Assembly (NCBI RefSeq): GCF_016592575.1
Contig: NZ_AP017470.1
Span: 868,001-932,000, forward strand
Length of the DNA stretch: 64,000 bases
Direction of reading: 5' to 3'
Origin: Thermotomaculum hydrothermale
GTDB taxonomy: Bacteria; Acidobacteriota; Holophagae; Thermotomaculales; Thermotomaculaceae
The translations under genes were made by a program, and so were the position numbers. This document shows positions 1 to 64,000 of this stretch, piece by piece (position 1 is the stretch's first letter; each line of letters begins with the position of its first letter). A model generated the notes under the pieces. That model had not been told where the DNA came from, made no database searches, and saw nothing but the letters and a program-made list of their open reading frames with translations.

Positions 1-2
1 AT

Positions 3-512
3 CTTTCAATGAGAGAGATTGCATCTTTGGTTTCCTATGTCCCTCAATTAATTGAAAAGAGAATAGAATTAAAGGTCAGGGAATTTTTAAGCCTTTCACT
101 TTTTCCGTATAGTGTGAAACTTTCAGATAAGGAAGCAAAGGATAAGATTTTTGAAACTGTTAGAGAGCTGGATATTGAAGAATTGCTTGATAGAAAAATG
201 TACACACTAAGCGGGGGAGAGGTTCAGAAGGTCTTAATTTCAGGGGCTGTTTTGCAGGGGGCGGATTTTATTCTCCTTGATGAACCGACAAGCCACCTTG
301 ATATTTACAGAAAAAAAGAGGTTATAGACTTTATTTTTAAACTTAAAGAAAAGGGGAAAACCCTTGTTTTTGTTTCACACAACCTTGATGAGGTAAAAGA
401 GTTGTCAGACAGGGTGTTTGTAATGGTTGACGGGGAAATAGTGAAGGATATTGAGAAAAAGGATATTGACTTGCTGTTTGATAAAGAGTTTCAGGAAAAT
501 GTTTATGCGTAA
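3..512 (+). CDS. ABC transporter ATP-binding protein, FecE/BtuD type (5' end outside window)
   Basis: Cytoplasmic ATPase of a metal-chelate or vitamin B12 importer. The reading frame is open to the window edge and the Walker A motif is absent, so the N-terminal part lies upstream. Visible in order are a Q-loop (SYVPQ), the ABC signature LSGGEVQKV, a Walker B with its D-loop (FILLDEPTSHLD) and a switch histidine in LVFVSH. The end of the gene overlaps the start of the FecCD-type permease that follows, so the two are surely co-transcribed. The substrate cannot be read from this part. Iron-siderophore and cobalamin importers share this family, and the cobalamin-dependent ribonucleotide reductase at 26.7 kb makes B12 a reasonable but unproven guess. 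Confidence 0.9.
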   Translation, partial: LSMREIASLVSYVPQLIEKRIELKVREFLSLSLFPYSVKLSDKEAKDKIFETVRELDIEELLDRKMYTLSGGEVQKVLISGAVLQGADFILLDEPTSHLDIYRKKEVIDFIFKLKEKGKTLVFVSHNLDEVKELSDRVFVMVDGEIVKDIEKKDIDLLFDKEFQENVYA

Positions 513-1458
513 TGCTTTGAATTTTGTTGCTTTAATACTTCTAATTTTTGTTTTGTTTATTGCAGTTATTTTGTATTTTCCTGAAAGGCTGAATTACCCA
601 TTTAGTGATACTGATTTGTTTATCCTTAAAAGCATAAGGTTTCCAATGTTTATAGTTGCCTTTTTAGTTGGCGGTTCTCTTTCAATTTCAGGCCTTGTTT
701 TTCAGACAGTTTTTGATAATCCCCTTGCAACACCATACACCCTTGGGGTGGCAAGCGGTGCAAGTTTAGGGGTTGTAATTTACACTGTTTTTCTTGCAAA
801 AGTTATCCACATTCCCCTGATTTTTTTCAGCCTTTTAGGGGGGTTACTATCTGTTTTTGTAATCTTTTTAATTGCAAAAGTTGTAAATTATTATTCCTCG
901 CAGACAATTTTGCTTTCAGGGGTTGCTTTAAATTTCTTTTTTGGAAGTTTAATACTTTTTTTTCAATACTTTGCAAACAGATTTGACACATTTGAGATTT
1001 ACCGCTGGCTTTTAGGCGGAATAAAGCCTGAAAAACCGTCTCTTTTATTGTTGCTTGCAATTGTTTCCCTCATTGTATTGGTTTTGCTTATGCTTCTATC
1101 AAGAAAACTTGACCTATTCCTTTTAGGAGACACAATTGCAAAAACAAAGGGGCTTGATACTGAAAAGTACAGGCTTATATTTATCACTCTTGTAAGTGTT
1201 TTAACTGCATTCTGCGTATCCATTGCAGGGCCAATTGCCTTTGTGGGAATAATTGTCCCTCACATTGTGGTAAGGCTATTTGACGGCTTGCACAGGGAAA
1301 GATTATTGTTTTCTTTTCTTTTAGGTGGGGTATCCCTGGTTTTGTGCCAGGCTCTTTCAGTAAAGATACTTTACCCATCAATCCTTCCAATAGGGGTTTT
1401 AACTGCAATAATAGGGACACCGATTTTTATTTATATTTTAATTTTAAGAAACAAATAG
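499..1458 (+). CDS. FecCD/BtuC-family ABC transporter permease
   Basis: Inner-membrane permease of a siderophore, heme or cobalamin importer, about 319 residues, the usual family length, almost all hydrophobic with roughly ten membrane spans. Family motifs include QTVFDNPLATPYTLGVASGA near the N-terminus and AGPIAFVGIIVPHIVVRLF in the C-terminal third, the loop region that contacts the ATPase. A longer frame opens at 451, but it would overlap the ATPase gene by about 60 bases and adds a non-hydrophobic leader. I prefer ATG 499 or ATG 505, which lie just after an AGGA ribosome site at 493-496. The partner ATPase is directly upstream; no binding protein is in the window. The gene ends one base from the convergent crotonase gene. 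Confidence 0.88.
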   Translation: MFMRNALNFVALILLIFVLFIAVILYFPERLNYPFSDTDLFILKSIRFPMFIVAFLVGGSLSISGLVFQTVFDNPLATPYTLGVASGASLGVVIYTVFLAKVIHIPLIFFSLLGGLLSVFVIFLIAKVVNYYSSQTILLSGVALNFFFGSLILFFQYFANRFDTFEIYRWLLGGIKPEKPSLLLLLAIVSLIVLVLLMLLSRKLDLFLLGDTIAKTKGLDTEKYRLIFITLVSVLTAFCVSIAGPIAFVGIIVPHIVVRLFDGLHRERLLFSFLLGGVSLVLCQALSVKILYPSILPIGVLTAIIGTPIFIYILILRNK

Positions 1459-1459
1459 T

Positions 1460-2176
1460 TTACGGCACAAAGATAAATAGAGGCTCAATAACCTCTTTAT
1501 CCCTGTCAAAGGCCTCTAAAATATCCCTGAACATTCTTCTCTTTAACTCTGCGTAAATTCCCCTTGATTTGTTAAACATTTTTGCAAATTCAAAGGTTGT
1601 TGATTTTAATTCATCAAGGTTTTCAGTGGCTTTAACAATTATCCCTGCTTCTTCTAACTCTTTTGCTGTGTACCTTTTTCCTGTAAACACCATTTCCTGA
1701 TACTTTTGATATGGGATAGCCTTTTTTGCAAATGCAATCATTGAAGGCAAGAATGGAATCTTAACATCAACCTCTGGAAAACAGAAAAATCCTCTGTCAT
1801 TTCTCATAAATCTAAAGTCGCAGCAGCAGGCAAGCAAAGCGCCATTTCCGAAGGCATGCCCTGTTATCTCTGCAATTACAGGAAAGGGTGAAAATATAAT
1901 CTTTTTGAAAACCTCGTCCATTTTATAGAGAAATGCCTTAACATTATCAAAGTTTTTTAATGCAAACTCTTTTTGAATCCACTCAACATTTACCCCCTGC
2001 GACCAGTTTTTCTCATCGCTTGAAGATATTATTAACGCCTTAATATTTTCATCTTTCTCAACTGTATTTAATGCATCTAAAAACTGATTTGCAAACTCTA
2101 AATCCTGCTTGTTTTCATTGTTATCCATAATTATGTATGCAATATTATCCTTCTTTTCTATTTTAAACCTATCCAT
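1460..2176 (-). CDS. Enoyl-CoA hydratase/isomerase family protein, probably delta3-delta2-enoyl-CoA isomerase-like
   Basis: Crotonase-fold protein of 238 residues. The oxyanion-hole segment is seen as EITGHAFGNGALLACCCDF, and the segment GFFCFPEVDVKIPFLPSM places a Pro-Glu where isomerases of the ECI type carry their single catalytic glutamate. There is no second glutamate at the hydratase position as far as I can align it, so isomerase fits better than hydratase. Its start overlaps the end of the upstream crotonase gene by 8 bases, so the two are translationally coupled. Together they could move double bonds during oxidation of unsaturated fatty acids. The exact reaction is inferred; the fold is certain. 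Confidence 0.8.
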   Translation of the reverse strand: MDRFKIEKKDNIAYIIMDNNENKQDLEFANQFLDALNTVEKDENIKALIISSSDEKNWSQGVNVEWIQKEFALKNFDNVKAFLYKMDEVFKKIIFSPFPVIAEITGHAFGNGALLACCCDFRFMRNDRGFFCFPEVDVKIPFLPSMIAFAKKAIPYQKYQEMVFTGKRYTAKELEEAGIIVKATENLDELKSTTFEFAKMFNKSRGIYAELKRRMFRDILEAFDRDKEVIEPLFIFVP

Positions 2177-2975
2177 TTTTCCTCCCTTTATTTAATGATT
2201 TTTGAAAATACTCGTTTATCTCATTAAAATCAAGCGCTGATGAATTGTGTATTGCAATAATATCAAGTTCTTTTTCAACAATCTGTTTATGCAGGTTATT
2301 TATAAACTTCTTTGAATTAGAAACAGCATCCTTTGGATTTTCAGCAATATCTTTAGCAATATTTAAAACCCTTTCGTCAAGCTCTTCTTTTGTTTCAAAC
2401 ACATCGTTTACAAGCCCCATCTCTTTTGCCTTATTAACATCTATATCCATTCCTGTATATGCGAGATACTTTGTATTTGCAATACCAATTATAAAAGGAA
2501 GCCTTTGCAAACTGCCTAAATCAGCGGTAATACCTATCTTTGCCTCACGGAGGGAAAAAATTGCATCCTTTGAGGCAAACCTTAAATCGCAGGCTGCAAT
2601 AAAATCAAGCGCCCCTCCTATGCAATAGCCGTTTATTGAAGCAATATAGATTTTGCTTCCCTCTTCCATTAAAGTCATTCCAGACTGCATTTCTTTAATA
2701 AGTTTGTACAGTTTTTTTCTCTTTTCCTTTGTTTCCATATTGATTATGTCTTTCAGTGCAACACCAAAACTGAATACATCAAGACCAACAGAAAAATGCT
2801 TTGTATTAGATGAAAAAATAACAACAGAAATTTCAGAATCTTCTTCAGCAAGTTTAACAACTTCAGGCAATTCACTGAAAAAATCCATTGTTAACGCATT
2901 TAAACTTTTGTCATTGTTAAAGTAAACTTTTAGAATTTCATTATCTTTTTCAATCTTAAAAAAATTAAAATCCAT
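2169..2975 (-). CDS. Enoyl-CoA hydratase/isomerase family protein, dienoyl-CoA isomerase (ECH1)-like
   Basis: Crotonase-fold protein of 268 residues. The oxyanion-hole region reads SINGYCIGGALDFIAACDLR, and the active-site segment REAKIGITADLGSLQRLP closely resembles that of delta3,5-delta2,4-dienoyl-CoA isomerase, which uses a Glu and an Asp in this stretch; both are present. The enzyme would shift conjugated double bonds so that dienes can re-enter beta-oxidation. It is first in a two-gene minus-strand unit with the ECI-like gene and has a purine-rich ribosome site (AAAGGGGAAG) before its ATG. A TATAAT hexamer lies about 40 bases upstream, but no good -35 goes with it. The specific substrate is inferred from motifs. 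Confidence 0.82.
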   Translation of the reverse strand: MDFNFFKIEKDNEILKVYFNNDKSLNALTMDFFSELPEVVKLAEEDSEISVVIFSSNTKHFSVGLDVFSFGVALKDIINMETKEKRKKLYKLIKEMQSGMTLMEEGSKIYIASINGYCIGGALDFIAACDLRFASKDAIFSLREAKIGITADLGSLQRLPFIIGIANTKYLAYTGMDIDVNKAKEMGLVNDVFETKEELDERVLNIAKDIAENPKDAVSNSKKFINNLHKQIVEKELDIIAIHNSSALDFNEINEYFQKSLNKGRKNG

Positions 2976-3089
2976 ACCGCTTCCCCTTTAAACCTTTTAT
3001 TTTTTGATACTTCAATATTATAAACGAAAAACCTGATTTTTAGTTAGTTGAATTTCTAAAAAGGGGTTTGCAAGGTGAGGATAAAAAAA

Positions 3090-3181
3090 TGGCGGAGAGA
3101 GAGGGATTCGAACCCTCGGTCCCGAAAAACCGGGACAACTGCTTAGCAGGCAGCCCTGTTCGACCACTCCAGCATCTCTCC
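3090..3181 (-). tRNA. tRNA-Ser (anticodon GCT)
   Basis: On the minus strand a 92-base tRNA begins GGAGAGATGCTGG and ends in a matching acceptor stem, discriminator G and encoded CCA. The T-loop GGTTCGAATCC is clear, there is a long variable arm (CCCGGTTTTTCGGG), and the anticodon loop CTGCTAA gives GCT (plus-strand 3145-3147). The long variable arm confirms a class II tRNA, serine. It reads codons AGC/AGU. Confidence 0.96.
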
Positions 3182-3231
3182 GCAAGTCCAATAAATAATT
3201 TATATCATTTTAAAGAACTTTCAAAGAAAAA

Positions 3232-3322
3232 TGGCGGAGGAGGTAGGATTCGAACCCACGGTGGGGGGTCACCCCACAACGGTTTTCAAGACCGCCGCCT
3301 TAAACCACTCGGCCACTCCTCC
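3232..3322 (-). tRNA. tRNA-Ser (anticodon TGA)
   Basis: A 91-base class II tRNA on the minus strand: acceptor GGAGGAG pairs with its 3' partner, the T-loop GGTTCGAATCC is present, the long variable arm pairs TGGGG with CCCCA, and the anticodon loop CTTGAAA gives TGA (plus-strand 3286-3288). CCA is encoded. It reads UCA and other UCN codons. It lies 50 bases upstream of the tRNA-Ser(GCT) gene in the same orientation, so both probably come from one transcript. Confidence 0.96.
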
Positions 3323-3336
3323 GCAAAGCAAGATAA

Positions 3337-3365
3337 ATTATAAAGTCACCTCAATTTTATGTCAA
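3337..3365 (-). promoter_or_regulatory. Sigma-70 promoter of the tRNA-Ser pair
   Basis: Reading the minus strand, a perfect -35 TTGACA (plus-strand 3360-3365) is followed after exactly 17 bases by a perfect -10 TATAAT (3337-3342). The -10 ends 14 bases before the 5' end of tRNA-Ser(TGA). This is the strongest promoter sequence I found in the window and suits a stable RNA transcript. Confidence 0.85.
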
Positions 3366-3597
3366 GCCCGATTTTAACTCTCTCCCCAAAGTGAATTAAT
3401 TAAGTAAACATCAATAGTTTTTTTGAAACTAAAAAACGTGTGTAATTAACGGCAATATCGATTTTTTTGTTACAGGAACTATTTGGTTGATGGGATGGCT
3501 GCCAAATATAAGTTTCCTGGCCACTTAAGATTTTTTTAGAAAGCTTTTTAAACAAAACTTGTGTTAAAATAAATTGAAATTATAAGGGAGTTACTGT

Positions 3598-5430
3598 ATG
3601 TGTGGGATTATTTGTTATATAGGAAAACAAAATTCAATTCCAATTTTAATGGAAGGGTTAAAAAGGCTTGAGTACAGAGGATACGATTCTGCGGGATTAG
3701 CAGCGGTTAATTCTAAAAACAAGGATTTTGTTTTTGTAAAATCTGTTGGGAAGGTTAATGAATTGGAAAAAAAGGTTAAATCTCAAGATGGAAATTGTGA
3801 TTACGGCATTGCTCATACAAGATGGGCAACTCATGGAAAGCCTACTGAAATTAATGCGCACCCACATACTGATTGTTCAGGAAAATTATTTATTGTTCAC
3901 AACGGGATTATTGAAAATTATGAAATTTTGAAATCAGATTTGATTGAAAAAGGGCATAAATTTGTTTCTGATACCGATACTGAGGTACTTGCTCATTTAA
4001 TAGAGGAAAATCTTGACGGAAGTTTTGAAGAGGCTGTAAGAAAGGCTTTGTCTTTGGTTGAAGGTACCTTCGGAATTGCAGTGATTCACAAAGATTTTCC
4101 AAGAAAGATTATTGTAGCAAGGAGAGGTAGTCCCATAATTTTAGGTATAGGGGAAGACGAGTATATTGCCGCTTCTGATATAAATGCTTTTATTAGGTAT
4201 ACAAATAAAGTGATTTATCTCAACGATAATGAAATGGCCTTGTTAAACGATAAAAATATAACAATAACTGATTTGAATTTAAAAGAGATAGCAAAAGAGC
4301 CTGAAACAATTGAGTGGGATTATACAGAAAATGAAAAATCTGGTTTTAAACATTTTATGCTTAAAGAAATTTACGAACAGCCAAAAACTGTTGAAAACGC
4401 AATAAGAGGAAGATTAATAGAGGGAGAGGGAATCTCAAAATTAGGTGGATTAGAGCCTGTTCTGGATAGAATACTGAATTTAAAGAGATTAACCTTTGTT
4501 TCCTGCGGGACTTCATTTTACGCTGGTTTATATGGCAAATACATTTTTGAGATGCTTACTGATCTTGATGTTGATGTTGATTATGCCTCTGAGTTCAGGT
4601 ATAGAAACTTGAAACTTTCAGAATATGATGGAGTGGTAGCAATCTCTCAATCAGGGGAGACGGCAGATACCCTTGCTGCTTTAAGGGAGGCAAAAAGGAA
4701 GGGAGCTCTTGTTTTAGGTCTCGTAAATGTTGTAGGGTCAACAATTGCAAAAGAAACTGATGCTGGCGTTTATTGTCATGCTGGCCCTGAAATTGGTGTA
4801 GCCTCAACAAAAATCTTTGTTTCACAATGCGTTATTTTGAATTTAATTGCCTTGCTTTTAGGGAGAAGAAGAGGACTTTCAATTTTTGACGGAATGAATT
4901 TAATAAAAGAAATAAAAAAGTTGCCTGAAAACATAAAATTTGTTCTTGATAATGGTGAGAACATAAGGGGCATAGCAAAAAAATATCTTCCTTTTAAAAA
5001 CTTTTTGTATATAGGAAGGCATTTAAATTTCCCAATTGCAATGGAAGGGGCTTTAAAGTTAAAAGAGATTTCTTATGTGCATGCTGAAGGATATCCAGCA
5101 GGAGAGATGAAGCATGGCCCAATATCTCTGATAGACGAAAATTTCCCTACGGTTGCAATTGCTACTGATGGTTTTACTTATGAAAAAATGATAAGTAATA
5201 TTCAAGAAATAAAAGCAAGAAGTGGAAAGGTTATTGCGATTGCAACAGAGGGCAACAAAGAGATAAAAGAAATTGTCGATGATGTTATTTATGTTCCTAA
5301 AACTATAGATATTTTACAGCCGATTATAAATGTAATTCCATTGCAATTATTTGCCTATTATTTTGCTGATTTTAAAGGACGTGATATAGACAAACCAAGA
5401 AATTTAGCCAAAAGTGTTACAGTCGAATAA
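3598..5430 (+). CDS. glmS: Glutamine--fructose-6-phosphate aminotransferase (isomerizing)
   Basis: Makes glucosamine-6-phosphate from fructose-6-phosphate and glutamine, the first step toward UDP-GlcNAc for peptidoglycan and lipopolysaccharide. The 610-residue length is typical. The N-terminus MCGIICYIG puts the nucleophile Cys at position 2, followed by a class II glutamine amidotransferase domain (to about 220, with ARWATHGKP-like and HNGIIEN motifs), then two SIS domains (about 285-425 and 455-590, with SCGTSFYAG and SQSGETADT). The C-terminus ends in the usual KSVTVE. A ribosome site AAGGGAG precedes the ATG. The 275-base gap upstream holds the tRNA promoter and an AT-rich leader with no convincing glmS ribozyme. 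It converges with the next gene, 3 bases apart. Confidence 0.97.
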   Translation: MCGIICYIGKQNSIPILMEGLKRLEYRGYDSAGLAAVNSKNKDFVFVKSVGKVNELEKKVKSQDGNCDYGIAHTRWATHGKPTEINAHPHTDCSGKLFIVHNGIIENYEILKSDLIEKGHKFVSDTDTEVLAHLIEENLDGSFEEAVRKALSLVEGTFGIAVIHKDFPRKIIVARRGSPIILGIGEDEYIAASDINAFIRYTNKVIYLNDNEMALLNDKNITITDLNLKEIAKEPETIEWDYTENEKSGFKHFMLKEIYEQPKTVENAIRGRLIEGEGISKLGGLEPVLDRILNLKRLTFVSCGTSFYAGLYGKYIFEMLTDLDVDVDYASEFRYRNLKLSEYDGVVAISQSGETADTLAALREAKRKGALVLGLVNVVGSTIAKETDAGVYCHAGPEIGVASTKIFVSQCVILNLIALLLGRRRGLSIFDGMNLIKEIKKLPENIKFVLDNGENIRGIAKKYLPFKNFLYIGRHLNFPIAMEGALKLKEISYVHAEGYPAGEMKHGPISLIDENFPTVAIATDGFTYEKMISNIQEIKARSGKVIAIATEGNKEIKEIVDDVIYVPKTIDILQPIINVIPLQLFAYYFADFKGRDIDKPRNLAKSVTVE

Positions 5431-5433
5431 ATT

Positions 5434-6960
5434 TTATTCTTTGCTGAAGAGGTTTTTGAATTTATCTAAAAATGAACCTTTCTTTTCAACTTCAGCAATG
5501 AATTTATTTGCTTCCGAATCATCAGGATCTATTGCGAGAACTTTTTTATAAAAACTATATGATTCTCTGTAAAATTCTACCTTTTTATAAGCTGAAGCAA
5601 GGGTTTTTAGGACTTCTAAATCTTTTCTGTTCATTGTGTGGGCTTTTTCAAGGTAATAGATTGCCTGTTTTAATTTGGTAGGTGTTCTATAATAAATAAG
5701 CCCTAATGTTTTGAAGAAATATATATCATCTTTGTATTTTCTACATCCGTTTTCTAACAGGGTAATTGCATCATAAAACATACCAGCTTTTATATACTGC
5801 TCAATTTTGTTTTTTAATTCTTCCTTTTGGTCTGTCTCTATAATATCTTTTTTTATCTTTTCTTTTTTCTGCTCAGGCTCTTTGGGAAAAGGTTTAATGT
5901 GCATTTTTTTGTTATATTTTTCTCTTTCATCAGGGTTTCTCAATGTGTTGTATGCTTCTGTTATTTTTGAAATTATTGAATGAAGGTGGTGATGAATTTC
6001 CTTTAACTCAGGATGGGAATCTGGATGGTATTTTTTTATAAGACGGTGATAGTTTTGTTTTAATTCTTCTTCACTAAATTTATAGTCCACAATCAATAAA
6101 TCGTAGTAATTTATAGTGGGCAATTCAACATAAAGGTCTTCCACATGTTTAATAAATTGCTTATCTTTTTCAGATAATTCTTTTTTTTGTTTATTATTTG
6201 TTTGGTTTTCATTCTGTTCTACCTGTTTTGCTTGTTGTTGATAAGTTTCCTCTTTTACATCACTTTCTTTTTCCTCTCCGAAATCAAGTAATCCCAAAAA
6301 ATTAAGAGCAAAAATAGTTTTGTAAAAAGTTATTTCATCAGTAAAAGCAATTTTCTTAATTTCTTCTAAAGTTAGTTTTCCATCAATCCTTGATAGTATA
6401 AACCCTTCAAGGGGGTTTAAATTTAAATTTCTATAATCAAAAATTATTTCTTTATGTAAAATAGGCTTCTTATCTTTGTGTTCCTTGTAAAAGTCTTCAA
6501 AGTCTTTATGATTTATCTTTCTAAATGTTTCAAGAACAAGGTTTCCTGTTTTTATGTCCATAAATAGTTTTTTGTCTATAATTATATCTTTTTCAACAAA
6601 ATTTATATCTTTCATATCTTCTAAAAAGCATGCTTCTATAATCATTAAAAAAAGAATTTTTAATGATTGCTTTATTTGTTCAATTGAGATTTTACCGTTG
6701 TTAACCAGATATTCTCCTAAAACCATTCCTTCTTTTTTGCTTTCTTTAAGTGCTACATCAAGTTCATTTTGAGTTAGTAAGTTTTGTCTGACCAAAATAT
6801 TGCCTAATTTTTCTTCCGGATAATCAGATCGTAAATAGGAAATTTCTCCATCGTTTATATACACATATCTATTTCCTTTTGGGAAAACAAGAGTTAGGGT
6901 TCCGCTAATTTTATTCTTATGAATTTTTTTTAATATATTGGCAAATTTTTTTACACTCAT
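5434..6960 (-). CDS. DUF4388 (PATAN-like)/J-domain/TPR protein
   Basis: A 508-residue cytoplasmic protein of unknown job. Residues 1-45 resemble a DUF4388/PATAN domain (SGTLTLVFPKGNRYVYINDGEI). Residues 50-100 contain two short repeats LGNILV and LGEYLV spaced like a MshEN/GspE N-terminal domain, a fold that in some proteins binds cyclic di-GMP. A winged-helix-like part follows (about 180-230), then a low-complexity Gln/Glu/Lys linker, a J-domain at about 285-352 with an intact HPD triad at 312-314, and two or three TPR helices to the end. The HPD shows it can engage an Hsp70, but it is not DnaJ: no Gly/Phe linker, no zinc fingers. It is transcribed alone, with a ribosome site GAGGTG before ATG 6960. 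Confidence 0.72.
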   Translation of the reverse strand: MSVKKFANILKKIHKNKISGTLTLVFPKGNRYVYINDGEISYLRSDYPEEKLGNILVRQNLLTQNELDVALKESKKEGMVLGEYLVNNGKISIEQIKQSLKILFLMIIEACFLEDMKDINFVEKDIIIDKKLFMDIKTGNLVLETFRKINHKDFEDFYKEHKDKKPILHKEIIFDYRNLNLNPLEGFILSRIDGKLTLEEIKKIAFTDEITFYKTIFALNFLGLLDFGEEKESDVKEETYQQQAKQVEQNENQTNNKQKKELSEKDKQFIKHVEDLYVELPTINYYDLLIVDYKFSEEELKQNYHRLIKKYHPDSHPELKEIHHHLHSIISKITEAYNTLRNPDEREKYNKKMHIKPFPKEPEQKKEKIKKDIIETDQKEELKNKIEQYIKAGMFYDAITLLENGCRKYKDDIYFFKTLGLIYYRTPTKLKQAIYYLEKAHTMNRKDLEVLKTLASAYKKVEFYRESYSFYKKVLAIDPDDSEANKFIAEVEKKGSFLDKFKNLFSKE

Positions 6961-7057
6961 TTTACTTCACCTCTTGTTTATAAATATTTTATATCATTCT
7001 TAAAAAAAATCAAATGGAAAAAATATGTTAACTTAAAAGAAAAAACTTTTGCCTTTG

Positions 7058-7086
7058 TTGAGGTGTTTTAATATTTTAGGTAAAAT
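7058..7086 (+). promoter_or_regulatory. Putative sigma-70 promoter of the NSS-tsaE-response regulator run
   Basis: TTGAGG (7058-7063), a 17-base spacer and TAAAAT (7081-7086) lie 28 bases before the symporter start. Spacing is ideal and both hexamers differ little from consensus. It is the only good candidate before the seven-gene run that follows. Confidence 0.55.
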
Positions 7087-7114
7087 AAATTAAGAACAAA
7101 AAAGAGAGGGGATT

Positions 7115-8461
7115 ATGCAAAAAAGAGAGGAATGGAGCTCAAAATTAGGATTTATTCTTGCGGCGTCAGGTTCAGCTATTGGTCTTGGAAACATATGGCG
7201 TTTTCCTTATATTACCGGTGCAAATGGTGGTGGGGCGTTTGTTTTAATTTATCTGATTTGTGTTTTTGTAGTGGCTTTCCCTGTAATGATTGTTGAATTG
7301 GTTATAGGGAGAAAGGCAAAAAAGAATCCTGTAGGTGCATTTAAAACTATTGCTCCGGGGAGTAAATGGTGGATTATTGGTGCCTTAGGTGTTATTGCTG
7401 GGTTTGGAATCCTTTCTTACTATTCTGTTGTTGCTGGGTGGACTTTAGCCTATATAATTAAAGCTGTTTCAGGCGGATTAACCAATTCTTCAGTAAATCC
7501 GGCAGAAATTTTTAATAATTTTGCTAAAAATGGTGTTTTACAGGTAACTTATCTGTTTGTTTTTTCAGCATTTACTGTGTTTGTTGTAATAGGTGGAATT
7601 AAAGAGGGAATAGAAAAGGCTGCAAAAATCCTCCTTCCACTACTTTTTATTTTGATGCTTTTATTAATAGGGTATGTTTTGACTTTACCTAATGCAATGA
7701 ATGGATTGAAATTTTATCTTATTCCTGATTTTTCAAAGGTAAATTCTCATACAGTATTAATGGCAATGGGTCAGGCATTTTTTTCGTTGTCATTGGGAAT
7801 GGGGGCAATGATTACCTATGGAAGTTATTTGCCTTCTGATGATGATTTGTTTTCATCAGCATTTTATGTGACTTTTTTTGATACCCTTATAGCTATTTTA
7901 GCAGGGTTTATAATTTTTCCTGCTTTAGGTGGGGCTCCTTCAAAATCAGGCCCTTCTCTTGTTTTTGTTGTTTTGGTTGATGTTTTTAGAAAAATACCCT
8001 TCGGTGAGATAATTGCAATTGTATTTTTTATTCTTATGGCAATTGCTGCTTTAACTTCCACAGTTTCCCTTCTTGAAGTTGTAACTTCCTATTTAATTGA
8101 CGAGAAGAAAATTGAAAGAAAAAAGGCTGCAATAGGTGCAGGTTTTGTAATCGCATTGTTAGGTATTCCTTCTGCTTTATCTTTAGGGGCAAATAAATTT
8201 TTCACTAAAATAGGGTTTCTGGATAAAATGGATTTTGTTTTTGGAAACATTTTTCTTACTTTTGGCGGGCTGATGATGTGTCTGTTTGTTGCTTACAAAT
8301 GGGGTCTGGAATATTTTTTAGAACACCTTTCTGAAGGTTGCGAACATGTTGGTAAAAGTCATTTTAACAATTGGTTAAAGCTTGCAATATATTTTATTTG
8401 TCCGCTTGCCATAGCAGTATTGTTATTGTATCTTTTAATAACTGGCGAAAGCTTAGGTTAG
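7115..8461 (+). CDS. Neurotransmitter:sodium symporter (NSS/SNF) family amino-acid transporter
   Basis: Sodium-driven uptake of an amino acid across the inner membrane. The N-terminus has the family hallmark REEWSSKLGFILAASGSAIG followed by LGNIWRFPY, which builds the sodium and substrate sites in unwound TM1. At 448 residues with about eleven or twelve predicted spans it matches bacterial LeuT/MhsT-type members. The start ATG has a strong AGAGAGGGG ribosome site. It heads a run with a small zinc-binding protein and a sensor kinase. Whether the kinase reports on the transported solute cannot be told from sequence. The substrate is unknown; leucine, tryptophan and tyrosine transporters all fall in this family. 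Confidence 0.92.
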   Translation: MQKREEWSSKLGFILAASGSAIGLGNIWRFPYITGANGGGAFVLIYLICVFVVAFPVMIVELVIGRKAKKNPVGAFKTIAPGSKWWIIGALGVIAGFGILSYYSVVAGWTLAYIIKAVSGGLTNSSVNPAEIFNNFAKNGVLQVTYLFVFSAFTVFVVIGGIKEGIEKAAKILLPLLFILMLLLIGYVLTLPNAMNGLKFYLIPDFSKVNSHTVLMAMGQAFFSLSLGMGAMITYGSYLPSDDDLFSSAFYVTFFDTLIAILAGFIIFPALGGAPSKSGPSLVFVVLVDVFRKIPFGEIIAIVFFILMAIAALTSTVSLLEVVTSYLIDEKKIERKKAAIGAGFVIALLGIPSALSLGANKFFTKIGFLDKMDFVFGNIFLTFGGLMMCLFVAYKWGLEYFLEHLSEGCEHVGKSHFNNWLKLAIYFICPLAIAVLLLYLLITGESLG

Positions 8462-8469
8462 GAGGAAAA

Positions 8470-8688
8470 ATGTTTGGTAAAGAATTTATTTGCCCTGTAT
8501 GCCATAAAAAAATTCCCCCACATGAAGTGGCATTGTTTTTTGGAGGGAAGGATAATTTAATGAAAATTCATATTAAAGACGATTATGTATTGGTACATTT
8601 TGAATGTGTAGAAAAATATAATTCAGTTAGCGAATTGGTAAAGGATATAACAAACGGTGAAGTAGATTTATCTTATTTAGAAGAGTGA
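8470..8688 (+). CDS. Small CxxC...HxxC putative zinc-binding protein
   Basis: A 72-residue protein I do not recognise. It has CPVC at residues 8-11 and HFEC at 43-46, a spacing that suits a single zinc site. A longer frame opens at 8371 inside the symporter gene, but the ATG at 8470 has a near-perfect GGAGGA ribosome site 5 bases upstream, so I take that as the start. It sits 8 bases after the symporter and one base before the sensor kinase gene, so it is part of the run. A role as an accessory to the kinase or as a nucleic-acid binder is possible but not shown. Confidence 0.7.
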   Translation: MFGKEFICPVCHKKIPPHEVALFFGGKDNLMKIHIKDDYVLVHFECVEKYNSVSELVKDITNGEVDLSYLEE

Positions 8689-8689
8689 A

Positions 8690-9937
8690 ATGAAACAAAA
8701 AAACTTTACCCTTTCAATTAAAACACTATATATAATTCTAATTTTAATTTTTCTCATTATAATTTTCTTTCAATTCTATTTTCTTAGAAATGCACAGAGA
8801 AAACTAACTCAAAATTTAATTCTCACGCATTCCGGTAAAAATATCAGTTTTGTAGATAAAAATTCTCTTAAAAATTTAGGAAGAGAAAAACTTAAAAAGT
8901 TAGAAGAGAAAGGAACTATTTTAGAGGGCAATACTCTATATATAAAAAGGAATGGTCAAGTTGTAAAAGTAAATTTAGAAGAAACCATGGTTTTTAAAAT
9001 AGGTAGGAATTTAATTTATCTGAATGTAATATTTGATTTACTCTTAATATGGGTTGCTTTATACTTTTATTTTAAAATTTTTGTAGATATTTCAAGGGCA
9101 AATGCGACAATTGAGCTATCAACAAATGGGAAAATAGTACCTGAAAAAATGCCTGAAGTTGATGTTGAGGGAGTAGATAGAATAATTGAAAACTTTAGAA
9201 CAGTTTATGTAGAATATTTAAAAACTGAAAAAGCTGTACAAAGAAAAACTCATTTTGAAAATTTAGGTCTTGTTTCTTCAAGGATTATTCATGATTTGAA
9301 AAATTCTCTTGCCTATATACTTGTAATGATTTATAAAGCTAATTCTCTTGAACCTAAAAAAGAGGTTAAAGACCTGTTAACCTCGGTTGACATAAAAGTA
9401 AATGAATTGCGCCTTGCTCTGGAAGAGGTTTTAGCTGCTTTAAGAGAGGGTAAGGATTTAAAAATTGAGAATATTGATATTGAGGTGCTTAAAAATGGAT
9501 TTGAAAAGGAATTTAGTCTTCTTACAAAGAGTTTAGGTATAGATTTTAAGCTTGATTTTGATTCAAGTTTATTAGGAAAAACTATATCAGTTAACCCTTT
9601 GTATATTAAAAGTGCAGTAGAAAATTTAGGCTATAATTCCATAAAAGCGGTTGAAAAAAATAAAGACAAAAAAATGGGAATTGAATTTAGCAAGCAGGGT
9701 GAAAATTTAAATATAACAGTATGGGATAACGGAGAAGGGGTTTCAGAGAAAATTAAAGAAAACATCTTTGATACATTTGTTTCAGGAGATGGAAATGGTA
9801 TTGGATTAGGGTTAAATACTGTAAAGGAGTATATGAATAAATTAGGCGGTAAGGTAAGCTTTAAAAAAGAAAATGGGTTAACCAAGTTTATACTCACAGT
9901 GCCTTTCAAAGCTAAAAAAAAGGAGAGGGAGTTATGA
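8690..9937 (+). CDS. Membrane sensor histidine kinase
   Basis: A 415-residue sensor kinase: two membrane spans (about 11-31 and 107-129) flank a small extracytoplasmic region of about 75 residues, followed by a linker, a phosphoacceptor segment SSRIIHDLKNSLAYI with His201, and a HATPase_c domain (N-box NLGYNSIKAVEKN, G1 box DNGEGV, G2 GIGLGLNTVKEYM). Its closest style is the NtrB/ZraS-like kinases with a short HDLKN box. No response regulator lies directly beside it; the nearest receivers are in the two genes at 11.9-13.9 kb of the same run. Its stop codon overlaps the next start (ATGA). Confidence 0.88.
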   Translation: MKQKNFTLSIKTLYIILILIFLIIIFFQFYFLRNAQRKLTQNLILTHSGKNISFVDKNSLKNLGREKLKKLEEKGTILEGNTLYIKRNGQVVKVNLEETMVFKIGRNLIYLNVIFDLLLIWVALYFYFKIFVDISRANATIELSTNGKIVPEKMPEVDVEGVDRIIENFRTVYVEYLKTEKAVQRKTHFENLGLVSSRIIHDLKNSLAYILVMIYKANSLEPKKEVKDLLTSVDIKVNELRLALEEVLAALREGKDLKIENIDIEVLKNGFEKEFSLLTKSLGIDFKLDFDSSLLGKTISVNPLYIKSAVENLGYNSIKAVEKNKDKKMGIEFSKQGENLNITVWDNGEGVSEKIKENIFDTFVSGDGNGIGLGLNTVKEYMNKLGGKVSFKKENGLTKFILTVPFKAKKKEREL

Positions 9938-11475
9938 GAGTTGTTGTTGATTCAATAAGAATGAGGGAAGCAGACAGGTTAACTATTGAGATGTTAAATT
10001 CCAATGGAATAATTCTTATGGAGCATGCAGGAACAGCATGTGTGAGGGAATTAGAAAAAGAATTTGGGAGACGGTTAATAGAAAAAAAAGTACTATGCAT
10101 TGCTGGAAAGGGTAATAATGGAGGAGATGCAATTGTTGTTGCAAGGCAATTAAAATCCAAGGGAGTTAATGTAAAACTAATTCTTCTTGCTAAACCTGAT
10201 GATTATAAAGGCGATGCAAGGTTTCAGCTTGAAATAATCAGGAATTATCCAGTTGAAATAGAGGTAATAGATAAAGACCGGTCTGATGGATTGGAAGTTT
10301 TTAGAAAAAATCTTTCTGAAAGCGATATTGTTGTTGATGGGATTTTTGGTACAGGATTGTCAAAGCCTGTTGAGGGATTTTATAGAAAGATAATAGACGC
10401 TATCAACAATGATTTTAATGGTTTTGTGTTAAGTGTTGACATACCTTCTGGCCTTTTTGCCGATAAATCAACTGATATTTATTCTCATATAAAGGCTAAT
10501 TTAACAGTTACTTTTGGCAAAATTAAGCCCTGTCATGTGCTTTACCCTGCAAGTAAATCCTGTGGTAGGGTTGTTGAAGACTGGATAACAATACCTGATT
10601 TTGTTTTTGAGAAGGTAGGTGAATACTTTTATTTGATAGGAAAGGATGACATAAAACCGTTAAAAAAAGATTTCCCCCCCGATTCTCATAAAGGTACTTT
10701 TGGACACGCTGGAATAATTTCAGGGGAAAAGGGAAAGCTTGGAGCATCTATTTTAGCGTCGTTTGCAGCTCTTAAAAGTGGTTGCGGTTTATCTACCGTT
10801 TATATTGAAGAAAGCGATTATCCGTTTGTATCCTCATTTTATCCAGAAGTAATGTTTTATCTCGCAAAAGTAAAAAACAGCGACGATTTTTTAACAGAAT
10901 TTTTAAATACAAAATCTGCTGTTTTAATCGGGCAGGGGTTAGGTGTTGGTGAGTATCAGAAAAGCCTTGTTAAAAAGGTTATAAAGCTTTTTGACAAACC
11001 TATAGTTTTTGATGCAGATGTTTTTAAAAATTTTACGGTTGACGAATTTGCTGAATATACAAAAGGAAAAGAAATTGTGCTAACCCCTCATCCCGGGGAG
11101 ATGTCCTCTTTTACAGGTTATTCAACAAAAGAAATTCAGGAAAACAGAATTGAGGTTGCAAAAGAAGTTTCTTTAAAAACAGGTGCAGTTGTTGTATTAA
11201 AAGGCTATCAAACAGTGATTGCTAACAGAGAAAAGGTTTTTGTTAATACAACTGGCACAAGTGCATTGGGCACAGCAGGGAGTGGAGATGTTTTAGGTGG
11301 GATAATCACTTCTTTAATTTGCCAGGGTTATAGTTTAATCAATGCGGTACTATTAGGTGTTATTTCCCACGGGCTTGCAGGAGAAATTGCTGAGAATGCA
11401 GAGGGTAGAGAGGGAGTTACCGCAGGCTCTCTAATTGATAAAATTTCGAAAGCTTTAAACTATGGTATTGAATAA
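9934..11475 (+). CDS. nnr: Bifunctional NAD(P)H-hydrate epimerase / ADP-dependent NAD(P)H-hydrate dehydratase
   Basis: Repairs damaged NADH and NADPH. The N-terminal YjeF_N domain (about 1-215, with AGKGNNGGDAIVVARQL and DGIFGTGL) epimerises R- and S-NAD(P)HX. The C-terminal ribokinase-like domain (about 225-510, with DSHKGTFGHAGIISG, LTPHPGEMSSF and GTAGSGDVLGGII) dehydrates S-NAD(P)HX using ADP. 513 residues is the normal length of the fused form. It overlaps the kinase gene by 4 bases and tsaE by 14, and the nnr-tsaE pairing is common in bacteria, which supports both calls. Confidence 0.95.
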   Translation: MRVVVDSIRMREADRLTIEMLNSNGIILMEHAGTACVRELEKEFGRRLIEKKVLCIAGKGNNGGDAIVVARQLKSKGVNVKLILLAKPDDYKGDARFQLEIIRNYPVEIEVIDKDRSDGLEVFRKNLSESDIVVDGIFGTGLSKPVEGFYRKIIDAINNDFNGFVLSVDIPSGLFADKSTDIYSHIKANLTVTFGKIKPCHVLYPASKSCGRVVEDWITIPDFVFEKVGEYFYLIGKDDIKPLKKDFPPDSHKGTFGHAGIISGEKGKLGASILASFAALKSGCGLSTVYIEESDYPFVSSFYPEVMFYLAKVKNSDDFLTEFLNTKSAVLIGQGLGVGEYQKSLVKKVIKLFDKPIVFDADVFKNFTVDEFAEYTKGKEIVLTPHPGEMSSFTGYSTKEIQENRIEVAKEVSLKTGAVVVLKGYQTVIANREKVFVNTTGTSALGTAGSGDVLGGIITSLICQGYSLINAVLLGVISHGLAGEIAENAEGREGVTAGSLIDKISKALNYGIE

Positions 11476-11917
11476 ATTAAAATTTATATCCAATAGTGTG
11501 GAAGAAACGTACAATATAGCAAAAAAGGGAATAGCTCCTTTTGTTAAAAAAGGGGATATTGTTATCCTTGATGGAGAGTTAGGTGCTGGTAAAACAACAT
11601 TTGTAAGGGGATTTGTGGAATTTTTCGGAATAAATCCAGAATATGTTTCAAGCCCAACATTCACCTTAATCAATATTTACAAGGGTGGAGAAATTGATAT
11701 CTTCCATGTGGATTTTTATAGAATTTTAGAGGGTAATGATGTTTTTTTTGATGAATTGATAGAGTTGCAAGACAATGGCATTACAGTGATAGAGTGGGGG
11801 AAAAAGTTTGTTGATGAGTTAAAAGAATATTGCGAAGGAAACATTTATGTTTTGCAAATAAAAAAATCAGAGGAATTTACAAGGGAGTTAACATTTGAAA
11901 AGTATACTGATAATTGA
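11462..11917 (+). CDS. tsaE: tRNA threonylcarbamoyladenosine biosynthesis ATPase TsaE
   Basis: ATPase that drives the TsaB-TsaD-TsaE complex making t6A at position 37 of ANN-decoding tRNAs. 151 residues is typical. The P-loop reads LDGELGAGKTTFVRG, the family segment SSPTFTLINIY follows, then HVDFYR and VIEWGKKF. The ATG at 11462 lies within the end of nnr, so the gene is translationally coupled. No tsaB or tsaD is in the window. Confidence 0.95.
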   Translation: MVLNKLKFISNSVEETYNIAKKGIAPFVKKGDIVILDGELGAGKTTFVRGFVEFFGINPEYVSSPTFTLINIYKGGEIDIFHVDFYRILEGNDVFFDELIELQDNGITVIEWGKKFVDELKEYCEGNIYVLQIKKSEEFTRELTFEKYTDN

Positions 11918-13142
11918 CGACTCAAAACCAATCAGAGATTTTATTTACAATGAGATTTCTTCTTTAGTTTGTAATAAATGTAAAATATTTCAAGCAGAAA
12001 ATGGCCTTGCAGGGATAAAGATTGCCGAGAAAGAAAAGCCTGACATTATTTTCATTGATGTTGTAATGCCTCTTTTAAATGGATATGCAACGGCAATTAG
12101 GCTAAAAAACATGGAAGGGCTGGAGAAATCGGTTTTAATAGCAATGACCTCTGAAACAGATACGGATGTTGAGAAAAAAATGCTCACAATTTGTCAGGAT
12201 TTTGTTTCAAAACCTATAAATAAATTAGCTTTAAAAAAGATTGTTAAAAAATACCTAAAACAAGAAAAACTTGATAAAAGAAATTCTGTGGATATTGACT
12301 CTTTTGACGCAATAACAAATGAGATTGTAATGGATTTGCAGGAAAAGGTTGAAGAGTTAACAAAATTAAACAAGGAATTGGAGCAGAAAAGCAGGACAAT
12401 TAACAGTCTTTATGTTGAGGCTGATAGGGCAAAGCTTAAATTAGAGGCTCTTATAAAATTTAGAGAAGATTTTCTTGATTTTATCTTTCACGAAATAAAA
12501 GGGCCATTGTCATCAATTTTAGGAAATTCTGAGATTCTTCAAATGAAATTTTTTGCTGAGTTAGGGTTTGAAGGTAACAAATTGTTAGACAATATTGTTA
12601 ATTCAAGTTTAAGAATTAAGAAATTAATGGATCAGGTAGCAAGGTTTAACAGTTTTGATTTTAATATAAAAGGCAAGAGGTTTATTATATTGTCAAAGGC
12701 AATTGATGAAGTGTTATTAAGGTATAATGAATTTATTAAAGAAAAGAGTTTAAAGGTTAGTTTTAACTGCCCTGAACCTATAAAGATAAAGATAAATAGA
12801 GAATTTTTGGTTGAAATCATTGACCCGATTATTAGAAATGCCATTATATTTAATAAAGAAAACGGTATGATAAATATTTTCTGTAGCAGAGAAGAGGGGT
12901 ATATTTTAATAGAAGTTGCAGATACTGGTATTGGTATGGATGACAAACAGCTTGAGCAGGCTTTTGTCCCTTTTGTTCAGTTTATTGATGTTGAACATTA
13001 CAAAACACATAGTTTGAAAGGGCTTGGATTAGGACTTGCAATGTGTAAGAAGCTTGTAGAAATGATAAATGGGGAACTGTCAATTGAAAGCAAAAAAGGT
13101 GAAGGAACAAAGGTTAAAATTTTGATTCCGGAGAGGGTATGA
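11895..13142 (+). CDS. Hybrid receiver-histidine kinase (REC-HisKA-HATPase), TTG start
   Basis: A soluble signalling protein of 415 residues with an N-terminal receiver (acidic pair in LIIDDSKP, phosphoacceptor Asp55 in IIFIDVVMP, conserved Lys in FVSKP), a coiled coil at about 148-185, a HisKA segment FIFHEIKGPLSSILG with His199, and a HATPase_c domain (EVADTGIGMD, GLGLGLAMCKKLVEMINGEL). It has no membrane span, so it acts downstream of another input, perhaps the kinase at 8.7 kb. The start appears to be TTG at 11895, seven bases after AGGGAG, overlapping tsaE by 23 bases. The next gene overlaps by 4 bases. Confidence 0.88.
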   Translation: MKSILIIDDSKPIRDFIYNEISSLVCNKCKIFQAENGLAGIKIAEKEKPDIIFIDVVMPLLNGYATAIRLKNMEGLEKSVLIAMTSETDTDVEKKMLTICQDFVSKPINKLALKKIVKKYLKQEKLDKRNSVDIDSFDAITNEIVMDLQEKVEELTKLNKELEQKSRTINSLYVEADRAKLKLEALIKFREDFLDFIFHEIKGPLSSILGNSEILQMKFFAELGFEGNKLLDNIVNSSLRIKKLMDQVARFNSFDFNIKGKRFIILSKAIDEVLLRYNEFIKEKSLKVSFNCPEPIKIKINREFLVEIIDPIIRNAIIFNKENGMINIFCSREEGYILIEVADTGIGMDDKQLEQAFVPFVQFIDVEHYKTHSLKGLGLGLAMCKKLVEMINGELSIESKKGEGTKVKILIPERV

Positions 13143-13885
13143 AAAAGAAGTTGTTAAATGCTATAAAAATTTACATTAAATATGCCTATCCAGAAGGGAA
13201 CATACCTGAAAGGATTAAAAAAATTGTTGAAGAAATTGAGAGATCAGAAAATAATCTCTTTACTCTTCCTTTTTTTGAGAAGGTTGATGCCAATGTTTTT
13301 GCTTTAAGATTGGGGAATATATTTTATCCTCACATGAAACTTGTGGTTAAAAACGAAGATGGGGAATTACTTTTTAATGTTGATACCCATGATTCTCCTG
13401 AGAGAATTCCGCCAACCCTTCCAGGCTATGAAAAGTTTAAAAAGGTAATTGAATTTAATAAAAATGTTAAAAAAAGGATTATGAATGAATTATACAATAA
13501 ATCAGGAATTACTGTTGAATCCAATGGCGATAACACAGTGGTCTTTCTTGACGATGAAGAGTTTATTCTTGATATTTTTAAAAACCTTTCCCAGTGTTTA
13601 GGAGTAAGGGCAAAAACATATAAAAATGGGAATAACCTGTTAAGAGACATTGAGCAATCAAAATTAAAACCATGTATTTGTTTTGTGGATATAATGATGC
13701 CTGAAATTAGCGGGTATGATTTTGTGAAAAAATTAAGGGAAAAGAAAATAAAAAAATTCCCTGTTGTTTTTACAACAGGGGTAAATCCCTCAAAATTAAA
13801 AAAAGATTTATGCGATGACTATTTGTTAAAGCCTGTATCTTTGAAAGATATTGAAAGCAAACTTAAAAAGTTTAAACTACTTTAA
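13139..13885 (+). CDS. Uncharacterised N-terminal domain fused to C-terminal receiver domain
   Basis: 248 residues. The C-terminal half (about 130-248) is a receiver: VVFLDDEEFI, phosphoacceptor Asp184 in CFVDIMMPEISGYDF, Thr in VVFTTG and Lys in YLLKPVSL. The first 115 residues form an unnamed domain with a conserved-looking core, ALRLGNIFYPHMKLVV followed by VDTHD and a Pro-rich turn; I recall similar stand-alone hypothetical proteins but cannot name the family. There is no DNA-binding output domain. It overlaps the hybrid kinase by 4 bases, so it is the likely phosphate partner. Its 3' end overlaps the convergent Ptb-like gene by 14 bases. Confidence 0.75.
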   Translation: MKKKLLNAIKIYIKYAYPEGNIPERIKKIVEEIERSENNLFTLPFFEKVDANVFALRLGNIFYPHMKLVVKNEDGELLFNVDTHDSPERIPPTLPGYEKFKKVIEFNKNVKKRIMNELYNKSGITVESNGDNTVVFLDDEEFILDIFKNLSQCLGVRAKTYKNGNNLLRDIEQSKLKPCICFVDIMMPEISGYDFVKKLREKKIKKFPVVFTTGVNPSKLKKDLCDDYLLKPVSLKDIESKLKKFKLL

Positions 13886-14471
13886 AAACCTCTTCCCCGT
13901 CAGTTAAAAAGATTTCTGTTTTTGCTTTCCCGCTGAAATCCAATCCGTCAACAATACCTCTTGCAATGCTTCCCCTATGGCACACAAGGGCATTTGCCTT
14001 CCCTGCAACATCAGTTAAAACTTTCTTTTCTTTTGCAGCCTTTTCCGAGAGGGCAACATCCATGGATAGAGGACCTTCAACAAAGACACCCTTTCCAAAC
14101 TGCCCCCTTTTCCCCATTGCTTCAACCACAGCGCCGTAAACAGATGATTCCATATTAAGGTTAACAAGTTCAACAGCAGACACAACTGCAACTTTAACCT
14201 CTTCAATCCCTGAAAACTTTGCAACTGCAATTGTATTTGATACAAGTTTTGGGAATTGCTTTAAAGATGGTTGAATATTAATGTAAGGGTCTGAAACAAA
14301 AAATGTTTTTCCATCAATTTCAATTTTGGCAACAGTTGAAAAAGTTTTTTTATACTCTTTTGATAATTCTTTAAAAAGATTTGCGATTTCAAGAGAAAAA
14401 TCTATTTTTAACTCTCTATTTTTTTCTATACCTGAATAAAAGTTTTCAAAAAACTCTCTTATACTATTCAT
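13872..14471 (-). CDS. Half-size phosphate acyltransferase (PTA/PTB)-like protein
   Basis: A 199-residue relative of phosphotransbutyrylase. From about residue 58 it follows the central part of the PTA_PTB fold: FFVSDPYINIQPSL, VAVVSAVELVNLNMESS, GKRGQFGKGVFVEGPLSMD and VAGKANALVC. It lacks the family's N-terminal CoA/phosphate region and the C-terminal TSRADS-type segment. The 282-residue Ptb just upstream has those parts but lacks the GPLSLD-type segment. The start codon overlaps the upstream stop (TAATG), so the two should be made in equal amounts. I infer a second subunit; a decayed duplicate is the alternative, but the frame is intact. Confidence 0.75.
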   Translation of the reverse strand: MNSIREFFENFYSGIEKNRELKIDFSLEIANLFKELSKEYKKTFSTVAKIEIDGKTFFVSDPYINIQPSLKQFPKLVSNTIAVAKFSGIEEVKVAVVSAVELVNLNMESSVYGAVVEAMGKRGQFGKGVFVEGPLSMDVALSEKAAKEKKVLTDVAGKANALVCHRGSIARGIVDGLDFSGKAKTEIFLTDGEEVFKVV

Positions 14472-15319
14472 TATTCCCCCCTGTTTGCAAAGATAGCCCC
14501 TAACGCAAGGGAAGCTGCTTTGTTTTTTTCAGTATCAGACCTTGAAACAAGGCAAATCGGTACCTTTGTTCCGGCGATAATTCCAGCAAAAACAGTATCG
14601 GTAAAAAGGGTAAAAGCCTTTGTAACAATGTTGCACTCTTCAATTGCATTAACAATTAAACCGTCGTGATTTTTGAAAGCTTCTCCTGGTTCAAGTGCTT
14701 TGTGAACAGTAACTTCTGGATACTTTTCCTTAATGGTTTCAATTATTTCTAAATTCTCTTCTTCAAAAAAATCTCTGTACGGTGATATAAAACCAAATGA
14801 GGGATTTTTTACTCCAAGGGAGAAGGCTACAGAGATTAAGTTTTCAATTATGGCTACCTTTTGTTCTTTATTCGGTTTTTCAACAATTCCCCCGTCTGTA
14901 TAGAAGAAAAGCCTGTCTCTTTTCGGAATGTCCAAAACTGCAACATGGGAGATAACATCCCTCTCTTTGAGGCTTTTTTCCTTAAATACAGCCTTTAAAA
15001 GGGTTGAGGTTTTAATAAATCCCTTCATTAAGAAATGGGCTTTTTTTTCTAAAATTAAATTTACGCATATTTTAGCCGCTTCTTTTTCATTATCTATGTC
15101 AATAATATTTAAGCCTGACAGAGAAAAATTTTGTTCTGAAGCAATTTCTTCCATTTCATTTTTATTCCCAACCAAGATTGCGTCAACAATTCCCTCCCTT
15201 ACGCTTTTCACAACAGCCTTAAGCACGCTACTTTCATTTGCCATTGCAACTGCAACTGTTTTGTTTCCCTTTTGTTTTTTTGCTGTTTCAATTAAAGAGT
15301 TGTAATTTTTTATAACCAT
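14471..15319 (-). CDS. ptb: Phosphate butyryltransferase-like protein
   Basis: Swaps CoA for phosphate on butyryl-CoA or branched acyl-CoA, giving the acyl phosphate used by Buk. 282 residues. The N-terminal half matches the family well (AVAMANESSVLKAVVKSV, DAILVGNK, HFLMKGFIKTSTLLKAVF, ISHVAVLDIPKRDRLFFYTDGGI), and the C-terminus has VPICLVSRSDTEKNKAAS. The middle is unusual: where other Ptb proteins have a GPLALDNA-like motif, this one has an unrelated stretch (about 195-235). That motif occurs instead in the coupled downstream gene. It is the second gene of a buk-ptb-ptb' unit, 10 bases after buk. Confidence 0.85.
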   Translation of the reverse strand: MVIKNYNSLIETAKKQKGNKTVAVAMANESSVLKAVVKSVREGIVDAILVGNKNEMEEIASEQNFSLSGLNIIDIDNEKEAAKICVNLILEKKAHFLMKGFIKTSTLLKAVFKEKSLKERDVISHVAVLDIPKRDRLFFYTDGGIVEKPNKEQKVAIIENLISVAFSLGVKNPSFGFISPYRDFFEEENLEIIETIKEKYPEVTVHKALEPGEAFKNHDGLIVNAIEECNIVTKAFTLFTDTVFAGIIAGTKVPICLVSRSDTEKNKAASLALGAIFANRGE

Positions 15320-15329
15320 TTTTATCTCC

Positions 15330-16397
15330 TTAACTATATTCCTTTATTTCAGTTTCTCCTTTTACAGCAAGAAAGGCTGCTTCTGCAAGTGCCTGCATTT
15401 CACCTTCGCCGGGATAAACCCTAATTTTTCCTAAAAAGGATATATACTCTTTTAAATCGGAAATAAATTTTTCAGAGTGTGCAATTCCGCCTGTAATTAA
15501 TATTGCTTCAAAATTACCCTTTAAGGCTGCAGCCTCTCTTCCAATCTCCTTTGCCACCTGAAAAACAAAGGTTCTGTAAATTAAATCAGCTTCTTTGTCT
15601 CCATTTTCAATTTTTTTCAAAACCTCTCTCAAATCTGCTGTACCTAAATACCCCTGAAATCCACTGTTTACAGAAAAGTCTTTTTCAATCTCCTCTTTGG
15701 ATTTTTCAGAAAAGCATAAATTAATTACTCCATTTAATGGAAGGGTGCCAGCCCTTGTTGGAGAAAATGGGCCTTCCCCCAATAAACCGTCGTTTACATC
15801 CCTTATCTTTCCCCCTTCAAGGGCGCATATTGATATTCCCCCGCCTATGTGGGCAACAACATAATTAACATCTTCAAGCTTTTTGTTTAAACTCTTTGCA
15901 TCCCTTCTTGCCGTTGCTTTAATGTTCAATGCGTGAGAGCGGCACTTTCTTACAATGCCAGGGAATCCTGAAACCCTGGATATATCCCAGAAATTGTCAA
16001 CTGTAACAGGGTCTGCTATAAAAGACGGTACATTGAATTCCTTTGCAAGTTTGTGAGCAATCATTGAACCTAAATTGCTTGCATGGTTTGAATACTTACA
16101 GGATTTTGCATCCTCAAGAATTTTATCATTAATTCTGTAAACTCCACCTTCCACCGGTTTTAACGGGCAGCCCCTTCCCATAACAGCCACAAGGTTATAC
16201 TTTTCTCTATCAAAGTTTTCAAGAAAGAATTTCTCCACCTCTTTGAACCTTAAATCAAACTGCTCTGAAACAAGTTTGAACTTTTTTAACTCTTCAAAAT
16301 CGTGGGATATATTTTCTTCCTTAATCGCGCCTTTTTCTGAAAAAATTGCAACCTTAGTTGAGGTTGAACCCGGGTTTATAACAAAAACAACATCCAT
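15330..16397 (-). CDS. buk: Butyrate kinase (branched-chain fatty-acid kinase)
   Basis: Transfers phosphate from butyryl phosphate to ADP, yielding ATP and the free acid. 355 residues, the usual length, of the acetate/sugar kinase fold: phosphate-1 motif FVINPGSTSTKVAIF at the N-terminus, then GRGCPLKPVEGG, HALNIKATARR, VVAHIGGGISICAL, and the adenosine segment ILITGGIAHS. It leads the minus-strand unit with the two Ptb-like genes. The unit recovers ATP from fatty acid or branched amino-acid breakdown. The true substrate (butyrate, isobutyrate or isovalerate) cannot be read from sequence. Confidence 0.94.
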   Translation of the reverse strand: MDVVFVINPGSTSTKVAIFSEKGAIKEENISHDFEELKKFKLVSEQFDLRFKEVEKFFLENFDREKYNLVAVMGRGCPLKPVEGGVYRINDKILEDAKSCKYSNHASNLGSMIAHKLAKEFNVPSFIADPVTVDNFWDISRVSGFPGIVRKCRSHALNIKATARRDAKSLNKKLEDVNYVVAHIGGGISICALEGGKIRDVNDGLLGEGPFSPTRAGTLPLNGVINLCFSEKSKEEIEKDFSVNSGFQGYLGTADLREVLKKIENGDKEADLIYRTFVFQVAKEIGREAAALKGNFEAILITGGIAHSEKFISDLKEYISFLGKIRVYPGEGEMQALAEAAFLAVKGETEIKEYS

Positions 16398-16587
16398 AAA
16401 GCCTTCCCCCTATTATTTTTTACAAATTTAGTTTAACTTTTTAAAAAAAGTTTTCAAGTTAATATGTGGAGATTACACCCTAAAAATCAGGTTAAAATTA
16501 GTTTTGCTTCACCATTTCCTTTGCTATTTACCAAATTGACATCTTTTTATATACTTAAAGCGATTGAAAATTTTATAGGAGGTTGGT

Positions 16588-16932
16588 ATGGATTGTATTT
16601 TTTGCAAGATTGCAAATAAAGAGATTCCTTCAAGCATTGTTTTTGAAAACGACAGGGTAATTGCATTCAGAGATATTAACCCTGTTGCCCCGGTGCACAT
16701 ACTTGTTATTCCTAAAAACCATGTTGAGTCTGTTCAGCACTTAAATGAAGAGCATTACGATGATTTAAAAGAGATTTTTAAGGCTATTAAAGAGATTGCA
16801 GTTAAAGAGGGGATTGATAAAACAGGTTACAGGGTTATTTCAAACTATGGTAAAGACGGGGGGCAGGAGGTTAATCACCTTCATTTCCACATATTAGGCG
16901 GTGAAACAATAGGGAAATTAAGGTGCAAATAA
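16588..16932 (+). CDS. HIT-family nucleotide-binding protein (HinT-like)
   Basis: A 114-residue histidine-triad protein. The N-terminus MDCIFCKIANKEIPSSIVFEN and the C-terminal active-site HLHFHILGG (His-x-His-x-His) are the family hallmarks; HinT enzymes cleave AMP from phosphoramidates and aminoacyl-adenylates. It ends earlier than many HinT proteins (IGKLRCK), but the catalytic triad is complete. A strong AGGAGG site precedes the ATG. It is 4 bases upstream of der and likely in the same transcript. Confidence 0.92.
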   Translation: MDCIFCKIANKEIPSSIVFENDRVIAFRDINPVAPVHILVIPKNHVESVQHLNEEHYDDLKEIFKAIKEIAVKEGIDKTGYRVISNYGKDGGQEVNHLHFHILGGETIGKLRCK

Positions 16933-16936
16933 TTCT

Positions 16937-18277
16937 ATGAAAAAGAAAAACATAGTTGCCATTGTTGGCAGGCCTAATGTTGGAAAATCAACACTTTTTA
17001 ACAGGCTTGCCAGAAAAAGAAAGGCTATTGTCAACGATATGCCCGGCGTTACAAGGGATAGAATTTACCATAAGATTAAGCTTCCTGATGGGAAGGTTGC
17101 AAACCTTGTTGATACAGGGGGGCTTGAGCCGACAACTGACGATTACATACTTTCTCAAATGAAAACTCAAACATTAAAGGGGATCGAAGAGGCTGATGTA
17201 ATTGTTATGATGGTTGATGGTTTTGCAGGGCTAACTGCAATGGATGAAGAGGTTGCAGATGTTTTAAGAAAAAGCGGAAAGCCTGTAATTGTTGCAGTAA
17301 ACAAGGTTGATTTAAAGGGGGCGAAGGACAATATTGTTGACTTTTATTCGTTGGGTTTTGAACATTATACTGCAATTTCTTCTGAACACGGTACTGGAAT
17401 TGATGAATTGCTTGAATTAGTTTCTCAATACCTTGATGATATTGAAGATGAGGAAGAAACAACAGAAAACGAGATAAAGATTTCAATTATTGGCAAGCCG
17501 AATGTAGGTAAATCTTCCCTTTTAAATAAGATTATAGGGGAGGAGAGGGCGCTTGTTTCTGATGTTGCAGGCACAACAAGGGATGCGGTTGATGCTGTTT
17601 TCAAGTACAATGGCAAAACTTACAGGATTATTGACACTGCTGGAATTAGAAAAAAGAAAAAGGTAAAGCACTTTGTGGAAAAGGTTAGTGTTATCCTTGC
17701 GCAGAAGAATATTAAGAGAAGCGATGTTGTTTTAATGCTGATAGATTCAACAGGTGACCCAACATTGCTTGATGCAAACATTGCCGGTTTTGCCCACAAC
17801 AACTATAAAAATGTCATAATTGTTTTTAATAAATGGGATTTGGTGGAGAAGGATACTGATACTGTGAAAGAGTATGAAAAGGCTTTGAAGCAGAGAATGA
17901 AGTTTCTTGACTATGCACCTATTGTTTTTATTTCAGCAAAGACAGGGCAGAGGGTTAAGAGGCTTTTTAAAATTATTGATGAAGTAATGGCTCAGGCGAC
18001 AAAGGAGATTAAAACCTCTGAATTAAACAAGTTTTTGGAAGAGGTTTCAAGGAAGCATAAGGCTCCGGCAGTTAGAAAAAAACCTTTTAAAATGTACTAT
18101 ATAACTCAAACTGGGGTTCTGCCTCAAACCTTTACAATATTTACAAATTCAATGTATCCACCTCATTTTTCCTATGAAAGGTATATTGAAAATCAGTTAA
18201 GGGAGAGGTTTGGTTTAAAGAATGTGCCTATAAAGTTGATTTTCACCAAAAAACCTTCAAGGGATAAAAAGGGTTAG
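16937..18277 (+). CDS. der: Ribosome biogenesis GTPase Der
   Basis: Essential double GTPase that helps mature the 50S subunit. 446 residues with two G domains in tandem: the first from about 5 with GRPNVGKSTLFNRL and DTGG, the second from about 178 with GKPNVGKSSLLNKI, DTAGIRKKKKV and FNKWD, then a KH-like domain (MYYITQTGVLPQTFTIF, YERYIENQLRERFGL). All guanine-binding motifs are intact. The gene overlaps the convergent M64 peptidase by 4 bases at the 3' end. Confidence 0.97.
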   Translation: MKKKNIVAIVGRPNVGKSTLFNRLARKRKAIVNDMPGVTRDRIYHKIKLPDGKVANLVDTGGLEPTTDDYILSQMKTQTLKGIEEADVIVMMVDGFAGLTAMDEEVADVLRKSGKPVIVAVNKVDLKGAKDNIVDFYSLGFEHYTAISSEHGTGIDELLELVSQYLDDIEDEEETTENEIKISIIGKPNVGKSSLLNKIIGEERALVSDVAGTTRDAVDAVFKYNGKTYRIIDTAGIRKKKKVKHFVEKVSVILAQKNIKRSDVVLMLIDSTGDPTLLDANIAGFAHNNYKNVIIVFNKWDLVEKDTDTVKEYEKALKQRMKFLDYAPIVFISAKTGQRVKRLFKIIDEVMAQATKEIKTSELNKFLEEVSRKHKAPAVRKKPFKMYYITQTGVLPQTFTIFTNSMYPPHFSYERYIENQLRERFGLKNVPIKLIFTKKPSRDKKG

Positions 18278-19395
18278 TTTAAAAGTGATTTTATCCTTTC
18301 TTCAATAGTCTTTTCGCAGACTTTGCAAAATTTGGAATAACCTCTATCCTTCATAATGCAGTGCAATTGAGGCCTGAAAATTCCCTTTGAGATGTATCCG
18401 CCCCCCTCAAAAAGCCCGACGCAGTCTTTGTATTTTTTTAGAGGAGGGGTTGGGATAGGAGTATTTTTATTAATTAAACTTTTCCATTTAATTTTTCCTC
18501 TGTCTGTTTCTCTCGTAAGGTTAGGTTCTAACGGTTCAAAGCCTTTCGGGTAAAATTCATTATAGGTTGTTTTTGATAAAAAGTATTCGTCTCCTAAACC
18601 TGCAAAGTAATGGCCAAACTCGTGAATCAGGACAAAGCCCGAAAGGTTATTTTTCCCTGTTACGCAACAGAAATTATTTAAAACACCTGAACCGCCGTAA
18701 TCTTTTGAATTTGTTACAACAACAAAAAAGTCACAATTGGTGTTTTTAAGCAATTCATAGACTTTACAAACCTTTGAGACGGTTAAATACCTTTTCATTC
18801 CAAATGTGTTTTTATTTGTCAAACCAGGGTTTTTAACAAAAATAGGGGTAAACTTAATTTTATCTATATAAAGAGAGTAAGGTTTATAAGAGAAGAATTT
18901 TTCTTTTAAATTTTTACTATCGTTTAGAAAGTCTTTTCTTGATTTATAACCGTCTGAAATAAAAGCAATTTTTATGACTTTTTCGTTTTTGGTTTGGCTT
19001 TTTAGAATTGTGTTTGTGTTTTTTATGTTATCAATTTTTGTTTCAAATATTGTTTTCCCTAATTTGCAAATTTTGATTTTAAATGGTGTTTTGACATAGG
19101 GAATGAAGAAGCACTCTTCAAATTTTTTTATCTCTTTTTTCCCTGTTGTTGAATACTCATAAAAGAGGGAATTAAAGTATGTGAAGAATACATATTTTCC
19201 GTTTTTTTCTATTGAAAGTTTGTAATAACCGTATTTATTTTTAAATGAAGGCTGGGGATTTCTTGAAACCTCTTCTATTTTTATTAAATTTATTTTTTCA
19301 GTTTTATTGTTTCCAGAATGAGAAAGGCAGAGCAAATAAGCCCTGCCGTAACTTAATGTTGAAAATAGAAATGCTATTAAAATTAACCTTCTCAT
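18274..19395 (-). CDS. Secreted peptidase, M64 family (IgA peptidase M64-like)
   Basis: A 373-residue zinc metallopeptidase with an N-terminal signal peptide (MRRLILIAFLFSTLSYG). An N-terminal beta-rich domain is followed by the catalytic domain, which has LIHEFGHYFAGLGDEY: His258, Glu259 and His262 form HExxH, and Asp269 in GLGDEY is the expected third ligand of the M64 family. Six or more cysteines cluster at the C-terminus (CIMKDRGYSKFCKVC), possibly disulphides. The start overlaps the end of the S9 peptidase gene by 4 bases, so the two secreted peptidases are made together. The IgA specificity of the founding member should not be assumed here. Confidence 0.88.
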   Translation of the reverse strand: MRRLILIAFLFSTLSYGRAYLLCLSHSGNNKTEKINLIKIEEVSRNPQPSFKNKYGYYKLSIEKNGKYVFFTYFNSLFYEYSTTGKKEIKKFEECFFIPYVKTPFKIKICKLGKTIFETKIDNIKNTNTILKSQTKNEKVIKIAFISDGYKSRKDFLNDSKNLKEKFFSYKPYSLYIDKIKFTPIFVKNPGLTNKNTFGMKRYLTVSKVCKVYELLKNTNCDFFVVVTNSKDYGGSGVLNNFCCVTGKNNLSGFVLIHEFGHYFAGLGDEYFLSKTTYNEFYPKGFEPLEPNLTRETDRGKIKWKSLINKNTPIPTPPLKKYKDCVGLFEGGGYISKGIFRPQLHCIMKDRGYSKFCKVCEKTIEERIKSLLN

Positions 19396-21407
19396 TTTTT
19401 GTTTTTAAGCCATCTATCCATCCATTCAATGACAGATTTGTGCCAGAATTCGCTGTTTTTAGGCTTTAAGACAAAGTGGTTTTCATCGGGAAAGAAAATA
19501 AGTTTAGATGGAATGCCTAACCTCTGGCATGCTGTAAATGCTGAAATTCCCTCTGTTGGCACAACCCTGTAATCCCTTCCCCCGTGAATAATTAGCATTG
19601 GGGTTTTCCAGTTTTTAACATACCTTGCTGGAGACCATTTGTCGTATCCTTCAGGATTATTGTATGCAGTGCCGCCGAATTCGTGTTCAGGAAACCATAA
19701 TTCTTCTGTTGCATAGTATGAGTTAAATGTGTCAAACAATCCATCGTGACAGATTAAACACTTAAAGGTGTCGGGAGCATTTCCTGCAATCCAGTTAATC
19801 ATGTATCCGCCGTAAGATGCTCCCAAAGCCCCCATTCTGTCTTTATCTATAAATTTATATGTTTTTAAAACAAATTTGAGTCCGTCCATTAAATCGTTAA
19901 AAGGTTTATCCCCCCAGTGTCCGCTTATTGCCTCTTTAAACTTATCTCCATAGCCTGTGCTTCCTCTAAAGTCTATTGCAACAACAACATAGCCCTGTGC
20001 AGGGAGAATCTGCAAATTCCATCTATAATGGAAGTTGTCTTCCCATGAGCCCTGCGGCCCGCCGTGAATGTAAAATGCAAGAGGGTATTTCTTGTTTTTT
20101 TCAAAGGGCACAGGTTTTAAAAACCATCCATGAACCTTAATACCGTCTCTGTTTTTAAACCAGAATTCTAAAGGCTTGGAAAAGTTTATCTTTTTAACTA
20201 TTTCATCGTTAATGCCTGTAAGTTTGGAGATTTTTTTGGTTTTTAAATTGTATGAGTAAAGTTCATTAGGTGATGTTAATGAGTTTTGCATAAAGTAAAG
20301 GGTATCTTTAAACTTTGTTAAGCCGTTGTTGTCGTGTTTTGAAACCAATTCGTTTAATTTTCTTGTTCTTAAATCAAATTGATAAACCCTTATGTGTGCA
20401 TGCCATAAAGCTGTGAAGTAAATTTTTTCATTATCAATAAAGAATGATGAAGGTGAAATTTGCCACTTTTCAGTTAAATTTTCAAGTTTCCCGTTTTCAA
20501 GGTTTAATTTCATTATTCTAAACCTGTCTGCTTCGTATCTCGGTGTTTTCATTGCGAGATAGTAAAGAATTTTCCCGTCTTTTGAAAAAACAGGGGTTGT
20601 ATCCCATGCCTTGTTTTTCTCTGTAACATTTGTGTATTTTCCGTCTTTTAAATTGTAGATATAAACATCAAAGTTTGTTGTCCAGGCCCTGTCTCTGCCC
20701 TTCTTTGTGGTGAAAGCTATCTTTGTTTCATCGTTAGACCATGAGTATTCTTCGGGGCCACCAAAAGGCTCTGATGGGCAATTCCCGTCAATTCCTTTCA
20801 TAATGTCAACAGGTTTTCCTGCAGGCTTGCCGTCTTTAACAGGTACATAGAAAACATGAGTCCACTTTCCGTCTTCCCAGGTGTCCCAGTGCCTTATAAA
20901 AAGTGAGGTGTAAACCTTTGCAGTGCACTTGTTTTCGCTTTTTTTCTTGTCAATTTCGGCTATCTTTTCAAAATCGCTTGTTTCAGGATAGACATTAACG
21001 GTGAAAGAGAAGTAATTTCCCTTTGGAGACATTTTAAAATTTGCTATTGATACCGGGTAGTCTGTAATTTTTTCAGGCTCTCCACCTGTTAAATCCATTC
21101 TGTATAACTCACTCTTTCCGCTTCTTGTTGAGAGAAAGTAAAGATATTTTCCGTCTTTTGAAAAGACAGGGTTAAAGTCTGCCGCTTTGTTGTTTGTAAG
21201 TTTCCTTGTCTCCCCTGTGTTAACTTCGTAAATGTAAATATCTGTGTTCCCTTTGTTTTCTTCAAGAGAATACTTTGTCCCTGTAAATGCGATAAATTTA
21301 CCGTCAGGGGAAACAACAGGGGAAGAAAGCCTTGTCATGCTAATCATATCGTAAAATGTAAAGTTGTGTTTTTCTCCCGCAAAACTGAAACTAAAAACTA
21401 AAAGCAC
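19392..21407 (-). CDS. S9 prolyl-oligopeptidase family peptidase (start region affected by a probable frameshift)
   Basis: Exported serine peptidase, probably a dipeptidyl- or acylaminoacyl-peptidase. About 671 residues: a WD40-like beta-propeller (to about 400) and an alpha/beta-hydrolase domain. The triad is Ser531 in GASYGGY, Asp612 in HGGRDYRV and His644 in DENHF. As read, the frame starts at a GTG without a ribosome site. A good start, ATG 21436 behind GGGAGG, lies 29 bases upstream in another frame and stops after twelve codons. One extra A in the A7 run next to it (plus-strand T run 21427-21433) would join the frames and give a full signal peptide. A sequencing indel is therefore likely. 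Forms a unit with the M64 gene. Confidence 0.9.
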   Translation of the reverse strand: MLLVFSFSFAGEKHNFTFYDMISMTRLSSPVVSPDGKFIAFTGTKYSLEENKGNTDIYIYEVNTGETRKLTNNKAADFNPVFSKDGKYLYFLSTRSGKSELYRMDLTGGEPEKITDYPVSIANFKMSPKGNYFSFTVNVYPETSDFEKIAEIDKKKSENKCTAKVYTSLFIRHWDTWEDGKWTHVFYVPVKDGKPAGKPVDIMKGIDGNCPSEPFGGPEEYSWSNDETKIAFTTKKGRDRAWTTNFDVYIYNLKDGKYTNVTEKNKAWDTTPVFSKDGKILYYLAMKTPRYEADRFRIMKLNLENGKLENLTEKWQISPSSFFIDNEKIYFTALWHAHIRVYQFDLRTRKLNELVSKHDNNGLTKFKDTLYFMQNSLTSPNELYSYNLKTKKISKLTGINDEIVKKINFSKPLEFWFKNRDGIKVHGWFLKPVPFEKNKKYPLAFYIHGGPQGSWEDNFHYRWNLQILPAQGYVVVAIDFRGSTGYGDKFKEAISGHWGDKPFNDLMDGLKFVLKTYKFIDKDRMGALGASYGGYMINWIAGNAPDTFKCLICHDGLFDTFNSYYATEELWFPEHEFGGTAYNNPEGYDKWSPARYVKNWKTPMLIIHGGRDYRVVPTEGISAFTACQRLGIPSKLIFFPDENHFVLKPKNSEFWHKSVIEWMDRWLKNKK

Positions 21408-21533
21408 AAAAGTATAACAATTAGAATTTTTTTCATAAATCCTCCCAGGAGTTTTTTACCTTTTTATTTTAATTGATAAAAACAAATTAGTGAACAAATG
21501 AATAATGGGGGGTAATAAATTCTTGGGAAGGAT

Positions 21534-21560
21534 AAAAAAAGTGGCGCCCATTTGGGCGCC
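21534..21560 (-). terminator. Rho-independent terminator of the acyl-CoA dehydrogenase gene
   Basis: A 7-bp stem GGCGCCC/GGGCGCC with a 4-base loop (21543-21560), followed on the minus strand by AC and seven T. It lies 30 bases past the stop of the acyl-CoA dehydrogenase gene and separates it from the S9 peptidase gene. Confidence 0.85.
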
Positions 21561-21591
21561 GGATTCTTACGTAAAAGTAAGAGGAGGAGGA

Positions 21592-23373
21592 TTAGAAAGG
21601 ATATTTCTCTTCTTCTATAACAAGGTCAGCAATCTGTTTTTTCAAGCCAATTTCGTTGATTGCATAAGTTGGCATAAATGTTTTTATTGCAAGGGTCTGC
21701 TCTTTAAGTTTTGGACCTTCAAACATATAGGTGAGTGCTTTCTGTGCAAGTGCAGGTACTTGTGAGAGGAATTCGTTAACATAAAGTTGTGTTGCAGCAA
21801 CCCTTAAACCAACTTTGTCTTCACCATTCATTTCAGCAAACTTTCTTGTTCTCAAGATTGCAGATTCTGCAGTGTATATTCCCATGCAGAGGTCTGCTAA
21901 AATTGCAAGCATTTCTTCTTCTTTCTTAATCTTTTCACCAAATTTTTTCATCCCAACGCCTGCAAGGAACATTGCAACTCTCTTGGCAAGCTCAATGTAT
22001 CTTACTTCATTGCCCAATATTCCCTGAGCTGGTCTTGGTTGTTTCATTGGGTTTTTGATTTCGTCAACAATAACATTTTCAAACTCTAAGAGAGGAAGCT
22101 CTTTCTTTAATGCCTTTCTTGCAAGCATTGCAGGGATAAGAATTCTGTTAATTTCATTTGTTCCTTCAAATATTCTGTTAATCCTTGCATCTCTGTACAT
22201 TTTTGCAGCAGGATATTCTTCTGAAAAACCGTATCCGCCGTGAATCTGCACAACTTCGTCAACAGCGTAATCAAGCCATTCAGAGCCTAATACTTTGATT
22301 ACAGAGGATTCAATAGCGTATTCTCCAATAGCGTCAAGAACCTTCTGGTTGTAAGCCGGGTCTGATTTGTCTATCTTCTCAATTTCATTGTCTATTAAAC
22401 CGGCTGTTCTGTATACAGCAGATTCAAGAGCGTATGCCCTGTATGCCATATTTGCAATTTTTTCTTTTATAAGTCCGAACTTTGCAAGCTCTATACCGAA
22501 TTGTTTTCTTTCTTTTGCATACTTTGTTCCAATTGAGAGTGCCTCTTTTATTGCACCAAGACAAACCACGCCTAATTTAAACCTTCCGATGTTTAAAACA
22601 CCAAAAGCAATTTTGTGGCCTTTGCCGATTTCTCCCAAAACATTTTCAACAGGAACTTTTACATCTTCAAGGATAACTTCCCTTGTTGATGAGCCTTTAA
22701 TACCCATTTTTTCTTCTTCAGGGCCGAATGATAACCCTTCAGTTCCTTTTTCAACTAAAAATGCAGTAAATTTCTCTCCGTCAATCTTCGCAAAGACGGT
22801 AAACAAATCAGCAAAACCTGCATTTGTAATAAACTGTTTTGTGCCGTTTAAAATGTAGTATTTGCCATCTTCTGAAAGTACAGCCTTAGTTTTAATGTTC
22901 ATAGCATCTGAACCTGCTCCAGGCTCTGTTAAAGCATAAGCACCAATCCATTCACCAGTTGCAAGCTTTGTAAGGTATTTTTGCTTCTGCTCTTCATTAC
23001 CAAAGTAAACAAGTGGAAGAGTACCAATTCCAGTATGTGCTGCAAATGCAGTTAAGAATGACGCCTCTATCCCCATTTTTTCAGCGACATACATTGCTGT
23101 TTTTTTGTCTAATCCCAAGCCATCGTAATCTTCTGGAACATCAATTGATAAAAGACCAAGTTCTCCCGCTTCTTTAATTAAGCTGATTAGCAAATCAAAA
23201 TTGTGATTATCAATCTCCTTTGCGTTGGGAAGTACCTTTTCCCTCATAAATTTTTCAGCGGTTTTTCCGAACTCAATAATTTCTTCATCAAGCTCTTCCA
23301 CTGTAAAGATTTCTGATTCTTCCATAGGTGTAATTAAATATTCACCGCCCTTTAAAAATCTTTTTTCAGCCAT
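21592..23373 (-). CDS. Acyl-CoA dehydrogenase, long FadE/very-long-chain type
   Basis: FAD enzyme for the first beta-oxidation step. About 593 residues, the size of the long acyl-CoA dehydrogenases such as Bacillus FadE, which add a C-terminal helical domain to the usual 380. Motifs: GAYALTEPGAGSDAMNIKT (flavin and substrate site), ERKQFG, and VQIHGGYGFSEEYPAAKMYRDARI followed by RIFEGTNEINR. The frame runs up to 23412, but ATG 23373 has an AAGGGGG ribosome site and begins MAEKRFLKGG, so I place the start there; the longer start would lie inside the operator. It is transcribed alone from a promoter carrying a FadR-like palindrome and ends at a clear terminator. Confidence 0.94.
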   Translation of the reverse strand: MAEKRFLKGGEYLITPMEESEIFTVEELDEEIIEFGKTAEKFMREKVLPNAKEIDNHNFDLLISLIKEAGELGLLSIDVPEDYDGLGLDKKTAMYVAEKMGIEASFLTAFAAHTGIGTLPLVYFGNEEQKQKYLTKLATGEWIGAYALTEPGAGSDAMNIKTKAVLSEDGKYYILNGTKQFITNAGFADLFTVFAKIDGEKFTAFLVEKGTEGLSFGPEEEKMGIKGSSTREVILEDVKVPVENVLGEIGKGHKIAFGVLNIGRFKLGVVCLGAIKEALSIGTKYAKERKQFGIELAKFGLIKEKIANMAYRAYALESAVYRTAGLIDNEIEKIDKSDPAYNQKVLDAIGEYAIESSVIKVLGSEWLDYAVDEVVQIHGGYGFSEEYPAAKMYRDARINRIFEGTNEINRILIPAMLARKALKKELPLLEFENVIVDEIKNPMKQPRPAQGILGNEVRYIELAKRVAMFLAGVGMKKFGEKIKKEEEMLAILADLCMGIYTAESAILRTRKFAEMNGEDKVGLRVAATQLYVNEFLSQVPALAQKALTYMFEGPKLKEQTLAIKTFMPTYAINEIGLKKQIADLVIEEEKYPF

Positions 23374-23392
23374 TTTAATCCCCCTTTCAAAG

Positions 23393-23420
23393 AATAATGA
23401 ATGAATAGTCATTCATTATT
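23393..23420 (-). promoter_or_regulatory. FadR-like operator (28-bp perfect palindrome)
   Basis: Two perfect 12-base arms surround a 4-base centre (arms 23393-23404 and 23409-23420). The inner 18 bases, TGAATGAATAGTCATTCA at 23398-23415, match every fixed position of the published Bacillus FadR (TetR family) consensus TGAATGAMTANTCATTCA. It overlaps the -10 box and probable start point of the acyl-CoA dehydrogenase promoter, the right place for a repressor released by long-chain acyl-CoA. No tetR-type gene lies in the window. Confidence 0.82.
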
Positions 23421-23446
23421 ATGTTTCTTTTTACAAAAATAGTCAA
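23418..23446 (-). promoter_or_regulatory. Sigma-70 promoter of the acyl-CoA dehydrogenase gene
   Basis: On the minus strand, TTGACT (plus-strand 23441-23446), 17 bases, then CATAAT (23418-23423). The predicted start, near 23411, falls inside the FadR-like palindrome. About 38 bases of leader precede ATG 23373. Confidence 0.75.
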
Positions 23447-23497
23447 GTAAAAATAGATAAAAAATTGTATTTTTTATAAGAGGAAAGGTGGCCGGGA

Positions 23498-24742
23498 TTA
23501 AACAAAGATTTTTAATTTTCCGTATTCTCCGTCAAACCCTGGAGGGTCGAAAGTAAATTCTCCTTTGTGGACTGAAATTATAGTTTTTAATAATTTGTCA
23601 TCTAAGAAAGGCGATAATTCTTTTTCAATAAAATCAATGGATTTCAACCAGAGAGCAACTTCACTTCCTGCTATCTCAACTATTTTTTCGTAGATAGATA
23701 TAACTCTTTTTGATGTCAAAGTTTTTACATTTAACCCATGTGCAATTACCTCAACAAGAGGGATAATCCTTTTAAATTTTCTCTCTTTTTTAATTGGGAT
23801 ATTTAATTTTTGTGCTTTACTTAACTCTTCAATTCTGTGTTTTACTCCCTTTGTATAGGGTTTTTTGCAATGGGGACAAATTAAGTTTTCACTATCTTCG
23901 GTATAAAAATGCTGTGGGTGATTGTACTTCCCCTTTCTATGCCCTGATGCGTAAAATTTTCCCTCTCTTGGGTTGAATTCGTATGTTGATACTATACCAT
24001 TTCCTTCAAGTGCTTTAACAATTGCCGGGTACGAGATTTCATCAACTTCAACAAGGGTAAACTCCCTTCCAATCCTGTGTATTGCATGAGAGTGGCAATC
24101 ACTGTTTGAGATATAATTTCTTTCCCTGCATTGGGGGATTTTTTCAAGCATTTCCGGGTCAGCGCTTAATCCGGTTTCTAATAGTTTGATATTTTCGGTG
24201 TATTCTCCAAAAAAATCCTCAAGATAGGTTATTGGATTGTTTGAGCCGAAAATTCCGTCTGGAGTCATTATGTGTGCAGGAAATATTGTAATTAAAGGGT
24301 CAATTGCTTTAAGGGTAAATAAAAAATCAGATACCTCTTCAGTAGATTGAAAGGTAACAAATGGCCTTCCTATTGTGTTTTTAACTCCATAGTTTCTAAA
24401 AAGATTAATTACCTTTTCTGCTGTTGAAAAGGATGGGAAAAGCAAAACTGTGTGAACCGATTTTCTTCTATTTTTGGTAATTGGTGCCGTTAAAACAATT
24501 TCTGTTTGAAGGATAAAGTATTTGTTATCTTTAGGAGAAAGGGCGAAAATTCCTTCTTTTACTTCAATTAAATTACTCATTAATTTGTTTAGCCAGAATG
24601 GGTGGAGGCAATCCCCTGTTCCAAATACATCAATCCCCTTTTTGTCCATTGATTCTTTTATTTTTTTCAAACTTATTTTCCCAACTCCACCGGAATAGCC
24701 ACTATGGGAGTGTAAATCAAGAGCAAGAAGCAATATCCCCAC
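23498..24742 (-). CDS. Endonuclease Q (PHP-domain nuclease for deaminated DNA)
   Basis: EndoQ nicks DNA 5' of deaminated bases such as uracil and hypoxanthine. 414 residues: an N-terminal PHP metal-binding domain (LDLHSHSGYSG, GTGDCLHPFW, FPAHIMTPDGIFG, NSDCHSHAIHRIG), a zinc finger CPHCKKPYTKGVKHRI at about 279, and a C-terminal helical part. This zinc-finger-plus-PHP layout separates EndoQ from PolX and other PHP proteins. The frame opens at a GTG (24742), but a TTG at 24733, five bases behind GGGGA, gives MLLALDLHSHS and is an equally good start. The gene diverges from the flavodiiron gene and stands alone. Confidence 0.85.
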   Translation of the reverse strand: MGILLLALDLHSHSGYSGGVGKISLKKIKESMDKKGIDVFGTGDCLHPFWLNKLMSNLIEVKEGIFALSPKDNKYFILQTEIVLTAPITKNRRKSVHTVLLFPSFSTAEKVINLFRNYGVKNTIGRPFVTFQSTEEVSDFLFTLKAIDPLITIFPAHIMTPDGIFGSNNPITYLEDFFGEYTENIKLLETGLSADPEMLEKIPQCRERNYISNSDCHSHAIHRIGREFTLVEVDEISYPAIVKALEGNGIVSTYEFNPREGKFYASGHRKGKYNHPQHFYTEDSENLICPHCKKPYTKGVKHRIEELSKAQKLNIPIKKERKFKRIIPLVEVIAHGLNVKTLTSKRVISIYEKIVEIAGSEVALWLKSIDFIEKELSPFLDDKLLKTIISVHKGEFTFDPPGFDGEYGKLKIFV

Positions 24743-24872
24743 CGTCTTTCTTTTGTTTTTTCGTTCTTTAAAATTCTAATTGAAATTATTATTTTTGGCA
24801 AATAAATACTTTGTTTTTAAATAGGCTTTTTTAAGGTACAATAAAAAAGGAGAGTTAGTATTGGAAAATTTC

Positions 24873-24900
24873 TTGTAAAGGAAAATTTTTATTATATAAT
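24873..24900 (+). promoter_or_regulatory. Putative sigma-70 promoter of the flavodiiron-bcp operon
   Basis: TTGTAA (24873-24878), a 16-base spacer and a perfect TATAAT (24895-24900), 30 bases before the flavodiiron start codon. No flanking palindrome is evident. Confidence 0.55.
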
Positions 24901-24930
24901 TTAGTTGAAAGAAAATTAAGGAGGTAATAG

Positions 24931-26100
24931 ATGAGAAAGTTAAAAGATAAAATTTTCGAAGTTGGTGCAATTGATTGGGATAGAACCCTTTTTGACGAAC
25001 TTGTGCCTTTACCAGATGGAACAAGTTATAATTCATATTTGATTTTAGGAAGTGAAAAAACAGCATTAATTGATACTGTTGAACCTTATAAAAAAGATAT
25101 TTTTTTCAGACACATAAAAGAGGTTGGTATTGACAGAATTGACTATTTGATTTCAAATCATGCAGAGCAAGATCATTCAGGATGCATTCCCTTTGTTCTT
25201 GAAAAATACCCGGATTGCAAGGTTGTAACAAACGCAAAGTGCAAAAGTTTTTTAATTGAGCACCTTCATATTCCAGATGAAAAATTTATTGAAATTAAAG
25301 AGGGTGATACTATTTCTTTAGGGGATAAAACACTTGAATTTATTATGACTCCCTGGGTTCACTGGCCTGAAACAATGTCAACCTATTTACAGGAAGATAA
25401 AATTTTATTTTCCTGTGATTTTTTTGGCTCCCACAGGGCTACATCAAACCTCTTTGTAAAGGATGAGTACAAAGTTGTGGAAGACGCTAAAAGGTACTAT
25501 GCAGAAATCATGATGCCTTTCAGGTCTCACATAAAAAGAAATATTGAAAAGATAGAAAAGAAAGAAATTGATATAATTGCCCCATCTCATGGCCCTGTAT
25601 ATGACAAACCATCTTTGATTATTGATGCATACAAGGACTGGATTTCAGACAGGGTTGAAAACAAGGTTTTAATTCCATTTGTGTCAATGCACGATAGTAC
25701 CGAGCACCTTGTTAATGAGTTAGTTGAAAGGTTAATGAATAAAGGAATTGAAGTGATTCCTTACAATTTAACAGTCACCGATGTTGGAGAGTTTGCAATG
25801 GCTTTGGTGGATGCAGGCACCATTGTTTTTGGTTCTCCCTATGTGTTAGGTGGTTTGCACCCGCAATGCGTGTATGCTGCATACCTTGCAAATGCTTTAA
25901 GGCCAAAAGTTAAATTTGTCTCTATGATAGGTTCATTCGGCTGGGGGGGAAAGGGAGTTGAGCAGTTAAAATCTCTTATTTCTAACCTTAAAGCTGAATG
26001 GATTGAGCCTGTTATGGTAAAAGGACTTGCCAAAGAAGAAGATTTTGAAAGGCTGGACAATTTTGTAGAAGAGATTGTTAAGAGGCATGAGAGCCTTTAG
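24931..26100 (+). CDS. Flavodiiron protein (A-type flavoprotein, O2/NO reductase)
   Basis: Cytoplasmic enzyme that reduces O2 to water or NO to N2O. 389 residues: a beta-lactamase-like diiron domain (1-250) with ligands His77-x-Glu79-x-Asp81 and His82 in SNHAEQDHSG, His144 in PWVHWPE, Asp163 and His220, then a flavodoxin domain (about 255-388) with the FMN loop SMHDSTEHLV. All iron ligands are present and there is no rubredoxin domain, so it takes electrons from a separate rubredoxin or similar donor. It has an AAGGAGG ribosome site and is followed after 11 bases by bcp: an O2 and peroxide defence pair of the kind found in anaerobes. Confidence 0.94.
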   Translation: MRKLKDKIFEVGAIDWDRTLFDELVPLPDGTSYNSYLILGSEKTALIDTVEPYKKDIFFRHIKEVGIDRIDYLISNHAEQDHSGCIPFVLEKYPDCKVVTNAKCKSFLIEHLHIPDEKFIEIKEGDTISLGDKTLEFIMTPWVHWPETMSTYLQEDKILFSCDFFGSHRATSNLFVKDEYKVVEDAKRYYAEIMMPFRSHIKRNIEKIEKKEIDIIAPSHGPVYDKPSLIIDAYKDWISDRVENKVLIPFVSMHDSTEHLVNELVERLMNKGIEVIPYNLTVTDVGEFAMALVDAGTIVFGSPYVLGGLHPQCVYAAYLANALRPKVKFVSMIGSFGWGGKGVEQLKSLISNLKAEWIEPVMVKGLAKEEDFERLDNFVEEIVKRHESL

Positions 26101-26111
26101 AGGAGGAAATT

Positions 26112-26588
26112 ATGTATAATGAGGGAGATAAAGTTAAAGATTTTTGCCTTCCAGGATTATCCGCTGAAGGCGAGGAAAAAGAGTTTTGTTTAAAGGATTT
26201 TCTTGGAAAAGGTAAAAAAGTTGTTGTGTATTTTTATCCCAAAGATAACACGCCAGGTTGCACAACTGAAGCCTGTGATTTTAGAGATAACTTAAATTCA
26301 ATAGGTGATAAAGCATTTGTGTTGGGAATTAGCCCTGACAGTATTGCAAGCCACAAAAAATTTAAAGAAAAGTTTGAGTTAAATTTTCCACTTCTCTCCG
26401 ATACTGAAAAAAAGGTTATGGAAGATTTTGGTGCTTATGGTGAGAAAAAGATGTATGGAAAGGTTAGAATGGGTGTTATTCGCTCAACATTTATCCTTGA
26501 TGAAGATGGAAAGATTTTAAAAGCAATGAGGAATGTAAGGGCAAAAGGGCATGTTGAAAAGGTAAAGAAAATTCTTGAAGAGTTATAA
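26112..26588 (+). CDS. bcp: Thioredoxin-dependent peroxiredoxin (Bcp/PrxQ type)
   Basis: Reduces hydrogen peroxide and organic peroxides. 158 residues. The peroxidatic Cys50 in DNTPGCTTEACDFRD is followed five residues on by the resolving Cys55, the arrangement of the atypical 2-Cys Bcp/PrxQ class. The thioredoxin-like core VVVYFYPKDN and the later FILDEDGKILK are typical. It shares an operon with the flavodiiron gene and ends 23 bases before a clear terminator. Confidence 0.95.
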   Translation: MYNEGDKVKDFCLPGLSAEGEEKEFCLKDFLGKGKKVVVYFYPKDNTPGCTTEACDFRDNLNSIGDKAFVLGISPDSIASHKKFKEKFELNFPLLSDTEKKVMEDFGAYGEKKMYGKVRMGVIRSTFILDEDGKILKAMRNVRAKGHVEKVKKILEEL

Positions 26589-26611
26589 ATTTTGTTGTTT
26601 TGTTAATGTTA

Positions 26612-26640
26612 AAGGGGATTTTACTAATCCCCTTTTTTTA
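26612..26640 (+). terminator. Rho-independent terminator after bcp
   Basis: A 9-bp stem AAGGGGATT/AATCCCCTT (26612-26620 and 26626-26634) with a 5-base loop runs straight into a T tract. It isolates the flavodiiron-bcp operon from nrdJ. Confidence 0.88.
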
Positions 26641-26653
26641 TTGGATAATTTTC

Positions 26654-26682
26654 TTGAATAACACAATATATTGTGGTATAAA
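26654..26682 (+). promoter_or_regulatory. Sigma-70 promoter of nrdJ
   Basis: TTGAAT (26654-26659), exactly 17 bases, and TATAAA (26677-26682), 38 bases before the nrdJ start. The spacer is filled by an NrdR-type palindrome. Confidence 0.72.
26661..26676 (+). promoter_or_regulatory. NrdR box 1
   Basis: ACACAATATATTGTGG contains a perfect 14-base palindrome (CACAATA/TATTGTG) and fits the NrdR consensus acaCwAtATaTwGtgt at 15 of 16 positions. It fills the spacer between the -35 and -10 boxes of nrdJ. NrdR represses ribonucleotide reductase genes when dATP is high. Confidence 0.8.
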
Positions 26683-26691
26683 ATTTAAGCA

Positions 26692-26707
26692 ATACAAAAT
26701 ATAAGAA
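26692..26707 (+). promoter_or_regulatory. Candidate degenerate NrdR box 2
   Basis: ATACAAAATATAAGAA starts 31 bases after box 1, the three-helical-turn spacing of paired NrdR boxes. It keeps the left half of the consensus (about 10 of 16 positions), while the right half is poor. The phasing is the main reason to list it. Confidence 0.4.
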
Positions 26708-26720
26708 GAGAGGTCAGGTT

Positions 26721-29700
26721 ATGAAGATTAAGAGGTTTTTTACCAAGGATAAGAGTCCCTATGCTGGTTTAAACTTTGTTAAAAGGGATTCAAAAATTAT
26801 AAACCCAGATGGGACAGTTATATTTGAAGCAAAAGATATTATAGTGCCTGAAAATTGGTCTCAGGTTGCTGTTGATATTCTGGTTCAAAAGTATTTCAGG
26901 AAGGCTGGAGTTCCTAAAAAAACAAAAAAGGTTAAAGAAAAGGGAATCCCGGAGTGGATTCAAAGAAGTGTCCCAGATGAGGAGTATCTTGAAAAACTCC
27001 CTGAAGAAGAAAGATTTGGCAGTGAAACAGACTCAAGGCAGGTTTTTGAGAGGCTTGCAGGGACATGGACATACTGGGGTTACAAATACGGTTACTTTGA
27101 TACAGAAGACGATGCAAAGGCTTATTACGATGAAATGCTTTACATGCTTTCTCATCAGATAGCAGCACCTAACTCTCCTCAATGGTTTAACACAGGCCTT
27201 TACTGGGCTTATGGAATAGATGGCCCCTCGCAGGGGCATTACTATGTTGACCCTGATACAAAAGAGGTAAAGAAATCCACAAGCGCATATGAAAGGCCTC
27301 AGCCACATGCATGCTTTATTCTTTCGATTGACGACACCCTTGTTAATCCTGGCGGTATTATGGATTTGTGGGTAAGAGAGGCGAGGATTTTCAAATACGG
27401 TTCAGGGTCAGGTACTAATTTTTCAAAGATAAGAGGAAAGGGAGAGCCGCTATCCGGAGGAGGATATTCTTCAGGGTTAATGAGTTTTCTGAAGATTGGA
27501 GACAGAGCCGCAGGAGCTATTAAATCTGGAGGAACAACAAGAAGAGCTGCAAAAATGGTTATTTTAAACCTTGACCACCCTGACATTGAGGAGTTTATTG
27601 ACTGGAAGGTAAAGGAAGAGCAAAAGGTTGCTGCTTTGGTTTCTGGAAGCAGGCAGTGTAATATTCATCTGAATAATGTGTTAAAGGCATGCAATGAGGG
27701 AGATGGAGAAGACGCTTTTGACCCTAAAAAGAATTTAAAATTGGCAGAAGCAGTTTACAATTCAAGAAAGGCAGGAATTCCAGATACATACATTTACAGG
27801 GTGATACAGCTTGCAAAGCAGGGGGTTAAGGAAATTTTATTTGATGAATTTGATACAGCGTGGGAATCTGAGGCTTATAATACTGTTTCAGGCCAGAATT
27901 CAAACAACTCTGTTAGAATTCCGTCTAAGTTTTTTGAAATACTTGAAAAAGATGGTGATTGGGAGTTAACTTACAGGACAAGCGGAGAGGTTGCTAAAAA
28001 GGTTAAGGCAAGGGATTTATTCGACAAGATTGGGTATGCAGCCTGGAGTTGCGCAGACCCTGGAGTGCAGTTTGACACAATAATTAACGAATGGCACACC
28101 TGCCCGGCGTCAGGTAGGATAAATGCCTCAAACCCTTGCTCAGAGTATATGTTTCTTGACAATTCAGCATGCAACCTTGCGTCATTGAATTTGATTAAAT
28201 TTTACAATGCTGAAACAGGCAAATTTAATGTTGATGCTTTTATCCATGCGACAAAACTCTGGACAATTACCCTTGAGATCTCCGTTTTAATGGCTCAATT
28301 TCCAAGCCCTGAAATAGCGGATATCTCTTATAAATTCAGAACACTTGGCCTTGGTTACGCAAATATTGGAAGCCTATTAATGACAATGGGGTTACCCTAT
28401 GATTCCCCTGATGGAAGGGCTATTGCCTCTGCAATTTCTGGTTTAATGACTGGAATTTGCTATAAAATATCAGCGGAAATGGCAAAAGAGTTAGGCACTT
28501 TTGAGGAGTTTGATAAAAACAAAGAGCATATGTTAAGGGTTATTAGAAATCATAGAAGGGCAATATACAATGCAAAGGCAAGTGAATACGAAGGATTAAG
28601 TGTAACTCCTTTACCGTTTAAAGAGGATGCTGTTCCGAAAAAACTTTTAAAAGCGGCAAGAAAAGCATGGGATGATGCACTAAAGTTAGGAGAAAAGCAT
28701 GGGTTCAGGAATGCACAGGTTACAGTGCTTGCCCCCACAGGGACCATTGGGCTTGTTATGGATTGTGATACAACCGGAATTGAGCCTGATTTTGCCCTTG
28801 TAAAGTTTAAAAAACTTGCAGGTGGCGGTTATTTTAAGATTATCAACCGCTCAATAATCCCTGCTTTAAAAAAGTTAGGATATAAAGAAAATCAGATTCA
28901 GGCTATTGTAGATTATTGCCTTGGTACTCAGAGTTTTTCAAGAACTAAGTCAAAACTGACAAGAGAGTTTTTAAAGTCAAAGGGCTTTTCTGATGCAACT
29001 ATAGATAAAATAGAAAACTCTCTTCCTCAAATGTTTGACATTGAATCTGCTTTTTCTGTCTGGAATATTGGAAAAGAAACCCTTGAAAAAGAGTTGAAGA
29101 TTGATTCTAAACTATTAGATGATTTCAATTTTAATCTTTTAAAATACTTAGGTTTAAGTGATGAAGAAATAAAGGAAGCAAATGACGATATTTGCGGAAC
29201 AATGACTGTTGAAGGAGCGCCTTATCTAAAAGAAGAACATTTAGCAGTGTTTGACTGTGCAAATAAGTGTGGAAGGTATGGAAAGAGGTATATTTCCCCT
29301 GAAGGCCACCTATTGATGATGGCAGCGGTACAACCGTACATTTCAGGGGCAATTTCAAAGACTGTTAACCTTCCAAACCATGCAACTATTGAGGATGTGA
29401 AAGATATCTATTTAAAAGCCCATAAATATATGCTTAAAGCAATTGCCCTGTATAGAGATGGTTCAAAACTCTCACAGCCTCTTTCCTCCTTTACAGACAT
29501 TGATTTAAATGTTGATGACATAGTTGAGAAAAACATAGGCAAGGTTGCTGAAGGCCTTGCAAGAAAAGCTGTGAGGGAAAGACTGCCGTACAGAAGGGCA
29601 GGGTACACTCAAAAGGCAAAAATTGGTGGGCATTCAGTATTTTTAAGAACTGGCGAATACGAAGATGGAAGGCTTGGAGAGATTTTTGTTGATATGCATA

Positions 29701-30206
29701 AAGAGGGTGCTGCTTTCAGAAGTTTAATGAACTGCTTTGCAATTGCTGTTTCTCTGGGCTTACAGTACGGTGTGCCCCTTGAAGAATATGTTGATGCTTT
29801 CGTTTTTACAAGGTTTGAGCCAAATGGATTGGTTTTTGGTAACCCATACATAAAGATGACAACTTCAGTGATTGATTACATATTTAGAGAGCTTGCAATT
29901 ACCTATCTTAACAGGTTTGACCTTGCGCAGGTTGAGCCAGAGGATATTCGCTCTGACGCAATAAGAAGCGAAAAGGAAAAAAAGAAAAACGGTAATCATC
30001 CTTACTCTAAAAATGTGAATGTTGAATACAATGGCAGTAAAAACAAGAAACCTGACCAGCTTGATGATATTGCTGAAAAAATAAGAATTGCAAAAATGAA
30101 GGGATATGAGGGAGACGCATGTCCAAATTGTGGAAACTTTACAATGGTTAGAAACGGCACATGTCTAAAATGTGAAACATGTGGTTCAACCTCCGGTTGC
30201 AGTTGA
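26721..30206 (+). CDS. nrdJ: Adenosylcobalamin-dependent (class II) ribonucleoside-diphosphate reductase
   Basis: Makes deoxyribonucleotides from ribonucleotides with a B12 radical, so it works with or without oxygen. 1161 residues, typical of the large bacterial NrdJ. Seen in order: N-terminal reductase segments ([29 protein letters not shown]), the active-site [39 protein letters not shown], the region [20 protein letters not shown], and a C-terminal zinc-ribbon with [15 protein letters not shown] and [10 protein letters not shown], whose cysteines probably relay reducing power. It stands alone between two terminators and has an NrdR-box promoter. I see no cobalamin riboswitch. It creates a need for B12, supplied by synthesis or by import. 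Confidence 0.97.
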
Positions 30207-30226
30207 CATTTTGTAATTGTAAAATT

Positions 30227-30250
30227 GCGGGGATTTTCCCCGCTTTTTTT
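30227..30250 (+). terminator. Rho-independent terminator after nrdJ
   Basis: A 7-bp stem GCGGGGA/TCCCCGC (30227-30233 and 30237-30243) with a 3-base loop is followed by seven T. It lies 21 bases past the nrdJ stop. Confidence 0.9.
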
Positions 30251-30334
30251 GTATTTGTTTATTGATTGTAAATTATTTTTTCCTTATTATTGAAAAGATT
30301 GTTAATAAAAAAAAGTTATTGAAAAGGAGATGCA

Positions 30335-31714
30335 ATGAGCGTTTTTAAAAGGTTTCCTGAAACATTCTGGGTTGCAAATACTGTTGAATTGTTGGAAAGG
30401 CTTGCTTACTATGGTATGAACATTATACTTGCCCTTTATTTAACTCAGAGGGTGGGATTTTCAGATAAAGAGGCTCTAAGTTTAAGTGGTGCATTTATCT
30501 TATTTTTATACTTTTTGCCTACATTTAGCGGTGCTATAGCAGATAAAATTGGGTTTAGAAAGGCTTTAATAATTGCTTTTTTGACTCTGTTTTCAGGTTA
30601 TTTTTTACTTGCTCTTTTCCCTGTAAAATTGATGGCAATAGTTTCATTGATTCTAATTGCTATAGGTGGTTCTTTTGTTAAACCAACTATATCCGGTTCT
30701 GTTGCCAAACTTTCACCTGAGGGAGAGAGTAAATTAGGCTTTGCCATTTTTTACATGATTGTTAATATCGGTGGTTTTTTAGGAAAGGTTATTGTTAAGC
30801 CTATGAGATTAAACATAGGAAACTGGCTCAGGGAGAGTGATTTTGATGCATTAAAGGCCTATGTTAAAACACTTCCACCATTTGATATAAATTCCCCACT
30901 TGTTAGAGGGGCTATGGAGAAAATGAAAGGCTTCACTCCGGAACAGGTCAGGGATATTCTTCAATGGCAGAGCTTTGGAATGCAGGTCGCCTGTACATTT
31001 TCTGCAATAATGGCACTTGTTGCTCTTACTCTCGTAATTTTAAAGTTTGAGGATAAGACAATTCAGACAGGGGACAAGCCTTCTGTTTCTCAGGTTGTTT
31101 CAAGTATTGTAACAGTTTTTAAAGATGTTAGGTTTTTGCTTTTTATTTTAATTTTTGCAGGTTTTGAGATTATGTTCTGGCAACTTTACCTTGCAATGCC
31201 TCTCTATATTCAAAGAGAGATATCACCAGTTGCCCCTATGGAGTGGCTTGTTGCTATAAATCCAGGTATGATAATGATTTTTCAATTACCTGTTGCAAAA
31301 TTAACTTCAAGGCTATCCTCTTTAAAGGCAATGGCTTTAGGGCTTTCAATATGTATTGTTTCAATGATAATAATGGGCAATTTCCCAACAATGACAGGGG
31401 TTATAATTGCAATAATGACATTTGCTCTTGGAGAGATGACATTTCAACCAAGGTTTTTAGACTATGTTGCTTCAATTGCACCGAAGGATAAAATAGGGCT
31501 ATATTTAGGTTTTGCACATATTAAGGTTGCTGTTGGCTCTTTTTTAGGTGGCTGGATAGCTGGCATTCTTGTTTCAAAATACTGTCCGATAGAGGGGGCA
31601 AGGAATCCCTTAATGTTATGGGGTTCTTTTGCTGTAATAGGGTTGATTTCCCTTATTGCATTTTTTATATATCAAAAGACTTTTGGCAACCTTCACGAAA
31701 ATGGGGTGGCGTAG
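30335..31714 (+). CDS. POT/PTR-family proton-coupled peptide transporter (MFS)
   Basis: Inner-membrane importer of di- and tripeptides. 459 residues with about twelve spans. The N-terminal ELLERLAYYGMNIILALYLT carries the ExxER...YYG pattern of POT transporters (proton-coupling Glu and Arg in TM1), and FSGAIADKIGFRKALIIAF is the MFS A-loop. A roughly 60-residue segment between TM6-like and TM7-like regions is charged. It stands alone, with an AAAGGAGATG ribosome site directly before its ATG. Peptide uptake would complement the secreted peptidases at 18-21 kb. Some POT relatives carry nitrate or other solutes, so the substrate is inferred. Confidence 0.82.
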   Translation: MSVFKRFPETFWVANTVELLERLAYYGMNIILALYLTQRVGFSDKEALSLSGAFILFLYFLPTFSGAIADKIGFRKALIIAFLTLFSGYFLLALFPVKLMAIVSLILIAIGGSFVKPTISGSVAKLSPEGESKLGFAIFYMIVNIGGFLGKVIVKPMRLNIGNWLRESDFDALKAYVKTLPPFDINSPLVRGAMEKMKGFTPEQVRDILQWQSFGMQVACTFSAIMALVALTLVILKFEDKTIQTGDKPSVSQVVSSIVTVFKDVRFLLFILIFAGFEIMFWQLYLAMPLYIQREISPVAPMEWLVAINPGMIMIFQLPVAKLTSRLSSLKAMALGLSICIVSMIIMGNFPTMTGVIIAIMTFALGEMTFQPRFLDYVASIAPKDKIGLYLGFAHIKVAVGSFLGGWIAGILVSKYCPIEGARNPLMLWGSFAVIGLISLIAFFIYQKTFGNLHENGVA

Positions 31715-31759
31715 TAGAAAATTTAACCTTATTTAAAAAAGTCTTAAAAGGTATGGATA

Positions 31760-33565
31760 TTAATTTATTTTATAAATTAGATATATTTCTCCCTGCTTTT
31801 CAATTTTAAAGTTTTTGGGCAATTTTTCAGGCTTAACCCTTACTACAAAATGGGGGGTGTCTTTTGTTGGTTCAAGTTCATAGGGTTTTAAAAAGCCTTT
31901 AACCTTAAAATTCTTTTTCAAAAAATAGGCCGCAACTTTGTTGCAAACTGGCAGAAATTTTCCTGTATACTTTTCATTTGGAAAAATCAGTTGACCAACA
32001 TTATTCACAATTATGCATTTATCATTTGTTTTTATTTTCTCATAGTAAACAGGGGGTAAAATCTGACAGTTTTCTTTCAGGTTCAAATAATTAAAAGGGG
32101 GATATTCTTTGTAAATATCAGGTGAATAATTAAAAATTTTGTTTAATTCTTCTTTAATTATCTCTTTAATTTTTGATTTTATCTCTTTGAAAACACTGTG
32201 TTTAATTACAAAATTATTTTTGTTTATTTCAGCACTTTCAATTTCAAAGTAAGGGGATTTTAGTTTAACTAAAAGTGTTTCAGAATTTAAAGGCCTGGCT
32301 TTTGCCTGTTCAGTTTCAATATCAAAACTAAACTCTTTTAATACTTTTTTGTTAGTAAACACTTTAATATTAAGTTTATTTTTAGTTATTTCAGCCTTTA
32401 AGTTAATTTTCAGTTTAACCTCTCTTTTTTCAATCTCATTTACAATGCCTTTAATCCCTTTAATACTCTCTTTGTTTGGAAAGATATAAGCCTTATCCCC
32501 CTTTTTTGCTGGAATAAAAGAGGATAGAGTAACAATGTTTTTGTTTACTTTTATTATTGTTGATGCTTTTTCCCCTATCTTTATTCTTATTCCCTGTTTT
32601 AATAAGGGGTTTTCCCTTTCAAATGTTATTGTTTTGCCTTTTGCATATTTTACCTTTCCTGCTTCAATTTGGATTGAATGCTTTTTTTCTGTGAAAATCT
32701 TTTTGTTTTCCGGGAAGTAAAAGTATCCCTTGCCCCTATCCCTTAAAAACAGGTATTCCTTTAAAATTTCTCTTGCCCTTTCTATGCCTTTATTTGACAA
32801 ATCTTTCTTTAATTCATTGAGGGCTGAAACTATTGTGTAAACATAATCTGCCCCTTTCATTCTTCCTTCAATTTTAAAGTGTTTTATTCCAATGTTTAAA
32901 AATTCAGGTATTTCCTCAATCAAGTCTAACTCCTTCATTGAAAAGGGGTAATTGTTGTTAAATCTGTGCCTGCAAATTTGGGCGCATATTCCTCTGTTTC
33001 CGCTTCTTCTCTGCTCTTTTAAAGAAGCATAGCAAAAGCCAGATGCGGAGTAACACATTGCACCAAAAACAAAAACCTCTAATTTAAGTTTTGTGTTTTC
33101 AGATAAATATTTTAACTCTTTAAAGCTTAACTCCCTTGCTAAAACAACCTGATTTAAGCCAATTTTCTCTGTAAACCTCAACCCGTCTAAATTACAAATT
33201 CCCATCTGAGTTGAAGCATGGAATTCAACAGTGTCAGGCAAAATCTTTTTGCCAAGTTCAAGCACTGCAAAATCCTGAATAATTATTGCATCAGGGGGAT
33301 ATGCAGATAGAATTTTAAGCCTTTTTTCAAGAAGGGAAAGTTCATTATCGGTTAAAACAGTGTTTAAGGTTATATAGCTTTTAATTCCCTTTTCTTTTAA
33401 GTATGCTATTGCCTTTAATATTGTTTTTTCGTCAAAGTTTTCAGCCCTTCCCCTTGCATTTTGCCCCTTAAATCCAAAGTAAACAGCATCTGCTTTTGCT
33501 TTTACCGCTGCAGCAAGGGATTGAATATTTCCAGCAGGTGCAATAATTTCAAAATGTTTTTCCAT
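31760..33565 (-). CDS. Peptidase U32 family protein (RlhA/TrhP-related)
   Basis: A 601-residue U32 protein: TIM-barrel-like N-terminal half (EIIAPAGNIQSLAAAVKAKADAVYF-type start, HASTQMGICNLDG, LEVFVFGAMCYSASGFC) with the cysteine signature GNRGICAQICRHRF, and a long C-terminal extension. Members of this family that have been studied are prephenate- and iron-sulphur-linked tRNA/rRNA hydroxylation enzymes (TrhP, RlhA) rather than true peptidases, and the four conserved Cys fit an Fe-S site. It lies 2 bases after selD and is the last gene of the PsiE-YedF-SelD-U32 unit. Which RNA it modifies, if any, is unknown. Confidence 0.85.
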   Translation of the reverse strand: MEKHFEIIAPAGNIQSLAAAVKAKADAVYFGFKGQNARGRAENFDEKTILKAIAYLKEKGIKSYITLNTVLTDNELSLLEKRLKILSAYPPDAIIIQDFAVLELGKKILPDTVEFHASTQMGICNLDGLRFTEKIGLNQVVLARELSFKELKYLSENTKLKLEVFVFGAMCYSASGFCYASLKEQRRSGNRGICAQICRHRFNNNYPFSMKELDLIEEIPEFLNIGIKHFKIEGRMKGADYVYTIVSALNELKKDLSNKGIERAREILKEYLFLRDRGKGYFYFPENKKIFTEKKHSIQIEAGKVKYAKGKTITFERENPLLKQGIRIKIGEKASTIIKVNKNIVTLSSFIPAKKGDKAYIFPNKESIKGIKGIVNEIEKREVKLKINLKAEITKNKLNIKVFTNKKVLKEFSFDIETEQAKARPLNSETLLVKLKSPYFEIESAEINKNNFVIKHSVFKEIKSKIKEIIKEELNKIFNYSPDIYKEYPPFNYLNLKENCQILPPVYYEKIKTNDKCIIVNNVGQLIFPNEKYTGKFLPVCNKVAAYFLKKNFKVKGFLKPYELEPTKDTPHFVVRVKPEKLPKNFKIEKQGEIYLIYKIN

Positions 33566-33567
33566 AT

Positions 33568-34614
33568 CTATGAAAAAATGAGGATTTTGTCCTGTTTTTC
33601 AATAACTTCGCCTATTACCTTTGCGTAAATTCCGCCTTTTTCCTTTATTTTATCCACAAGCAAAGAGGCTTTTTCTTCTGGCACTGAAATTAACAAACCG
33701 CCTGATGTTTGAGCGTCAAAGAATATCATCTTCTCTTCATCTTTCAATTCTCTTTCAAATAAAACATATTTTTCAGTGTAATGCTTGTTGTTATAACTTC
33801 CTGCAGGCACCATACCTATTGAAGATAGATACAAGGCCTCGTCAAGGTAATCAATCTCTTTTGTGTTAAAGAGAAAACTAACACCTGAATGCTTTGCCAT
33901 TTCAAATGCGTGGCCTATTAGCCCAAAACCTGTAATGTCTGTTGCAGAGTTTACTCCAACTTCAATCATTGCATTTTTTGCGTACAGGTTTAAGTGGCCC
34001 ATTATCTCTGTTGCCTGTTTCATCGTCTTTTCTGAAACCATATCAACCTTGTTTGCTGTGGTAATTATTCCCATTCCAAGCGGTTTGGTAAGAATGATTT
34101 TGTCTCCAACCTTTGCATTATTGTTTCTTACAATCTTTTCCTCTTCAACAATACCGGTAACAGAAAGCCCGTATTTCATTTCACTATCTTCAACAGTATG
34201 GCCGCCTATAATAATTCCGCCAGCTTCGTTAACAGCGTCAAATCCGCCTTTTAGAATCTCCCTCATCTCTTCCTTTTCAATGTGGCAGGAGTCATACATA
34301 ACAAGGTTTAATGCAGTTAAAACATCGCCCCCCATTGCAAATACATCGCTTAATGAATTTGCTGCGGCAATTTTCCCGTACATATACAAGTCGTCAACGA
34401 CTGGAGTAATAAAATCAGCAGTTTGAACAAGGCACTTGTTTCCGTGTACTCTTACAACCCCGGCATCATCGTTTGTCTGCATATCCACAATAATATTTTT
34501 ATTGTCATTTGTTTGAATTATTCCCTTTATTATCTCTTCAAGGTCTCCCGGACCTAATTTCCCTGCTCACCCGGCAGCCTTTACAAATGAGGTTATCTTT
34601 TTTCTTTTATCCAT
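33568..34614 (-). CDS. selD: Selenide, water dikinase (selenophosphate synthase), selenocysteine-containing
   Basis: Makes selenophosphate from selenide and ATP, the selenium donor for selenocysteine and 2-selenouridine. Ordinary translation begins only at an internal ATG (34488), which would lose the catalytic region. From ATG 34614, 3 bases after the yedF stop, the frame is open except for one TGA at 34569-34567 (codon 16). Reading it as Sec gives VKAAGUAGKLGPGDLEEI, with U where SelD carries its catalytic Cys/Sec and the following Lys in place. The full product is 348 residues, the normal length. Later motifs QTNDDAGV, QTADFITPVVDD and ITGFGLIGHAFEM are intact. A hairpin just after the TGA fits a bacterial SECIS element. 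Confidence 0.95.
34541..34569 (-). other. Sec UGA codon and bacterial SECIS hairpin in selD
   Basis: On the minus strand the TGA (34569-34567) is followed after 11 bases by a 5-bp stem AGGTC/GACCT (34555-34551 and 34545-34541) closing a CGGGA loop. The loop begins 16 bases past the UGA, inside the window in which bacterial SECIS elements place their SelB-binding loop. Confidence 0.75.
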
Positions 34615-34617
34615 CTT

Positions 34618-35220
34618 TTATCCTAAATTTATTACAGATTCCCCCTGCATAAGGGATTGAACTGAATCAAAAGCGTTGCCAATTTGCCCAACTTTCAATT
34701 CATCGGTAATTTTAAAGTAATTTAAACACGCACCGCAGGAGTATATTTCAACCCCTCTCTTTTCCAATTCTTTTAAGTGTTCAATTGTCTCTTCCCAGAA
34801 GCAGGTAATGTGAACGCCTTTATTTACAAAAATCATCTTCTTCGGCAAATCCTTTTTGTCTAAATCAAGAAAGGTTTTTAAAAACCCTTTCATTAACTCT
34901 TTCCCAAGCTCATAATCAGGGCCAATTGCATCTGATGAGACAAAAACAACCTTGTTTGAAACACTTTCTTCAGTTTCATCATTGTAAACAACACCGCACT
35001 GGTATCCCTTTACAATTTCAATCTCAAAAACCCCGTCTTTTTCCTTTATCTCAACAGTGCACCCTTGAGATTCCGCAAACCTTTTTACATTTTCCCTTGA
35101 GGCAATTGAATCAACCAAAACCTTTATAATTCCTTCCTCAATCTCGCTCAATGCATTTTTTGTCATAATGACAGGTTGTGGACACGCCAATCCTTTTGCA
35201 TCAACAATTTTTTCAGCCAT
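34618..35220 (-). CDS. yedF: Selenium metabolism protein YedF (TusA-like plus DsrE-like domain)
   Basis: 200 residues. An N-terminal TusA fold with the active-site LACPQPVIMTKNAL is followed by a DsrE-like domain (about 95-200) with conserved cysteines in HITCFWE and YSCGACLNYF. This two-domain form tracks with selenium use across bacteria and is thought to help deliver selenium or sulphur, but its exact reaction is not settled. It sits 3 bases upstream of selD, which strongly supports the call. The TusA cysteine is a normal TGC/TGT codon here, not UGA. Confidence 0.9.
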   Translation of the reverse strand: MAEKIVDAKGLACPQPVIMTKNALSEIEEGIIKVLVDSIASRENVKRFAESQGCTVEIKEKDGVFEIEIVKGYQCGVVYNDETEESVSNKVVFVSSDAIGPDYELGKELMKGFLKTFLDLDKKDLPKKMIFVNKGVHITCFWEETIEHLKELEKRGVEIYSCGACLNYFKITDELKVGQIGNAFDSVQSLMQGESVINLG

Positions 35221-35237
35221 ATTTTCCTCCGGGATAA

Positions 35238-35711
35238 TTACTCTTCGTCAAGCTCTTTTAAAAACAATCTGCTTTTTCTGAGTATAAAGATTGCAATTAC
35301 CATAATTAGTACAATAAGCCCCTGGGCAAAGCTTTCTGTTGTTAAACTGCTGATTATACTTGCGCTTTTTGAATCTGCTACACTTTGGGACGCACTAATA
35401 ACGAGGATTTTTCTTACAGAAGAGATTATTGCAATAATTATAAATGCTTCAACAGAGAGTTTTTTTGTCTTCATATAGTGGATTACAGTCCATAAAATCT
35501 CTAAAATAATCATGATTAAAAGCAAATGATGGATCAGGGTTACAACAATCTTCACTGTGTCTCTATGTTCAAGGAATTCAATTATAACTTCGTAAACGGA
35601 AAAAAATATTAACCCAATTGCACTGAATACAAGTATATAGGCTATTATCAATTCAACAAAATTGTATAAGTTGTCGAGGGAGTCTATAGTATTTTTCGTT
35701 ATCTTCTTCAT
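35238..35711 (-). CDS. PsiE-like membrane protein (phosphate-starvation-inducible E family)
   Basis: 157 residues with four predicted membrane spans (about 18-42, 58-76, 88-106 and 130-148) and a charged C-terminus. The pattern LIHHLLLIMIILEILWTVIHYMKTKKLSVEAFIII with a central ISSVRKILV matches the PsiE family, whose function is not known. It starts the minus-strand unit with yedF, 17 bases apart. A link with selenium is by position only. Family assignment is moderately sure. Confidence 0.68.
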   Translation of the reverse strand: MKKITKNTIDSLDNLYNFVELIIAYILVFSAIGLIFFSVYEVIIEFLEHRDTVKIVVTLIHHLLLIMIILEILWTVIHYMKTKKLSVEAFIIIAIISSVRKILVISASQSVADSKSASIISSLTTESFAQGLIVLIMVIAIFILRKSRLFLKELDEE

Positions 35712-35761
35712 ATTAAAATTATACTAAAATCAAAATAAAATTGTAAAAATTTTCTATAAAT

Positions 35762-35787
35762 AAAAAAAGGAGGGGATAACCCCTCCT
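35762..35787 (-). terminator. Rho-independent terminator of the NO reductase gene
   Basis: An 8-bp stem AGGAGGGG/CCCCTCCT with an ATAA loop (35768-35787), followed on the minus strand by seven T. It lies 15 bases past the qNOR stop and separates it from the PsiE-yedF-selD unit. Confidence 0.9.
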
Positions 35788-35802
35788 GAAATTTAGATTA
35801 TT

Positions 35803-38013
35803 TTATTTTTTCTTTGCTAAATATGTTTTCTTGAATAAATCAAAGAATACTGTTAATGCTCCTAATATAATCATTGAATCAGGAACAACTCTTATCCATG
35901 ACCAGGTTATAATCTGTTCAATAGTCTCTCTTGACCTTGCTGCGTAGTAGCCCAATTCTTTTGCAACTGCAGTTTGATGCAAGCCTATAACAAGTGTCGG
36001 GATTGCAAAGAGAATTATACCAATTGTTACAAGCCAGAAGCCAATTTTACTTAACTTATCGTCCCATTCAGTGCCGTCAACCGCAGCCTTTGACCTTGCA
36101 ACAATGTAAAGGAACGCAATTGAGATATAACCGAATGCACCTAATAATGCGACATGGCCATGGGGCATTATTAGATATGTTCCGTGTGAATAGTAATTAA
36201 CGATAGGAAGGTTTGCAACCATACCAAGAAAACCTGCACCAAGCCAGTTTAAGAAGGCTGAGCCTGTAAGCCAGAGGAAAGGAATTGTAAATGGGAAATC
36301 TCCCTTTTCTTTTGTATGTCTATATTCTTTCCATGCTTCCACCATTAAGAGAACAAGAGGAACAGGCTCTAATGCAGAGAAAATACTTCCAAGTGCAACC
36401 CAGTATTCTGAAAGTCCCTGCCACCAGTAATGGTGAGCAACGCCTAATGTCCCTGACATCATTACTAAAACAAGCTCTAAAAGCATAATTCTTTCTGCTG
36501 ATTTTCTTGAAACAAGCCCTAAAATAACGGCAAGGTAAGCGAGAACACCAGCGGCAAAAAGCTCAAATGTTAATTCAACCCAGAGGTGAACAACCCACCA
36601 TCTGTAATAATCGTCAACGGTAAAGTTGGGGAAGATTTTATGAACAGGCGCCATACCTGCCATGTAAAGTGTTGCAATACCAAAGGCAGACCAGATTATA
36701 GTGCCAACCATTACATTGTTTTCTTTTGCTTTTCTGATTGTGGAGAACACCATTAAGAACCAGAGTACAAGTCCTACAACAAGTCCTATATCCCAGACTC
36801 TTCCAAGGTTTAAAAACTCTCTTCCTTCGTTTCCAAGCCAGAACCAGACATCTCTCATGTGCCCTGTTGCACCCATATAAATACCAATTAACCCGCCAGC
36901 ACCGACAATAATTAAGGCAAGCCATAAAAGGTCGACGAGCCATGGGAATTTTAAATCTTCTTTTCCTACAAGCGGTGCGATAAACATACCGCCAACAAGC
37001 CATCCGATTGCAACCCATACAATTGCTATGTTAATGTGTAATGCTCTCATTACATTGAATGGGAGAATGCTCTGGCTTAAAACAAAGTTTTTAGCAGGTT
37101 CAGTATAAATATGTGCAATATAACCGCCTATGAAAACCTGTATTACAAAAAATAGGGCAACAAGCGGGATATATTTAAATAATTTTCTCTGGGAAGGATA
37201 AAGTGAAGAAAGTTTAAGCGGTTCTTCAAGGTCATTATCTTCTTTGTTTAATAGGTGTTCATAAACAAGGTAGAGAATAATTATTGTCAATGTCCACAAT
37301 GCTAACAACTGGAATAAAGACCAGACAATTGATGACCATGTTACATCCTGGTCAATAAGCGGCTCATGTGGCCAGTTGTTAGTGTATGTGATTTTTTTGC
37401 CAGGTCTGTAACAAGTTTCTGCTAATTGCCCCCAGTCAAAGAATGCAGCAATCTTTTTTGCCTCTTCAGGCTTTATAACTCCACCTGGAAAGGCCAGTTC
37501 TTTGTTCCCGTTTACCAGGAAATTTACAATATACTCAACATTCTTTTTATATGCTTCTGCAGATGCGTGGGTATAAACAACAGTTTTGTCGCTTAACTTT
37601 GTTCCCCTTATGTCTTTTATTACGGCAGCCTTAACCGAACCTTTGTTAATAGGCTCCTGCAATTCATCGTATTTTTCCCCGTATAGCGCTTTTGAATAAT
37701 AATCATAAAGAAATTTAACCCTTCTATGCATAAATTCTGAAGGGAAGTCAGGTCCTAAATATGCACCCATACCAAGCATGGTGCCATAGTCCATTAAATC
37801 AAATTCCTGAAAGTAGGCCTTTCCCTGAACAACATCATCATAAGTGTATAAAACCTCATTTGATTCAGAAACAACTTTCTCTGGAATAGGTGGAACCTCT
37901 TTTACCATACTTGCGGTAAATCCGATTAATGCAACAACCATTACAATTGCAATAAACCAGAAAGCTGTGAAAAGATACTTTTTTTCAAGCATCTTATCAA
38001 TAAAACCTCTCAT
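35803..38013 (-). CDS. norZ: Quinol-dependent nitric oxide reductase (qNOR)
   Basis: Single-subunit inner-membrane enzyme that reduces NO to N2O with electrons from quinol. 736 residues: one N-terminal span, a periplasmic domain resembling NorC but without a CxxCH heme c motif, and a 12-span NorB-like core. Core motifs include ALHINIAIVWVAIGW (heme ligand His), HLWVELTFELFAAGVLAY (FeB His and the catalytic Glu region) and AHHYWWQGLSEYW. This length and the missing heme c mark the quinol type. It is transcribed alone, between a terminator and a promoter with an FNR/DNR-like box. In an organism with no denitrification genes in view, NO detoxification is the likely role. Confidence 0.94.
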   Translation of the reverse strand: MRGFIDKMLEKKYLFTAFWFIAIVMVVALIGFTASMVKEVPPIPEKVVSESNEVLYTYDDVVQGKAYFQEFDLMDYGTMLGMGAYLGPDFPSEFMHRRVKFLYDYYSKALYGEKYDELQEPINKGSVKAAVIKDIRGTKLSDKTVVYTHASAEAYKKNVEYIVNFLVNGNKELAFPGGVIKPEEAKKIAAFFDWGQLAETCYRPGKKITYTNNWPHEPLIDQDVTWSSIVWSLFQLLALWTLTIIILYLVYEHLLNKEDNDLEEPLKLSSLYPSQRKLFKYIPLVALFFVIQVFIGGYIAHIYTEPAKNFVLSQSILPFNVMRALHINIAIVWVAIGWLVGGMFIAPLVGKEDLKFPWLVDLLWLALIIVGAGGLIGIYMGATGHMRDVWFWLGNEGREFLNLGRVWDIGLVVGLVLWFLMVFSTIRKAKENNVMVGTIIWSAFGIATLYMAGMAPVHKIFPNFTVDDYYRWWVVHLWVELTFELFAAGVLAYLAVILGLVSRKSAERIMLLELVLVMMSGTLGVAHHYWWQGLSEYWVALGSIFSALEPVPLVLLMVEAWKEYRHTKEKGDFPFTIPFLWLTGSAFLNWLGAGFLGMVANLPIVNYYSHGTYLIMPHGHVALLGAFGYISIAFLYIVARSKAAVDGTEWDDKLSKIGFWLVTIGIILFAIPTLVIGLHQTAVAKELGYYAARSRETIEQIITWSWIRVVPDSMIILGALTVFFDLFKKTYLAKKK

Positions 38014-38065
38014 AAAACCTCCTAATTATTATTGAAGCCCCTAATTAGGGCTAATTGTTGATTTT

Positions 38066-38071
38066 ATTTTA
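38066..38071 (-). promoter_or_regulatory. Candidate -10 box of the NO reductase promoter
   Basis: Minus-strand TAAAAT. Its centre lies 31 bases from the centre of the FNR-like box (38099.5). That would place the box at about -41.5, the class II activation position. No good -35 is present, as expected for an activated promoter. Confidence 0.5.
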
Positions 38072-38092
38072 AAGTAATAATTAATATAATAT

Positions 38093-38106
38093 TTGACAAA
38101 TGTCAA
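38093..38106 (-). promoter_or_regulatory. CRP/FNR-family operator (FNR/DNR/NnrR-like) before the NO reductase gene
   Basis: TTGACAAATGTCAA is a perfect inverted repeat of the form TTGAC-N4-GTCAA. It resembles the TTGAT-N4-ATCAA sites of FNR and the related sites of the NO sensors DNR and NnrR, which control nitric oxide reductases. It is centred about 41 bases upstream of a good start point for qNOR. Which regulator binds cannot be told. Confidence 0.65.
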
Positions 38107-38141
38107 GAAAATAAATAAATTTTACAAAAAAGTAAAAATAT

Positions 38142-38158
38142 TTTACCTTTAAGGTAAA
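38142..38158. promoter_or_regulatory. 17-bp perfect dyad upstream of the EutN-like pair
   Basis: TTTACCTT-T-AAGGTAAA, eight-base arms around one base, lies in the qNOR/EutN divergent region. It is about 30 bases upstream of a TATAAT (38188-38193) that serves the EutN-like genes, whose -35 is poor. The placement suits an activator or a repressor of those genes. I do not recognise the site. Confidence 0.5.
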
Positions 38159-38215
38159 GGTTATATTTTGTAGAAAATAAATTTTGTTATAATTTAACTG
38201 AATAAGGAGATAGAT

Positions 38216-38479
38216 ATGGAATTAGGTGTTGTTGTTGGGAAATTATGGAGTACAGTCAAGAATAAGCCTTTAGAGGGAAAGAGAATACTTGCAATAAGAA
38301 GGATAGACAAAAACTATAAGCCTTATGGAGAGCCTTTTTATGCCCTTGATTGTGTTGGAGTGGGAGAGGGGGAGTATGTGGTTTTTGTTCAGGGATACGA
38401 GGCTTCCCATTGTTTTCTTCCACAAATTGTTCCAACAGATTCAACAGTTATAGCAAAGGTTGATGAGATAGCAAAATGA
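38216..38479 (+). CDS. EutN/CcmL family microcompartment vertex protein (BMC-P), copy 1
   Basis: 87 residues of the EutN/CcmL fold: MELGVVVGKLWSTVKNKPLEGKR at the start, YALDCVGVGEGEYVVFVQGYEA in the middle and a C-terminal STVIAKVDEI. In known systems these pentamers cap the corners of icosahedral protein shells. No BMC-H or BMC-T shell gene and no signature cargo enzyme is near. The gene overlaps a second paralogue by 4 bases and is followed by rmuC. A TATAAT at 38188-38193 and an AAGGAG ribosome site precede it. Confidence 0.85.
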   Translation: MELGVVVGKLWSTVKNKPLEGKRILAIRRIDKNYKPYGEPFYALDCVGVGEGEYVVFVQGYEASHCFLPQIVPTDSTVIAKVDEIAK

Positions 38480-38748
38480 AGATAGGAATTGTTTCAAGGC
38501 AGATAATTTCAACTGAAAAAAACAAAAGGCTTGAAGGCTATCCCCTTTATGTTCTTGACATTGTTGATTTAAACGGTGAAAAAACAGGGGAAGAGGTGGT
38601 TGCTTTTGACACAGTGGGGGTGGGAATAGGGGAGAAGGTTATTGTAACAATTGAGGGTGATGCCGCAGTACAGTTAATAAAATACCATGATGCCCCTGTT
38701 GATGCTGTTATTGTGGCAAAGATAGACCATATTGATGAGATAGATTAG
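38476..38748 (+). CDS. EutN/CcmL family microcompartment vertex protein (BMC-P), copy 2
   Basis: 90 residues, clearly related to copy 1 but quite diverged: MKIGIVSRQIISTEKNKRLEGYP, AFDTVGVGIGEKVIVTIEGDAA and a C-terminal DAVIVAKIDHID. It is coupled to copy 1 by an ATGA overlap and lies 8 bases before rmuC. Two different vertex proteins side by side are usual inside shell operons, where one shell may carry several BMC-P types. Here the pair stands alone, so a shell encoded elsewhere or a non-shell role are both open. Confidence 0.85.
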   Translation: MKIGIVSRQIISTEKNKRLEGYPLYVLDIVDLNGEKTGEEVVAFDTVGVGIGEKVIVTIEGDAAVQLIKYHDAPVDAVIVAKIDHIDEID

Positions 38749-38756
38749 GGGGATTA

Positions 38757-39980
38757 ATGTCATTTTCTTTTTTAGGTGTTGGGCTTGTTGTTTCCATAGT
38801 TATTTTGATTATAATCCTAATTCTTTTAATTGTTATCCTTGTTAAATCAGGGAAAAATGCCAATTCAGAAAAACTTGCAAGGCTTGAGGAGCAAATATCA
38901 ATCTATTCAAGTCTTTTAAACGATATAAAAACTGGTTTGTCAGCGCTCAACCTTGAGTTTGAAAATAAGTTGTTGAAGAATGTAACCGGAGGCCTTGCAG
39001 ATACCAGGGAGCAAATTGTCAATGTTTTGTCAGGTTTAAAAGAAGAGGTAACAAAGACAAAGTTAGATTTAAAATCAACAAGTTCAGAATCCCTATCCGA
39101 GACTAAAAACAGGTTATCAGAGCTTGAAAGCAAAGTAAATGCAACTATTGCTCAGGTAAACCGTTCTCTTACAAATACAACACAGGATTTAATGGATAAG
39201 ATTACAACAACAATGAGGGATATAAATAAAACATTTGGGGAGCAAACAACAGGTTTATCAACAAAGATAGGCTCAATGACTGAAAAATTGGAAAATCTTG
39301 AAAAAATATCCTCTGATATCAAACAATTACAGGATATTCTTAAACCGCCGAAGCAAAGGGGGGTATTTGGGGAAATATTACTTGAAAACCTTTTGAAAGA
39401 TACTCTCCCAGCCGACAGGTTTGATATTCAATTCTCAATAGGAAATGATAAGGTTGACGCGGTAATTTTTCTTGAAGGTAAAATACTTCCAATAGATGCA
39501 AAATTTCCCCTTGACAGGTTTGAGGATTACAGAAAGGGAGAAGCAAGGCAATTTGTTTCAGGCATTAAAAAAATGATTGACAGTATTTCTCAAAAATACA
39601 TAAAGGTTTTAACTTCTGAGGGGAATACAACAAATTTTGCATTTATGTATATCCCTTCGGAAAGTGTATGGTATTCAATGTTTGTGGAAAACACAGCGTT
39701 GTACAGGTATGCAGTCTCAAAAAGGGTTTTTCCTGTTTCACCTAATACGCTGTATTCTTACTTTCACATAATTACAGAGGGATTAAACGCCTTTGAACTT
39801 GAGGAAAAGGTTGAAGAGGTTTTAAACAGGATTGTTTCCTTTCAGAACGATTTAAATAACTCTGTAAAGAGTTTTGAAACCTTAAAAACCCACCTTACAA
39901 ATGCCTCAAAGAAAACCGATGAGGCAATTGAATTACTCAATAAAATTTCCCGTTCAATAGAGAATTTCAGAAATTTGTAA
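38757..39980 (+). CDS. rmuC: DNA recombination protein RmuC
   Basis: 407 residues. One N-terminal membrane span (about 5-30) is followed by a long coiled coil (about 35-200) and the RmuC domain (KQRGVFGEILLENLLKDTLP, KVDAVIFLEGKILPIDAKFPLDRFEDY, and NFAFMYIPSESVWYS). The D...DAK pattern fits its PD-(D/E)XK nuclease-like core. RmuC limits rearrangements at inverted repeats, and in recent work acts in defence against mobile DNA; its role here is not shown. It lies 8 bases after the second EutN-like gene. Confidence 0.93.
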   Translation: MSFSFLGVGLVVSIVILIIILILLIVILVKSGKNANSEKLARLEEQISIYSSLLNDIKTGLSALNLEFENKLLKNVTGGLADTREQIVNVLSGLKEEVTKTKLDLKSTSSESLSETKNRLSELESKVNATIAQVNRSLTNTTQDLMDKITTTMRDINKTFGEQTTGLSTKIGSMTEKLENLEKISSDIKQLQDILKPPKQRGVFGEILLENLLKDTLPADRFDIQFSIGNDKVDAVIFLEGKILPIDAKFPLDRFEDYRKGEARQFVSGIKKMIDSISQKYIKVLTSEGNTTNFAFMYIPSESVWYSMFVENTALYRYAVSKRVFPVSPNTLYSYFHIITEGLNAFELEEKVEEVLNRIVSFQNDLNNSVKSFETLKTHLTNASKKTDEAIELLNKISRSIENFRNL

Positions 39981-40265
39981 TTCTTCACAGTTTTTGTGGA
40001 ATACCCTGTGGAAAACCTTGTTTAAAATTCGTAAAGTATGGGCAGCATTTAATTGCAATCAGGTTGCACAAAAATATGTGCAGATATAAAGCGTTTATTT
40101 TCAGTAAGTTAGCTGTAACTTAAATAAAAATTTGAACTTTTAACAATTTTTCTATTATGAAAGGATTTCCACAAAATAATTTATTTACGAAACAATTAAT
40201 GTCTCACAACTAATGTAATAAAATTATGATAAAATTTCCTTGAACATTGTATAAGGAGAGGCTTT

Positions 40266-41141
40266 ATGAAACAGAACTTGGTGGCAATTCTTGGAACAGG
40301 AACAATTGCCCAGGGAATTGCGATGACTGTTGCGCGTAATGCCCTTGATGTCATTATTTATGATGAAAGCGAAGATGATTTAAAGGAGGCTTTAAAAGGG
40401 ATTGAGTTTTCCATTGACAGGGAGATTGAAAAATGGGGAATGACTGAAAGTGAAAAGAGAGCGGTTTTAAGCAGAATAGAGACAACGACAGTAAAGGCAG
40501 ACCTTGCAAACGCTGCCATTTTTTTTGAGTCAAAGGGTAAGAGTGAAGAAGAAAAGAAAGAACTTATTTCAAACCTTGATTTTATAAGTGATTCAGAAGC
40601 TTTGTTGATTATGACAACAACAACAATAAGTGTAACTGAGGTTTCAAAAATTTTAAGAGACCCTTCAAGGCTTATAGGGCTTCACTTTATCCATCCTGTA
40701 TATAAAGTGCCTATTGTTGAGGTTGTAAAAGGATTGAAAACCTCTGCTGAAACAGTTAAAAGAACAAAGCAGTTTCTCTCTGATTTAGGCAGAGAGTACA
40801 TTGAGGTTTTTGAGTATCCTGGATATGTAACCACAAGGGTGATTTTACCGTTATTGAATGAGGCTATGCATGTTTTAATGGAAGGCCTTGCAACTGCTGA
40901 AGATATTGATAAAGCAATAAGGTTAGGCTACGACATGTCTATGGGGCCACTTGCCCTTGCAGATTATATTGGGCTTGATTATGTACTTGAATGGCTTGAA
41001 TCACTCTTTAAAGAGTTGGGAGAGGCAAAGTTCAGGCCATGCCCACTGTTGCGTAAATTAGTCAGGGAAGAGAAGTTAGGTTTAAAAACAGGTGAGGGTT
41101 TTTTCAAATATGATAAAGAAGGAAAGAGGGTGTCAAAATGA
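40266..41141 (+). CDS. 3-Hydroxyacyl-CoA dehydrogenase
   Basis: NAD-dependent oxidation of 3-hydroxyacyl-CoA, the third step of beta-oxidation (or reverse, in butyrate formation). 291 residues: Rossmann domain (AILGTGTIAQGIA) and C-terminal helical domain (PGYVTTRVILPLLNEAMHVL, GPLALADYIGLD). His140 in GLHFIHPV and Glu152 form the catalytic pair. As I align it, the usual catalytic Ser (NTSS motif) is Thr119 in MTTTTIS and the usual Asn of PGFxxNR is Thr190, so some active-site residues are changed. It starts a tightly coupled run with ackA and a FadL-like gene. The leader is 285 bases long and AT-rich. Confidence 0.9.
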   Translation: MKQNLVAILGTGTIAQGIAMTVARNALDVIIYDESEDDLKEALKGIEFSIDREIEKWGMTESEKRAVLSRIETTTVKADLANAAIFFESKGKSEEEKKELISNLDFISDSEALLIMTTTTISVTEVSKILRDPSRLIGLHFIHPVYKVPIVEVVKGLKTSAETVKRTKQFLSDLGREYIEVFEYPGYVTTRVILPLLNEAMHVLMEGLATAEDIDKAIRLGYDMSMGPLALADYIGLDYVLEWLESLFKELGEAKFRPCPLLRKLVREEKLGLKTGEGFFKYDKEGKRVSK

Positions 41142-42346
41142 AAATTCTGACATTAAATTGTGGATCTTCTTCTGTTAAATACCAATTAATTGACACTTCA
41201 ACCGGGGAGAAATTGGCCAAGGGTTCTGTTGAAAGGATTGGAATGGCTCAATCCATTCTTTCAATTTCAACATCTCAGGGAAAAAGCAAAAAGATAACAA
41301 AAGAGATTTTAGACCATACAATGGCAATTGACGGAATTCTTCATTTGATGGTTGACAAGGAGTTAAAGGTTATTTCTTCATACGATGCAATAGACGCAGT
41401 GGGACACAGGGTTGTACACGGTGGGGAAGAATTTAAAGCATCATGTCTTATAACAAATGAAGTTAAAGAAAAAATTAAGGAAAATTTTAAGCTTGCTCCG
41501 TTGCATAATCCTCCAAATTTAAGGGGTATTGAGGCTGCTCAAAGGGTTTTGTCTGATAAACCACATGTTGCAGTTTTTGATACAGCCTTTCACTCAACAA
41601 TGCCTGAGCACTCTTATATTTATCCAATTCCTTACATTTTTTATAAAAAATACAAGATTAGAAGGTATGGTTTCCATGGCTCTTCCCATAGGTATGTTTT
41701 TTCAAGGTTAAAGAATTTTTATGATAGAGATTTGAAAGAGTTGAAGGTAATTACCGCTCATATAGGCAACGGTGCAAGTATGTGTGCCATTAAAGATGGG
41801 GTTTCTGTTGATACTTCAATGGGATTTACTCCCCTTGAAGGGCTTGTTATGGGTACGAGAAGCGGTGATATTGACCCTGCTTTAATACTTTACATAATGG
41901 AATTGCAGGAATTAAGCAAGCAGGAAGCTGATTCCCTTTTGAACAAGCACAGCGGTTTGATAGGCATATCTGGAATTTCAAGCGATGTAAGGGATTTAGA
42001 AGAGGAGATTCAGAATAACAGTTACAGGGCAAAGCTTGCCCTTGATATTTACTGCTACAGAATTAAGAAATACATAGGTGCCTATGCTGCAGCCTTAGGT
42101 GGGGTAGATGCTTTGGTTTTTACAGCAGGTGTTGGAGAGAATAGCTCTTATGTAAGGCAAAAGGTATGTGAAGGCCTTGAATTTATGGGAATTGAATTAG
42201 ATCATGAGAAGAATAATGAAAAGAGCAAAAAAGAGAGAAAGATTTCAACAGATAAATCAAAAGTTGATATATTTGTTATCCCAACTGATGAAGAGTATAT
42301 TATTGCAATAGATACAGAAAAGATTGTTAAGGAGAAAAAAGAATGA
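41138..42346 (+). CDS. ackA: Acetate kinase
   Basis: Transfers phosphate from acetyl phosphate to ADP, giving ATP and acetate. 402 residues: MKILTLNCGSSSVKYQLID at the N-terminus, GHRVVHGG, VFDTAFHSTMPEHSY, YGFHGSSHRYV, THIGNG-like ITAHIGNGASMCAI and TAGVGENSSYVR, all intact. It overlaps the hydroxyacyl-CoA dehydrogenase gene and the FadL-like gene by 4 bases each. No pta is next to it; the phosphate acyltransferase at 14-15 kb is the only one in view. Confidence 0.97.
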   Translation: MKILTLNCGSSSVKYQLIDTSTGEKLAKGSVERIGMAQSILSISTSQGKSKKITKEILDHTMAIDGILHLMVDKELKVISSYDAIDAVGHRVVHGGEEFKASCLITNEVKEKIKENFKLAPLHNPPNLRGIEAAQRVLSDKPHVAVFDTAFHSTMPEHSYIYPIPYIFYKKYKIRRYGFHGSSHRYVFSRLKNFYDRDLKELKVITAHIGNGASMCAIKDGVSVDTSMGFTPLEGLVMGTRSGDIDPALILYIMELQELSKQEADSLLNKHSGLIGISGISSDVRDLEEEIQNNSYRAKLALDIYCYRIKKYIGAYAAALGGVDALVFTAGVGENSSYVRQKVCEGLEFMGIELDHEKNNEKSKKERKISTDKSKVDIFVIPTDEEYIIAIDTEKIVKEKKE

Positions 42347-43662
42347 AGAAATTTTGCGTAAGTTTTTTATTTTTACTAATTAGTATTTTTGTTTTTTCAA
42401 ATGATATGTATTTGATTGATCAGGGGGGAAAGGGAATTGCAAAAAGCGGAATGGTAGTAGCATCAACAAATTCCGGTATTGCTCTCTACTACAACCCAGC
42501 AGGGCTTGCAAATGTTAATACAAGGGATTTAGAACTTAACGCATCATTGATTTTGCCTAACCTATCTTACTCATCTCAGGATGGAACAAAGTATGATGCA
42601 GCCAAAAAAGGCAATATTCCTGTTAGTATCTTTTATACTCACCCCTTAAATGAGAAAATTACTCTTGCTCTGGGAATAACAACCCCTGTTTTTAAGAATG
42701 ACCAGTGGGAAAACTCTTTCCCTGGAAGGTTTTTTACAAGCCAGTATGAAATAAGGACAAATGAGTTGTCTTTAGGGCTGGGATATAAATTAACCGAAAA
42801 GATAAATGTTGGTTTTTCAGTAGATTACAGCTCTACATATTTAAAATTTTCCAACTTTTTCAAATCCCCCTATTACGATTATCTTACTGGTACAGATGAA
42901 TTGATAGGTTATTTTGAGGTTAAAGGTGGAATTGACGATACTCAAACAGATACCGGTTTTACTGTAGGGATTCAGTACAATTTTCTTCCCAAATGGACAT
43001 TGGGTTTTAGTTACAAGACAGAAAAGGATTTTGATTTCAAAAATGTTCCAGTTAGTTTTGAGCAAATAACTGAAGTTGGTTTTTCAAATGCTGAAGAATC
43101 ATTCAACAGGCTTTTTGGAAATCTAAATGAAACCTTAACAACGAAATTTCAAATTCCATCTCAGTTTGCTATAGGGGTTGCTTACAGGCCTACAAACAGG
43201 TGGTTGATTGAGGTGGATTATTTAAGTTTAAGCACTTCTGACAACGATGTTATAAATTTTGATTATTCTATCAACAACGATTCAATTATTGATAGGGGAT
43301 ATTCTAAAAAATGGGATGATATGAGTCTCTATGGTTTTTCTCTTGAATACACGGCTACAAAGAAGATAAAAATAATGGGTGCTATGAGATACGGTTCAGA
43401 TGTTATCCCTCTTGATGACTGGCATCCTGCTGTTGCAAATGGGGAAATGTTCTGGATATCTTTGGGAATTTCATATCTTGACCAAGGTAACGGTTTTGAA
43501 TTTGCAATGTTTTTCAAAAACTACAAAGACTATGTTGTGTCGGGGCAGGAGTACACATTTAGCCCTATTGGAGAAGGTTACCTTGAGCTTCTGCAGGATG
43601 CAACAGGTAAATATGATAGAAACTTTGTAGGCTTTACATACTCTTACCACATCAGGTTTTAA
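42343..43662 (+). CDS. FadL/OmpP1-family outer-membrane fatty acid channel
   Basis: 439 residues with a signal peptide (cut near FVFSNDMY). The mature start DMYLIDQGGKGIAKSGMVVA...NSGIALYYNPAGLAN has the FadL hallmark NPAGLA, and the rest alternates in beta-barrel fashion with a C-terminal aromatic residue (HIRF). FadL channels take long-chain fatty acids or other hydrophobic compounds across the outer membrane. Overlap with ackA (4 bases) and the acyl-CoA genes before it supports a role in fatty-acid uptake. Confidence 0.9.
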   Translation: MKKFCVSFLFLLISIFVFSNDMYLIDQGGKGIAKSGMVVASTNSGIALYYNPAGLANVNTRDLELNASLILPNLSYSSQDGTKYDAAKKGNIPVSIFYTHPLNEKITLALGITTPVFKNDQWENSFPGRFFTSQYEIRTNELSLGLGYKLTEKINVGFSVDYSSTYLKFSNFFKSPYYDYLTGTDELIGYFEVKGGIDDTQTDTGFTVGIQYNFLPKWTLGFSYKTEKDFDFKNVPVSFEQITEVGFSNAEESFNRLFGNLNETLTTKFQIPSQFAIGVAYRPTNRWLIEVDYLSLSTSDNDVINFDYSINNDSIIDRGYSKKWDDMSLYGFSLEYTATKKIKIMGAMRYGSDVIPLDDWHPAVANGEMFWISLGISYLDQGNGFEFAMFFKNYKDYVVSGQEYTFSPIGEGYLELLQDATGKYDRNFVGFTYSYHIRF

Positions 43663-43668
43663 TTTTCT

Positions 43669-45540
43669 ATGCTTGTAAGCTTAAATCAAGCTTATAAACA
43701 ATTCGGGGGAAAGGTTATTTTTTCAGACCTTTCCCTGAATATTAATTATGGCGACAAAATAGGCCTTGTTGGAATTAACGGAAGCGGAAAATCCACTCTT
43801 GTTAAAGCAATTGCCGGGATTTTAGACCTTGACGGTGGAGAGATAATAAGAAAAAAAGGGTTAAGAATTGGATATGTTGAACAATTGCAGTCAATAGATA
43901 GAAGTGTAAGTGTCTTTGATTTTGTTTATCAGGGAAATGAGAAGGTTATTGAACTTGAAAAAAAGATAAAAGAGGCTGAAGAAGGAAAGGTAGCAGATAC
44001 AAAAGTTTTGACAGGGATTTTTGAAGAATACGAGAAAATAGACGGATACAGGTATAAAGCTAAAGTTGAAGAGGTATTGCAGGGGATAGGCATATACCAC
44101 TTAAAAGATAGGTTTGTTAATGAAATTAGTGGTGGGGAATTGAGAAGGGTATTTCTTGCAAGAGTGCTTGTATCAGACTCTGATTTATTTTTATTTGACG
44201 AACCTACAAATCACCTCGATCTTTTTGCTGTTAAATGGTTTGAAAGCTTTTTGAGAAATTGTAAAAATGCATTTGTCCTTGTTTCACATGACCAGTATCT
44301 TCTTGACAATGCTGTGTCTAAAATTATTGAAATAAACGCCGGGAAGGTGTTTGTTTTTAATGGAAATTATAAGTTTTATCAGAAGAAAAGAAGAGAGCTT
44401 GCAGAAAATGCAGAGAAGGAATACAGGAGAAAAGTGGAAGAGATAGAAAGGGAGATGGAATTTGTAAGAAGAAATATTGCAGGGCAAAAGACAAAACAGG
44501 CAAAATCAAGGCTAAAAAAGATAGAAAAAATTGAAATTGGAGAGAGAAATTTATTTAAAGACATTAAGATAAATCTTAACTTTAAAGAAAGCAAAAAAAA
44601 ATCAAAGTATATTTTAGAGTGTAAAGATTTAATTGTTGGTTATAATCGCCCATTGATTAAAGGTATAAATTTACTTGTTCAAAGGGGAGAAAAGTACGGG
44701 ATTGTTGGAAGAAACGGAAGCGGGAAGTCAACTTTTTTAAAAACAATTGCAGGTAAAATTTCGCCGTTAGAGGGAGAAGTTAAAGTTTTTCCAGGCATAA
44801 AAGTGGCTTACTTTGACCAGAATGTTGAATTTGAAGATGAAAACAAAACAGTTTTGCAAACTTTGTGGGATGCGGATCCTTTTTTAAATAGAGACGAGGT
44901 TTTAAACTACCTTGCTTACTTTTATTTTAGAGAAGAAATGGTTGAAAGCAGGGTAAAATTTTTGTCAGGTGGGGAAAGAAGCAGGTTAAAATTGGCTTGT
45001 TTAATGAGAGGTGAGTATGATTTACTTATTCTTGACGAACCAACAAATCACCTTGATATACTTTTAACAGATGCTATTACCTTTGCTGTGAAGAATTTTA
45101 AAGGTAGTGTTTTGGCTGTATCTCACCATAGACATTTTTTAGACAGTATTGCAGATAGAGTGATAGAATTAAGAGATGGTAATTTCAGGTTGTTTTTAGG
45201 CAATCTTTCTTATTATTTTGATAAAGTGAAAGAAGAAGAGGAAAAACAAACGCAGATTGAGGCTGAAAAAAAGAAGAATGAGAAAAAAGAAGTATCAAAA
45301 AAGAAAAATGGAATTTCAAAAAATGAGTTGTTAAGAGCAAAGTGGAGGCTTGAAGAGGTGGAAAAAGAGATTGAAACTCTTGAGAAAGATAAAGAGGAAA
45401 TTGAAAATTTGCTGAATCAGGAAAATGTGTTAAACGATTATTTGAAAGTTAAAGAATTATCTGAGAAACTTAATAGACTTGACAAAAAACTTGAAGAATT
45501 ATTATCCGAATGGCAGAGATTAGGTGAAATATGTATGTAG
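43669..45540 (+). CDS. ABC-F family ATPase (Uup/YdiF-like)
   Basis: 623-residue soluble protein with two ABC domains: first Walker A VGINGSGKSTLVKAI (about residue 36) with EISGGELRRVFLARVL and LFDEPTNHLD, then a charged linker (about 235-310), a second Walker A VGRNGSGKSTFLKTI with FLSGGERSRLKLACL and LILDEPTNHLD, and a C-terminal coiled coil (about 530-620). There is no membrane domain. ABC-F proteins work at the ribosome, some in recovery of stalled complexes; the coiled-coil tail is like Uup. It overlaps smc by 10 bases. Confidence 0.93.
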   Translation: MLVSLNQAYKQFGGKVIFSDLSLNINYGDKIGLVGINGSGKSTLVKAIAGILDLDGGEIIRKKGLRIGYVEQLQSIDRSVSVFDFVYQGNEKVIELEKKIKEAEEGKVADTKVLTGIFEEYEKIDGYRYKAKVEEVLQGIGIYHLKDRFVNEISGGELRRVFLARVLVSDSDLFLFDEPTNHLDLFAVKWFESFLRNCKNAFVLVSHDQYLLDNAVSKIIEINAGKVFVFNGNYKFYQKKRRELAENAEKEYRRKVEEIEREMEFVRRNIAGQKTKQAKSRLKKIEKIEIGERNLFKDIKINLNFKESKKKSKYILECKDLIVGYNRPLIKGINLLVQRGEKYGIVGRNGSGKSTFLKTIAGKISPLEGEVKVFPGIKVAYFDQNVEFEDENKTVLQTLWDADPFLNRDEVLNYLAYFYFREEMVESRVKFLSGGERSRLKLACLMRGEYDLLILDEPTNHLDILLTDAITFAVKNFKGSVLAVSHHRHFLDSIADRVIELRDGNFRLFLGNLSYYFDKVKEEEEKQTQIEAEKKKNEKKEVSKKKNGISKNELLRAKWRLEEVEKEIETLEKDKEEIENLLNQENVLNDYLKVKELSEKLNRLDKKLEELLSEWQRLGEICM

Positions 45541-48500
45541 TAAAATCTCTTAAACTTCACGGCTTTAAAACCTTTCCAAGAGAAACTGTAATTGATTTTT
45601 CAAGAGGCATTACGGCAATTACCGGGCCAAACGGCAGTGGTAAGAGTAATATTGCAGAAGCCTTGATCTGGGTTATGGGCGAGCAGGCTCCCAGTGCTTT
45701 TAGAAGTGGGCAGATGGAAGATGTTATTTTTGCAGGGACAGACAAACTCCCTCCAATGGGCATGGCTGAAGTTGTTTTAAAGTTTGAAAAACTAAACCCT
45801 CAAAAAGGGGAAGACAGATATGTTGAAATTTTGAGAAGGTTTTATAGAGAAGGGGAAGGAGAATACAGGCTAAACGGGAAGAGGGTAAGACGAAAAGATA
45901 TACAGGATTTTCTCTACGATATAGGCCTTGGTTCTAAATCCTTTGCAATGATAGAGCAGGGCAGGATAACCCAGATGATAGAGGCAAAGCCTGAAGAGAG
46001 AAGGGTATTTATTGAAGAGGTCGCCGGTATTCTTAAATACAAATTAAAAAAGAAAGAGGCAGAATCCAAAATTAGATTAACGAGGGAAAACCTTGACAGG
46101 GTTGAAGACATAATTGCAGAGGTAAGGAAAAATCTCAACAGTTTAAGGCAGCAGGCAGCAAGGGCAAGGCAGTTTAAAAAATTGCAGGAAGAGCTGATTT
46201 CTATTGAAAAAAAAGTAACTGCCCACAAAATAGCCCTGATTGAGCAGGATTTGAAAAAACTTAACAGCGAAATTGATTCAATTCAGGACAATATAGTTTC
46301 TTTATCCACCGAGGTAGCTTCAATAAGGGCTGAATTGGAGACTAAAAAAAGTGAAATTCTTGAAAGAGAAAACGATATTGCTCTTTTAAACAAGGATTTT
46401 TTTGAGAAGAAACTCAAGTCTGAGAGGCTTGAAACAGAGATAAAAAACAAAACTGAACAATTGGAAAATTTAAGAAAAAGGCTTGAGAATTACGAAACAG
46501 AGTTAAAACTTTTTGAAAAAGAGTTAACCGATTTAGATGAAAAGGAGAATAAGGAAAAGCAAAACCTTGACCTTGCAAAAGAGGATTTTGAATCTCTAAG
46601 TATAAAAACAGAATCCCTTTCCGCTCAGGTTGCCTCTTTTAAAGAGGAATTAAAAAGTAAAGAAGAAGAATATTTTTCCATAGACAGAGAATTAAAGGAT
46701 TTTGAAACTGAAAGTTATAAAATCTCTTCTGATTTAAATTATTCTAAAAAAGAAAAAGAATCAGTGTTGTCTGAATTTGAAAACAAAAAACAAGAGATAA
46801 AAGAAATAGAAGAAAAAATAAATGAATTTAAAGAGAAAATAGAAAATGTGAAAGTAAATATTGAAGAGTTGACAACAAAAATAGGTGAATTAAGGGAGTT
46901 AAAACAGGAGCTTGCCTTCAGGCTGGAAGAATTAAATCAGGCATTAACAAATAAGGAAAATGAGAAAAACTCGCTTTTAGTTGAAATAAAAACCCTTGAA
47001 AATAGATATTCTCAGATAAAGGGTTTTCTTGAAAATAGAGAAGGGTTTTCAGAAAATGTTAAAAAATTGATTAAAGAAAAGTCAGAGTTGATTTCAGGGG
47101 TAATAGGGGATTTTATTGAAGCAAAAGACATAAAGGTTAATTTTTTTGATAATTTTATTTCCCGATTTTATCAGATAATTGTTCCTAAAAATAAAGAAAG
47201 TTTTGAAAAACTTGTAGAATACTGTGATGAAAAAGGTCTTAAGGGAATAGGAATTCTTAATCCTGATGCAATCCCTTCTAAAGGAGAAAATATAGAAAAT
47301 TCTTTAACTGATTTTCTTATTTTCAAAGAAAATCTCCCTGAAAAATTTAAATCTTTTTTGAAAAATTTCTTGATAGAAAACAGTAACAAAACTATTGAAA
47401 AGAATGCAGTTTTTATAAATGGAGATTATTATTTTGCAGATAGTGGAATTTATTACATAGGGACAAAGGATGAGAATGGTTTTCTCTCTTTAAAGGCAAG
47501 GCTTAAGGAAATTGAATTGAAATTAATTGATTTAAAAGGCAATGAAAAAGCAATAAATGAGGAGATTGACAACCTGAAATTTGAGAGAGATGAAATTTTA
47601 AATGAAATTAATCGGGTTAATATAAACCTTGAAGAATTGCAGGAAGAACTAAACTCGTTTAATACAGAATTTAATAAAAACAATCAGCTATTTGAATTGA
47701 AGCAACAGGAAAAGTCAAGGTTAGAGGGTGAAATAGAAAGACTAAAGCTAACAGACGCTGAACTTGAAACAAAGATAAAGGATTTATCTTCCAGGTTAAG
47801 CGAATTGAATGAAAAAATTGAAAAATCTTACGAGAAAAAAGAAAAAAAATCTCTTGAACTAAATGAAATCAAAGAACAACTTGAATATATGCAGGAGGAG
47901 TTAAGTGAGATTCAACTGATTGCTGAAAAGAGAAATTCAGTTATTAAAAGCATAGAGAAAGAGCTTGAGTTTATAAAACAGAGGAGAAAAGAAATTGAAT
48001 TCAGAATGGAAAAGTCCTATCAGGATAAGGAAAATGACAAAAATACAATAGCAACCCTTGAGAAAGAGATTGAAAACCTTAAAACAGAAGCCAATACTAT
48101 GGTAGATGCATACCGTAAAATTTCAGCAGTATTAACTGAAAAAAAAGAAATCCTTGAAAAAAAGAAAAGTGAATTATCTATTCTTGAAAAAAAGGTTTTT
48201 GATTTAAGAAGAAAAGAGGAAGAGTTAACAAAAGCTAAACAGGAAAAGGAAATAAAGAAAGCAGAGTTTAAAGTAAAGTTCAACAATTTAAAGGATTATC
48301 AAATTTCTCGTTTTGGTGAGTTTAAATCAGAAAAAACAGAAAATTTTGAAGAACTAAACATTCAGTTTGAAAAACTTTCAAGAAGAATAGAAAACTTCGG
48401 TGCAATAAACCTTCTTGCGATTGAAGAGTGTGATGAACAGGAAAAAAGGTATAACTTTTTGATGGAACAGAAAAAAGACCTGGAAAAGTCTATTAAAAAC

Positions 48501-48998
48501 CTTACCAGAGATATTAGAGAGATTGATCAGACAACAAAAACACTTTTTTCAAATGCTTTTGATTTTATTAACAAAAAGTTTGACGAGATTTTCAAAGAAT
48601 TGTTCGGAGGGGGGAAAGCTTATTTAAAACTTTCGGACGAAGAAAATGTTCTGGATTCAGGAGTTGAGATTTATGCTAAGGTTCCCGGGGAAACGATTAA
48701 AAGAATTAGCCTATTGTCAGGGGGAGAGAAGGCTAAGACTGCTCTTGCCTTTGTTTTTGCTCTTTTTGAATACAGGGTTGCCCCTTTGTGTGTTCTTGAT
48801 GAGGTTGACGCACCATTGGATGAGGCTAATGTTTTGAGATTTGGGAAGTTTTTAAAAAGATATAAAGATAGGGTACAGTTTATTGTGATAACTCACAACA
48901 AAACCACTATGGAATTATGTGATTATCTATATGGAGTAACATTGGAGGAACCAGGATGTTCAAAGGTTTTATCGGTAAGACTGGAAGATTATTCTTAA
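45531..48998 (+). CDS. smc: Chromosome partition protein SMC
   Basis: Condensin ATPase for chromosome segregation. 1155 residues: N-terminal ATPase half with ITGPNGSGKSNIAEALIWVMGE and QGRITQMIEAKPEERR, a first coiled coil (about 170-490), a hinge around 500-650 (with GFSENVKKLIKEKSE and FLIFKENLPEKF), a return coiled coil (to about 1000), and the C-terminal half LLSGGEKAKTALAFVFALF and VLDEVDAPLDEANVLRF. All nucleotide motifs are intact. It overlaps the ABC-F gene by 10 bases and the DUF481 gene by 43. No scpA/scpB is in view. Confidence 0.97.
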   Translation: MYVVKSLKLHGFKTFPRETVIDFSRGITAITGPNGSGKSNIAEALIWVMGEQAPSAFRSGQMEDVIFAGTDKLPPMGMAEVVLKFEKLNPQKGEDRYVEILRRFYREGEGEYRLNGKRVRRKDIQDFLYDIGLGSKSFAMIEQGRITQMIEAKPEERRVFIEEVAGILKYKLKKKEAESKIRLTRENLDRVEDIIAEVRKNLNSLRQQAARARQFKKLQEELISIEKKVTAHKIALIEQDLKKLNSEIDSIQDNIVSLSTEVASIRAELETKKSEILERENDIALLNKDFFEKKLKSERLETEIKNKTEQLENLRKRLENYETELKLFEKELTDLDEKENKEKQNLDLAKEDFESLSIKTESLSAQVASFKEELKSKEEEYFSIDRELKDFETESYKISSDLNYSKKEKESVLSEFENKKQEIKEIEEKINEFKEKIENVKVNIEELTTKIGELRELKQELAFRLEELNQALTNKENEKNSLLVEIKTLENRYSQIKGFLENREGFSENVKKLIKEKSELISGVIGDFIEAKDIKVNFFDNFISRFYQIIVPKNKESFEKLVEYCDEKGLKGIGILNPDAIPSKGENIENSLTDFLIFKENLPEKFKSFLKNFLIENSNKTIEKNAVFINGDYYFADSGIYYIGTKDENGFLSLKARLKEIELKLIDLKGNEKAINEEIDNLKFERDEILNEINRVNINLEELQEELNSFNTEFNKNNQLFELKQQEKSRLEGEIERLKLTDAELETKIKDLSSRLSELNEKIEKSYEKKEKKSLELNEIKEQLEYMQEELSEIQLIAEKRNSVIKSIEKELEFIKQRRKEIEFRMEKSYQDKENDKNTIATLEKEIENLKTEANTMVDAYRKISAVLTEKKEILEKKKSELSILEKKVFDLRRKEEELTKAKQEKEIKKAEFKVKFNNLKDYQISRFGEFKSEKTENFEELNIQFEKLSRRIENFGAINLLAIEECDEQEKRYNFLMEQKKDLEKSIKNLTRDIREIDQTTKTLFSNAFDFINKKFDEIFKELFGGGKAYLKLSDEENVLDSGVEIYAKVPGETIKRISLLSGGEKAKTALAFVFALFEYRVAPLCVLDEVDAPLDEANVLRFGKFLKRYKDRVQFIVITHNKTTMELCDYLYGVTLEEPGCSKVLSVRLEDYS

Positions 48999-49750
48999 TT
49001 TTGACAATATGTTTCAACCTAACAGTTTTTTCTTCTCCTATTTCAAGTGAAACATCATACAGTACAAAGGGGAAAAACGAGAAGAGTTTAAACCTGGCAA
49101 TTGGTTATGTTTCTCTTTCAGGGAACGCTAAAAGTACAACTGGTAGTTTTAAAGTAGATTTTTCATATGTTTTTAAAAAGTTTTATTTTGAAACAAAGGC
49201 ATACTACATCTTTACAGATGTTACAAATGTGTCCACAGGCCAAACAAATAGAACCGATGAGAAATATTATTTTACTTTCAAATCCAACTATAAAAAAGGA
49301 AAGAAAAGTGGTATTTTTGCCAATATTTCCTGGCTTAAAAACAAGCCAGCAGGAATAAATAAGAATCTATCAATAGCGAGTGGTTATTCAAGGATAATTT
49401 CAGATAGTAAAAAAAGGAAAGGGAAATTTGGATTGGGCTTTGAAGGTTTTAAAGAGGAAAAAATTATTCAGGATTCAATTAAAACCAATTCCAGTCTTGC
49501 TGCGTACTTTGAATTTAGTTTTCAATATGCTTTTAACAATGCAAATAAATTAAAATTTGAAAATGAGACAAGGGTTAATATCTCAGATACAGAGGATTAC
49601 AGGCTTTTTAACAATATTTCTTACTCATCGTCATTAAATAAAAATATGGCAATAGAATTTAACTATTTGCACCAATTTAAGAATCTTCCTGTTCCAGGTA
49701 AAAAGAAAACTGATACCACAACAACGGTAAACATAGTTTTCAGATTTTAG
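48956..49750 (+). CDS. DUF481 family outer-membrane protein
   Basis: 264 residues with an N-terminal hydrophobic signal (GRLFLILTICFNLTVFSSP) and a body of alternating strands rich in Lys, Ser and aromatics, ending in VNIVFRF, the C-terminal Phe of outer-membrane barrels. SLNLAIGYVSLSGNAKSTTGSF is the typical DUF481 start. Function unknown. The start ATG 48956 lies inside the end of smc and has GGAGG 9 bases upstream, so overlap is real. Confidence 0.8.
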   Translation: MFKGFIGKTGRLFLILTICFNLTVFSSPISSETSYSTKGKNEKSLNLAIGYVSLSGNAKSTTGSFKVDFSYVFKKFYFETKAYYIFTDVTNVSTGQTNRTDEKYYFTFKSNYKKGKKSGIFANISWLKNKPAGINKNLSIASGYSRIISDSKKRKGKFGLGFEGFKEEKIIQDSIKTNSSLAAYFEFSFQYAFNNANKLKFENETRVNISDTEDYRLFNNISYSSSLNKNMAIEFNYLHQFKNLPVPGKKKTDTTTTVNIVFRF

Positions 49751-49760
49751 GATTTTAATT

Positions 49761-49789
49761 TTGTGAGCATTTTAGTTTTTTGTTAAAAT
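49761..49789 (+). promoter_or_regulatory. Putative sigma-70 promoter of the alanine dehydrogenase gene
   Basis: TTGTGA (49761-49766), 17 bases, TAAAAT (49784-49789), with a 60-base leader before the start codon. It is the only such pair in this 105-base gap. Confidence 0.5.
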
Positions 49790-49855
49790 GACATTTATAA
49801 AAGGGTGCGATTAGGTATAGTTTAAAATATATTTTTCTAATTCAGGAGGTATTAT

Positions 49856-50968
49856 ATGAATATTGGAATTCCTGTAGAAATGAGCGGTGATAACAGGCTT
49901 GCGTTAACTCCAGAAAGTGTGGCTATATTAAAAGAAACAGGTAATAATATTTTTGTTGAATCAAAAGCAGGTGAAAAAATTCATTTTTTTGATGAAAAAT
50001 TTGAAAAGGCTGGTGCAAAAATTGTTTTTTCTCATGAAGAAGTTTTTGGAAGGGCAAATCTTCTTGTTAAAGCAGAAAAACTTGCAGAAGAAGAGGCAGA
50101 CCTAATACAGGAAGAACAAATAATCATGGCTTTCCACCACCTTGCGGTATGTTCTCCTTCAATGATTCAAAAACTGATAGAAAAAAAGGTAACAATAATA
50201 GGGTATGAATTAATTGAAGACGAAGAAGGAAATTTGCCTGTTCTTTATCCTACAAGTGAAATTGCAGGTCAGATGAGCATTCAGATAGCGGCTGAATACT
50301 TGAAAATTATAAGGGGAGGAAGAGGGATTGTATTAGGGGGAATTCCAGGTGTTCCTCCAGCTGTTATAGTGATTATTGGAGCTGGTACTGTTGGCAGAAA
50401 CGCCTGTATGGCTGCATTAGGTGCAGGCGCCCAGGTGATTGTTCTGGATAAAGATATTGAGAAATTAAGAGAGATAGAGAGGCTATTCCAAAAAAGGGCG
50501 ATTACTTCAATCGCAAATAAAAAATCAATAGAAAGAGCTATTTCCCTTGCAGATGTTGTAATAGGAGCAGTTTTAATAAAAGGAGAGAAATCTCCCCATG
50601 TTATTACAAAGCAGATGTTAAAAAAGATGAAAAAAGGTTCTCTTATAATAGATCTCTCAATTGACCAGGGTGGCTGCGTTGAAACTTCAAGACCTACTAC
50701 TCCTCAATCTCCAGTTTATAAGGTGCATGGTATTACCCACTATTGTATTCCCAATATCCCTTCATGTGTAGGGTGGACTGGTACTTTAGCGCTGGACAAT
50801 GTTTTGTACCCTTATGTTGAGCTTTTAAGTGAATTGGGTCTGGAAAAGGCCTTGCAGAAAAGTTATGCTTTAAGGAAAGGGGTTTATATTTATAGAGGAA
50901 TACCTATCCATCCAGTTTTAAAGAATGTTTTCGGGTACGCAGTTAAAAACATAGAATCATTGCTCTAA
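49856..50968 (+). CDS. ald: Alanine dehydrogenase family protein
   Basis: NAD-dependent L-alanine to pyruvate and ammonia. 370 residues, the usual length: MNIGIPVEMSGDNRLALTPESV, FHHLAVCSPSM (His96-region), ASEIAGQMS-like PTSEIAGQMSIQIAA, VIIGAGTVGRNACMAALGAGA (NAD site), DLSIDQGGCVETSRPTT and the closing HYCIPNIPS. Substitutions in the first motif (LVKAEKLAEE instead of the common KVKEP) make it a somewhat diverged member, and a relative acting on another substrate is possible. It precedes the CoA-transferase by 16 bases; alanine would be converted to pyruvate and on to acetyl-CoA. Confidence 0.85.
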   Translation: MNIGIPVEMSGDNRLALTPESVAILKETGNNIFVESKAGEKIHFFDEKFEKAGAKIVFSHEEVFGRANLLVKAEKLAEEEADLIQEEQIIMAFHHLAVCSPSMIQKLIEKKVTIIGYELIEDEEGNLPVLYPTSEIAGQMSIQIAAEYLKIIRGGRGIVLGGIPGVPPAVIVIIGAGTVGRNACMAALGAGAQVIVLDKDIEKLREIERLFQKRAITSIANKKSIERAISLADVVIGAVLIKGEKSPHVITKQMLKKMKKGSLIIDLSIDQGGCVETSRPTTPQSPVYKVHGITHYCIPNIPSCVGWTGTLALDNVLYPYVELLSELGLEKALQKSYALRKGVYIYRGIPIHPVLKNVFGYAVKNIESLL

Positions 50969-50984
50969 AAAACAAGGAGAAAAA

Positions 50985-51926
50985 ATGACCTGGGTTAAAT
51001 TATATAACTCCAGGCTTTGCACCCCTGACGATGCTGTTAAAGTTGTAAAGTCTGGAGACCATGTTTATGTTCATCCCGGCGCGTGCACTCCAGAGACTCT
51101 TTTAAAAGCACTTACTAAAAGGGCGGATGAGTTGTCAAATGTTGAAATTGCCCACATTCTAACATTTGGGTTTGCTGATTATGCTTATGAAAAATACAAA
51201 AAGTCTTTTATCCACAGGGCATTTTTTGTAGGGGCAAATACAAGAAAAGCGGTAAATTCTGGCAATGCCAAATATGTTCCAATTTTTTTAAGTGAAATTC
51301 CAAAACTTTTTAAATTAGGGCTTTATCCTATAGATGTTGCTTTAATATCAGTTTCACCTCCAGATGAATTTGGATTTTGCAGTTTAGGGGCCGGGGTGGA
51401 AATAACAAAAGCAGCGTGTGATGTCGCAAAGTATATAATTGCAGAGGTTAATCCCAATCAGCCAAGAGCATTAGGGAACAGTTTTATCCATGTGAATAAG
51501 ATAGATTGTTTCGTTGAGGTAAATACCCCTCTAATGGAGTTAAAAACAGAACCAATGAATTCTGTAACAGACAAAATAGGGCAGTTTTGTGCTGAATTAA
51601 TTGAGGATGGCTCAACTCTTCAAATGGGGATAGGTTCCATTCCTGATGCTGTTTTACATTATTTAGACGATAAAAAGCATCTTGGAATTCATACAGAAAT
51701 GTTTTCCGATGGCTTGTTAACCCTGGTTGAAAAAGGAATTATAACCAACGAGAGAAAGTCAATTCACAGAGGCAAATCAGTAGCCACTTTCGCTTTGGGG
51801 ACTAAAAAACTTTATGATTTTATTAACAATAATCCCCTTTTCGAGTTTCATCCTACTGAATATGGAAATGACCCCTTTATTATTGCACAGAACAAAAAAA
51901 ATGGTTGCAATAAACTCAGCAATTGA
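50985..51926 (+). CDS. Acetyl-CoA hydrolase/4-hydroxybutyrate CoA-transferase family, N-terminal part (frameshifted)
   Basis: The first 305 or so residues of a Cat1/Cat2-type CoA-transferase, with the typical RLCTPDDAVKVVKSGDHVYVHPGA start, GIGSIPDAVLHYL and GIHTEMFSDG, whose Glu is the catalytic one. The family sequence then continues as NDPFIIAQNKKMVAINSAIEVDL, but the frame breaks in a run of eight A at 51894-51901 and the first ORF ends in an unrelated tail at 51926. Removing one A joins it to the downstream ORF and gives a complete protein of about 432 residues, the right length. A sequencing or assembly error in the run, or slippage, explains it better than real decay. It would move CoA between acetate and other acids. 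Confidence 0.87.
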   Translation: MTWVKLYNSRLCTPDDAVKVVKSGDHVYVHPGACTPETLLKALTKRADELSNVEIAHILTFGFADYAYEKYKKSFIHRAFFVGANTRKAVNSGNAKYVPIFLSEIPKLFKLGLYPIDVALISVSPPDEFGFCSLGAGVEITKAACDVAKYIIAEVNPNQPRALGNSFIHVNKIDCFVEVNTPLMELKTEPMNSVTDKIGQFCAELIEDGSTLQMGIGSIPDAVLHYLDDKKHLGIHTEMFSDGLLTLVEKGIITNERKSIHRGKSVATFALGTKKLYDFINNNPLFEFHPTEYGNDPFIIAQNKKNGCNKLSN

Positions 51927-52284
51927 GGTTGATTTAACTGGCCAGGTTTGTGCTGATTCATTAGGTACAAAGATTTACAGTGGGTTTGGTGGCCAGGTTG
52001 ATTTTATTAGAGGTGCTGCAAGAAGCGAAGGAGGCAAGCCTATAATTGCCCTTCCTTCTACTGCAAAAAACGGAGAAATTTCAAGGATTGTTCCAACTTT
52101 AAGACAGGGGGCAGGTGTTGTTACATCCAGAGCAGATGTACATTATGTCGTTACTGAATTTGGAGTTGCTTATCTTTTTGGTAAATCCCTTGAAGAAAGA
52201 GCCAAGGCTTTAATTTCTATAGCTCATCCTAAATTTAGAGATAAACTTGAAGAAGATGCAAAAAATCTGGGGTATCTTGTTTAG
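51901..52284 (+). CDS. Acetyl-CoA hydrolase/4-hydroxybutyrate CoA-transferase family, C-terminal part (frameshifted)
   Basis: Continues the CoA-transferase at 50985 after the A8 run: MVAINSAIEVDLTGQVCADSLG, YSGFGGQVDFIRGAA, GAGVVTSRADVHYVVTEFG and VAYLFGKSLEERAKALI are the C-terminal motifs of that family. It has no ribosome site of its own, and the ATG at its head arises from the A run, so it is not an independent gene. It ends inside the stem of a terminator. Confidence 0.85.
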   Translation: MVAINSAIEVDLTGQVCADSLGTKIYSGFGGQVDFIRGAARSEGGKPIIALPSTAKNGEISRIVPTLRQGAGVVTSRADVHYVVTEFGVAYLFGKSLEERAKALISIAHPKFRDKLEEDAKNLGYLV

Positions 52285-52313
52285 GGGAGAACTTGCCTTT
52301 CTCCCCTTTTTTT
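52283..52313 (+). terminator. Rho-independent terminator after the CoA-transferase
   Basis: A 9-bp stem AGGGGAGAA/TTCTCCCCT (52283-52291 and 52299-52307) closed by a 7-base loop, followed by a run of T. It starts within the stop codon of the CoA-transferase and lies only 16 bases before the next gene. Confidence 0.87.
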
Positions 52314-52329
52314 AGTATATTTAACCTGT

Positions 52330-54471
52330 ATGAATAAGAATAAAAACCTGATCCAGAAATTTTTTAAATTTATTCTATCAAGTGAAACTATTATTTTTGT
52401 ATTAAGCATTATTTTTTTGCTAAGTATTTATGACCTATTAAATAAATTTTGGTTCAGCATAGCAGTTTTTCTGGTTTATTCAGGCTATTTTTTGGTAACC
52501 GTATATTTAAAAAACAAAAAGGTAAAATCCGCTTTAAATCTTATAGAAAAAAAGTTATCTAAATTCAGTGAGGGAGATTTTAATGTTTTGGTTCATTCTT
52601 CAAAAGAAGAAGATGAAATATTAACAAAAGTTAATGAAGATTTAATTAGAATTACAAACAGGTTTGAAAGCATTGTGGCTAATTTAAGGGGGATTACCTC
52701 AAATATTAAGGAAAATTCTTACAGAATTGATGACCAATTGGTTGTTTATATTTATGACGCCAAAAATCATATTGAGAGTATAGAGCAAACAGGAAGGCTA
52801 CTGGAAGAGGTTAAAGATTTATTGGTTAAAATAAATCAGGATACTAAAAATCTTTCAAAACATACCGACAAAACTGTAAAATTTCTTGAAAGTTTTTCAA
52901 ATCAAAACGAAGACATAAGAATAACAGTAGATTCATTGTCCATGTATATACATGAAAACAAAGAGGCTATGGAACAAATTCAAAAAAATACAAGAAAGGT
53001 AACGGAGAATACCGAGAATTTGTCTTCCCTTTCACTTGAAACCTTTAGTGCAATAACCGAAATGGAATCAACCTTTAAAGAAATATCAAAGTATATAGAT
53101 TACACCCAAAGTTTAACAAGAGAGATTATAAAAATTTCAAAATTAGGAATGAATCAATCTAAAGAAACACTTGTTAGTGTTGAAAAGGTAGGAGAGGTTT
53201 TAAATACATTTATTTTGAAAATTAATTTGCTAAAGGAACAATCCTCTAAAATAGAGAGAATTGTTGATGCAATTTCAAGAATAGGTGAAAGAACTAATTT
53301 GCTTGCCCTAAACGCTACAATATTTTCACAAAACAGCCAGGGGGATGGCCACGATTTTGAGATAATTACTGAAAAAATAATGGAATTGTCAGAATCTTCA
53401 ACTATTGCCTTAAAAGAAATATCTCAAATCATTGTCCAGTTTGAGAATGTAATTTTGGAGCTTTCCCAGTTAGGGAAAGAAGGAAGTCAGGCAATGGAAA
53501 AAGCTCTAAAAAATATGTATCAAACCACTGAAAATTTTTCTGATATTTCAAATAGATTAAATGAAATAGGTCATCATTTTTACAATATTGCCACTGCTTC
53601 AAACGAACATTCTCTTGGAACTCAGCAGATTAGGGATGCCGCACATCAGATAAGTGATTTGTCAGAGGATATTGCAAACTTGATGTCTGCTGAAGATAAG
53701 ATTGTTGCATATGTAGGAACAAAAACTACTTTTATGTCTGAAATAATTGATAATCTCACTAAATCATTAAATGCTCAGGCAAATAAAGTTCAGGAGTTAC
53801 TTAAAGAATTTAAAGAGGTTGAAAATTCAACGAGGCGTATTCAGAGGCAAAGTGAGGAGCTTGAGCTTAATAACTCTGTGGCGAGTGGTTCAATAAACAA
53901 GATTAAAGAAGGCTTTAACAGGAATTTTAAAAATATTTTAACCATGTCCAATACTTCTCTCTCTTTAAAAAAATACGGAGAATACTTAGGAGAAACAATA
54001 GATTTTTTCAGACTACCTTATAGATTTCAGGGGGGAACCTTAAAGGTTTGTGGGATTACCATTCCATATAAAAAATTAGACCCGGCTTTTGCTGAAACCA
54101 TAGGTGAAACCCAGATAATTGATTTGATTTTTTCAGGCCTTGTTAGGTACAACCATCTTACAAATATTGTGCCTGATTTGTGCACCCATTGGGAAATATC
54201 TGACGATGGTTTAAAATATACTTTTTATTTAAGAAAAGATGTGATGTTTCATAATGGTCAGGTTTTTACAGCTAATGATGTTTTAGCTACTTTTAAAAGA
54301 TTACTGGATAAAAATGTTAACTCTCCAAAGGCTGGTCTTTATTTTTCAATAAAAGGAGCTAAGACTTTTTATGAAGGGCAAACTAATTATTTAGATGGGG
54401 TGAAGGTTATTGATGACTATACTGTTCAGTTTGTCCTTGAAAAACCTCTTGTTTTTTCCTTGATTTATTAA
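52330..54471 (+). CDS. Chemoreceptor-like coiled coil fused to SBP_bac_5 domain, N-terminal part (frameshifted)
   Basis: 713 residues read here. Two membrane spans (18-36 and 41-60) separated by a very short loop, a HAMP-like segment (about 61-112), a long helical region with the methyl-accepting receptor hairpin at about 318-345 (IGERTNLLALNATIFSQNS), more coiled coil, and from about 567 the start of an SBP_bac_5 solute-binding domain (GGTLKVCGITIP, VPDLCTHWEISDDGLKYTFYLRKDVMFHNGQVFTANDV). The tip has lost many receptor residues, so signalling to CheA is doubtful. The frame breaks in a T6 run at 54452-54457. One extra T joins it to the downstream ORF for a total of about 1065 residues. The expected topology puts the binding domain in the cytoplasm. 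Confidence 0.8.
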   Translation: MNKNKNLIQKFFKFILSSETIIFVLSIIFLLSIYDLLNKFWFSIAVFLVYSGYFLVTVYLKNKKVKSALNLIEKKLSKFSEGDFNVLVHSSKEEDEILTKVNEDLIRITNRFESIVANLRGITSNIKENSYRIDDQLVVYIYDAKNHIESIEQTGRLLEEVKDLLVKINQDTKNLSKHTDKTVKFLESFSNQNEDIRITVDSLSMYIHENKEAMEQIQKNTRKVTENTENLSSLSLETFSAITEMESTFKEISKYIDYTQSLTREIIKISKLGMNQSKETLVSVEKVGEVLNTFILKINLLKEQSSKIERIVDAISRIGERTNLLALNATIFSQNSQGDGHDFEIITEKIMELSESSTIALKEISQIIVQFENVILELSQLGKEGSQAMEKALKNMYQTTENFSDISNRLNEIGHHFYNIATASNEHSLGTQQIRDAAHQISDLSEDIANLMSAEDKIVAYVGTKTTFMSEIIDNLTKSLNAQANKVQELLKEFKEVENSTRRIQRQSEELELNNSVASGSINKIKEGFNRNFKNILTMSNTSLSLKKYGEYLGETIDFFRLPYRFQGGTLKVCGITIPYKKLDPAFAETIGETQIIDLIFSGLVRYNHLTNIVPDLCTHWEISDDGLKYTFYLRKDVMFHNGQVFTANDVLATFKRLLDKNVNSPKAGLYFSIKGAKTFYEGQTNYLDGVKVIDDYTVQFVLEKPLVFSLIY

Positions 54472-55526
54472 CTTTAACCGGGGCTAAAATAATATCACAG
54501 GCAGATTACCATTCCAATAAAGAAACAGTCTCTCTTGTTGGCACAGGCCCCTTTAAGGTGGAGTTTTTTAATTCAGATACAAAGATTGTTTTAAAGAAAA
54601 ATGAAATTTATTTTGTTCACAACAGACCTTTTCTTGATAGAGTAATTTTTGATTTAAGCCAGGAAGGAAATAAATATGCTATTGAAAGGTTTGAGAAAAA
54701 CGAGATTGATTTTATTTTTGCAGGTGAAGAAACGTACCTTAAAAAGATAAATCAGAGAAAAAACTTAAATAAAATAACAGAGACAATCCCTCAAGTTTCT
54801 ACTTATTTTCTTGCTTTTAACTGTCTAAAAAAACCATTTGATAATCCGAGGATAAGAAAAGCGTTTAACCTTGCAATTGATAGATTTAAAGTTGTTAATG
54901 CATTGCCAAAGGATTATGCAATTCCTGCTATCTCAATTGTACCTAATGGAATTTTTACTTATGTATCCAATGTAGGTTCATACAACTACGACCCTGAAAA
55001 GGCTGTTAGGATTTTAAAAGAAGAGGGCTTTGATTTTGATAATTTTATTTTTGAATTAACTTTTAGAAAACAGAGTGAAGATATTCCTAATGACATTCTT
55101 GCTATAAAAGAGTCTCTTGAAAAAATAAATATCAAAGTAAAATTAAAAGGCCTTGCAAAACACTGGGAATATATAGCTAAAAGAGAATTTGATGCTTTTA
55201 GGGTAGGCTGGGTAGCAGATTATCCTGATGCTGATAATTTTATTTTTAACATTTTTAATTCAAATGCCGGAGACCCTTTTTATTTGGGGTATAAGAATGG
55301 TATTGTTGACAAGCTAAGTGAAGAGGCAAAGTATGAGATAGAACCGAGGGCAAGGGTTAAACTTTATGCAAAAATTGAACAGATAATTATTGACGATTCT
55401 CCTGTTGTTCCACTTTATCACAGAAAAAACATAATTTTGCGCAACCAGAATTTGCAGGGAGTTAAACTTAAAGGGTTTTCTCCACAGGTTGATTTTTCTG
55501 AGATTTCTTTTAGAACTTTTAGTTGA
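54459..55526 (+). CDS. SBP_bac_5 domain, C-terminal part of the frameshifted receptor fusion
   Basis: Continues the fusion protein that starts at 52330. In this frame the sequence runs FLDLLTLTGAKIISQADY, GTGPFKVEFF, AFNCLKKPFDNPRIRKAFNLAIDR, RVGWVADYPDADNFIFNIFNS and PVVPLYHRKNIIL, all SBP_bac_5 motifs. There is no signal peptide and no ribosome site near the first ATG (54558), so it is not a separate binding protein. The 3' end overlaps the convergent DUF218 gene by 8 bases. Confidence 0.8.
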   Translation, partial: LDLLTLTGAKIISQADYHSNKETVSLVGTGPFKVEFFNSDTKIVLKKNEIYFVHNRPFLDRVIFDLSQEGNKYAIERFEKNEIDFIFAGEETYLKKINQRKNLNKITETIPQVSTYFLAFNCLKKPFDNPRIRKAFNLAIDRFKVVNALPKDYAIPAISIVPNGIFTYVSNVGSYNYDPEKAVRILKEEGFDFDNFIFELTFRKQSEDIPNDILAIKESLEKINIKVKLKGLAKHWEYIAKREFDAFRVGWVADYPDADNFIFNIFNSNAGDPFYLGYKNGIVDKLSEEAKYEIEPRARVKLYAKIEQIIIDDSPVVPLYHRKNIILRNQNLQGVKLKGFSPQVDFSEISFRTFS

Positions 55527-56142
55527 TAAAATAATAAAGCTTAAAGTAAATAATCCCGCCTATTTCGTGTAATATCAGTCTTAAATACCTTAAAAAAGAA
55601 CATGAATAAATTTCCTGCTGTTTGTTGTGAAAAAAATAAACTTTAATGTTTGAAAGTTTTTCTTTATTTAGGTAATAGGTTAAGATAATTCGCACTCTTT
55701 TTTCATGATACTCAGAAGTAATTATCCCTATTTTCTTGAATTCTGGGTGATTTTTTAAAATTGAAATCAACTCCCTTATATTGTTTTCAGTGCCCCCTAA
55801 ATTTTCATTGTATCTGTAATTGGAAAGCACTGTGTTACTTTTTTTATTTTGAAAGAAATTATTAGCAATTTTTTTACCTCTATTGTAATCAAGAAAAACA
55901 AAGGGAGTTTCAGGAAATTTTTTTAAAAGCATTTTTAGAAATTCTATTCTTTCTTTTGTTGATTTGCCAGGTTTTTTGTTAACAAAACCACCGCTAAAAA
56001 CAAAATAAATATCAACTTTTTCTATGTTTCTTTTGTTTGTCTCAGAGAGTAATCCCACTATATATTTTCGCGGTATTAAGAGAAATGACAAAAAAAATAT
56101 GGCTAATAAGATAAAAACTGAGAGAATTACCTTTTTCGCCAT
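55519..56142 (-). CDS. DUF218/YdcF-like membrane-anchored protein
   Basis: 207 residues with one N-terminal span (VILSVFILLAIFFLSFLLIP) and a DUF218-like domain: VDIYFVFSGGF, STKERIEFLKMLLKKFP, NTVLSNYRYNENLGGTENNIRELI and IGIITSEYHEKRVRIIL. Proteins of this fold (SanA, ElyC, YdcF) have been linked to the envelope, but their biochemical job is uncertain. It is downstream of rel and overlaps it by 16 bases, so it is co-transcribed with it. Confidence 0.78.
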   Translation of the reverse strand: MAKKVILSVFILLAIFFLSFLLIPRKYIVGLLSETNKRNIEKVDIYFVFSGGFVNKKPGKSTKERIEFLKMLLKKFPETPFVFLDYNRGKKIANNFFQNKKSNTVLSNYRYNENLGGTENNIRELISILKNHPEFKKIGIITSEYHEKRVRIILTYYLNKEKLSNIKVYFFHNKQQEIYSCSFLRYLRLILHEIGGIIYFKLYYFIN

Positions 56143-58298
56143 ACTGAGATAACGCCTTTTAAACCTTTAATCCTGTTAATTAATGCTTCTAATTGCGATT
56201 TTGAGCCTATTGAAAAAACAAATCTAAACTGTGCTTGATCTTTAGATTTAATTGACATTCCACTTACCTTTTGAATAGGAATGTTAAGTACTTCGAACAC
56301 ATTTGTTAATTTTGCAAGCATTCCGGTCATGTCCTCAGTTAATATTTCAATTGTTACTGTGAAATTAATGTTCTTGTCTTCAATCCATTCCACTTCAACA
56401 AATTTTTCAGGGGTAAGGTTTAATAGTTTGGAAATATTTTTACAGTCTTTTCTATGAATTGTAATCCCTTTTGTTTTTGTTAAATATCCTACAATTTCAT
56501 CCCCTAAAATAGGATTGCAACACTTTGCCCTTGTTACCAATATATTATCAATTCCTTTAACCCTTATCCTTCTCTCAAATCTAAGTTCTTCTGATAAATC
56601 TTTTGGTAAGGTAACTATTTTTTTAGGTTTCTTTTTAATAGAAGGTTCAATTGTTTCAAGAACCTTTATCAAAGGTATGTTTTTCTTGGCAATGTAAAAG
56701 TATAAGTCATCAATTGATTTTATTTTGTGTGATTTGAACCTTTGCGCTATTGCTTCAAGGTCAAGTTTTGCAAAAGGAATTTTAAACTTTCTCATTCCCT
56801 GCTCGAGTAGTATTTTCCCTTCCTCAATCTTCTCCTGTCTCTCGTGTTCCCTATACCAGGCTTTAATTTTATTTTTTGCTTTATTTGTTTTTACAAATTT
56901 TAACCAGTCAAGGCTTGGTTTTCCGTTTGTGTTGGTTAAAATTTCAACAATATTACCATCTTTTAATTCAGTATTTAAAGGAACCAAAATTCCATCAACC
57001 TTTGCCCCTGAGCATTGATTTCCTACTTCGGTATGAATAGCATATGCAAAATCAACAGGGGTTGCACCTTCTGGAAGGGATATCGGCTTGCCTTTTGGAG
57101 TTAAAACTGTTATATCATGGGTTAAATCACCTAAATTTTCTCTAAAATTCTCAAGAAATTCTTTATCGCTATTCTCTTGAATTTTCAATATAACCTTGCT
57201 AATAGCATTATATATTTCAGAGTGTTCAAATGCTGCAACTTTCCCCTGCTTGTATTGCCAGTGTGCCGCAATACCTTCTTCTGCTATTTTGTGCATAGAT
57301 TCTGTTCTTATCTGTACTTCAAAGTATATACCCTGTTTGTGTATAAGGGTAGTGTGTAATGATTGATATCCGTTTTGTTTAGGTCTTGCTATAAAATCAC
57401 GCCATCTGTTTGGCATATGAATCCAGTTTGCGTGGATTTCTCCCATTGCTTCATAGCATCTGCTAATATCTTCTTCCTTTATAATAATTCTGAAGGCAAG
57501 GAAATCATACACTTCATTTAATGAGATATTTTGTTTTCTTATCTTTCTAAAAATACTGTACAGGTGTTTAATTCTGTGTTGAATATAACATTTTATTCCT
57601 TTATCAGTCATAAGTTTTAGAAGTTTTTCATGGATTTCTTCCTGATATTGTTTATAATGCTTTTTTCTCTTTTCCACTTCCTCGGCTAATTTCTGGTATT
57701 CTTCCGGCCATAGGTATTTAAAACAGAGGTCTTCAAGTTCGTTTTTAATTCTTCCCATACCTATTGCGTGGGCCAAAGGAGCATAGATATCAAGAGTTTC
57801 CTTTGCAATTCTCTTTTGCTTATGCTCTGGCATTGCATCGAGAGTACGCATGTTGTCCAGTCTATCAGCTAATTTAATTATCAAAACTCTTGGATCCTGA
57901 GCGATTGAAATTAGCAATTTTCTAAAATTTGCACTTTCTTTTTCCTCTTTACTTACATTTTCAATAGCTGAAACTTTTGTTAAGCCATCAACCAACCTTG
58001 CAACTTCTTTTCCAAACTCTTCTTCTATTTCTTCAAGTGGCGTATCAGTGTCTTCAACAACATCGTGCAAAAATGCAGCGGCAATACTCTCAATATCCAG
58101 TCTATGACAGGCTACAATATAAGCTACAGAAGTAGGGTGTATTATATAAGGAAGTCCAGATTTTCTTTTAGCAAATTCATGTTTTTTTGAAGCGTATGCA
58201 AAGGCTTTTATTAGTAATTCAGGATCTCCATCAGGATGGTACTCTAAGAACTTGTCTATAATATCGTCTAACCTTACGATATTGTATTTATTTTCCAT
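56127..58298 (-). CDS. rel: Bifunctional (p)ppGpp synthetase/hydrolase RelA/SpoT
   Basis: Stringent-response enzyme. 723 residues in the standard order: HD hydrolase domain ([32 protein letters not shown], intact HD and ED), synthetase domain (about 240-360, [24 protein letters not shown]), TGS domain ([32 protein letters not shown]), helical and zinc-finger-like region with [29 protein letters not shown], and a C-terminal ACT domain. Intact HD and synthetase motifs mean it can both make and break the alarmone. It lies after the secF terminator, so it depends on read-through or a promoter of its own that I cannot place. Confidence 0.97.
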   Translation of the reverse strand: [723 protein letters not shown]

Positions 58299-58312
58299 AT
58301 ATTAAATCCTGT

Positions 58313-58349
58313 AAAAAAAAAATAGGGATAGGATTTAGTCCTATCCCTA
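58313..58349 (-). terminator. Rho-independent terminator after secF
   Basis: A perfect 11-bp stem TAGGGATAGGA/TCCTATCCCTA (58323-58333 and 58339-58349) with a 5-base loop, followed on the minus strand by ten T. It closes the tgt-yajC-secD-secF transcript 15 bases past the secF stop. Confidence 0.93.
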
Positions 58350-58364
58350 AAGAATATAAGTCTG

Positions 58365-59534
58365 TTACTTAACTTTGTAAACCTTTGTTTCAATAAAGTA
58401 GAAAATTGGACTCGCAATAAAGATAGAAGAGTAAGTACCTACAACAATACCTACCAGTAATGGGAAGGAAAAGCCCTTTAATGCAACTCCGCCAAAGATA
58501 AACAGGACGACCACAACAAATAATGTTGTTAGAGATGTTAAAAGTGTTCTTGAAAGTGTCTGGTTAATACTAATGTTGATAATATCAAACAGTTTTTTGT
58601 TTTTCATCAACTTAATATTTTCTCTAATTCTGTCAAAAACAACAATTGTGTCGTTTAAAGAGTAACCTACAATTGTAAGGAATGCAGCAACAACAGGTAG
58701 TGTAAATTCCTGTTTAAAGATTGAGAAAAATCCCAATGTAATAATAACATCGTGAACAAGAGCAAGGATAGCACCGATTGCGTAGTCAAATTTAAATCTA
58801 ATTGAAACATAAATCAAGATTGCAATTAAAGCCATAACAATTGCAGTTACAGCCTTTTCAGTTTGTTCTACTGATATACTTGGGCTGAATGTGTCTACTT
58901 TTAAAATTATGTAATTTCCTGCATAAAAATTGTCTTTTATAAATTTTTTAACATCTTCGTTTTTTATGTTTTTAACAGCATCATCAACAGAATTGAAGAA
59001 ATCGTTATGATTTGATCTCTCGTCTATTATTTCTTGAGCGAGTTTACTGTACTGGTCTTTGTCTTTTTCTACACCTACCATTGATAATTTATCTAATTTC
59101 AATACATTGGCCTTCCTTAAAATATCCGCGAGGTCTGTTTTATTTACCTTGTTTATATCGTATTTCCCTTCCTCAACCTTTTCATTCGCAGCTTTAACAA
59201 GAACATTAGATATCTTTTTCGCAACACTGCTTCCTACAGAGGTTTCGTCTCCCTCCTTGCCTTTAATTTTGATTATATATTCAGATAGGTTGCTATCAGT
59301 TTTTACCTGTACAATCTGTACATGTTTAAAGTTACTCTCAACAAACAGCTTTCTCAATTCATCAATGGTAATACTATTTTTGAATTTTACCTGAATTTCA
59401 GTACCGCCAACAAATTGAACGCCCTTTCTGATCCCCAGGGTTAAAACCGCAATAATTGAGCCAATTATAAATATCATTGAAATTGTAATTGCGATATACC
59501 TTACTCCCATAAAGTCTATGTCTTTTTTAAACAT
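58365..59534 (-). CDS. secF: Protein translocase subunit SecF
   Basis: Membrane partner of SecD that uses the proton gradient to pull exported proteins to completion. 389 residues with six spans and motifs QFVGGTEIQVKF, VMALIAILIYVSIRFKFDYAIGAILALVHDV, FLTIVGYSLNDTIVVFDRIRE. It is longer than the usual 300 or so: residues about 100-205 form an extra charged segment (DETSVGSSVAKKISNV through IKNEDVKKFIKDNFY) in the first periplasmic domain. The other parts are normal. It is 11 bases after secD. Confidence 0.95.
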   Translation of the reverse strand: MFKKDIDFMGVRYIAITISMIFIIGSIIAVLTLGIRKGVQFVGGTEIQVKFKNSITIDELRKLFVESNFKHVQIVQVKTDSNLSEYIIKIKGKEGDETSVGSSVAKKISNVLVKAANEKVEEGKYDINKVNKTDLADILRKANVLKLDKLSMVGVEKDKDQYSKLAQEIIDERSNHNDFFNSVDDAVKNIKNEDVKKFIKDNFYAGNYIILKVDTFSPSISVEQTEKAVTAIVMALIAILIYVSIRFKFDYAIGAILALVHDVIITLGFFSIFKQEFTLPVVAAFLTIVGYSLNDTIVVFDRIRENIKLMKNKKLFDIINISINQTLSRTLLTSLTTLFVVVVLFIFGGVALKGFSFPLLVGIVVGTYSSIFIASPIFYFIETKVYKVK

Positions 59535-59545
59535 CTCATCACCCC

Positions 59546-61084
59546 TTAAATACTCAGCGTTTCAGCGTTTTTTCTAATTGAAAGGACTATATCAAAAATA
59601 AGTTTAGATACAAATATTGCAGTGAATAAACTTGCAATAATACCTAATGAGAGTGTAACGGCAAAGCCCTTAACAGGTCCTGTTCCATACTGAAATAGGA
59701 AAACAGCTGCAATAAGGGTTGTTATATTACCGTCCAGTACAGCAGACAGACCTTTTGAAAATCCAGTGTCTATGGCTGCCCTTGGCGTTTTGCCATTCCT
59801 TAATTCTTCTTTAATTCTCTCAAAGATAATAACATTAGCGTCAACGGCCATACCTATCGTAAGGATAAAACCAGCTATGCCTGGCAAGGTAAGGGTTGCA
59901 TGGAAGTATGCAAGCCCACCTAATAGATAAATCATGTTGAGAAGAAGAGCAATATCTGCATTCAATCCAGCAAGTTTATAGTAAAAAAGCATAAAGGCCA
60001 TAACTATAATCATTCCCCATAGTGCAGCTTTAACGCCCTTTCTAATAGAGTCTTTACCTAAAGATGGTCCTACTGTTCTTTCTTCAAGAAAAGTCATTGA
60101 AGCAGGCAATGCACCAGACCTTAATTTAATTGCAAGGTCTTCAGCTTCATCAATAGAAAATCTCCCCGTAATCTCGGCTGTTGGGCTGTTAATAGGCTCG
60201 TTAATTCTTGGAGCAGATATAACCTTTTTGTCAAGTATAATTGCAAGTCTTTCTCCAACATGTTCAGATGTTACTTTTGCAAACTTCTCAACACCTACTT
60301 TATTTAAAGAGAATGAAACAGATGGAGAACCGTATTGGTCGGTTGCCCTTCTTGCTGTTTTAATGTCGTTCCCGTTTAACTCAACCCTTTCTTTGACAAT
60401 GTAAAATGATTTTCCGTCTTCACTGGGAAGAATTGTTGTTCCCTCAGGTAACTTACCGTTATGTGCTTTTAAAGCCATTTCCTTTGAAGGGTAGGGGTTT
60501 GGATCAGCAAGAAGCCTTAATTCAAGCCACCCAGGCTCTGACAAACTCTTTTTTATTCTTTCAGTATTATCAACACCAGGAAGTTCAATTACTATTCTAT
60601 CACTTTCAAGCCCCTGCCTTTGAATAACCGGCTCAGCCACTCCGTATTCATCAACCCTGTTATTAATGATTAAAAGAGCCTGTCTCATAGCCTGTTTTGA
60701 GATTTCTTTTTTCATGCTTTCTTTCATTGTAAATTCAAATGAACCATTTCCCAAATCCTTCATTGAATATCCAGCCATGTAAGATTTGAATTTGTCTTTT
60801 GCCTTTTCAATTTTGTCAGCGGGAATACCTTCAACAATTATTTTCAGATTTTTATCGTCTTTGGTTATTTTGCTGAATTCAATTTTTTCGTCTTTTAACA
60901 GATACTCTAAATTTGATTTAGAATTATCCAATTCCGCACGCCACGCTTCATCAAGGTTCACCTTTAAAACCATGTGAACTCCGCCTCTCAGGTCAAGACC
61001 AAGATTAATCTTTTCCTGAGGGGGATAAACATAATAAATAGCGCCTACTGTCAGGAATAAAACTAACAAGATTCTCCATTTCAT
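59546..61084 (-). CDS. secD: Protein translocase subunit SecD
   Basis: 512 residues: N-terminal span, large periplasmic domain with NLGLDLRGGVHMVLKV and ILDKKVISAPRINEPI, then five spans with GFILTIGMAVDANVIIFERIKEEL and DGNITTLIAAVFLFQYGTGPVKGFAVTLSLGI. All typical of SecD. Its operon partners are yajC and tgt upstream and secF downstream, the common bacterial order. Confidence 0.97.
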   Translation of the reverse strand: MKWRILLVLFLTVGAIYYVYPPQEKINLGLDLRGGVHMVLKVNLDEAWRAELDNSKSNLEYLLKDEKIEFSKITKDDKNLKIIVEGIPADKIEKAKDKFKSYMAGYSMKDLGNGSFEFTMKESMKKEISKQAMRQALLIINNRVDEYGVAEPVIQRQGLESDRIVIELPGVDNTERIKKSLSEPGWLELRLLADPNPYPSKEMALKAHNGKLPEGTTILPSEDGKSFYIVKERVELNGNDIKTARRATDQYGSPSVSFSLNKVGVEKFAKVTSEHVGERLAIILDKKVISAPRINEPINSPTAEITGRFSIDEAEDLAIKLRSGALPASMTFLEERTVGPSLGKDSIRKGVKAALWGMIIVMAFMLFYYKLAGLNADIALLLNMIYLLGGLAYFHATLTLPGIAGFILTIGMAVDANVIIFERIKEELRNGKTPRAAIDTGFSKGLSAVLDGNITTLIAAVFLFQYGTGPVKGFAVTLSLGIIASLFTAIFVSKLIFDIVLSIRKNAETLSI

Positions 61085-61112
61085 AACTTGTTACTCTCCT
61101 CTATTTTTTAGT

Positions 61113-61432
61113 TTAATTTTGCTCTTTATTTGACTGAAGGCCTGCAATTGCAGCCTTTGCAACAGTTAACTTAACGTCTTTGCCAACTTTCAAGTGAACA
61201 ACATTATCACCAACATATGCGATTTCTCCATAAATTCCGCCTGTGGTAATTACTTTATCTCCTACTTTTAAATTGCTTCTTAACTGGTCTAATGCCTTTT
61301 GCCTTTTAGTCTGCGGCCTGATTAAAAAGAAATAAAAAATGAAAAACAGTACTATTAAGGGAAAAATCTGGATTAAAAAACTCTGTTGGCCTGCTGCCTG
61401 TCCTGTACCTGCGTAAGCTAATGTCTCAAACA

Positions 61433-61433
<1 letters not shown>
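61113..61433 (-). CDS. yajC: Preprotein translocase accessory subunit YajC
   Basis: 106 residues with one membrane span (FLIQIFPLIVLFFIFYFFLIRPQTKRQKAL) followed by LKVGDKVITTGGIYGEIAYVGDNVVHLKV, the YajC signature. It binds SecDF-YidC. Its start codon shares one base with the tgt stop, so the two are coupled. The segment TGQAAGQQ before the span is common in YajC. Confidence 0.96.
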
Positions 61434-62566
<1,133 letters not shown>

Positions 62567-62586
62567 TTACCCCTTCAGAGATTTAA

Positions 62587-62615
62587 ATATTAACACAACA
62601 TATTAATTGTTTCAA
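62587..62615 (-). promoter_or_regulatory. Sigma-70 promoter of the tgt-yajC-secDF operon
   Basis: On the minus strand, TTGAAA (plus-strand 62610-62615), 17 bases, TAATAT (62587-62592), with 23 bases to the tgt start. The ribosome site is GAAGGGGTAA. Confidence 0.65.
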
Positions 62616-62654
62616 TTATCAAAACCTTTTCACGGGAATAAATTATATATAGTT

Positions 62655-62682
62655 TTGATTATATTGAGTAATTGAATATAAT
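62655..62682 (+). promoter_or_regulatory. Sigma-70 promoter of pal
   Basis: TTGATT (62655-62660), 16 bases, a perfect TATAAT (62677-62682), and a ribosome site AAGGGGG before the pal ATG. It diverges from the tgt promoter. Confidence 0.7.
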
Positions 62683-62714
62683 ATTAAGCAGGAAAGAAAT
62701 TTAAGGGGGTAATT

Positions 62715-63278
62715 ATGAGGAAGTTTTTTATTTTACTTTTGTTTTTTTCGGTAATAATATCTGTTTCCTGTCATAAAAAGGTTGAACAAATGCCCAATAA
62801 GGAGATAAAACCTCAAGAAACAACGCAAAAACAAATAGAACAAAAGGAAAACATAAATACCGCGGTCATTAGTGAAAAACAATTGGGAGAAAACAAGAAG
62901 GAAGATTTTGAGTCAAAATCTGTTGATGAGCTAAACAAAGAGAATATTCTTGAAGATGTTTATTTTGAATTTGATAAATCAAGGCTTACCCCTGAAACGA
63001 GAGAGGTTTTAAAAAAACATGCAAAGTGGCTTAAAGAACACCCATCCGTAAAAATATTGATTGAAGGCCATTGCGATGAGAGGGGAACTGAGCAGTATAA
63101 CCTTGCTTTGGGCGACAGAAGGGCTCATGCAGTGAAAAATTATCTTATCTCTCTCGGTATTTCTCCTGATAGAATGAAAACAATAAGTTTTGGTGAGATG
63201 TTTCCCAAAGTTAAGGGGCATAATGAGTGGGCATGGTCTCAAAACAGAAGATGTCATTTTGTTATTATTTCAAAATAA
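62715..63278 (+). CDS. pal: Peptidoglycan-associated lipoprotein Pal
   Basis: Outer-membrane lipoprotein that holds peptidoglycan. 187 residues: a lipoprotein signal with lipobox VISVSC, then a Gln/Glu/Lys-rich linker, and a C-terminal OmpA-like domain (YFEFDKSRLTPETREVL, ILIEGHCDERGTEQYNLALGDRRAHAVKNYL, SFGEMFPKVKGHNEWAWSQNRRCHFVI). The peptidoglycan-binding Asp and Arg of the GHCDERGT...GDRRA motif are there. It is 20 bases before the cpoB-like gene. Confidence 0.96.
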   Translation: MRKFFILLLFFSVIISVSCHKKVEQMPNKEIKPQETTQKQIEQKENINTAVISEKQLGENKKEDFESKSVDELNKENILEDVYFEFDKSRLTPETREVLKKHAKWLKEHPSVKILIEGHCDERGTEQYNLALGDRRAHAVKNYLISLGISPDRMKTISFGEMFPKVKGHNEWAWSQNRRCHFVIISK

Positions 63279-63298
63279 TATTATGGTGAGGTGAAGGT

Positions 63299-64000
63299 AT
63301 GAAAAAACTTGTGGTTTTACTTTTTTTGCCACTTCTGTTAGTCGGTTGTGTAGATAACACAAAAAGTGCTCAGGATTTAAACGACATTAAAGACCAGTTG
63401 TGGAAGGTTCAGGCTCAACAGAGTGAAGAGTTGAAAAGGCTTAAAGAACTTGAAGAAAAAGTTGGAAATAATGATGCTGATAATGGAACAAATGCTGATA
63501 TAGTTGCTACCCAGCAGGAAATCCAGGATAGTGTAAACGCAATTTTAGAAAGGATAAAGGAATTAAACGATAAGGTAACCTTTCTTCTGACAAAGATTTC
63601 ATCTCTGGAAAATGGACAGGCAAGTAACAATTCATTAGAGAATAATGACAATCAGAATAATACCAATTTTAGTGGAATTACAAATCCAGATGCATTATTC
63701 TCCCAGGCTTACGCAGATTACATGAAAGGTAATTACGATATTGCAATAATTGAGTTTAAAGACTACATAGCAAAGTTTCCAGATTCAGAAAAGGTTGACA
63801 ATGCATACTACTGGTTAGGCCTCTGCTATTTTGAAAAAGAAAAATTTAGAGACGCAATAGATAGTTTTGACAAAATAATTAAGGATTACCCCCAGTCTGA
63901 TGTCCTTGCAGCAGCAATGTTAAAGAAAGGGCTTGCCCTATTTGAAATGGGGGCAGCTGGAATGGGTGCTGTTCAGTTGCAGGAATTAATAGAAAAATTT
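63299..64000 (+). CDS. cpoB: CpoB/YbgF-like TPR lipoprotein (3' end outside window)
   Basis: Open from ATG 63299 to the window end, 234 residues seen. A lipoprotein signal (VVLLFLPLLLVGC) with Cys at about 18, a coiled coil (about 28-100), a low-complexity Asn/Ser stretch, then TPR repeats: DALFSQAYADYMKGNYDIAI, FPDSEKVDNAYYWLGLCYF and FDKIIKDYPQSD. This is the layout of CpoB, which links the Tol-Pal system to cell-wall synthesis at division, and its place after pal agrees. CpoB is usually a soluble periplasmic protein; here a lipobox is present, which is a small departure. The C-terminus is missing, so BamD-like TPR proteins cannot be wholly ruled out. Confidence 0.82.
   Translation, partial: MKKLVVLLFLPLLLVGCVDNTKSAQDLNDIKDQLWKVQAQQSEELKRLKELEEKVGNNDADNGTNADIVATQQEIQDSVNAILERIKELNDKVTFLLTKISSLENGQASNNSLENNDNQNNTNFSGITNPDALFSQAYADYMKGNYDIAIIEFKDYIAKFPDSEKVDNAYYWLGLCYFEKEKFRDAIDSFDKIIKDYPQSDVLAAAMLKKGLALFEMGAAGMGAVQLQELIEKF

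Follow-up and report, generated by a model that had tools for sequence, protein, structure and literature searches.

Ptb and Pta enzymes occupy a central place in fermentation and in engineered pathways for butyrate and polyesters, and to our knowledge they are known as homomers. An ordinary phosphate butyryltransferase (Ptb) is the product of one gene and forms a homo-oligomer with two equal sites per dimer. The enzyme of C. acetobutylicum, CaPTB (PDB 7VG9; TIGR02706/PF01515), is an octamer of dimers. It consists of an N-terminal domain (residues 1-117 and 272-301) and a C-terminal domain (118-271), designated here as domains I and II, and its dimer is tied, among other contacts, by a salt bridge between Asp217 and Lys254 (PMC9706017).

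The active sites of PTA and PTB enzymes span the homodimer, the GPLxxD/Lys region being donated by the opposite subunit (PMC9706017, PMC7902834). For MtPTA, the CoA contacts as relayed in PMC9706017 comprise Ser128, Asn279, Tyr282, Lys283, Gln286, Thr298 and Cys312 from one subunit, and Gln244 and Lys257 from the other. In the PTA domain of MaeB, it is Gln683 that is supplied by the opposing monomer (PMC7902834). The numbering of these proteins agrees (Q244+35=N279 and Q683+35=N718), and in the MaeB alignment as printed, the glutamine belongs to the GxxQxD motif. K257 lies 11 residues past the Asp of this motif, as does K228 past D217 in CaPTB, as judged by aligning Ptb with the Pta of B. subtilis. 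Given the subunit contacts in MtPTA, CaPTB and MaeB and this matching spacing, the GPLxxD...K segment acts in trans. Each of the two sites of an ordinary homodimer draws domain I and the Asn/Lys helix from one chain and the GPLxxD/Lys segment from the other.

A different arrangement is encountered in a 64,000-nucleotide stretch of the Thermotomaculum hydrothermale genome (the window), where two neighboring genes, ptbA and ptbB, encode complementary halves of a Ptb. The locus resembles that of CaPTB in the fold of its products, in its linkage to buk and in the presence of all catalytic residues when chains A and B are counted together, and differs in being made up of two genes. It has the PTA fold in common with the PTA domain of MaeB, where, as predicted for the pair, the GxxQxD residue (Q683) comes from the opposing monomer; however, this domain is fused, homomeric and serves as a non-catalytic acetyl-CoA sensor. 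Pairs of a catalytic subunit and a dead paralog exist elsewhere, for example in trypanosomatid deoxyhypusine synthase and in the AdoMet decarboxylase prozyme. There, as proposed here, the activity of a homomer has come to depend on a non-catalytic paralog, but the proteins are unrelated, and chain B physically lacks the whole domain whose residues it would no longer supply.

The locus and its two chains

The three genes lie head to tail on the minus strand. The apparent operon is led by buk (15330..16397), encoding a butyrate kinase of 355 residues (430.6 bits with TIGR02707, cut-off 289.1), and ptbA (14471..15319; 282 residues) starts 10 nt downstream of it. The third gene, ptbB (13872..14471; 199 residues), is joined to ptbA by a TAATG (14469..14473) in which the ATG of ptbB and the TAA of ptbA have one base in common, an overlap consistent with translational coupling. 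The open reading frames, their order and lengths, the overlap and the position after buk are all as described in an earlier, sequence-only reading of this DNA. A convergent response-regulator gene on the plus strand (13139-13885) overlaps the 3' end of ptbB by 14 nt (13872-13885), and this tail-to-tail overlap recurs in two other loci (L002 and L003).

Both chains are significant members of the PTA_PTB superfamily (PF01515, cut-off 24 bits). For A, the match is fragmented (E=1.9e-20, 73.9 bits), with its best stretch at residues 10-89 on profile positions 7-84; for B (E=4.8e-16, 59.5 bits), residues 39-163 fall on positions 143-265 of 319. Alignment to the profile, which had been proposed as a check, establishes that A does not span all of the PTA_PTB active-site columns. 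With the Ptb model TIGR02706, A obtains 190.4 bits (residues 7-178 on columns 2-173, and a second stretch) and B 106.9 bits (columns 108-239), both below the cut-off of 410.5, so that neither alone is a Ptb by the equivalog rule. On a 301-column model built from full-length Ptbs, A covers columns 1-180 and 239-301 and B about 113-264, and this holds for 7/7 pairs, that is, the window and six relatives. The middle that is missing from A is exactly the part retained by B, which bears out the earlier claim that the GPLALD...VAG region was lost from the one chain and kept in the other. The chains do not simply tile, since columns about 113-180, the first half of domain II, are kept by both. In A, the NPKMPST...GPLALD...K...VAG segment of ordinary Ptbs is replaced by a stretch of about residues 180-212 (14684..14782, minus strand), where 58 model columns are absent and the edges depend on the alignment.

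Single-chain AlphaFold2 models, made with input alignments of 16 sequences, are confident, with a pLDDT of 91.5 and a pTM of 0.91 for A, and 93.5 and 0.90 for B. In Foldseek comparisons, A matches 7vg9_A along its entire chain (TM 0.90), both domains of the two-domain alpha/beta fold being predicted. B matches 7vg9 in domain II only (query TM 0.74-0.79 across about 160-190 columns). In CaPTB terms, A therefore corresponds to a full domain I, a domain II that keeps its first half but has other sequence in place of the second, and the C-terminal helix/SRSD segment, while B corresponds to domain II alone, with GPLSMD, K149 and VAGKA.

Residues were mapped to CaPTB numbers by spacing and alignment, and alignment to Ptbs places the motifs of both chains where the sequence-only reading had put them by eye. 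In A, N230 (N250 of CaPTB) to K234 (K254), encoded at 14618..14632 on the minus strand, make up a helix whose CaPTB counterpart bears own-chain contacts with CoA as well as the salt bridge of the dimer; these residues are invariant in 7/7 A chains. The catalytic segment S259-R260-S261-D262 (S279-R280-A281-D282 of CaPTB) is encoded at 14534..14545, minus strand. In B, GPLSMD extends from G133 to D138 (14058..14075, minus strand). Its fourth position corresponds to Q244 of MtPTA and Q683 of MaeB, donated in trans, and D138 to D217 of CaPTB, the partner of K254 on the other subunit in homodimers. B K149 (14025..14027, minus strand) is the equivalent of CaPTB K228 and MtPTA K257, the opposite-subunit contact with CoA. 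A thus possesses all own-chain residues (MKG, Asn250, Lys254, Ser279-Arg280 and Asp282) without D217 and K228, and B possesses the opposite-chain residues Asp217 and Lys228 without K97, N250, S279, R280 and D282. No single chain holds the full active-site set; A and B counted together do. K186, conserved in the alignment of the CaPTB paper, is missing from both chains and is variable among ordinary full-length Ptbs as well.

Conservation and origin of the pair

In the window's family, probably Thermotomaculaceae, the pair is intact in 7/7 genomes possessing it, all of them Acidobacteriota, distributed over two genera (the window and L039-L044), one genome being a single contig. In each of these, it is situated behind buk, with an A/B overlap of 1, 4 or 11 nt. 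Chance is not the explanation, seeing that seven genomes from two genera have this pair with identical parts missing. Absence or decay of B in the presence of A, envisaged beforehand as a sign against a joint function, was looked for in the seven genomes and never seen. B was not found in two incomplete drafts of the same genus; one of these was also searched for A, which yielded only an ordinary Ptb. Nine own-chain (cis) residues were scored, namely K97, G98, T102, S123, N250, K254, S279, R280 and D282 in CaPTB numbers. Chain A keeps 63/63 of these cells and B 11/63, and for the opposite-chain (trans) set the proportions are 1/35 and 35/35.

B is 41-44% identical between the genera and contains no internal stop codons. 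For pairs with usable dS, pairwise dN/dS amounts to 0.05-0.14 for A, 0.07-0.26 for B and 0.03-0.09 for buk, values that are rough because dS is partly saturated. Both chains are under purifying selection in this family. A search of 396 Acidobacteriota gave A-type scores (about 480-508 bits) in the window's family only; the next-best matches drop to 201 bits and are full-length Ptbs.

The search for the same neighbor pair next to buk, suggested by the sequence-only reading, located it in the window's family, in Zixibacteriota, usually behind buk, and in three further genomes. On one Zixibacteriota contig (L058), buk is followed by an A-like Ptb of full length that has E and R at D217 and K228, and then by a full-length B-like Ptb with VRG instead of MKG and Tyr at N250. 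Among 133 Zixibacteriota genomes, 82 have a Ptb match at 1e-30 or better, and about 65 of those reach 220 bits or more and so score as A-type; in many, another Ptb copy lies adjacent. About half of the Zixibacteriota thus have the A-B pair, both paralogs being full length. B immediately follows A in 43/43 testable loci, the contig of the 44th stopping just past A. In the first set, buk precedes A in 30/30 loci, and it is not found before A in six later ones (G447, G470, G471, G446, G448, G449). Five other Zixibacteriota genomes (G546, G547, G548, G551, G555) contain two Ptb genes about 1.1-1.6 kb apart, both scoring as ordinary Ptbs, and the gap perhaps holds a buk-sized gene.

In these full-length pairs (44 A and 43 B chains), a complementary division of residues is already under way. 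Own-chain residues are retained in 393/396 cells of A vs 209/368 of B, and opposite-chain residues in 166/218 cells of A vs 198/200 of B. S279-R280 is intact in 44/44 A chains vs 10/39 B chains, in which 20 different replacements occur; the many differing replacements point to repeated loss. For K228, on the other hand, 29/42 A chains have lost the residue and 40/40 B chains have it. The asymmetry is incomplete: D217 is still present in 37/44 A, 14 A chains have a conservative replacement of K228 by Arg, and some B chains retain most own-chain residues; such chains may therefore still homodimerise. A scan of 59 family-conserved columns, with no sites picked beforehand, gives a similar division. 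Columns 22, 47, 54, 92, 96, 97, 102, 116, 117, 123, 250, 277, 279, 280 and 294, kept in A and decayed in B, belong to domain I, the strand just after it (S123) and the N250 helix, while columns 172, 179, 181, 190, 205, 228 and 229, kept in B and decayed in A, all belong to domain II. The adjacent A-B pairs of three non-Zixibacteriota genomes (G578, G584, G678) lean likewise, with A lacking K228 and B lacking K97 and T102.

A tree of 72 rows unites the A chains from the two groups, the window's family and Zixibacteriota, in a single clade (SH-aLRT 99), and places their B chains together on one side of a branch with an SH-aLRT of 90, which is not decisive. A duplication inside the window's family, with its A and B mutually closest, is disfavoured (AU p 0.036). 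A single duplication behind all A and B chains is neither supported nor rejected (AU p 0.35). In view of these clades and AU results, the pair probably predates the window's lineage. It has probably passed from one group to the other, or to both from a common source, and the trimming to its present extreme probably took place in the window's family. As a less trimmed pair exists in another phylum, there looks to be an ancient two-part Ptb. The sequence-only reading was right in seeing complementary halves, but the idea that a single Ptb had been cut in two must be rejected, because the first half of domain II is present in both chains and full-length pairs exist. The best reading of the sequences is that two paralogs decayed along the own-subunit and opposite-subunit halves of a homodimer's composite active site.

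A putative heteromeric enzyme and its alternatives

Judging from the residues that each chain retains, ptbA and ptbB probably encode a Ptb that is an obligate hetero-oligomer, each A:B dimer having one complete composite site, and the window holds its most reduced form. Joined via domain II, the two chains would build one site from domain I and the helix of A together with D138 and K149 of B, and the second site would be absent, since A retains only the own-chain set and B only the opposite-chain set. The salt bridge between K254 and D217 would be possible once per dimer, namely between A K234 and B D138. The assembled enzyme would convert acyl-CoA and Pi reversibly into acyl-phosphate and CoA, and feed the adjacent butyrate kinase. 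The earlier proposal of a two-subunit enzyme in which each chain supplies the motifs lost by the other finds support in the complementary coverage and in the cis and trans residue sets. The properties that we infer for PtbA-PtbB are hetero-oligomerisation, a single site per dimer, catalytic activity and the substrate.

As to its origin, two Ptb genes co-translated behind buk would have specialised in complementary directions, with both chains still full length at the stage seen in Zixibacteriota, and with domain I gone from B and the unused half of domain II gone from A at the stage of the window's family. PtbA-PtbB is probably an undescribed, ancient heteromeric branch of the phosphate acyltransferases, in which a symmetric two-site homodimer has become a one-site asymmetric heterodimer, which is spread across about half of the Zixibacteriota, some non-Zixibacteriota genomes and a single family of Acidobacteriota, and of which the window pair is the endpoint, its second chain having shed the entire domain of a site no longer built. 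It looks like a two-part form of a common fermentation enzyme, undescribed in the literature searched; no account of such a two-gene Ptb was found in the open-licence literature on Ptb and Zixibacteria. Possibly, an independent early start of the same process is represented by an acidobacterial tandem (L092, 2674-4579, G423), which likewise consists of two adjacent full-length Ptbs and carries D217->F and D282->E in the second, but which falls outside the A and B clades in the tree.

A less likely alternative, and in our estimation an unlikely one, is that catalysis is performed by A by itself, as a monomer or homodimer, with B serving as a regulatory domain such as a CoA or acyl-CoA sensor. 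PTA domains are known to have turned into acyl-CoA sensors, as in MaeB (PMC7902834), and nearly all own-chain catalytic residues are gone from B; yet a MaeB-type sensor would require a d1:d2 cleft of its own, and domain I is absent from B. Moreover, A is devoid of the trans residues that full-length enzymes retain, and it is precisely these that are kept in B, in 35/35 cells of the window's family and 198/200 of Zixibacteriota. It is more improbable still that A and B make no acyl-phosphate at all, as a pseudoenzyme complex or with another ligand, the chemistry being left to an ordinary ptb-buk. The genome does possess a full-length ptb next to a second buk, as well as a pta by a malic enzyme, and both chains are far under the Ptb (TIGR02706) cut-off. 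However, there would be little reason for a complex without activity to keep S279-R280-D282 and MKG invariant; A holds the nine own-chain residues in 393/396 cells at the 44 Zixibacteriota loci and in 63/63 of the window's family, and buk remains adjacent to A in two phyla. Because B is shorter than ordinary family members and is without domain I, it might be taken for a duplicate in decay, or the split for an error of assembly or a frameshift artefact, but this can be dismissed on account of the identical structure in seven genomes of two genera, one of them single-contig, the lack of internal stops and a dN/dS (about 0.07-0.26) that is low despite partly saturated dS.

If PtbA-PtbB is a heteromeric enzyme, there would be a graded series from the homodimer over two full-length asymmetric paralogs to two truncated chains, in which the change from homomer to obligate heteromer could be tested and natural mutation would reveal which residues work in trans. 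It would also provide a ready-made split enzyme that requires both chains for activity. As for annotation, many genomes should then hold two adjacent 'phosphate butyryltransferase' genes of which neither is sufficient alone.

Metabolic context

The ordinary ptb of the window's genome is full length and is followed by the second buk (L031, 3536-5512; about 2,142.5-2,144.5 kb of G000). As an ordinary ptb-buk and a pta are also present in the genome, the A-B pair would therefore be an extra acyl-phosphate route. The pta gene directly follows, as a separate gene, one for a malic-enzyme-like protein of 458 residues (L032, 2497-4766), and its product finds its closest solved relatives in the PTA domains of hybrid malic enzymes. 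This pair looks like an unfused MaeB, and is perhaps another two-chain enzyme.

PtbA-PtbB might plausibly act on branched-chain, aromatic or butyryl acyl-CoAs. Two Zixibacteriota loci (L136, 3738-9042, and L137, 3400-8890) contain an iorA-iorB-buk-ptbA-ptbB operon, as named by eye from sequence, which begins with genes resembling those of indolepyruvate:ferredoxin oxidoreductase; this arrangement suggests acyl-CoAs from 2-oxoacid oxidation as the substrate there. Another Zixibacteriota pair adjoins genes that, likewise named by eye, resemble those for 3-hydroxyacyl-CoA dehydrogenase and enoyl-CoA hydratase.
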